Of a stretch of 27,110 nucleotides of DNA, positions 1 to 27,110 are shown piece after piece. The DNA lies in the IMG/VR virus record IMGVR_UViG_3300046723_000126, positions 1 to 27,110 of that record; one strand, given 5' to 3'. This DNA comes from a virus. Position numbers and translations under genes: made by a program. Position 1 is the stretch's first letter; each line of letters starts with the position of its first letter. Under the pieces are notes generated by a model. That model ran no database searches and was not told the origin of the DNA. It worked only from the letters and a program-made list of their open reading frames with translations.

Positions 1-173
1 CAGATGGAGGCCCGGTGTATCTGGTTCGCTGCTTCTCCCCGTCTGGATCGATGTTCGGCGTGCTGACAGCGACCTTTGACGATACTGACGAGGATACGCC
101 GACCGTGCATCTGATTCAGTTCTCTCAGGCTCACTCATTGGCTCTTGCCAAGTTCGCGGAGTGCATTCGATGA
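1..173 (+). CDS. Hypothetical protein, 3' end only
   Basis: The window opens inside a reading frame that is uninterrupted from its first base to a TGA at 171-173, giving about 57 residues of a C-terminus. The visible part is acidic in the middle (a DDTDEDTPT stretch) and ends in AKFAECIR. Its stop overlaps the ATG of the next gene in an ATGA arrangement, the coupling used throughout this block, and this is the main reason to call it real. I do not recognise the family and the N-terminus lies outside the window. Confidence 0.6.
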   Translation, partial: DGGPVYLVRCFSPSGSMFGVLTATFDDTDEDTPTVHLIQFSQAHSLALAKFAECIR

Positions 174-304
174 CGAAGCACCGCGCCGACCACGACTGGG
201 ACCTCCGCCACTGCCCCGAATGCCGACGTGAAGCCGGGTCGTTTCTGGGCCTCTGTGCGCTGGGCCTCGTCACGATGCTGCTCTGGGCGATTGCCTCACT
301 TTAG
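170..304 (+). CDS. Small CxxC membrane protein
   Basis: A 44-residue frame whose ATG overlaps the upstream stop (ATGA). It has a CPEC pair near residues 15-18, preceded by several His and Asp residues. A hydrophobic C-terminal segment (roughly residues 25-44, LGLCALGLVTMLLWAIASL) could span the membrane once. It is short but sits tidily between two coupled genes. Function unknown; the CxxC pair may bind metal or be redox active, which is inference. Confidence 0.45.
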   Translation: MTKHRADHDWDLRHCPECRREAGSFLGLCALGLVTMLLWAIASL

Positions 305-314
305 GAGCCTGACG

Positions 315-653
315 ATGAAACCCTTTGCCGAAGCCCTCTTCAACGACGCCAAGGCGCTGGCTTATGCCTGCTGCGCTGACTCCCTGACCATCGTCCCGGC
401 CACGCCATATTGCCACTGGGGCCAGCACGAGGCGCTGTCCGTCCGCGAGACGACCACGGGCCTCAAGACGACCATCTGCCCCGCCTGCGAGGCCCTGACG
501 GTCGTCTGTGCCCACTGTGGCGAGACCCTGCCCGAGCGGGAGAGCGTCATCAGCACGTCAGACAAGACGGGCGAGACGGTCTACTACTGCGAACCGTGCT
601 CGACGCCCGACGACAATTACAGCTACGACGACGCTATCGAAGGAGCCGACTAA
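315..653 (+). CDS. Small zinc-ribbon protein
   Basis: 112 residues. The ATG at 315 is chosen over an earlier in-frame start because AGGAG (303-307) sits 7 bases upstream. The protein carries three CxxC pairs, CPAC, CAHC and CEPC, in its second half, the usual look of a zinc-ribbon fold. The C-terminus is acidic (DDNYSYDDAIEGAD). The last base of its TAA stop is the first base of the next gene's ATG (TAATG), so it is probably translated together with the ERF annealing protein. It may be a small nucleic-acid or protein-binding accessory of the recombination block, but no specific function is supported. Confidence 0.7.
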   Translation: MKPFAEALFNDAKALAYACCADSLTIVPATPYCHWGQHEALSVRETTTGLKTTICPACEALTVVCAHCGETLPERESVISTSDKTGETVYYCEPCSTPDDNYSYDDAIEGAD

Positions 654-1294
654 TGACCCGTTCCGAGCAGATCAACGAACTGGCCGCCGCCCTCGCCAAG
701 GCCCAAGGCCAGATCAAAGGTGCCGTGAAGGACTCGGCCAATCCCTTCTTCAAGTCTAAGTATGCCGACCTCGCGTCCGTCTGGGAGGCGTGCCGACAGG
801 CGCTCTCGACCAACGGGCTGAGCGTGCTTCAGAGCCCACAACTGCTCTCGCCCAGCCAGCCTGACGGGCCCTATATCGTCATGGTGCAAACGCTGCTTAT
901 GCACACGTCGGGGCAGTGGGTGCAGGACACCGCCGCCACGCCCATCGAGAAGATGGACGCGCAAGGGGTCGGCTCCGCCACGACCTATCTGCGTCGGTAT
1001 GCGCTCGCAGCCTTCGTTGGCGTGGCCCCGGAGGACGACGACGGCAACGCGGCCGTAGGATCGGGACCGCTCAAGACCAAGACGAGCTTTATGAAGGCGT
1101 CAGACATTCAGCCGAAGGGCTACCAGTCCTGGCTGGACGATCTGACGGTCGTAGCGGACAAAGGCACCGCGGCGCTCGAGGATGCCTGGCGCAAGTCGCC
1201 TGTGGAGTATCGGGCGTATCTCAAGGCCAGCAGTAGCGCCGAGACCATTGACAAGCTCAAGGCGAAGGCCCAGCGCGCGGCGGTGGCCCAATGA
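653..1294 (+). CDS. erf: ERF-family single-strand annealing protein
   Basis: 213 residues, the normal size for ERF proteins. ERF-type recombinases coat single-stranded DNA and anneal complementary strands, helping phages circularise or repair their genome. The family pattern is clear: NPFFKSKYADLASV (residues 30-43), then GLSVLQ, an HTSGQWV core near 84-90, and GSATTYLRRYALAAFVGVA (107-125) followed by the acidic EDDDGN. The C-terminal third is less conserved and Ala/Lys rich, as is usual. The start at 653 overlaps the upstream stop. The partner exonuclease lies one gene downstream (1788-2438), so the two would form a two-component annealing system. Confident call. Confidence 0.95.
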   Translation: MTRSEQINELAAALAKAQGQIKGAVKDSANPFFKSKYADLASVWEACRQALSTNGLSVLQSPQLLSPSQPDGPYIVMVQTLLMHTSGQWVQDTAATPIEKMDAQGVGSATTYLRRYALAAFVGVAPEDDDGNAAVGSGPLKTKTSFMKASDIQPKGYQSWLDDLTVVADKGTAALEDAWRKSPVEYRAYLKASSSAETIDKLKAKAQRAAVAQ

Positions 1295-1791
1295 AGGCCT
1301 TTTCAATCGTGCTCATCTCGCTTGGTGGCGCATTGCTTCTAGCAGTCGCTATCACTCGCGCCGTGCTAGCAGAGCGATTTGACTTGTTCTGTGGCACGTA
1401 TATCTACCGGGCGGCCATTGCTACCGACCAGGCGATGGCGATTCAGTCGCTTGATGTCGCCATCGCGTATACCGACCAACACGGCATGACTGCTGGCTAT
1501 ACCTCGGTGCTCTATCGAGACGCCACGGAAGATGTCGGCTTCTGGCACGAGCTGCTGACCTCCGCACGCGATCAAGTGAAAGCGTTACCGACAAACGCGA
1601 CTCCCCTAGAACGCACGAATGTGCTGATGAAATTACACGAAAACTTAGTGGCTCCAAGCGGGGCCATTCATGTTCCTGATGGCATTAGCGGATTCCCTTA
1701 CAACAGCGCGTTTACTTTTCTAGGATGGTTCGGTGTCGCCATGATTATCGGTGGACTCATAATTATCATCGTGGAGGTGGTAAACCAATGA
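1291..1791 (+). CDS. Two-helix membrane protein of unknown function
   Basis: 166 residues, starting in an ATGA overlap with erf. There is a hydrophobic segment at each end (about residues 5-25 and 142-163) and a soluble middle of about 115 residues, so both termini probably lie on the same side of the membrane. The N-terminal segment could alternatively be a signal peptide. I recognise no family. Codon use is visibly more AT-rich than in the flanking recombination genes, and the gene separates two genes that are usually neighbours. Both facts suggest a later insertion (a moron-like gene). Its stop overlaps the next ATG, so it is nevertheless in the transcription unit. Confidence 0.65.
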   Translation: MKAFSIVLISLGGALLLAVAITRAVLAERFDLFCGTYIYRAAIATDQAMAIQSLDVAIAYTDQHGMTAGYTSVLYRDATEDVGFWHELLTSARDQVKALPTNATPLERTNVLMKLHENLVAPSGAIHVPDGISGFPYNSAFTFLGWFGVAMIIGGLIIIIVEVVNQ

Positions 1792-2438
1792 CCCTCCATC
1801 AAATCGCCCAACGCACGGACGAGTGGAAGGCGCTCCGCTGCGGCCGCGTGACTGGCACGATGGCGAAGGACGTGCTAGCGACCATCAAGTCAGGCGAAGC
1901 GGCGGCACGTCGTGACGCCCGCTTGAAGCTTGTGGCCGAATGGCTCACCGGCCAGCCGCAAGAGGACGACTACATGAACGCGGCCATGCAGCGCGGGACC
2001 GATCTTGAACCGATGGCGCTCCAAGCCTACGAAGTGCTGACCGGCAATCTCGCGCGGCCGATTGGCTTCATCACGGACGGCGACCACCTCGGCTGCTCCC
2101 CCGATGGGCTGATTGGCGACGACGGACTCTTGGAGCTCAAGTGCCCGAAGTCCGCAACCCACATCCGCTATCTGCGCGAAGGCCGGATGCCGCCGGAACA
2201 TCTGCCGCAGATCATTCACAATCTCATGGTGAGCGGTCGGGCTTACTGTGACTTCCTGTCGTTTGACGATAGGTTGGGCGACGGGCTCGACACGTTCCTG
2301 GTGCGCGTGACGAAGGCCGAGATTGCTGCGTCGATGGCCGACTACGCGGTGGCCGTGAGCAAGTTCCTTGACGAAGCGCGCGCTGAGCTCGACACGGTCA
2401 AAACCCTCAGGAGGCCACATGCCATTTCAACGCGATGA
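1788..2438 (+). CDS. YqaJ/lambda-exonuclease-family nuclease
   Basis: 216 residues. This family resects double-stranded DNA 5' to 3' and hands the single strand to an annealing protein, here most likely the ERF protein just upstream. Family marks in order: QRTDEWKALRCGRVTGT at the N-terminus (8-24), the RGTDLEP motif (69-75), and the PD-(D/E)xK core, with Asp106 in SPDG and Glu116/Lys118 in LELKCPK. The LPQIIHNL segment further on is also typical. The start at 1788 overlaps the previous stop (ATGA) and has a GGAGGTGG-like ribosome site at 1772-1780. All expected catalytic residues are present, so it should be active. Confidence 0.93.
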   Translation: MTLHQIAQRTDEWKALRCGRVTGTMAKDVLATIKSGEAAARRDARLKLVAEWLTGQPQEDDYMNAAMQRGTDLEPMALQAYEVLTGNLARPIGFITDGDHLGCSPDGLIGDDGLLELKCPKSATHIRYLREGRMPPEHLPQIIHNLMVSGRAYCDFLSFDDRLGDGLDTFLVRVTKAEIAASMADYAVAVSKFLDEARAELDTVKTLRRPHAISTR

Positions 2439-2697
2439 CAACGAGATCGGCGCGCTCTGGGAGCGCACGAGCTCGGCCGGCAAGTCCTACATGACCGGCA
2501 CCGTGAACGGTCAGCAAGTCGTGGTGTTTCGCGCCGCGAAGAAGTCGGAGAAGTCCCCCGACTGGCGCGTGATGAAATCGCAGCCGCGCGGCGGCGGGGA
2601 ATCCTTCGCCCGCGACGAGTCGCGCAAGGTGAAGCAGCCGGCGCGAACGACTCCGCCCGATTGGGACTCGCCCGACCGTGATCCGGTGGGCTACTAG
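2419..2697 (+). CDS. DUF736-like small phage protein
   Basis: 92 residues. The ATG at 2419 is preferred over an upstream in-frame start because AGGAGG (2409-2414) is placed ideally; the gene overlaps the end of the exonuclease by 20 bases. The N-terminal half (IGALWERTSSAGKSYMTGTV, then VVFRAAKKSEKSPDWRVMKS) resembles the beta-rich DUF736-type proteins common beside phage recombination genes. The C-terminal third is charged and probably disordered (RDESRKVKQPARTTPPD). The family's function is not established; position suggests an accessory to recombination. Confidence 0.7.
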   Translation: MPFQRDDNEIGALWERTSSAGKSYMTGTVNGQQVVVFRAAKKSEKSPDWRVMKSQPRGGGESFARDESRKVKQPARTTPPDWDSPDRDPVGY

Positions 2698-2699
2698 CC

Positions 2700-2966
2700 A
2701 TGCGGCGAGCGCGTAAAGTGGACGCGAATCAATCAGAGATCGTTGAGGCCCTTCGCCGCGCGGGATGCCTCGTGGAAGTGCTCAGCGATGTCGGCCGCGG
2801 TGTGCCAGACCTGCTCGTCCAACGCCGGCTCCGTCTCTACCTTGTGGAAGTGAAAGCCCCAGGAGAATCGCTGACGCCAGCGCAGCGGGACTTTCACAAT
2901 CTGTGGAACTGCCACATCGTGCATACCGTCGAGGAAGCGATCCAGTGGGCCAGGTGGGTGCGATGA
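2700..2966 (+). CDS. VRR-NUC-like nuclease
   Basis: 88 residues, the size of the stand-alone phage members of this group. The PD-(D/E)xK-type core is readable: NQSEIVEALRRAG (10-22, with Glu14), GRGVPDLLV (32-40, with Asp37), LVEVKAP (48-54, with Glu50 and Lys52), then LTPAQRDFH with Gln62. Such proteins are DNA endonucleases, sometimes described as Holliday-junction-resolvase-like. The ATG begins two bases after the upstream stop, and its own stop overlaps the NinB-like gene. The set of annealing protein, exonuclease and this nuclease fits a complete recombination module. Confidence 0.82.
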   Translation: MRRARKVDANQSEIVEALRRAGCLVEVLSDVGRGVPDLLVQRRLRLYLVEVKAPGESLTPAQRDFHNLWNCHIVHTVEEAIQWARWVR

Positions 2967-3373
2967 CGCCGATCTTCACGGCCACGGTGCGCGACGGCAA
3001 GCTCGTCCATGCGGACCTGAACGCGGTCAAGCGGCATCTGGCGACGTTGGATGGGCATGACGTGGAGTTCACCATCAAGCGCAAGCGCAGTCAACGGAGC
3101 TTGGACCAGAACGCCTACTTACATGGCTGCGTCTTCGGGCCACTGGGCGAACATCTCGGCTACACCATGTCTGAAATGAAGCTGCTGATTTGCGGCGAGT
3201 GCTGGGGCTGGAAGAATGTCGCCGGCCGCGAGTTACCCATCAAGCCCAGCACGTCGGAATTGACCGTCGAAGAGGGCAGCCATTTGATCGACTGGGTCGT
3301 GCCGTGGGCGCTCGAACAGTTCGATTTCAAGATCGCGCTCCCGAACGAGGTGGACTATGACCAGCCTCTCTAA
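2963..3373 (+). CDS. NinB-like recombination protein
   Basis: 136 residues, close to the size of lambda NinB (Orf), a recombination mediator that works with single-strand binding proteins. The readable signature is a basic patch followed by RSLDQNAYLHG (45-55) and a later PSTSELTVEEGSHLIDWVVPWALEQF segment. RSxxQN and ST-S-xL are the landmarks of this group. The start at 2963 overlaps the VRR-NUC-like stop (ATGA). The last 17 bases overlap the HNH gene. The remote relation to NinB is by eye and less certain than for ERF or the exonuclease. Confidence 0.68.
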   Translation: MTPIFTATVRDGKLVHADLNAVKRHLATLDGHDVEFTIKRKRSQRSLDQNAYLHGCVFGPLGEHLGYTMSEMKLLICGECWGWKNVAGRELPIKPSTSELTVEEGSHLIDWVVPWALEQFDFKIALPNEVDYDQPL

Positions 3374-3689
3374 ACCCATCAGCCGCGCTGAAGAACGCCA
3401 AGACCGGCTAGCGATGCGGAAACAAATCGAACGCGCGGTCTACCGCGCGGTGGACGCCCGCGACAAGTATCGCTGCCGTGCGTGCGGCGAACGCTGCAGC
3501 CCCAACGCTACGTCACTGCTGCAGAAGGCCCATCGGCATCACATCCGCTTCAGGAGTGCCGGCGGCGAGACCATCACGAACAATGTGGCGACGCTGTGTG
3601 CTCAGTGCCATGCCGACGCTCACGCCTATCGCCTGACGATTGAAGGCGATGCCAACAAGCAACTGCAGATTCGGAGGACCGAATGTTGA
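3357..3689 (+). CDS. HNH endonuclease
   Basis: 110 residues. A small HNH nuclease with paired zinc-binding cysteines (CRAC, 40-43; CAQC, 81-84) around the catalytic core. KAHRHHIRFRSAGG (57-70) supplies the first histidines, NNVATLC (75-81) the central Asn, and CHADAH (84-89) the final His. A GAGGTGG ribosome site lies 5 bases before the ATG. HNH proteins of this size often aid terminase in packaging, but here the gene sits in the recombination block and no terminase is near. A recombination or homing role is therefore equally possible. Confidence 0.85.
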   Translation: MTSLSKPISRAEERQDRLAMRKQIERAVYRAVDARDKYRCRACGERCSPNATSLLQKAHRHHIRFRSAGGETITNNVATLCAQCHADAHAYRLTIEGDANKQLQIRRTEC

Positions 3690-3967
3690 TCTTCGTCATG
3701 GGCTGGCTGTTCGGCGTCGTGTCGGCGGCGCTGGGCTTGGCGTGGTATCGCATCGTGGCGACGCCGCCGGTCATCCATAATGGGCCGCCACGCTCTGTGG
3801 AGGACATGCGGCTGCAGGAGCAAATGAATCGTAACGCCTCAATGACCTTTGCGGAACTCGACAGAATGCCGCCTTGGTTCAATGTGCCGATGCACCTGCG
3901 TCAGGGGCCATACGAAACGGCCGACGAATACTTCAAGCGCTCTCAAGCGTTCAGGGCGAAATCATGA
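3683..3967 (+). CDS. Single-pass membrane protein
   Basis: 94 residues. The first 25 residues (MLIFVMGWLFGVVSAALGLAW) form one hydrophobic helix without a clear cleavage site, so this is likely an N-terminal anchor. The remainder is soluble and contains a Met/Gln-rich stretch followed by YETADEYFKRSQAF. It overlaps the HNH stop by 7 bases and its own stop overlaps the next ATG. No family recognised. Confidence 0.6.
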   Translation: MLIFVMGWLFGVVSAALGLAWYRIVATPPVIHNGPPRSVEDMRLQEQMNRNASMTFAELDRMPPWFNVPMHLRQGPYETADEYFKRSQAFRAKS

Positions 3968-4173
3968 GCTTGCGTTGTTGGCTTCACGGCCATGAAACTT
4001 ACGTCGAGCGCAACAGTCGCGGCATCCTCGAGCTCCACTGCCACGCCTGCGGCTATGTGACCGAGGCGATCCATCGCAGCGCCAAGGAGCGGCAAGTCAT
4101 GCGGCGCAAGTTTCCGGCGAGTCGGCAGGAAGCGAGCCGGAGCAGTGCGGAACGATTGCGGAGGGTGAAGTGA
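3964..4173 (+). CDS. Small zinc-ribbon protein (DUF1660-like)
   Basis: 69 residues, starting in an ATGA overlap. The first half reads LRCWLHGHETY, then LELHCHACGYVTEA: a Cys-His pair and a CHAC knuckle about 24 residues apart, as in the small prophage zinc ribbons labelled DUF1660. The second half is strongly basic (KERQVMRRKFPASRQEASR and similar), consistent with nucleic-acid binding. Function unknown. Confidence 0.6.
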   Translation: MSLRCWLHGHETYVERNSRGILELHCHACGYVTEAIHRSAKERQVMRRKFPASRQEASRSSAERLRRVK

Positions 4174-4433
4174 GCCTGTGCGACCGACTCGCGGCTTACC
4201 TTCGCGCCCGTCCAGGCCAATGGGTAGACGGCCACGCGCTGCTCGACATTGGCGGCACGTTCGCCTTCCGCACTAGGCTGAGTGAACTGCGCCGCCCGCC
4301 GTTCAACATGACCATCGAGAACCAGACCACGCGGCACGCCTTCATGGGCCGCAAGTGGACCGAGACGAAGTATCGCTACACCGTTCAGGAGACGTCACAT
4401 GAAAACACTGCTGCTCCTACTGCTCACGTCTAG
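4170..4433 (+). CDS. Winged-helix-like DNA-binding protein
   Basis: 87 residues, GTG start in a GTGA overlap with the previous gene. The pattern RLAAYLRARPGQWVDGHALLDIGGTFAFRTRLSELRRPPFNM looks like a compact winged helix: a first helix, the WVDGHAL turn, then a recognition helix ending in RLSELR, with IENQ as the wing. This pattern is common in phage early proteins. The last 35 bases overlap the PEP-CTERM gene in another frame. It may be a local regulator, but its target is unknown. Confidence 0.65.
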   Translation: MSLCDRLAAYLRARPGQWVDGHALLDIGGTFAFRTRLSELRRPPFNMTIENQTTRHAFMGRKWTETKYRYTVQETSHENTAAPTAHV

Positions 4434-5031
4434 CGTCGTCTCGGCCAGTCCGATCTCGTTCGGAACGAGCTGGGACGGTGACCCGCCCGGCACCTTCGCG
4501 AATATCACCGGCGCCGCGGACATCAGCGCGGGTCATGCGGACTTCGCGGCCGGGACCTATCTGATCAGCGTGACCGGCGGCCACTCCGCGCTCTACAGCC
4601 AGGACACGATCGGCTTTGAGGGCGATACGGTCTGTGCCGTCAGTGCGGTCGGCTGCGTGCTGGACAAGCCCGGAGCGAACCAGCCCGCGACGGTGCTCGA
4701 AGTCTACCTCGACCGGCCGTGGCATCTCTGGGGCTGGTCGCCGGCGATTGGCAAGGTGCTGGCAACCGGGCCGCAGTTCGCCTTCACGCAGACCGGGGCG
4801 ACGACGTGGAGCTGGGGCTTCGAGGACTTGGGCGCCGGTGGCGACTACGACTACCAGGACGTGCTCGGCACGATTACGTTCCTGCACGGCATCGACCCGG
4901 ACCCGACGCCGGACCCGCATGACGTGACGCCCGTGCCGGAGCCGACGAGTTTTCTGCTGATTGGCAGCGGATTGACGTTGACTGCGCGCCGAATCAGGCG
5001 TATAAAAGCCGAAGTCCCGAGCACGCGATGA
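4399..5031 (+). CDS. Secreted PEP-CTERM protein with DUF4114-like motif
   Basis: 210 residues. It has a Sec-type signal peptide (MKTLLLLLLTSSVVSAS, cleavage likely after about residue 16) and a classic PEP-CTERM tail: VPEP at 179-182, a hydrophobic stretch FLLIGSGLTLTA, and the basic cluster RRIRR. In bacteria this tail is the sorting signal cut by exosortase EpsH/XrtA, usually in hosts that make exopolysaccharide. The body contains GFEDLGAGGDYDYQDV (140-155), like the Asp-rich core of DUF4114 domains in extracellular proteins. A GGAG ribosome site lies 7 bases before the ATG. Such a protein is unexpected among phage recombination genes. It would need the host's exosortase, and a role at the cell surface or matrix is inference. 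Confidence 0.88.
   Translation: MKTLLLLLLTSSVVSASPISFGTSWDGDPPGTFANITGAADISAGHADFAAGTYLISVTGGHSALYSQDTIGFEGDTVCAVSAVGCVLDKPGANQPATVLEVYLDRPWHLWGWSPAIGKVLATGPQFAFTQTGATTWSWGFEDLGAGGDYDYQDVLGTITFLHGIDPDPTPDPHDVTPVPEPTSFLLIGSGLTLTARRIRRIKAEVPSTR
4978..5006 (+). promoter_or_regulatory. Near-consensus sigma70-type promoter
   Basis: TTGACT (4978-4983) and TATAAA (5001-5006) are separated by exactly 17 bases, each one mismatch from the -35 and -10 consensus. The site is inside the 3' end of the PEP-CTERM gene. Transcription would begin near 5013, where a strong hairpin starts. It is the best promoter-like match I found in the window. Activity is inferred, and host sigma-factor preferences are unknown. 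Confidence 0.6.
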
Positions 5032-5045
5032 ACGTGGTCGGGACT
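5013..5045 (+). other. Strong hairpin at predicted transcript start
   Basis: AGTCCCGA (5013-5020) pairs perfectly with TCGGGACT (5038-5045). Inside, after one G-G mismatch, CACG (5022-5025) pairs with CGTG (5033-5036) around a 7-base loop. There is no T-run after it, so it is not a typical intrinsic terminator. It spans the PEP-CTERM stop codon. It could be a 5' stabilising hairpin of the downstream transcript or a 3' processing signal of the upstream one. Confidence 0.6.
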
Positions 5046-5435
5046 CAGCAAGACGCGCGGCGGCACGTCAAGATGTTTCGGCTTGGCCAGTCTAGCAAGC
5101 CGCCCTTCCTGACGCAACCTCCCACGATTCATCCACGCGAGCGGTCTGCGGGACACCGACCAGACGCGCCGATGCTCAGGCCGGAGCTCCAACGAGCGGC
5201 TGACCCTGTGGGGAACCGTCTGGCAAGCGGGCACTGTGTGCGCTCACACCCCGCGCGTAAGCGATCTGGCTCACCAGGCCAGCCCAGTCAGACGGCGCAG
5301 GCACCTAGAGGCAAGGACCGGCGGGGGCACAACGATCGACGGTCTGGCGGGGGGTGCCACTCACAGCGTGCGCCAGTCGCCTGCGCGGTAGATCGCGGGA
5401 TAGAGCGCGTTACGATCGGAAATACGAGGCGGTAG
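5013..5435 (+). ncRNA. Candidate structured noncoding RNA
   Basis: About 420 bases between the PEP-CTERM gene and the next convincing gene. The plus-strand frame opening at 5028 gives an Arg/Pro/Ser/Gln-rich product without a recognisable pattern, and the antisense frame is similar, so protein coding is doubtful. A promoter ends at 5006. Potential stems are dense: 5013-5045; CGGCTTG/CAAGCCG (5079-5085 with 5096-5102) enclosed by CGTCA/TGACG (5066-5070 with 5110-5114); GTCTG/CAGAC near 5145-5170; GCGGG/CCCGC with GTGTG/CACAC nested (5227-5254); CTGGC/GCCAG (5266-5282); and GGCACC/GGTGCC (5300-5305 with 5353-5358) enclosing GACCG/CGGTC (5316-5344). No tRNA or known family recognised. High GC makes some stems expected by chance. 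Confidence 0.4.
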
Positions 5436-5726
5436 ATGATTCGCACGCTTCCAGAACTCTTATCGCACGCCGGCATCAGCGCCACGGCCTACTGGATGGG
5501 GTTGTGGTTCGCCGGCTGCAGCCTGGACCGGAATCAGCTGCTCTGCCCGGACTTGGCGACGGCAGAACGCGTGGAACGCTTATTCCTGCCGCAGCTCAGG
5601 GAAGCGATGAGCGATCTGGAGATTCGCGTGGCGGGCACGGGCGAGAAGCCGATGAACTCGTGGAGACCCGTAAAGAAAGCCATCTTCAACAAGCGGCCGG
5701 AACCAACCGACCAGGACATGCTATGA
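5436..5726 (+). CDS. Hypothetical protein
   Basis: 96 residues, beginning right after the noncoding stretch with a GAGGCGG-like ribosome site just before the ATG. The mixed, balanced composition (for example TAERVERLFLPQLREAMSDLEIRV) reads as a genuine soluble alpha/beta protein. It has two cysteines and no recognised motif. Its stop overlaps the next start (ATGA), so it belongs to the helicase/methyltransferase transcription unit. Family not recognised. Confidence 0.65.
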   Translation: MIRTLPELLSHAGISATAYWMGLWFAGCSLDRNQLLCPDLATAERVERLFLPQLREAMSDLEIRVAGTGEKPMNSWRPVKKAIFNKRPEPTDQDML

Positions 5727-5899
5727 GCCCGAAACTCTGCCGCACCTGCTACTTCTGGAAGCGCCGGTCTACGGCCATCGGGACGTGTTGGGAGCCGACG
5801 CAGAACCCCGGCATGAACGTCGACCCGCACGATTCCTGCGACCAGCACAGGCCGAAGGTGATCCGTGATGAATCCGTATCAGACGTTTCTCGCCAGTAA
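5723..5899 (+). CDS. Small Cys-rich protein
   Basis: 58 residues with CRTCYFWKR (7-15), a later GTC, and DPHDSCDQHRP. Four cysteines plus His/Asp fit a small metal-binding fold seen in many phage early proteins. Its 3' end overlaps the helicase start by about 32 bases in a different frame. Function unknown. Confidence 0.6.
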   Translation: MSPKLCRTCYFWKRRSTAIGTCWEPTQNPGMNVDPHDSCDQHRPKVIRDESVSDVSRQ

Positions 5900-7244
5900 G
5901 TTGCACACGGCGGAGATGTCGGGCTTCACGCCGACGCTTCCGGCGTGGCTGTTTGATTTTCAGGCGGCGCTAGTGGACTGGGCAATGCGGAAAGGCCGCT
6001 CCGCCATCTTCGCCGACTGCGGACTCGGCAAGACGCCGATGCAGCTAATCTGGGCGCAGAACGTAGTCGAGCGCACCAATCGTCCCGTGCTGGTCGTGAC
6101 GCCGCTCGCGGTCTCCTCGCAGACCTTGCGCGAGGCCGAGAAGTTCTCCATTGATGCGGTGCGCAGTCAGGATGGCAAGTTGTCCAGCCGAGCCGAGATT
6201 GTCATCACGCATTACGAGCGGCTGGAGCATTTCGACCGCAATCAGTTCGCTGGCGTAGTTTGTGACGAATCGAGCATCTTGAAGAACTTTGATGGTGTGA
6301 CTAAGGCGACCGTCACTGAGTTTGTGCGCCAGATGTCCTATCGGCTGCTCTGCACTGCGACGGCCGCGCCGAACGATTACATTGAACTCGGCACCTCGGC
6401 TGAGGCGTTGGGCGAGATGGGTTACATGGACATGCTAACGCGGTTCTTTAAGAACGACGGCAATACGATCGCCGGATGGGGCCATCAGACGAAGTGGCGA
6501 TTCAAGCCACACGCCGAGCGGCCATTCTGGCAATGGCTCTGCTCGTGGTCTCGCGCATTGCGCAAGCCGAGCGACCTCGGATTCTCCGATGCAGCCTTCG
6601 CGCTGCCGCCACTGGTGGAGCGGGTCGATATCGTCCAATGCTCCCGCCCGACCGATGGGAAGCTGTTTGTCATGCCCGCGAAAGACTTGCGGGAGCAGCG
6701 ATGGGAACGTCGCGCGACGTTAACAGAACGCTGCGAACATGCGGCGGCTATCCATGCTAGCCACGCGCGGCCCTACGTGGCGTGGTGTCACCTGAACGAC
6801 GAAGGCGACCTGCTCGAGAAGCTCCTGCCGGATGCGGTCCAAGTCAGTGGGAATGATGCGGATGAGGCCAAGGTCGAGAAGTTTGACGCCTTTGCCAAGG
6901 GCCAGGTGCGCGGGCTGATTACGAAGCCGAAGATCGGCGGATTTGGCCTCAATTGGCAGCATTGCGCCGATGTGACGATGTTCCCGTCGCACTCCTACGA
7001 GCAGTATTACCAGGCTGTCCGACGGTGCTGGCGCTACGGGCAGACTCGGCCGGTGACGGTCACGCTCATCTCGACCGAGGGCGAGGCTGACGTGATGAGC
7101 AATTTGCAGCGCAAGACTGTTGCCGCTGACCGCATGTTCACAGAGATGGTCGCGGCGATGGCTGACGCGACGACAATTCGCACCGCGCCGATGCAGTCTG
7201 CATCTGCGCCGATACCTGACTGGATGGGAGTGCTTGCGCGATGA
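5868..7244 (+). CDS. SNF2/DEAD-like helicase (ATPase)
   Basis: 458 residues from ATG 5868; a GTG at 5865 is equally in frame, and AAGGTG (5855-5860) suits either. Superfamily-2 motifs in order: Gln-type FDFQAALVDWA near 29-39; Walker A ADCGLGKT (49-56); motif Ia VVTPLAV; Walker B CDESSILKN (132-140); motif III LLCTATAAPN (160-169); then a C-terminal RecA half with GLITKPKIGGFGLNWQ and the arginine-finger motif QAVRRCWRYGQ (near 390). This is the SNF2-like architecture of phage helicases, without a fused nuclease. It overlaps a DNA methyltransferase by 4 bases. Likely roles are replication/recombination remodelling or translocation coupled to the methylase. Confidence 0.9.
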   Translation: MNPYQTFLASKLHTAEMSGFTPTLPAWLFDFQAALVDWAMRKGRSAIFADCGLGKTPMQLIWAQNVVERTNRPVLVVTPLAVSSQTLREAEKFSIDAVRSQDGKLSSRAEIVITHYERLEHFDRNQFAGVVCDESSILKNFDGVTKATVTEFVRQMSYRLLCTATAAPNDYIELGTSAEALGEMGYMDMLTRFFKNDGNTIAGWGHQTKWRFKPHAERPFWQWLCSWSRALRKPSDLGFSDAAFALPPLVERVDIVQCSRPTDGKLFVMPAKDLREQRWERRATLTERCEHAAAIHASHARPYVAWCHLNDEGDLLEKLLPDAVQVSGNDADEAKVEKFDAFAKGQVRGLITKPKIGGFGLNWQHCADVTMFPSHSYEQYYQAVRRCWRYGQTRPVTVTLISTEGEADVMSNLQRKTVAADRMFTEMVAAMADATTIRTAPMQSASAPIPDWMGVLAR

Positions 7245-8209
7245 CCAATGAGATCACCGACCAATACGCGATTTATTTGGGCGACTGCATCGATGTGCTC
7301 GACGGCCTACCGTCAGAGTCTGTGCATCTCTCCGTCTACAGCCCTCCATTCTGTGGCCTCTACAACTACTCCTCAAGCGAGCGCGACCTGAGCAACTGTC
7401 GGAGCCGCGAGGAGTTTTTCGAGCATTACGCCTTTGTTGTGGCTGAGCTCGCTCGCGTGACGCTGCCTGGGCGCATCACGGCAGTGCATTGCATGGACAT
7501 TCCGAACGGCAACGGCACGCTCTATGATTTCCCGGCGGCGATTGTGGCGCTTCACGGGTCGCACGGATTCAAGTTCATTGCCCGGCATGCGGTCTGGAAG
7601 GAGCCATTCGGCGTCAGGATGCGGACAATGGCTAAAGGCTTGGCGCACAAGCAAGTCGTCGAGGATGCGTCGCTCTGCGATGTCGCGTCCGCCGATTACC
7701 TGCTGTTGTTCCGCAAGGCCGGGACCAATCCGATTCCGATTGAGCATCCCTCCGGCTTGTTGCACTATGCGGGCGAGCGTCAGATGCCGACCGAACTGCT
7801 GCAGTATCGAGGCTGGACAGGCAAACAGACCGAGAATCGCTACTCGCATTGGATTTGGCGGCAATATGCGTCAGCCTTCTGGGATGACGTGCGAATCGAC
7901 CGCGTGCTGCCGTTCCATGATGCGCGCGAAGAAGATGACGAGAAGCATGTGCATCCCTTGCAGCTCGACGTGATCGAGCGCATCGTCACGCTTCGCTCGA
8001 ATCCTGGCGAGACGGTGCTCACGCCGTTTATGGGCGTCGGCTCAGAAGTCTACGGCGCGGTGCTGAACAATCGGCGCGGGGTTGGTATTGAGCTCAAGGC
8101 GAGTTATTACAAGCAAGCGGTAAAGAATGTCCGCGCGGCGGTTGGCGAACGAGACCGCGAACAAGTGCCGCTATTTGCCGACATCGCCGATACTGCGAGG
8201 TCACTGTGA
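7241..8209 (+). CDS. DNA methyltransferase (N4-C/N6-A type)
   Basis: 322 residues, ATGA overlap with the helicase. The catalytic motif IV SPPF is at 34-37 and the SAM-binding motif I TPFMGVGSEVYGA is near 260-272, followed by RRGVGIELKASYYKQA. The order catalytic motif, target-recognition region, SAM site is the permuted beta-class layout. An SPP(Y/F) motif is most often seen in N4-cytosine enzymes, while DPPY is typical of N6-adenine, so the target base is uncertain. No restriction endonuclease is adjacent, so it is probably an orphan methylase that protects phage DNA or marks it for the partner helicase. Confidence 0.92.
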   Translation: MTNEITDQYAIYLGDCIDVLDGLPSESVHLSVYSPPFCGLYNYSSSERDLSNCRSREEFFEHYAFVVAELARVTLPGRITAVHCMDIPNGNGTLYDFPAAIVALHGSHGFKFIARHAVWKEPFGVRMRTMAKGLAHKQVVEDASLCDVASADYLLLFRKAGTNPIPIEHPSGLLHYAGERQMPTELLQYRGWTGKQTENRYSHWIWRQYASAFWDDVRIDRVLPFHDAREEDDEKHVHPLQLDVIERIVTLRSNPGETVLTPFMGVGSEVYGAVLNNRRGVGIELKASYYKQAVKNVRAAVGERDREQVPLFADIADTARSL

Positions 8210-8291
8210 ACATGCCCGCACTGGTTGAGCCTGGACACGGGAGGCTGCGATGAGCGATCCGAGACTGACGTATTCGCTATGCCCGCGCTGA
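8206..8291 (+). pseudogene. Remnant minicistrons after the methyltransferase
   Basis: Between the methylase and the next gene are two tiny frames: one from GTG 8206 (overlapping the methylase stop) to TGA 8251-8253, and one from ATG 8250 reading MSDPRLTYSLCPR before TGA 8289-8291. The second begins exactly like the 215-residue protein at 8541 (MSDPRLTAAQV) and shares its ribosome site, then diverges. This looks like a truncated copy of that gene's 5' end left by duplication or recombination. Confidence 0.45.
8237..8270 (+). repeat. Direct repeat, copy 1 (ribosome site + start)
   Basis: A 34-base segment containing GGGAGG, the ATG and the first codons (MSDPRLT) recurs at 8528-8561 with a single T/C difference. 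The copies are 291 bases apart and bracket the small gene at 8323-8544. The repeat could be the scar of a gene insertion, or a template for deletion of that gene by homologous recombination. Confidence 0.85.
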
Positions 8292-8322
8292 CGCCCTGAC
8301 GTGGCCGAAGGGGAGGATGGAG

Positions 8323-8544
8323 ATGTTTAGCGTGAGACAGAAGCGCGAGATTGCCGATGCGGTTCATCGCATCCTGCGCGAGACGGATCATCCAGAATTG
8401 CCTCCACGCGGTGCGCCGATTCGATTTCTGCTTCATGTGGACGGCGCGGAGTCGTGGAGTTGGGCCGACATCAGGAATAACGAAGCGGTCGAAACGCCAG
8501 CGGTAAACCCGTGGAACGAGTCGCAAGACGGGAGGCCGCGATGA
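8323..8544 (+). CDS. Conserved phage hypothetical protein
   Basis: 73 residues from ATG 8323. An ATG at 8317 is in frame, but GGGAGG (8311-8316) abuts it, whereas 8323 is correctly spaced. The sequence QKREIADAVHRILRETDHPELP, then FLLHVDGAESWSWADIRNN and NPWNESQ, has a pattern I have seen in small phage proteins of unknown function. Its stop overlaps the next start (ATGA). The gene is flanked by the 34-base direct repeats. Confidence 0.65.
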   Translation: MFSVRQKREIADAVHRILRETDHPELPPRGAPIRFLLHVDGAESWSWADIRNNEAVETPAVNPWNESQDGRPR

Positions 8545-8561
8545 GCGATCCGAGACTGACG
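8528..8561 (+). repeat. Direct repeat, copy 2 (ribosome site + start)
   Basis: Second copy of the 34-base repeat at 8237-8270, one mismatch. This copy is the functional translation start of the coiled-coil protein at 8541. Confidence 0.85.
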
Positions 8562-9188
8562 GCCGCACAGGTGCAAGAACTGCTGGAACGCAACGAGGGC
8601 GATGACGTCCTGCGTCTGATCCAGCGAATCGGCCGCTCGCACGAAGCCTATCGCGCCGACGTGGAGCGGCTGACGGCCGAGCACGCGGCGCTGAAAACCA
8701 GCGATTCTCAGCGCGTCATTCTGGAAATGCTGCTTAGCGCCATCGACACGGTTCTTCTCGGTAACGAGGTGAGCGATTTCGAGGAATCATTTCCTCCCGT
8801 TCGTCAGGTGATAGACCTGAAGGACGAGCGGGACCATTTGCGGGCCGAGCACGCGGCGCTGCGAGAGGAACTGGACGCGTTGGTCGCTGCGCTGGACGTG
8901 GCGATGTGCGAGACATGCGACCAGGGCATCCGACGTGGACACGCGCCAGACTGTCCGCACTCGCTTGACGGTATCGTGGCGGCACTCGTGGCCGAGCGGG
9001 ACGCGCTGAAGGTGGAACTCGCCGAGGCCCGCGCCGAGATTGCGAGGATGAAACGCTTGGCGCTAGAAGCGACGAACGGCTGGGCATGTCGCGCCACGCG
9101 GGAGATCGAACTAGACGAAATCAGCCGACTACATCAAGAGATTAGTTCGCGGCCTACCCCGCCCGCCGAGAGGAAGGAGCCGCGCTAG
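8541..9188 (+). CDS. Coiled-coil protein with Cys/His cluster
   Basis: 215 residues, ATGA overlap. Long heptad-rich helices dominate: YRADVERLTAEHAALK, RDHLRAEHAALREELDALVAAL and VAERDALKVELAEARAEIARM. Between them is CETCDQGIRRGHAPDCPH, which could bind zinc. An exact 19-base DNA repeat (8675-8693 and 8843-8861) encodes the recurring AEHAAL segment, indicating internal duplication. The organisation suggests an oligomerising scaffold or adaptor; no specific function is supported. Confidence 0.7.
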   Translation: MSDPRLTAAQVQELLERNEGDDVLRLIQRIGRSHEAYRADVERLTAEHAALKTSDSQRVILEMLLSAIDTVLLGNEVSDFEESFPPVRQVIDLKDERDHLRAEHAALREELDALVAALDVAMCETCDQGIRRGHAPDCPHSLDGIVAALVAERDALKVELAEARAEIARMKRLALEATNGWACRATREIELDEISRLHQEISSRPTPPAERKEPR

Positions 9189-9989
9189 ATGTATCTTTTC
9201 GCTGACGCCCGCCAAGGCCAACGCCTGACCTCATCGCTCACCTATGCCCGCGTCTGCGTCTGGGCGAATCGTGTCTGGGTCTGCGGCCACGACGCGGCCG
9301 GGAACGCGGTGTTGCAGCATGACGACGGAACGCTTGAGACGCTCGAGCCGACGCCTGGTCACTGGGACGTGGCGTTCGACTGGCAGGGCTACGTTGTTTG
9401 GCAGCAGACGGACGGGCAAGGCTATGCCCGACCGATTGAAGGCGGCCCAGTGCTGCCCGTGCCAGGGTGGACCTACTACAGCGAGGGCATTCTCGATATC
9501 ACGCCGATGAACGAGATCGTGATGTGCGGCGGGGCCACTCGCACGAAGGCCGTGACGCTGGCGGACGGCTCGACCTACCTCTTGCCGCTCTGGATGACGC
9601 GCGGCGACTGGACGATTGGGCAGGCGACCGCTGGTGCTCCCGGCGTCGTCTGCTATCACGCGCCGACGCAGCAGCTCTACCGCGTCTTCACGGGCGACTA
9701 TCAGATTCCGCCACGACTAAGCGAGGATGGCACGGCGGCCATTTCGGGCGACCCGACGATCTTCTCGACGCCGGACCAGTGGATGTTGGAACCGACGTTG
9801 CCAGATCAGTCGCTGATTCGCCAGTTGACCCAGCCGACGATCTTCGCAGCGTATCTGCATCAGGCCGGAGTCGGGCCGAGGACGTTCGACGCGAACGGAT
9901 CGATCGACGAACGCAGTCCAGACCAAGGCCGCTACCTGCGGCTTGACAATGGCGGCATCTACCAAGTCATCGACACGGAGCAGACATGA
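9189..9989 (+). CDS. Repeat-rich, propeller-like hypothetical protein
   Basis: 266 residues, starting directly after the previous stop with AAGGAG about 10 bases upstream. Short Trp/Tyr-rich strands alternate with turns (VCVWANRVWVCGHD, AVLQHDDGTLETLEP, WDVAFDWQGYVVWQQTD, GATRTKAVTLADGSTYLLP), which suggests beta-propeller or beta-solenoid blades. There is no signal peptide. No family recognised. It heads a run of five coupled plus-strand genes outside the replication block; a carbohydrate- or surface-binding role is speculative. Confidence 0.65.
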   Translation: MYLFADARQGQRLTSSLTYARVCVWANRVWVCGHDAAGNAVLQHDDGTLETLEPTPGHWDVAFDWQGYVVWQQTDGQGYARPIEGGPVLPVPGWTYYSEGILDITPMNEIVMCGGATRTKAVTLADGSTYLLPLWMTRGDWTIGQATAGAPGVVCYHAPTQQLYRVFTGDYQIPPRLSEDGTAAISGDPTIFSTPDQWMLEPTLPDQSLIRQLTQPTIFAAYLHQAGVGPRTFDANGSIDERSPDQGRYLRLDNGGIYQVIDTEQT

Positions 9990-10429
9990 CGCCGCGCTGC
10001 TTCACTGGCACGATCGACAGTCTCCTGCGTCTACCGACGAGCGGCCCGGACGCGCCTGGCGCGGACGATCTCGTGTTGGTGCAGTGCTGCGCGACTCCAG
10101 GCGAGACGGCCGACGCACAGTTCACCAGGTTTAGCGGCTATTACTGGCAACTCGTGAGCCGATTTACCGCCGTGCGGATGTTCGGCTACATCCCGTTCGT
10201 CCGCACCAACTTCGTGCTGTCTGACGTAGACGTGGCGAACAACCTCATCGCGTGCAGTCAGCTCGGGTTTCCCGTCGCCATCTTCGAAGACTTGCGCCCG
10301 GTCGCTGACGTGCCCGCGTTCGTGCCAGACTGGCTGGCCTATTGGAGAAACGGCCAACCGGCGCCCGTGCAAGTGTCCCCGATTCCCCCGACGTCGCCGG
10401 GACTCGCGCAGAAAGTGATGCTGATATGA
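9986..10429 (+). CDS. Hypothetical protein
   Basis: 147 residues, ATGA overlap with the previous gene and a GGAGCAG ribosome site. It has a globular, aromatic-rich core (FTRFSGYYWQLVSRFTAVRMFGYIPFVRTNFVL) and a Pro-rich C-terminus (PAPVQVSPIPPTSPG). The phrase NLIACSQLGFPVAIFEDLRPVADVPAFVPDW would fit a beta/alpha repeat of a hydrolase-like barrel. That is only a hint. Family not recognised. Confidence 0.6.
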   Translation: MTPRCFTGTIDSLLRLPTSGPDAPGADDLVLVQCCATPGETADAQFTRFSGYYWQLVSRFTAVRMFGYIPFVRTNFVLSDVDVANNLIACSQLGFPVAIFEDLRPVADVPAFVPDWLAYWRNGQPAPVQVSPIPPTSPGLAQKVMLI

Positions 10430-10641
10430 AGACTTACGATTGCGAGCGCGATATTGGGACAATGCTGAGGATAATTGGCCTGGCTGAGATGATGGTGAAG
10501 ATCAGCCCGTTCCCGAGGGCCAACGTAGACGGATCGCCGTGCCTCTACTGCGGCTGCGAGCAGTCGTTACACAATGGACAGCATTTCCACGGTTGTCCAT
10601 TCGCGCAACTATTCGACATGTTTACCAAGGAGTCCACATGA
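10426..10641 (+). CDS. Small zinc-finger-like protein
   Basis: 71 residues, ATGA overlaps at both ends. The cluster CLYCGCEQSLHNGQHFHGCPF contains four cysteines and three histidines within about 20 residues, typical of a compact metal-binding knuckle. The N-terminal half is helical (IGTMLRIIGLAEMMVKI). Family not recognised. Confidence 0.6.
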   Translation: MKTYDCERDIGTMLRIIGLAEMMVKISPFPRANVDGSPCLYCGCEQSLHNGQHFHGCPFAQLFDMFTKEST

Positions 10642-10988
10642 CCGCCTGTTTCCACGAGCACATGTTGGTCGATTCCGGCAACGGGATCGACTTCGGCCTG
10701 CAACTCACGATGCCCGCGCCGGTGAGTTATCTCGGCCCGCAGAATACTGTGCTGGTCGCGGCGGGGCAGAACTTGCCGCTCTACAATGGCGGCGGTCAGC
10801 CTAGTCCGGGCGCGTATTGGTTAATCGTAGACCCGCACGGCAACGCCAGCGTCTTGGCCGTCTCGGAACGTCCGGTCGCGCAGCTCGGCATCTACGGCTT
10901 CTTCCGCAAGCAGAACGGCGTGCTGTTTGTGTGCCCTCGTAACGAGCAGGATTCGAGCTTCGCCTTCGTGTTCCAGACGGCCAAGTAG
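10638..10988 (+). CDS. Hypothetical beta-rich protein
   Basis: 116 residues from the ATG that overlaps the upstream stop. It reads as a small beta protein (YLGPQNTVLVAAGQNLPLYNGGG, YWLIVDPHGNASVLAVSE, FFRKQNGVLFVCPRNEQDSSFAFVFQ). Several Asn/Gly turns would suit a sandwich or jelly-roll. It ends immediately before the next gene. Function unknown; by position it may act with the hydrolase-like protein that follows. Confidence 0.6.
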   Translation: MTACFHEHMLVDSGNGIDFGLQLTMPAPVSYLGPQNTVLVAAGQNLPLYNGGGQPSPGAYWLIVDPHGNASVLAVSERPVAQLGIYGFFRKQNGVLFVCPRNEQDSSFAFVFQTAK

Positions 10989-11909
10989 ATGGACGCGCTG
11001 ACTCGCTTGGCGCTCGGCGGCGGGAGTCCAACCCCGCCTATCGGTCCTCGTCGTGGCCAACTGGTCATCACCGGGCCGTTCCCATTCGGGCCGCACCCGT
11101 TCGCCTCGGACAATCCGTTCTTCATGGACGAGATCGAGCACGTCATGTTGTCGGACGAAGCGCGGATTCTCGATGCCTATCAAGCGCTGGGCATGAACGA
11201 GACGATCATCGGCCCAGCCTTCACCCAGCGAGGCTACGACGGCCAGTATCCAGCGACCGACTGGCGGCACGACGATATTCTCGGCGTCTGCGAAGAATTG
11301 CAACGCCGCGGGATTCGCATCACGCTCGCGCTGCTGCCCGACTGCTCGCCCTACTTCGACGGCTACGAATGGGACTTGGCCAACTACGAGCGGGACTTCG
11401 GGACCATCATCTCGCAAGTCGGCGCCTACGCTTCGCGCGTGCAGCTCGCATGGGAAGTCGTCACGAAGAACGACAAGACGTGCGAGGCGATTGCGTGGGC
11501 GCGGAACATGGTGCCGAACGTGCCAATCTACTGGCACAATCCCGTCTCTCATCTCAGTCCTGGTCGATCCGACGAAGATGAGCAGCAGTGTTGGCGCAAC
11601 GCTGCTGCGGCTGGAATTTCTGGTATCGCTGAACAGGCGTCTCCTCCCAGTTCCACCGATACAGATCGCGCCCCAATCGATCAGATGAAATATGATCTGT
11701 GGGACTTAGTTCGAAGATTTCGTGGCGATTCTGGAAGTCCGTGGGGTGCCCCGTTTTATAATTGTGATGGGAAATTACTTGACGTATGGTGGCGCGAAGG
11801 CGTTGCCTACGACCTCTACCATGGCAACGCCGAGCCAAGCATCGCGCACACATGGGGACAAGCGGCGCTCAGTGTTGATGGTGTCACAGAAGCAGGAGAC
11901 GGAGCCTGA
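10989..11909 (+). CDS. TIM-barrel glycoside-hydrolase-like protein
   Basis: 306 residues. The middle reads like successive beta/alpha units of a glycosidase barrel: ARILDAYQALGMNETIIGP, DILGVCEELQRRGIRITLALLPDCSPY, then YASRVQLAWEVVTKND, where WE is in the position of the usual acid/base Glu. It continues with VPIYWHNPVSHLSPG, then NAAAAGISGIAEQA. There is no signal peptide. The C-terminal 110 or so residues are encoded in distinctly more AT-rich DNA from about 11,560 onward. A polysaccharide-active virion or depolymerase role is possible, but catalytic activity is not demonstrated and the enzyme family is not identified. Confidence 0.55.
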   Translation: MDALTRLALGGGSPTPPIGPRRGQLVITGPFPFGPHPFASDNPFFMDEIEHVMLSDEARILDAYQALGMNETIIGPAFTQRGYDGQYPATDWRHDDILGVCEELQRRGIRITLALLPDCSPYFDGYEWDLANYERDFGTIISQVGAYASRVQLAWEVVTKNDKTCEAIAWARNMVPNVPIYWHNPVSHLSPGRSDEDEQQCWRNAAAAGISGIAEQASPPSSTDTDRAPIDQMKYDLWDLVRRFRGDSGSPWGAPFYNCDGKLLDVWWREGVAYDLYHGNAEPSIAHTWGQAALSVDGVTEAGDGA

Positions 11910-11911
11910 TA

Positions 11912-11965
11912 ATGCCAGCGAAGATTGAACGGTCGGTAGTGGGTCAGTTTGCATATGACCCATAA
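11912..11965 (+). CDS. Possible 17-residue minicistron
   Basis: A short frame (MPAKIERSVVGQFAYDP) starts two bases after the upstream TGA and contains the hairpin at 11940-11962 in its last codons. It could be a remnant or a leader-like peptide. Evidence is only position and an open frame. Confidence 0.2.
   Translation: MPAKIERSVVGQFAYDP
11940..11962 (+). terminator. Terminator-like hairpin
   Basis: TGGGTCA (11940-11946) pairs perfectly with TGACCCA (11956-11962) around a 9-base loop, followed by TAAATCTTTA. The stem is short and the T-run poor. It may be a weak terminator separating the 9.2-11.9 kb gene group from the membrane-protein gene downstream. Confidence 0.35.
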
Positions 11966-12013
11966 ATCTTTAGGCGCTGGCTCAGTTCGGCGAAGTACGC
12001 AATGCTCTGCCGC

Positions 12014-12433
12014 ATGTCTGATCCCCATCCGACCAGACAATCTGATCCGATCGTGGTATCGACGCCAGAACCTGTGCCAGAGCCCGTCCCAACCTCCTAC
12101 AACATTCAACAAGTGACTCAGACGCAGGTGAACACCGCGATTCCAGCGCATGTCTGGACTACTCAGGCGTTGATGGACCTGCACGCTAAGCAGAAGGACG
12201 TAAACGACAACAACGTCCGGTCGATTGACGATGAACGGAAGCGCGAACATGAACGCATAACAACCCAGGACTCACGAATGCATCAACTCAACATCGCTGG
12301 CTTTGTATTGGTCGGGGCGATTGTCGTTTTTGGCCTTTACCTGGTCGCTGTGGGTAATCCGTTTGGGAAGGACATTATCGGCGCAACGGTTCTCTTTCTC
12401 GCCGGATTCCTCGCTGGCAAGGGATCAAAGTAG
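12014..12433 (+). CDS. Two-helix membrane protein
   Basis: 139 residues from ATG 12014 (MSDPHPTRQSD); an ATG at 12002 is also in frame and neither has a good ribosome site. The soluble N-terminal part is Pro-rich (PEPVPEPVP) then helical and charged (HAKQKDVNDNNVRSIDDERKREHERI). Two hydrophobic helices close the protein (about 95-115 and 122-136), separated by GNPFGKD. The topology resembles small phage holin-like or membrane-anchored scaffolding proteins. The lysis genes lie on the opposite strand 1 kb away, so holin is only one possibility. Confidence 0.6.
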   Translation: MSDPHPTRQSDPIVVSTPEPVPEPVPTSYNIQQVTQTQVNTAIPAHVWTTQALMDLHAKQKDVNDNNVRSIDDERKREHERITTQDSRMHQLNIAGFVLVGAIVVFGLYLVAVGNPFGKDIIGATVLFLAGFLAGKGSK

Positions 12434-12614
12434 CGCCACGATCTCCTCCACGCTGGTTCATATTGACCATAATACTTAACCGTGAACGCACTGTCAAGGC
12501 CTCTAAGCCATTGAAGTACATACCCTTTCGTACTCGACAGGGATCACTTGATCTACCCTCGGAGAAAGTGTATGTTTTTATTATCATGTTGCTCCCGACA
12601 GTTCCAGACCCTGA

Positions 12615-12896
12615 TGCAGTCCTCGCCCACCTTCAGCCGGTCTGCCAATCCGTCTGGCAGGCGCTAGAGGTGGGCGTTGGTGCAGCGCATCAGTACGCAG
12701 TCGAGGAACAACCGATCGGCTATGCGCTGACTGCCGCACCAAATGGCGTCGAGCCTACGAAGCTAAATGGCTTAAAACTCCAAAAGGCATCGCCTACAAG
12801 AAGGCGAAAACGGCGAGATACCGTCTAAGCGAAGCAGGCAAATCCGCCAAGGAGAGATGGACCAAGAAACTTATGGCGCTTAAGGAGATGGCCTGA
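12615..12896 (+). CDS. Basic CxxC protein, 5' end frame-shifted
   Basis: From about 12,690 to the TGA at 12894-12896 this frame reads like real protein: LCADCRTKW with a CxxC knuckle, then Lys-rich units KTPKGIAYKKAKTARYR and LSEAGKSAKERWTKKLM. Its stop overlaps the next gene's start (TGATG), the coupling used elsewhere. Upstream the frame opens at 12615 without ATG, GTG or TTG. A well-placed ribosome site and ATG (GGAGAAAG, then ATG 12572) lead into a different frame with GC-rich third positions that ends at 12667. A third frame from 12463/12586 to 12828 is also open. Either one base was gained or lost (mutation or assembly error), or frameshifting occurs. Function unknown. Confidence 0.45.
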   Translation, partial: CSPRPPSAGLPIRLAGARGGRWCSASVRSRGTTDRLCADCRTKWRRAYEAKWLKTPKGIAYKKAKTARYRLSEAGKSAKERWTKKLMALKEMA

Positions 12897-13105
12897 TGGC
12901 GCGTAAACCGAATGAATACGACAACCCGCCGCGCGTCTTGGCTGACCCGCCCAAAGAGTCCTGGTGGGCCTGCGCGAACTTCTACGACCGCGCCCACGCT
13001 GAGCAGATGCGTATGCGATCCACGCGGTTCGGCGTGACGGCGCTCGCCACCACCGCGGAGAACGCCCCCAAGCCAGAGAAGCGGCCTAGGCCGCAGGAGA
13101 TTTGA
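12896..13105 (+). CDS. Small hypothetical protein, end of plus-strand block
   Basis: 69 residues, ATG overlapping the previous TGA. It begins MARKPNEYDNPPRVLADPP, has a Trp-rich ESWWACANFYDRAHAEQMRMR, and ends in basic Pro-rich PKPEKRPRPQEI. Codon use returns to the GC-rich style. Its last 20 bases overlap the 3' end of the convergent minus-strand gene. Function unknown. Confidence 0.6.
   Translation: MARKPNEYDNPPRVLADPPKESWWACANFYDRAHAEQMRMRSTRFGVTALATTAENAPKPEKRPRPQEI
13081..13094. terminator. Palindrome at the convergent junction
   Basis: GCGGCCTAGGCCGC is a perfect 14-base palindrome that folds as a 5-bp GC stem with a CTAG tetraloop on either strand. It lies at the overlap of the convergent 3' ends. 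It has no adjacent T-run, so bidirectional termination or pausing is plausible but unproven. Confidence 0.35.
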
Positions 13106-13235
13106 GCGAGTCAAGCAGCGCGATGATCGCCGGGTCTTGCGTCAACTCCGCGACGAGCTCGACCAACTGAAAGACCTTAGTGCGCGTCTCTGGCGGGAGC
13201 GAGCCAATCGACTTGAGAACAGCGAGCCAGTTCAT
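13086..13235 (-). CDS. Small hypothetical protein, last gene of virion/lysis operon
   Basis: 49 residues from ATG 13235, which overlaps the upstream stop (ATGA) and has AAGGA about 7 bases before it. The sequence (MNWLAVLKSIGSLPPETRTKVF, then LVELVAELTQDPAIIALLDSL) is made of amphipathic helices. It is a short soluble protein at the distal end of the minus-strand operon. Function unknown. Confidence 0.55.
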   Translation of the reverse strand: MNWLAVLKSIGSLPPETRTKVFQLVELVAELTQDPAIIALLDSLKSPAA

Positions 13236-13417
13236 GCGGGCGGTCCTTTCGGCGTGAGTTTGTCGATCAGATTCGGCCACCACGATTCGCGGTCGATCTC
13301 GAGCTGGATGAGTTTGGCGGCTTGATCTGGCGTGGCCTTCTGGAGCATGGCGGTATAGATGTCCAGATACTTGCCCCAGACGGCGAGTGCCGCGGCGACG
13401 ACTTCAAGCGGTCCCAT
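13232..13417 (-). CDS. Small hypothetical protein near endolysin
   Basis: 61 residues, TGATG coupled to the gene before it and ATGA coupled to the gene after it. The N-terminal helix (GPLEVVAAALAVWGKYLDIYTAML) is moderately hydrophobic. The remainder (ATPDQAAKLIQLEIDRESWWPNLIDKL) is an amphipathic helix with a tryptophan pair. It may be peripheral to the membrane. Belongs to the lysis cassette by position only. Confidence 0.55.
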   Translation of the reverse strand: MGPLEVVAAALAVWGKYLDIYTAMLQKATPDQAAKLIQLEIDRESWWPNLIDKLTPKGPPA

Positions 13418-13629
13418 CAGCCCACCATCGCGCCGAGGCCCATGCCTGACAGCGCGCCCGTCACGATGCCCATCGCCCAGCGGAAGGTCGCTACGGACCA
13501 GTTATAGGCGGCAAAATCCGTCCACCCGTTGAACTTGCTCATGGCGTGAAAGTCTACCACCGCGGCCGACAGGAAGCCGGACACCGCGCCCTTGAAGCCA
13601 CTCGTCTGCACGAACCAATGCCAATCCAT
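13417..13629 (-). CDS. Small membrane protein, holin candidate
   Basis: 70 residues just downstream of the muramidase, ATG 13629. Two moderately hydrophobic Gly/Ala-rich segments (SGFKGAVSGFLSAAVVDF and ATFRWAMGIVTGALSGMGLG) are linked by a polar, aromatic stretch. Size, position and two potential helices fit a small holin. Two more membrane proteins occur on the other side of the endolysin, so which one is the holin cannot be decided by reading. Confidence 0.6.
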   Translation of the reverse strand: MDWHWFVQTSGFKGAVSGFLSAAVVDFHAMSKFNGWTDFAAYNWSVATFRWAMGIVTGALSGMGLGAMVG

Positions 13630-13641
13630 GAGGGGAGTCTC

Positions 13642-14157
13642 CTAGAAGGTCATGCCGGTGACGGCCAGAATCTGCGGCCACAAGCGATTTACCCAGCCTT
13701 GCAGATAGCCGAGATTGCGCGCCGGGTCTGCGACGGCCAAGTCCACGTAGTGCTTGAGCCGCGACTCCGCCACGAGCGCCCCGATGCGAATCGGATCGGT
13801 GTGGGTGAGCGTGTTGAGCGTGACCGAGCCGATGACGCCATCCTGCGGCACGCCGAGTGCCCCCTGGAGCGACCGCACGGCGCGGCTCAGCCCTTCGTTC
13901 ACGGCCGAATCCATCACGAGGTGAGCTAAGGGGATATTGATGCCGCTGAGCTCGTCCAGTCTCGTGCGGGCCATCCACGCGCGGTAGTTGTCGGCCGCTT
14001 GCGCCTTCGATGTCGGGACCGGAAGACTCCAATTCGCCAGCCAGTCGTCGGTCTGGCCGTAACGGGTCACACCCATGCCGTCGCCCACATCCGCGATGCC
14101 GCCTTCGGCCGAAAGGATGTCCGCGATGATGGCATGGCAGGCCTGATCATCGACCAT
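13642..14157 (-). CDS. Endolysin, GH108-type muramidase with peptidoglycan-binding domain
   Basis: 171 residues from ATG 14157 (AAGGTG four bases before it); an in-frame ATG at 14175 would add six residues. The N-terminus has the GH108 signature: IIADILSAEGGIADVGDGMGVTRYGQT, with catalytic Glu18 in AEGG. The C-terminal half (HLVMDSAVNEG, LQGALGVPQDGVIGSVTLNTL) matches the PG_binding_3 domain that accompanies this family. It should cut the glycan backbone of the host wall at the end of infection. There is no signal peptide, so it needs a holin. Confidence 0.9.
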   Translation of the reverse strand: MVDDQACHAIIADILSAEGGIADVGDGMGVTRYGQTDDWLANWSLPVPTSKAQAADNYRAWMARTRLDELSGINIPLAHLVMDSAVNEGLSRAVRSLQGALGVPQDGVIGSVTLNTLTHTDPIRIGALVAESRLKHYVDLAVADPARNLGYLQGWVNRLWPQILAVTGMTF

Positions 14158-14329
14158 CTGGCACCTTCGGCACATGCGACAAGTCGTGCATGAACGCGCG
14201 AATCTCCGCTTGGTTCTGCGCGTGATAGGCTGACATCTTGTCGAGCATCATCTTGACCATCAGCACGAGTCCGCAGAGCACCGAGAACATGAGCATCTGA
14301 CCCACGATCAATGCGGCAAGCACGCTCAT
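14147..14329 (-). CDS. Small single-helix membrane protein of the lysis cassette
   Basis: 60 residues from ATG 14329. ATG 14332 is adjacent, but GGAGG touches it, so the second is better spaced. One long hydrophobic helix (VLAALIVGQMLMFSVLCGLVLMV) is followed by a short charged tail (DKMSAYHAQNQAEIRAFMHDL). It overlaps the endolysin start by 11 bases. Candidate holin, antiholin or spanin component. Family not recognised. Confidence 0.55.
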   Translation of the reverse strand: MSVLAALIVGQMLMFSVLCGLVLMVKMMLDKMSAYHAQNQAEIRAFMHDLSHVPKVPDGR

Positions 14330-14583
14330 CATCCCTCCGATTCTTTGCGCTGGAGGACGTTCCGAAGATCATGCCGCACGCTCGTGACGTCCCGGTCTAA
14401 GCGCGAATCCACCGTATCCAGCCGAGCGACGTGGAGCATCATCACCGCCTGATCGGCCTTATTGGTCTCGACGAGCGCCAGTCTTCGGCCGGTTTCCTTT
14501 TGCCACTGCAAGATCATGCCGACCGAGACCAGCATGGTCGCCAGTTGCATCGCAATGAGAATCCAGCCCTCGGGGGAGATCAT
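14329..14583 (-). CDS. Membrane-anchored coiled-coil protein (spanin- or holin-like)
   Basis: 84 residues. A GAGGAGG ribosome site lies 5 bases before ATG 14583. An N-terminal transmembrane helix (WILIAMQLATMLVSVGMIL) is followed by a helical, charged cytoplasmic or periplasmic segment (RLALVETNKADQAVMMLHVARLDTVDSRLDRDVTSVRHDL). The shape is typical of inner-membrane spanins (Rz-like) and of some holins. No matching outer-membrane lipoprotein was found nearby. Confidence 0.6.
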   Translation of the reverse strand: MISPEGWILIAMQLATMLVSVGMILQWQKETGRRLALVETNKADQAVMMLHVARLDTVDSRLDRDVTSVRHDLRNVLQRKESEG

Positions 14584-14593
14584 CAGGCCTCCT

Positions 14594-15361
14594 CTACGTC
14601 TTCACGATCCAGACGCACACCACAAACGGTCCGTTATTGCTGCCGGTCGCGCCCGTGCCACTCGCGGCCGTCGTGCCGCTCGATGTGTGCGTGTGCGTGC
14701 CACTGGCCGGCGCGGAGCCGGAGCCCGCTTGCGCGTCCCCTTGGGTCGCACTGGGCGTGCTGGTCGTATCTGAGTAGGTGTGGGTATGGCTCGGCCCCGT
14801 ATGGGTATGGTCAATCGCGCCGCCCGTCGCGCCCAAGGCCGCCCCGGTCCCAGACGCCGCCTTCCCCAAGACGAACCGCTGGCGCATGTCCGGGACGTTG
14901 AACGTCGACGATCCGTCTCCGGCGCCGTAGGTCGTGCTGAGCACGGCAAACAGCGCCGCGTAGACCGTGCGGTCAATCGCGGACCCGTCGCAGAGCACAT
15001 ACCCCGTCGGCGCGGTGACGGCGCCGTAGGCCAGAATCGCGCCCGTCGGCACGGCGGCCGGGGCCGGCGGCGTGGCGACCGAAATCAGGCTCACGTTATC
15101 GATGCTGTAAACAAGCACGTCGGCCGACGTGTTGACGACGAACTTGTAGCCGGTGTTCGTTGGCAGGTAGATGACGCACCGACCCGCGGCGTTCAGGATG
15201 ATCGGATTGGCGTTGGGGACCGTCAGCGCGGAGTCGGTGTAAGTGGCCTGCGGCGTGCTCGTGCCAGCCGCGTATGTGTAGATTTTTCCGCCGTTCAGCG
15301 GATTACCGAGATCGTCAAAGAACGACATCTCGGGAAGTGCGATGCCGTAGCCGGTCGCCAT
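14594..15361 (-). CDS. Tail fibre/collar-domain protein
   Basis: 255 residues. The N-terminal part (FFDDLGNPLNGGKIYTYAAGTSTPQATY, then NPIILNAAGRCVIYL) is the common phage fibre head module. It is followed by a phage tail-collar domain (PTGAILAYGAVTAPTGYVLCDGSAIDRT, then YGAGDGSSTFNVPDMRQRFVLG). The C-terminus carries two HTHT clusters and a Ser/Thr/Gly/Ala-rich repeat region, as in trimeric fibres that bind metal ions along their axis. It probably recognises host surface polysaccharide. It lies between internal-virion genes and the lysis cassette and is TAATG-type coupled to the gene before it. Confidence 0.87.
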   Translation of the reverse strand: MATGYGIALPEMSFFDDLGNPLNGGKIYTYAAGTSTPQATYTDSALTVPNANPIILNAAGRCVIYLPTNTGYKFVVNTSADVLVYSIDNVSLISVATPPAPAAVPTGAILAYGAVTAPTGYVLCDGSAIDRTVYAALFAVLSTTYGAGDGSSTFNVPDMRQRFVLGKAASGTGAALGATGGAIDHTHTGPSHTHTYSDTTSTPSATQGDAQAGSGSAPASGTHTHTSSGTTAASGTGATGSNNGPFVVCVWIVKT

Positions 15362-16782
15362 TACTGTGATCCTCCGCCGGCCATCACGCCAGCCACCGTC
15401 CGACCGACGGCCGGGGCCAATGATGGCGCCGCTTCTCCTGCCGCATTGAGAACATTCGCGCCCGTGCCAGACATCAGTCCTTTATTGAGCAACCCGACCC
15501 AGTAGCGGCCACTCGCCAAGCCGAGCAAGTCGCCAAGGTTCAGGATCGAGTTGCGCTGGGCAATCGGGATGCGCCGGACAATGGCCCGCTGAATCGGGAT
15601 CAAGTCGCTGATCTGCCCGTTAATCTGCTGCACTCGACCAGGCGCATTCGTGACCGCTTGCTCGATGCGCGTTTTGAGCGTGTCGTAGTAGGCGTTGGCG
15701 ACGGTCTCCATCGCCTTCGTGGATTCGTCTTGCATCCCGGCGCCATGATTCCATGCGCCCATGCTCCCGACTGCCTGTTTCACCTTGTTGCCAGTTGCCA
15801 GATCGACCGAACCACTCTGCGTCACGCTGGGAATCTCGGCGGCCAGCTTCTTCACAGCCGAATCAATCGCCGCGTTCTGTCCGAATGTGCCAGCGGAGTC
15901 CGCGTGCAGGCTCCGCACGGTCTCATTGAGCGCATCGCCAAGATCGACCGTCGGAGCATCTGGGGCATTCGTGAGCGTCGATTGCAGTTGCGAGGCCAAG
16001 TTCTTAATCTTGGCGGTCACTTTGTCATAGCTCTGCGAGAGCGTTCCGCCGACGTTGTATTTAAAGACGTTCTCAGGATCGAAGCCGTCCGCCAGATCGG
16101 CCTTCGATGGCTTCACGAGCACGTTTTCGATCTTTTCAGAGAGCGGCTTGGCGGCCGCCAAGAGGCCGGACATCGCCGCCGTCGTTCCGGCGGTCGCAAG
16201 GCCGATCTTTCCGCCTTGCGCGAGTGAACCTGTCTGGGCTGAACCAATGGCCCCGGCCGACGCCCCTTCGACGCCAGCTCCCACGAGCGCGTCAAGCAGC
16301 CCAGACCCCGTGGCGAGTGCCATCTTCACCTTGCCGAGCGCCGCGCCTGGCAGCATGAACTGCCCAATATCTCCGGCCACTTTCCCGACCGTCTGCATGG
16401 TATTTGACGGCTGCGGCGTCACCGGCAGCGTGACACTGCCCATCGCGTCGAGCGCCGGGCCTACCTTGGGAATCGATCGGATGAGATTCCCTCCACCCTG
16501 GATCGTGCCGAGCACGCTCTTGCCGGCACCGATGAGTAAGTCCTGCGCGGATTGCACGGCCCCAACCGGCAGACCCATGGCGGCAGCGAAGGCCGATTGC
16601 ATCGTGGTCGGGCCGCTGGACGGAGCAGCCACAGGGGAGGCCTTCGCAGGCGTAGAAGGCATGTCGTCATACACGCCTGGATACTTGGCGCGGACCTTCG
16701 CCTCTAAATCCTGGTCTGAAAGGTCATCATAGATGCCTGGATATTTGGCGCGGACCGTCTGCGCGAGTGTTTGGCCTGGCAT
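15361..16782 (-). CDS. Internal virion/ejection-type protein
   Basis: 473 residues. The N-terminus has a duplicated 20-residue unit, VRAKYPGIYDDLSD then VRAKYPGVYDDMPS, a motif often found at the start of large phage virion proteins. Then comes a Gly/Ala-rich, mildly hydrophobic stretch (about 60-220) that could insert in membranes. A helical C-terminal region follows (KIKNLASQLQSTL, AAIDSAVKKLAAEI and others). This is the profile of proteins ejected ahead of the DNA by podoviruses. Its start overlaps the stop of the 570-residue protein. Precise equivalence to P22 gp7, gp16 or gp20 cannot be assigned by eye. Confidence 0.65.
   Translation of the reverse strand: MPGQTLAQTVRAKYPGIYDDLSDQDLEAKVRAKYPGVYDDMPSTPAKASPVAAPSSGPTTMQSAFAAAMGLPVGAVQSAQDLLIGAGKSVLGTIQGGGNLIRSIPKVGPALDAMGSVTLPVTPQPSNTMQTVGKVAGDIGQFMLPGAALGKVKMALATGSGLLDALVGAGVEGASAGAIGSAQTGSLAQGGKIGLATAGTTAAMSGLLAAAKPLSEKIENVLVKPSKADLADGFDPENVFKYNVGGTLSQSYDKVTAKIKNLASQLQSTLTNAPDAPTVDLGDALNETVRSLHADSAGTFGQNAAIDSAVKKLAAEIPSVTQSGSVDLATGNKVKQAVGSMGAWNHGAGMQDESTKAMETVANAYYDTLKTRIEQAVTNAPGRVQQINGQISDLIPIQRAIVRRIPIAQRNSILNLGDLLGLASGRYWVGLLNKGLMSGTGANVLNAAGEAAPSLAPAVGRTVAGVMAGGGSQ
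16663..16756 (-). repeat. 60-bp-period repeat encoding KYPGxYDD units
   Basis: Two 34-base segments (16663-16696 and 16723-16756) are nearly identical and offset by exactly 60 bases, that is, 20 codons. They encode the two VRAKYPG(I/V)YDD units at the N-terminus of the 473-residue virion protein. Differences fall mostly at synonymous or conservative positions. Confidence 0.8.
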
Positions 16783-18494
16783 TACCGAATCCCTAAGGGG
16801 TCTTTATTCGGCGCAGCCGTCGGCATCTCCTGCCCGTTCGCCTTCGCCAGGAACTTGGCGACCGTGCTCGACACCGAGCCAATCTGCTTCACCTGATTGG
16901 CCGTGACGTTCTTCATGTCGTTCTGCATCGCGCCAATCGCGGCTTGGAAGGCCTCTGGCGTCTGAGCCGCGTTAAGCAGTTGTTCTGAGGCCTTGGTCGC
17001 GGAATCCGTCAGTCCTTGGACGGAGGCGGCCGACCCGCTCGTGACCTTGGCGTATTCACGCGCGGCCGTGTAGATGTAGGTTTCCAACTTCGTCAGTTCG
17101 GGATTACCGGTGAGCGTATGGCCGGTCGCCCACTGCACGTAGTGGTTGACGATTGGCGAGCCCGTGCGCGGCACGTTCGCGCTCTGCTCTTGCGCCAGCC
17201 CGAGGTTGTCATTCGCCGTGCCCGCCGAGGACGCCGTGGCGTTGTAGAGCTTGGTCAGGTTGTTGAGCGAGCCGCTGTTCGCCTTGTATTCCTGCTGGAG
17301 CGTCCCGAGGTCCGTGCCCGCCGCGTCAGCCATGGCCGCCGCTTTGTTGATAATGGCCGTCCGCGCCGCTTTCGTTTGCGGGTCCGTGCTCGACCGCCCC
17401 ATCGGTGGGAATTCGTTGGTCAGCGCATTTCGCACGGCATAGTGATAGACCGAGTTCGGCGTCAGGCCGCCCAGCGATGGGTCGGGCTTGTTCGCCGTCG
17501 CCTGGTCTGGACGCAGGCCCGTCACGGGCGTCTGCGGCAGGGGCGTCTGCGTGAGGTTGATCATCGCCTGCGTCGGCACGGGCTTAGCGTTGACTGGCTG
17601 TCGCGTCTGCGTGTCGTAGGTGTTGCCCTGCTTATCCACCAACACGTCTTGGAGCTGACCGTTCACCATCGCGGGCGTGCGCTTCATCTCGCTCGCCGTC
17701 GCGCGTTGCTCCGGCGTCAATCCCATCGCGGTAATCTCTTGGCCAGTCTTCCCTTGGAACATGCCCGCCAAGTCGGTCGAGAGCGTGCCGTTATGCTCCA
17801 TCACGCCAATCAGCGCGGCGTTATCCTCGGCGCTGTGCGACGGGTCGCCGAGCATCTGCTGGGCCAACGCGATCTGGTCCTTCGTGGAGCTGGCTTTGTC
17901 CTTCGCCAGCCCCGCCAGCGCGATGAGATGCTTGTCGCGCTCGTCCTGCGATTGGCCCCACTCGACGGCGTGTTGCATCGTCGGGAGATCGAAGTGCGTC
18001 GGCAGCGATGAGACGACCGACGGTCCAAGGCTCGGGGATTTGGCGACGTTCGTCACCCAATCCTGATAGGCCGAGGGCGGCACTGGGCGCCCACTTTGAG
18101 CGATGTCGATCAGCGTCTGCGCTTGGCTGCTGAGGTCTTGGCGCTGCGCGATGCGCGTCTTGGCGTCCAAGTCGATCTGGTCCGCCGCCGCCTTCACGTT
18201 CTTCTGCGCGTATTCCTCGACCTTCTCGGCTTGGTCTTCATAGCCAGCCGCCCGCAAATCGCCGGCAGCCTTCTGCGTGTTGAGGTTGCCCGTCGCGGGA
18301 TTCGTGGCGTTCTGGATGATGCCATGAATCTTGGCCTGATCCATCTGCGCTTGCTGAATACGCTGCGCTTGCGCCTGCCGCTCTTGTTCGAGCGCCTGCT
18401 GGTCCTGACGCTGCTGCGCCAAGGCGACCCAGGCCATCGGGTTAGCCGGGGCGGGCGGTTGGACGCCGAGAGGGATCGTGGGATCGAGTGCCAT
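16782..18494 (-). CDS. Large internal virion-type protein
   Basis: 570 residues. A Gln/Ala-rich helical N-terminus (VALAQQRQDQQALEQERQAQAQRIQQAQMDQAK) suggests coiled coil. Soluble, Ala/Thr-rich helical regions with Pro-rich linkers (PVPTQAMINLTQTPLPQTPVTG) follow. There is no membrane helix or catalytic motif that I can see. It lies between two other large virion-type proteins and is coupled to both (TGATG, TAATG). In P22-like phages this position holds the ejection proteins, so a similar role is inferred. Confidence 0.6.
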   Translation of the reverse strand: MALDPTIPLGVQPPAPANPMAWVALAQQRQDQQALEQERQAQAQRIQQAQMDQAKIHGIIQNATNPATGNLNTQKAAGDLRAAGYEDQAEKVEEYAQKNVKAAADQIDLDAKTRIAQRQDLSSQAQTLIDIAQSGRPVPPSAYQDWVTNVAKSPSLGPSVVSSLPTHFDLPTMQHAVEWGQSQDERDKHLIALAGLAKDKASSTKDQIALAQQMLGDPSHSAEDNAALIGVMEHNGTLSTDLAGMFQGKTGQEITAMGLTPEQRATASEMKRTPAMVNGQLQDVLVDKQGNTYDTQTRQPVNAKPVPTQAMINLTQTPLPQTPVTGLRPDQATANKPDPSLGGLTPNSVYHYAVRNALTNEFPPMGRSSTDPQTKAARTAIINKAAAMADAAGTDLGTLQQEYKANSGSLNNLTKLYNATASSAGTANDNLGLAQEQSANVPRTGSPIVNHYVQWATGHTLTGNPELTKLETYIYTAAREYAKVTSGSAASVQGLTDSATKASEQLLNAAQTPEAFQAAIGAMQNDMKNVTANQVKQIGSVSSTVAKFLAKANGQEMPTAAPNKDPLGIR

Positions 18495-19939
18495 CAGTTA
18501 TGAATCGCGTAAGGGTTGTTCGTGCCAGAGTTCTGCGGCGGCTGGTGCTGCGCCAGATACGCCGCGAGTCCTGCATACTGCCCGACGTTATTGGCGGCGC
18601 CGGCATAGGCGTTCCCGCTCCCGACCTGACCGGCCGCGATTGCGTTGCCGCCGCCGGTGATGTAGTTGCCTTGCGCGCTCGCGTTCGCGCCGTAGAGGCC
18701 CGTCAGTTGGCCGGTATAGCCGAGGTTCGCATTCGTCGCGCCGCCGGTCGCTTGGAGTCCAAGCTCAGCCAACTGATACGGCTGATTGAACGCCTGCTGA
18801 TTCTGGGCCAATCCCAGATAGCCCTGATTGATGCCCACGCCTTGCTGCGCGATGCCGAGATTGCCGTAGCCGAGATTCGCCCCGACCTGCGCTTGATAGG
18901 CCGCCAGCGGGTCTTGGAAGTTCGTCTGGTAGCCCTGGAGCGCTTGGGAGAAGCCCTGCTGCTGCTGGGCGAGCTGCGTCTGGGCGTTCGTCGTGTAGGC
19001 GCCTTGACCCTGCGCGTATTGCTGCTGCTGCGCTTGCAGGTTCGTGCCGGTGTTCGTCTGATACGCTTGAAGTGCCCGACTGTAGGCGTTCTGATACTCC
19101 TGAGACGCCGACTGCTGCCCGTAGTCCTGGACGGCGCGGAGCGTGTTTGGGTCACCGAGCCCACCTCGAGCGGCGGCGGAATTCTCCAGCGCCGTCTCGC
19201 CCTGCTGCAACCGGAAGGCATAGCCGGGGTCTTGGTTCAGCGCCTCTTGGCCCGTCGGCAGTTGGAAACTCTGCGGCGTCTGGAGCGGGTCGTAACTGAA
19301 CGCGCCGACGTTCGGCACGCCTTGGCCGTAGGAAAACGGGCTGGTCGCCTGAAAGAGTGGGGCGCCGAAATTGCCTGTGCCGTATGGGTTCGCCCCGCCC
19401 GTATCGCCGCCTGTCGCATAGGGCGTCCCATCGTAGAGTAGTCGCCCGGCATAGTAAGAGGCGTCGGACATCTGCCCGTTACCGAGTTGCGTGGGGTTCT
19501 GAATCTTCTGCGCCCAGTAGTCGAGCTGATCCTGCGGGGCGGCCGTGCCATACCGTTGCTGGTAGAGCGCGTTCGTCCATGCGTCAATTTGCGTCCGCGA
19601 ACTTGTGGCCGTCGGCGCGGGGGGCATGCCAGTCGCGCCGGTCTGACTCCCAGGCCCAAGCGAGTTCTGGCCGTTGGCACTCGGCAAGACGTTCTGCGAA
19701 AGCATCCCGGCCGGCACGTACTGCTGTCCGCTGAACGACGTGTAGGGATTGCGGTAATACGGACTCGACGGGTCATAGAGCGGGTTATAGCTCGGGTCGT
19801 TCGGATTGAGACTCGTGCCGGCGATCGACGTGCCGTAGGTTGGCGCGTTCTGCGTCGGATCGGTCTGCGGCGGCCCGACGGGCTGCGGCGTGTAGAGCGA
19901 GCCGTCAGGATTGAGTGCCGTCCCGTAGGGATTCGCCAT
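18494..19939 (-). CDS. DNA-transfer/ejection-like protein
   Basis: 481 residues. The N-terminal third is Pro/Tyr/Asn-rich and probably disordered. The centre holds the recognisable segment PGYAFRLQQGETALENSAAARGGL followed by LRAVQDYGQQSASQEYQNAYSRALQAYQ. This pattern occurs in many phage proteins annotated as DNA transfer (P22 gp7/gp20 type). The C-terminal part is Gln/Gly/Ala-rich, with loose repeats of LQAYQTN and NLGYGNLG. It starts directly after the stop of the Ala/Gln-rich gene upstream. Assigned to DNA injection from family resemblance and order. Confidence 0.72.
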   Translation of the reverse strand: MANPYGTALNPDGSLYTPQPVGPPQTDPTQNAPTYGTSIAGTSLNPNDPSYNPLYDPSSPYYRNPYTSFSGQQYVPAGMLSQNVLPSANGQNSLGPGSQTGATGMPPAPTATSSRTQIDAWTNALYQQRYGTAAPQDQLDYWAQKIQNPTQLGNGQMSDASYYAGRLLYDGTPYATGGDTGGANPYGTGNFGAPLFQATSPFSYGQGVPNVGAFSYDPLQTPQSFQLPTGQEALNQDPGYAFRLQQGETALENSAAARGGLGDPNTLRAVQDYGQQSASQEYQNAYSRALQAYQTNTGTNLQAQQQQYAQGQGAYTTNAQTQLAQQQQGFSQALQGYQTNFQDPLAAYQAQVGANLGYGNLGIAQQGVGINQGYLGLAQNQQAFNQPYQLAELGLQATGGATNANLGYTGQLTGLYGANASAQGNYITGGGNAIAAGQVGSGNAYAGAANNVGQYAGLAAYLAQHQPPQNSGTNNPYAIHN

Positions 19940-20386
19940 TTACCGTGGCCCTGTGCCGTAGAGGTTGAAGCCGCCCTGAGGCATCATTCCTGGCTGGATG
20001 CCATATTGGGCCGGCTGACCCGGATGGGTCATCGCTTGCCACGGGGTGCTGGCCATCTGCGGCGGCATCGTCGCGGGCTGTGCTTGGAATGGCAATTGCT
20101 GTCCCGGCATCGCCGGTCCCGTCGCCGGCGCGCGCATACCAAGACGCTGATAGAGCGTGCCGAGTGCGGCATTGCCAATCTGCTGATACGGATTGAACGC
20201 CGCGGCCGCTTGCTGCTGCCCCTGCTGCACGTAGGGCAGCACTTGATTGAATTGCTGCTGTGTGAAGTCGCGCGCCTGCTGCGCCGAGTTCGCCTGCGTC
20301 TTGGCGGCGTTCTGCGCGGCATTGGACGAAATCTTAGCGGCGGCTACGGAGCCGATGATCCCTGCGATCGCTATGCCGGCTGGTAT
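19940..20386 (-). CDS. Ala/Gln-rich virion-type protein with apparent ATA start
   Basis: 148 residues if translation begins at the ATA codon at 20386-20384. The frame upstream of the first GTG (20242) clearly continues as protein: PAGIAIAGIIGSVAAAKIS followed by NAAQNAAKTQANSAQQARDF. The only good ribosome site, AAGGAGG (20396-20402), sits 8 bases before that ATA, and no in-frame ATG, GTG or TTG lies between. The hydrophobic Gly/Ala N-terminus and Gln-rich helix match short phage internal proteins found beside DNA-transfer genes. The C-terminal half is Pro/Gln/Met-rich and probably disordered. The GNAT-like gene ends 4 bases before the ATA, consistent with coupling. Confidence 0.65.
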   Translation of the reverse strand: MPAGIAIAGIIGSVAAAKISSNAAQNAAKTQANSAQQARDFTQQQFNQVLPYVQQGQQQAAAAFNPYQQIGNAALGTLYQRLGMRAPATGPAMPGQQLPFQAQPATMPPQMASTPWQAMTHPGQPAQYGIQPGMMPQGGFNLYGTGPR

Positions 20387-20390
20387 ATGG

Positions 20391-20783
20391 CTACCCTCCT
20401 TCAGTTAACAACGTCGCGTCTTTCACGTCGTCGGGAATCGTCGTCGCGGCCACGCGATACCACTGCGCCATCGGCAACGGCTCGCCGCCGCAGTGCTCGA
20501 TGAACCGCGCCACGGCCGGCGTCACGGCCGGCGTGACGAACGGCATCACGGCCGTCAGTTTCTCGGCCGCCAACCGCCACACTTCGCGCGAATGGCGCAC
20601 GCCCGGATCGACCCACAGCCCTTCGTGATGGCGCAAGTCGAAGACCGATCCGCACGCGACAATCTTGTCGCCATGCTCGACGACCCAGACCTGCGCCCCG
20701 GCCGGGAGGTGCGGCCAGATCGTTTCCATCTCCGTGCCGGTCAGGCGCGGCCATTCGTCGGCGGGCAACCAGCGGGCCATCAT
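20391..20783 (-). CDS. GNAT-acetyltransferase-like phage protein
   Basis: 130 residues. ATG 20783 overlaps the preceding stop (ATGA); ATG 20780 is also possible. The pattern VWVVEHGDKIVACGSVFDLRHHEGLWVDPGVRHSREVWRLAAEKL resembles a GNAT fold: two strands, then the turn-helix that normally binds acetyl-CoA. The canonical Q/RxxGxG/A loop is not clear, so the enzyme may be degenerate or structural. A 12-bp tandem repeat (near 20512-20536) encodes VTPAVTPAV. Proteins of this type are found in podovirus tail operons, where their job is not well defined. Confidence 0.6.
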   Translation of the reverse strand: MMARWLPADEWPRLTGTEMETIWPHLPAGAQVWVVEHGDKIVACGSVFDLRHHEGLWVDPGVRHSREVWRLAAEKLTAVMPFVTPAVTPAVARFIEHCGGEPLPMAQWYRVAATTIPDDVKDATLLTEGG

Positions 20784-21349
20784 GTGAGCCGCACCTGGTA
20801 GGACACCGAGAGGCCGATGGACACCGTATGCCCTGCCGTCCAGCTCGTGCCGTCCGCCTTGCGAATGTAGATCGCCACAGGCGTCGCGGCTGGCAGCACG
20901 GACGCTAGGCCGAGCACCCAGTTCGCAGAGTTATCCGTCACTAGGCATGGGAAGTCCTGCTTCTCGACCGGCGTATATTTGCCAAAGGCAATCGGCGGGA
21001 ACAGCACCGTCAGATACGCCGACAGCGACGTGACCGTCGAACTGATGATGTCGAGGTTCACGAAGAGCGTGTCCCCGACAAAGCGATACGTGAAGTTCTC
21101 GATTTGGAGCGCCGTCGGCGTCCATCCCCCGACTGACGAGTTGTCAAACATCGTCGCGTCATAGGCGACCTGATTGGACTGGCCCTGAATGTTCGTCCAC
21201 TGCGTGAGCGACCGCACCCAGCCCTGCCAGAGTTGCCCGAGAATCGCCTGGAAGCCCGGCGTGTTCTCGTTCCCTTGCGCGTCGGTGACGACATTCGCCC
21301 GGATGGGCGGGTCGCTCATGCCCGACGTGAACGGGAGGTTCGTGCTCAT
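20780..21349 (-). CDS. Virion-type beta-rich protein
   Basis: 189 residues, ATGA-coupled to the gp10-like gene. The N-terminus contains NTPGFQAILGQLWQGWVRSLTQW, a helix resembling the trimerising start of phage fibre or needle proteins. The rest is beta-rich (IENFTYRFVGDTLFVNLDIISSTV, then YLTVLFPPIAFG and HTVSIGLSVSYQVRL). In P22 the gene after gp10 encodes the tail needle (gp26), but this protein is not obviously coiled coil, so homology is not claimed. Likely a tail or head-decoration component. Confidence 0.6.
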   Translation of the reverse strand: MSTNLPFTSGMSDPPIRANVVTDAQGNENTPGFQAILGQLWQGWVRSLTQWTNIQGQSNQVAYDATMFDNSSVGGWTPTALQIENFTYRFVGDTLFVNLDIISSTVTSLSAYLTVLFPPIAFGKYTPVEKQDFPCLVTDNSANWVLGLASVLPAATPVAIYIRKADGTSWTAGHTVSIGLSVSYQVRLT

Positions 21350-22785
21350 GACGTGCCCTCTTCGAGATCCACATAGGCATTGATGAGCCGCCAGGGGATC
21401 GGGTCCGTCGCCACGAGTTGATAGACGCGATTGCGCGCCCGTCCGAGCTTGCGCCAGATGATCCGCGTCGAGAAGTCCCCTTGCGCGCCAGCCGAGCGCC
21501 AGTGCTCATTGCCCCACGTCTGGCCGCCGTCATTCGACCACTGGAGCATCGCTTGTGGCGTCTGCCCTTGGCCGGTCGCCGTGCCGAGTCCGGGCTGGAT
21601 GTCGAGATTGAGGTATGCGTGAAACAGCCACTTGTTCTCGTCTGAGAGCACCGGCGCGATGCGAAGCCGGCGCAGCGGCATGTTCCCCACATCGAGCGGC
21701 AGATCGACGGAACTCTGATAGACCGCTCCCGTCACGCGGTCCCCGACGTAATGCACGCCGCTGGCAAACGTGGACGTATGCGTCCGAGATGACTCGTAGG
21801 CCATGGTGTCGGCATTCCAATAGCCGCGCTCATGCCACACATTCGTCAGCACGTCCCAGACCCACGTCGCGCCGGCCGTGGGGAAGTTCAGCACGTAGAA
21901 CGTGTGACCCTGCTCCTGATAGGCATAGGCCACGGCATCACTAATCGTGGCGTAGCTTTGAATCTTCCGCTCGACGTAGTGGTTCGAGATCCGCTGCGGC
22001 AGATAGTTCGTCGCGCGCCAGATAATCGCCTGCCCCGACTCGTTCGCGCCGAGCCACATCAGGCCATCCGCACAGATGCAGAGCGAGTAGATAGCCGAGA
22101 TGCCCATGTGAAACAGCGAGTTGGGCACCATCTGAAACGGTTGCGGCGAGGTGCCGGCGTCATACCAGGCTTCGCCCGTCTTGGCGCCCAAGAGCCAAAT
22201 CTGGCTATTGAAGACGGCCATCGCCTGCCAGGGGTCGCCCGCGGCACTGCGCTTGACGACATTGCCCGCATCCCATGTCATCCCGTCCAGGATATTGCTC
22301 ATGCCGAGCGCGCCGGTCGCCGCATTGAGCGCCAGAAAGCGATTGGACAAATATCCGCAGGTCTGCGAGGACAGGCTCACCGTGCCGGTAATAAGTCCCG
22401 TCGTCAGGTCCACAATCGTCGCCACGCCGCCCGACAGGTTCATCAACTGCAGGCCGGTCGCCCCGGACGAGGTGAAGGTGGATGGCCCGGTGTTGCCGGT
22501 GACGAGCCCTCGCGCCGTCGTGCCCTGATAGAGCGTGGCACCACTGACAATCCAGATGTAAGACGTCGCGGTGCCGCCGGCATAGACGTTTTCCTGCACC
22601 ATGCCGCGCACCGGGAAATCGGCCAACGTAAAGAGGAGTTGCACGCCTGGTGTCGGATAGAGCGCCGCCTGGGTCTTGGCTCCGGCCGATTCCAGCACTT
22701 CGGGATACCAGTTGACGGTCCGCTCCGCATCGGCCGTGATGGCCTGCGACCGATACGACGGGCCGACAAACACCTGTTGAATCAT
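21346..22785 (-). CDS. P22 gp10-like packaged-DNA stabilization protein
   Basis: 479 residues from ATG 22785, which overlaps the upstream stop (ATGA); P22 gp10 is of similar length (472). The family opening is present: QQVFVGPSYRSQAITADAERTVNWYPEVLE, then ALYPTPGVQLLFTL. It continues with beta-propeller-like repeats, including SNRFLALNAATGALGMSNILDG and GTSPQPFQMVPNSLFHMGISA. In P22 gp10 binds below gp4 and plugs the portal channel so that packaged DNA does not leak. It directly follows the gp4-like gene, the same order as in P22, which strengthens both calls. Confidence 0.87.
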   Translation of the reverse strand: MIQQVFVGPSYRSQAITADAERTVNWYPEVLESAGAKTQAALYPTPGVQLLFTLADFPVRGMVQENVYAGGTATSYIWIVSGATLYQGTTARGLVTGNTGPSTFTSSGATGLQLMNLSGGVATIVDLTTGLITGTVSLSSQTCGYLSNRFLALNAATGALGMSNILDGMTWDAGNVVKRSAAGDPWQAMAVFNSQIWLLGAKTGEAWYDAGTSPQPFQMVPNSLFHMGISAIYSLCICADGLMWLGANESGQAIIWRATNYLPQRISNHYVERKIQSYATISDAVAYAYQEQGHTFYVLNFPTAGATWVWDVLTNVWHERGYWNADTMAYESSRTHTSTFASGVHYVGDRVTGAVYQSSVDLPLDVGNMPLRRLRIAPVLSDENKWLFHAYLNLDIQPGLGTATGQGQTPQAMLQWSNDGGQTWGNEHWRSAGAQGDFSTRIIWRKLGRARNRVYQLVATDPIPWRLINAYVDLEEGTS

Positions 22786-23531
22786 TGTCCGGTGTTCGTC
22801 CACGCGTTGTACGTGGAGAAGCGGTTGAAGTGGTCGAGATACATCTCGTCCAGCGACAGCACCGACAACTTGAGATTCTGCGTCTTGAGCTCAGCGAAGG
22901 CGGCATTGGCAATGCCGATGACGCTGTTGGGCGGCTCCTTGCCGAACTCCGCCGCCAAGTCCACGGCGAGGCTGTAGCGCAGCGCGCGCGCGTAGGCCGG
23001 CGCCAACGTCACTGGCGTCGTTAAATCGGCAAACTGCGCCAAGGCATCGGGTGTGTAGATGGCGATGGTATTGGCGGCGGTATTGGGCGTCGGCCAGAGA
23101 AACAACGTGCCCGTGGGCATCGTCGGGTTGTAATAGAACTCCGTCGGGTAGATGCTCGTCAGCGCCTTGATGCCAATCGCGGCGTAGTCGTCATCGGTGA
23201 GGGGCGTCAGCGGAATCTCAATCGCGGGCGTGGCCGTGTTGAGGACCAAGCCCGCATTGACGATCTCGGTCGGACGGTCCGTGTAGCCATCGGCCATCGT
23301 GACGCCAGTCGGCCCGATGGCGTAGGTCGAGACGTTGGCCGTCGGCGTGAAGACGTGCCGGCCAATCGTCAGGATGGTCAGTTGCTGCGTGGCCCAGCCA
23401 TCGACGAGCTGGTTGAGCGTGTCGAATGCTTCCGACTCATCAGCGGCCGGCGCAGTCTCGCCCTGCGCCAGCGCCCCAATGAGGCGCAGCGACGAGGCAA
23501 TCAGCGACCGGCCGGTGAGCGTGACCGACAT
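22782..23531 (-). CDS. P22 gp4-like tail accessory/head-tail adaptor
   Basis: 249 residues, longer than P22 gp4 (166), with extra sequence mainly C-terminal. The N-terminal half has the family look: LIASSLRLIGALAQGETAPAADESEAFDTLNQLVDGWATQQL. Later come the FYYNPTMPTGTLFLWPTPN segment and the helical LPLDVGN-like end. This family joins the portal ring to the gp10 plug after DNA packaging. It begins just after the stop of the 111-residue gene upstream and is followed by the gp10-like gene. Confidence 0.83.
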   Translation of the reverse strand: MSVTLTGRSLIASSLRLIGALAQGETAPAADESEAFDTLNQLVDGWATQQLTILTIGRHVFTPTANVSTYAIGPTGVTMADGYTDRPTEIVNAGLVLNTATPAIEIPLTPLTDDDYAAIGIKALTSIYPTEFYYNPTMPTGTLFLWPTPNTAANTIAIYTPDALAQFADLTTPVTLAPAYARALRYSLAVDLAAEFGKEPPNSVIGIANAAFAELKTQNLKLSVLSLDEMYLDHFNRFSTYNAWTNTGQ

Positions 23532-23867
23532 TTACGCCTCGAGCACCGCGACGGGATTCGGCTTGCGTCCGCGCTTCTTCGGCACGGCGCCGGGTTCACT
23601 CACGGCCGCCGCCGGCGCCTCGCGCTCGAACTGCGTGGGCGATTCGACCCAGCCGGCGCCGAGCGCCTGCCACGCCTCGAAGGACGCGACCGTGCGCGCG
23701 GTGATCGGCGTGTGCTCGTCCGGGTCGGGCACGTTCTTGTAGACCGTTTTCGGATACGCCTGATAGCGGTAGCTGTATTTCGGCGCCGAGACGTGCGTAG
23801 GCGGCTCAGGAATGCCGATCTTGATGGGCTTGCCGTCGTCGGTCTGTCCGATGATCATCTCAGCCAT
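23532..23867 (-). CDS. Hypothetical virion-operon protein
   Basis: 111 residues from ATG 23867, preceded by an ideal GGAGGA ribosome site; a longer in-frame start exists, but this ATG overlaps the upstream TAA (TAATG). It begins MAEMIIGQTDDGKPIKIGIPEPP, has KYSYRYQAYPKTVYKNVPDPDE, and ends basic (PKKRGRKPNPVAVLEA), like an AT-hook (RGRKP). The order fits small proteins found between the coat and head-tail adaptor genes. Family not recognised. Confidence 0.6.
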   Translation of the reverse strand: MAEMIIGQTDDGKPIKIGIPEPPTHVSAPKYSYRYQAYPKTVYKNVPDPDEHTPITARTVASFEAWQALGAGWVESPTQFEREAPAAAVSEPGAVPKKRGRKPNPVAVLEA

Positions 23868-24097
23868 TACTGTCCTCCGGCCGTGTGCTTCACGGTCTCT
23901 TGAGAGACGAGATAATTCCACATGCGATCCACTTTGTCCTGCATCGCATCAATCCGCTGATTGTTGCGGCCATAGACCTGCCAGCGCACCCATCCGTAGG
24001 TCTGCCAGACGGCCACCAGCAGGGCGACGGCAGCCAAGACGCCGAGAAAGCCCTGCATAAACGGCCGACGAACCAGGGTGTGCAGTCGTGTGAGCAT
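23867..24097 (-). CDS. Small single-pass membrane protein
   Basis: 76 residues. A basic N-terminus (MLTRLHTLVRRPF) precedes one transmembrane helix (GFLGVLAAVALLVAVWQTYGW), then a short amphipathic helix (RIDAMQDKVDRMWNYLVSQ). It starts 3 bases after the large exported protein's stop and couples to the next gene by TAATG. A membrane protein inside a head/tail operon is uncommon. It may partner the two exported proteins just upstream. Confidence 0.6.
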   Translation of the reverse strand: MLTRLHTLVRRPFMQGFLGVLAAVALLVAVWQTYGWVRWQVYGRNNQRIDAMQDKVDRMWNYLVSQETVKHTAGGQ

Positions 24098-24100
24098 GGT

Positions 24101-26311
24101 CTAGGATACCCTGCGCGTCAATCGTCCCCAGCCGGCCAGACTGAGAAGATAAATCAGCCCCATTGAGCCGATCGTCTCCGATGGCACTGGCGCGGGCATC
24201 GAGGTCGCCACTGAAAAGACATGGATGATCGGCGCGCGACTAAACGGACCAATCGTGGTGTCATCCACGAAAGGCGCGGCGACATAGAGTTTGTTCGTGG
24301 CCGAATCAAAGTAGACGCCACTAATGTAGTCTGGGAAGGTTGAGCTATTTTCCGGGGCAAAGGCCATCGTCGCGTCGATGTTGTGAAGATAAATGAGGTT
24401 GTCCGGGTCGAGGGAATATTCTGGATTCCCGCTGGTCGGCGCGGCAAGCACGTCGGCTGTCGAATACATCGCTAACGCGGGTTCACGATGATTCGTGACG
24501 GGTCCAGTGTTCCCCACGCCGGAATCGACGTTGTGAAGCGTGCAAAATTGCGGCCCGTGACAAGGGGTCATGATCCCTGACGCAATAGTGGCCCCTTCGT
24601 CGCTCGTGCCGGGAACCTTGGCGTCAGTAATCGTATCGACCGTGGCCAACCCTGTTCCTGGCACGGTCATACTGACGAGCGAGTTGGCCGTGCTATTCCC
24701 GCTAATGCCCGTGACCACATCATTCGCCGTCGTCGTGACGACGCTGGAACCGTTGGTCGCCAAATGCACCGTAATAATGTTCCCGGATGTCGTCACGCTA
24801 AAACCCGCGCTCGACGTGCCTGGATTCAAGAACTTCACTCCCACCGCATTCGCCACAACGTTCGTATAAAAGGCGGGTTTCACGCAGAACGCGATCTCGG
24901 AGTCGATATTTCCGGTATTGGTCTGCGCGCAAGATTCTAGCGCATTGCGCTGGAAGATCAGCGTCGGGCCGGTGCCCTTCTCTTGATAGGTGAATCCCGC
25001 ATTCGTCTTATACCAGGTATGACCCACCGAGAGCGTCATCGCCACGATGACGGCGGACTTCGGCGAGGTATTCACCCACGCCGTCCCGTTGTCTTTATCG
25101 AGGGAACTCCATCCCCCTACGCCTCCATACAAGTCAGGATCGGGGGCATCAGTGCCGCCGACATCCTCATATAAATAATTGCCCTGTGTCGCGTCGGTGG
25201 TCCGTCGAAAGGTGATATTCGGTCCGCTGATGATGGCTCCCGCATCGGTGAGATTCCCGTCGAGATGGTAGAACGCGAGGGCTTCTGTGGGAGACTGCAG
25301 GTCTGTCGTGCGATAGGGCGCCGTCCCGCGTGTTGAGCCATAGCCCTGGGGCGTGGATGCGGTCGGCCAGGTGAGTCCCGAAAAGAAGCTTGGGCCTTTA
25401 TTGAAGGTGTTTTGCTGCCACGCCGCATTGGCTCCGCCGATGCCCATGCTGCCATCTGGCTGGTCCCACAGGTCCATCCCGCGCATGCCGCCGCAGGTCT
25501 GACCTCCTGTTCCCCCGACGCCGTAGGTGCCAGCACAGGTCCGCCAATGGTAGGCCGTGGTGCTGCCAGTGCCGACAAGGTCGGCCATCGCGAGATTCGT
25601 GTCGGGTGAGTAGTTGGTGTAGCCCTGTCCGTAGGTCGCAAACAGGCAGCAATGGCCCGAACCATCATCGTGCCAATAAGCGCCGACGACAATATAATTG
25701 CTGCCCCCGCCTAAATCGCCAATGGCAATGTTTGTCGCGCCGAGTGTGCAGGGTGGGGTGCCTCCAGGCTGGTTCCCCCACGGCGTCGTACTCAGACAGG
25801 TCGTCGTGCCGAGTTGCCCATGCCACATGTCGTAGGAGTTGCCGCCGCCATCCAGTCCCCAATTCTTGATGAATGTCCCATGCGGGGCGCTCGGCCACGA
25901 TTTGTTGTAGCCGCTGCCAGGATCAGCATATTCGTAGACCGCGCCAGGGCCTGGATCAGTTGGCCCGAAATTACCGTGTTCATAGGCTTGTATGAGCATC
26001 ACATGCACCACGCCGCTGACTTTACGGAAGGCGACGGGCTGCGTATCCGTCCCAATGTTGGGTGCCGTGCCGGTATTCGGCACGAGGAAATCGCCGAGCC
26101 ATGTCAGGTCGGACTGCGTGAACGTCGCGCCGCCCCCACCGCCTCCCGTAGGCCGAAGACTGATCGACATCCGCACTTGCGGCACGTTCGCCTCGCGTGG
26201 TGACGCGATGAGTGGCTGAGGCGCATGCGCCAAGCCAGGGACAGAGGCGACGGAGGCACACAGATTCACGCCCAGAAGCAGCGCCAGCGCGATCAAGGCG
26301 ACGCGTGTCAT
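24101..26311 (-). CDS. Large exported protein with sorting-like C-terminus
   Basis: 736 residues from ATG 26311, which overlaps the preceding stop (ATGA). The first 30 residues (MTRVALIALALLLGVNLCAS and on to GLAHA) form a Sec signal peptide. The body is Gly/Thr/Asn-rich and beta-like, with a poly-Gly linker (PTGGGGGGATF) and segments such as SGVYFDSATNKLYVAAPF. The last 32 residues read PAPVPSETIGSMG, a hydrophobic stretch and LTRR: proline motif, membrane helix and basic tail, resembling PEP-CTERM or IPTL-CTERM sorting signals without the exact motif. No enzyme family recognised. Surface exposure of the infected host or decoration of the virion are both possible. Confidence 0.72.
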   Translation of the reverse strand: MTRVALIALALLLGVNLCASVASVPGLAHAPQPLIASPREANVPQVRMSISLRPTGGGGGGATFTQSDLTWLGDFLVPNTGTAPNIGTDTQPVAFRKVSGVVHVMLIQAYEHGNFGPTDPGPGAVYEYADPGSGYNKSWPSAPHGTFIKNWGLDGGGNSYDMWHGQLGTTTCLSTTPWGNQPGGTPPCTLGATNIAIGDLGGGSNYIVVGAYWHDDGSGHCCLFATYGQGYTNYSPDTNLAMADLVGTGSTTAYHWRTCAGTYGVGGTGGQTCGGMRGMDLWDQPDGSMGIGGANAAWQQNTFNKGPSFFSGLTWPTASTPQGYGSTRGTAPYRTTDLQSPTEALAFYHLDGNLTDAGAIISGPNITFRRTTDATQGNYLYEDVGGTDAPDPDLYGGVGGWSSLDKDNGTAWVNTSPKSAVIVAMTLSVGHTWYKTNAGFTYQEKGTGPTLIFQRNALESCAQTNTGNIDSEIAFCVKPAFYTNVVANAVGVKFLNPGTSSAGFSVTTSGNIITVHLATNGSSVVTTTANDVVTGISGNSTANSLVSMTVPGTGLATVDTITDAKVPGTSDEGATIASGIMTPCHGPQFCTLHNVDSGVGNTGPVTNHREPALAMYSTADVLAAPTSGNPEYSLDPDNLIYLHNIDATMAFAPENSSTFPDYISGVYFDSATNKLYVAAPFVDDTTIGPFSRAPIIHVFSVATSMPAPVPSETIGSMGLIYLLSLAGWGRLTRRVS

Positions 26312-27003
26312 TGAGGCGACCGGCAGCAGCGAATCGGCGCATTGATGATGGCCGCAGGAAAAGTCGTCCCAGCACTCAGATCGCCGCCGCTCCACGTATT
26401 CAGGCCGAGAGCATCCCCGCTGCCGTTACTGTAGACGTTGATGCCGGGTTGCCCGGACGAATACGTGCTGTCGCTATGTGTCGCGAGCGTGGAGCCGTTG
26501 ATCTTGAACGTCAAGACACCCGCGTTGTCTTCCAAATACAGCACGTCGCCATCAGCCGCCGTGTGCGATCCGCTGGCAAGCGAGTTATACGAGATGCCCG
26601 TATCTTGCCGATAGAGCGCCCACGTGCTGCCCACCGAATCAACAAAGACCACATACCCCGTGAAGAGCGCGAGGGAGGCCCCGCTCATCTCGACGCCGAC
26701 GCCGCACTGCTGGCTGCCATAGGGCGGCGTGCCGCCGACGGTGTTACACGTCACTTGACTGAACTGATTCGCGCTAAAGGTGTTGGTGGACGGATTCCAC
26801 CATGCCACAGCCTGCGGGTTGATGCTGGCGTTTTTCTGCGTGGCGGAGTTGCTCTTAATGCCGAACTCCGTCTCGGGATCGATCCAGTTCGTGCCGAGCG
26901 TCGTGTTATCGGCGCGCGTGAAGTTATCCGAGGCCGTCGTGAACATCGGCGGGGCCGGCAATAGCCCAATCGCGAGCAGACCCGCCGCGAGAAGTTGACG
27001 CAT
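26308..27003 (-). CDS. Exported LamG/concanavalin-like protein
   Basis: 231 residues with a signal peptide (MRQLLAAGLLAIGLLPAPP). The mature part begins SDNFTRADNTTLGTNW, the typical entry strand of concanavalin-A-like (LamG) sandwich domains. It continues with alternating strands (YVVFVDSVGSTWALYRQD, DVLYLEDNAGVLTFKINGSTLA, PGINVYSNGSGDALGLNTWSGGD). A carbohydrate-binding role is suggested by the fold but not proven. Two cysteine pairs would suit the periplasm. It is TAATG-coupled to the partial gene upstream and ATGA-coupled to the large exported protein. Confidence 0.72.
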   Translation of the reverse strand: MRQLLAAGLLAIGLLPAPPMFTTASDNFTRADNTTLGTNWIDPETEFGIKSNSATQKNASINPQAVAWWNPSTNTFSANQFSQVTCNTVGGTPPYGSQQCGVGVEMSGASLALFTGYVVFVDSVGSTWALYRQDTGISYNSLASGSHTAADGDVLYLEDNAGVLTFKINGSTLATHSDSTYSSGQPGINVYSNGSGDALGLNTWSGGDLSAGTTFPAAIINAPIRCCRSPQ

Positions 27004-27110
27004 TAGCCGCCGCCAATCGGCTTACTCGCCACGGGCATCACGGTGAAGTTCAACAGATGCGTTGTGCCAAACGTGGAGGCGCCCGTCGTCTGGTCGAGCT
27101 TCCACTGCAG
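27003..27110 (-). CDS. Hypothetical protein, 3' end only
   Basis: The minus strand is open from the window edge to TAA at 27005-27003, giving 35 C-terminal residues that end FTVMPVASKPIGGG. Its stop overlaps the next ATG by one base. It shows that the virion operon continues beyond the window. Too short to identify. Confidence 0.5.
   Translation of the reverse strand: MQWKLDQTTGASTFGTTHLLNFTVMPVASKPIGGG

Follow-up and report, generated by a model that had tools for sequence, protein, structure and literature searches.

A predicted PEP-CTERM protein in a phage recombination block and its clearer counterparts in other phages

Exosortase sorting is a bacterial system for proteins of the envelope and matrix, and is needed, for example, in floc formation. 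The known substrates of exosortase (EpsH), described by Haft et al. in 2006 (PMC1569441), carry a signal-like N-terminus and a C-terminal PEP-CTERM domain, in which a near-invariant Pro-Glu-Pro motif is combined with a strongly hydrophobic stretch of ~14 residues and a basic cluster near the C-terminus; they typically show no homology outside this domain, and most of their genes form operons of their own, preceded by long upstream regions (PMC1569441). On the viral side, a putative exosortase interaction domain has been noted on TIGR03118 proteins among the genes counted as horizontally transferred by viruses, a passing mention (PMC11003980). Beyond this mention, no paper describing phage-encoded PEP-CTERM substrates was found in the open-access literature searched, in line with the statement in a preliminary description of the present locus that such substrates are rarely described.

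The window, as the DNA analysed here is called, comprises 27,110 bases of an IMG/VR virus record. The gene of interest and its surroundings are as follows.

653-1294, + strand: Erf single-stranded-DNA-annealing protein (PF04404, 7.9e-27; phrog_2324, 2.5e-41)
1788-2438, + strand: YqaJ-type exonuclease (PF09588, 5.1e-25; phrog_149)
2963-3373, + strand: NinB/Orf recombination mediator (phrog_72, 1.1e-13)
3357-3689, + strand: HNH endonuclease (PF01844, 3.7e-8)
4173-4433, + strand: small open reading frame with its 3' end overlapping the start of the PEP-CTERM gene (operon-like)
4386-4391 (approximate coordinates), + strand: AGGAG-type ribosome binding site (sequence reading)
4399-5031, + strand: predicted PEP-CTERM (exosortase-sorted) protein of 210 aa (open reading frame, PF07589, TIGR02595, codon scoring)
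4399-4449, + strand: signal-peptide-like N-terminus MKTLLLLLLTSSVVSAS (inspection; most hydrophobic windows of the protein)
4930-5001, + strand: PEP-CTERM domain with VPEP, hydrophobic stretch and RRIRR (PF07589; TIGR02595 at the cut-off)
5868-7244, + strand: SNF2-type phage helicase (phrog_62, 4e-58)
7241-8209, + strand: N6/N4 DNA methylase (PF01555, 2.4e-15; phrog_67, 6.1e-34)

With Erf, YqaJ, NinB and HNH genes upstream, the SNF2 helicase and N6/N4 methylase genes downstream, and genes for a head-closure protein and an endolysin farther downstream, the PEP-CTERM gene sits in a phage early operon, a recombination/replication block as had been described. A codon score built from the remaining genes of the window favoured its reading frame (+0.245 per codon, against -0.16 to -0.71 for the five other frames), and its GC3 of 0.84 is the same as that of the other genes of the phage. 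Together with the AGGAG motif, located 7 nt before the ATG, and the overlap with the upstream frame, these values indicate that the gene is real and the phage's own. No promoter or terminator of its own was seen by a consensus scan. The gene is operonic and lies among phage recombination genes, unlike the PEP-CTERM genes of exopolysaccharide (EPS) bacteria, which mostly form single-gene operons (PMC1569441). Directly behind it, positions 5031-5435 represent ~400 bases without coding signal in an otherwise tightly packed operon. The open reading frame at 5028-5435 looks non-coding by codon scoring, and the region was also rejected as an RNA gene or regulator, with no Rfam match, no tRNA and a fold no better than that of shuffled sequences; no promoter or terminator match was found in it.

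The 210-aa protein resembles the known substrates in layout, including a signal-like N-terminus, called by eye and hydropathy only. VPEP at residues 179-182 provides the Pro-Glu-Pro motif; the segment that follows, TSFLLIGSGLTLTA, is only moderately hydrophobic (mean hydropathy of 1.02 over 15 residues); and the basic cluster, RRIRR, occupies residues 197-201, near the C-terminus rather than at its very end, because nine more residues (IKAEVPSTR) come after it. In a six-frame search of the window, PF07589 gave this region as its sole match (24.7 bits, E 1.2e-6; cut-off 20.7), whereas on the whole protein the score of 20.6 fell 0.1 bit short of the cut-off; TIGR02595 scored 16.0, exactly on its cut-off of 16. 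Such threshold-level scores set the protein apart from the known substrates. Among 50 related phage records, gathered via the helicase and the head-closure protein, no PEP-CTERM match was obtained at E 0.1, and for this reason we regard the match as above chance, yet marginal. Judged by its sequence, the protein is an above-chance but marginal-scoring PEP-CTERM member. The profile searches therefore bear out the PEP-CTERM call of the preliminary description over the window, leave it on the edge for the whole protein, and do not extend to the DUF4114-like motif that the same description had proposed: PF13448 scored 18.2 bits where its cut-off is 27 and covered 24 of its 85 positions, and the domain is not supported. 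A search of solved structures yielded no relatives of the protein, and an AlphaFold model from the single sequence was useless (mean pLDDT of 31).

As is typical of PEP-CTERM proteins, the body of the protein is without homologues: none were found in IMG/VR, phage records or GTDB contigs, and a plasmid search with the 210-aa protein returned two insignificant matches only. Consequently, selection on its tail is not measurable. Viral homologues in the same gene neighbourhood, the search for which had been suggested, are likewise absent from IMG/VR and phage records. In the related phages, the position before the helicase is taken by other genes, with no secreted or PEP-CTERM protein among them, and given also the lack of a PEP-CTERM match in all 50 records, we conclude that the gene is a lineage-specific insertion into the operon.

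Two further genes of the window, both on the - strand, deserve mention. The product of the gene at 24104-26311 (736 aa) has a signal-like N-terminus, and its C-terminal end, PVPSETIGSMGLIYLLSLAGWGRLTRRVS, is arranged like a PEP-CTERM domain but lacks the PEP. Its tail is similar by eye and was recognised by no model, and we do not claim it as an exosortase substrate; residues 488-607 show weak similarity to phage tail sheath proteins. The product of the adjoining gene, 26311-27003 (231 aa), has a signal-like N-terminus too and is weakly related to L063 and to a family of virion structural proteins.

No exosortase is encoded in the window, and a host enzyme would therefore be needed; nor was one found in 31 other PEP-CTERM phage records, many of which are fragments. 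Matches to the tail were detected in ~20 of 396 Acidobacteriota genomes, with the closest tails, including those of L177, L176 and L172, reaching up to 68% over 25 residues. These acidobacterial PEP-CTERM proteins have unrelated bodies and, unlike the phage gene, are encoded on chromosomes of exosortase-carrying genomes. In contrast, 398 Pseudomonadota genomes contained no match to the tail, and the two matches obtained there fall elsewhere in the protein; the difference between the two phyla is only a hint. Exosortase (PF09721) was present in all 11 tail-matching genomes tested (E 1e-61 to 1e-79) and in one of nine other genomes, with a weak match; the single genome matched outside the tail was without it. 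By sequence likeness, the tail looks like that of an acidobacterial-type exosortase substrate, which does not in itself identify the host. The three bacterial genomes nearest by the head-closure protein carry no exosortase, but this kinship is weak (34-40%), and host assignment via the head-closure protein was abandoned, with distant matches only.

To assess how far such genes occur in other phages, IMG/VR was scanned at the DNA level with a pattern comprising VPEP, an arginine cluster and a stop, which samples GC-rich cases only. The scan returned 96 stretches, and full PEP-CTERM tails were found in 11 of the 80 loci read. In seven of the 11, clear phage genes lie beside the PEP-CTERM gene.

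L116: terminase and portal beside the PEP-CTERM gene
L088, 6871-8238, + strand: 455-aa PEP-CTERM protein downstream of terminase and portal
L081: virion protein and DNA polymerase beside the PEP-CTERM gene
L110: helicase/primase beside the PEP-CTERM gene
L134: tail fibre beside the PEP-CTERM gene
L086: baseplate beside the PEP-CTERM gene
L104: ParB-like gene beside the PEP-CTERM gene

Two other loci, L122 and L127, were left out of this count, their neighbours being less phage-like by eye. The tails of these phage proteins score over the TIGR02595 cut-off, and the phage-borne PEP-CTERM protein of the window is thus not unique: other IMG/VR phages encode clear ones. Three loci have two adjacent PEP-CTERM genes each, namely L081 (11733-13108, - strand), L110 (600-1907, - strand) and L212 (4079-5600, + strand).

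Four of the proteins (from L116, L118, L134 and L104) belong to one family, and their alignment, used as query, retrieved 27 loci, including four from contigs 40-42 kb long. This 'TIITFGQ' family, comprising the above four, L153 and L189-L213 (L191 and L203 included), has seemingly not been described. VPEP and the hydrophobic stretch are present in all family sequences with a complete C-terminus and in two more that are cut inside the tail; one record ends before the tail. V-P-E-P does not vary among the 21 distinct sequences, and conservation is higher in the tail columns (80%) than in the body (64%). In pairwise comparisons by a simple counting method, with few tail sites and saturation in some pairs, dN/dS of the tail was 0.03-0.17 in most pairs (0.46 in one), compared with 0.12-0.57 for the body, and in most pairs the tail had the lower value. 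Several of the genes are placed immediately ahead of terminase or in the interval separating it from portal; those of L211 and L199 are found near Sak4 or exonuclease genes and, like the window gene, within a few kb of recombination genes. The window protein resembles the family in being phage-encoded, in size (~210-220 aa), in its signal-like N-terminus and PEP-CTERM tail, and in the lack of an exosortase in the phage record. The bodies, however, are not homologous and the tails alone align; moreover, the family is common to many phages, whereas the window gene is so far a singleton. The TIGR03118 proteins likewise have exosortase-type C-termini on virus-contig genes, but belong to another protein family, mentioned only in the gene count of that study and given no analysis there (PMC11003980). 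The invariant VPEP, the low dN/dS of the tails and the absence of exosortase from the phage records provide good evidence that phages retain these tails because they are used, with the enzyme supplied by the host. The occurrence of the same tail, under selection, on proteins of unrelated viruses suggests that some phages place proteins on the host surface via exosortase.

For the gene at 4399-5031, we favour, with a probability of roughly 60%, the reading of a cargo ('moron') gene of the phage, with a secreted product that relies on the host exosortase. The PEP-CTERM proteins of other phages serve as independent precedent. Speaking against this reading are the scores at the model cut-offs, the body without homologues, the lack of a PEP-CTERM gene in related phages, the exosortase-free genomes nearest by the head-closure protein, the setting in a multi-gene operon and the nine residues behind the basic cluster. 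Following transcription of the early operon, the 210-aa protein would be exported by Sec via its signal peptide and would be held in the inner membrane by the hydrophobic C-terminal stretch and RRIRR; a host exosortase of the EpsH/XrtA type would then recognise VPEP, remove the tail and deliver the protein to the outer surface or the matrix. Direct observation covers the gene and its frame, the tail motif, the phage setting, the lack of an exosortase in the window and its presence in bacteria with similar tails; export, cleavage and surface location are inferred. What the protein might do at the surface is the weakest step, a guess modelled on the roles of other phage cargo proteins: most likely it would alter the encounters of the infected cell with other phages or with neighbours, by masking or altering receptors or matrix, and receptor masking or superinfection exclusion specifically appears somewhat doubtful. 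Of the earlier interpretation, in which the phage places its own protein on the surface of an exosortase-carrying host, the PEP-CTERM protein in a phage block, the window devoid of exosortase and the likeness of the tail to substrates of exosortase carriers have held up; the DUF4114 component has not.

An unlikely alternative is that a recently captured host gene is carried as a passenger, its product being a true substrate of the former host with no function in the phage. Such an origin would agree with the absence of the gene from all related phages and with the acidobacterial character of the tail, but the phage-like codon usage, the tight operon overlap, the lack of a close host homologue and the purifying selection on such tails in other phages argue against it. 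The odds are smaller that the resemblance arose by chance, the protein being a membrane-anchored or secreted phage protein with a tail that serves only as an anchor and is never seen by exosortase. Although the threshold-level scores, the weakly hydrophobic core and the residues after the basic cluster speak for this possibility, the E-value of 1.2e-6 over the window, the right order and spacing of the elements at the C-terminus of a frame with a signal-like N-terminus, and the lack of any such match in the 50 related phage records all weigh in the opposite direction.

We consider it very improbable that the protein is a decoy that occupies or saturates the host exosortase, whereby host matrix proteins would be mis-sorted and the matrix around the infected cell loosened. 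The combination of a host-sorted tail with a body of no other relation, and the variety of bodies between phages, would suit this role; in the 27-locus family, however, the body is conserved too (dN/dS 0.12-0.57), which implies that the body matters there. An assembly chimera, with a piece of host DNA joined into the phage contig, had been named as a finding that would overturn the claim. In its favour, no further contig sharing these junctions turned up, but the in-frame operon overlap of the gene start with the upstream open reading frame, the phage genes on both sides and the phage-like codons give no sign of a chimera, and we regard a chimera as extremely improbable.

The cargo-gene reading concerns a marginal-scoring singleton, and the wider phage pattern is stronger than this single case. 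Tentatively, we propose that surface proteins sorted by the host exosortase have arisen repeatedly, by evolution or capture and independently of one another, in phages whose hosts carry exosortase, as a general route to remodelling of the envelope or matrix, of which the window would be one instance with a body of its own. If phages do feed their own proteins into exosortase sorting, this would represent a new phage-host interface. It would also hint at which hosts uncultured phages infect, since these hosts should carry exosortase, and would supply compact natural substrates, with tails conserved across many phages, for probing what exosortases need and how they act.
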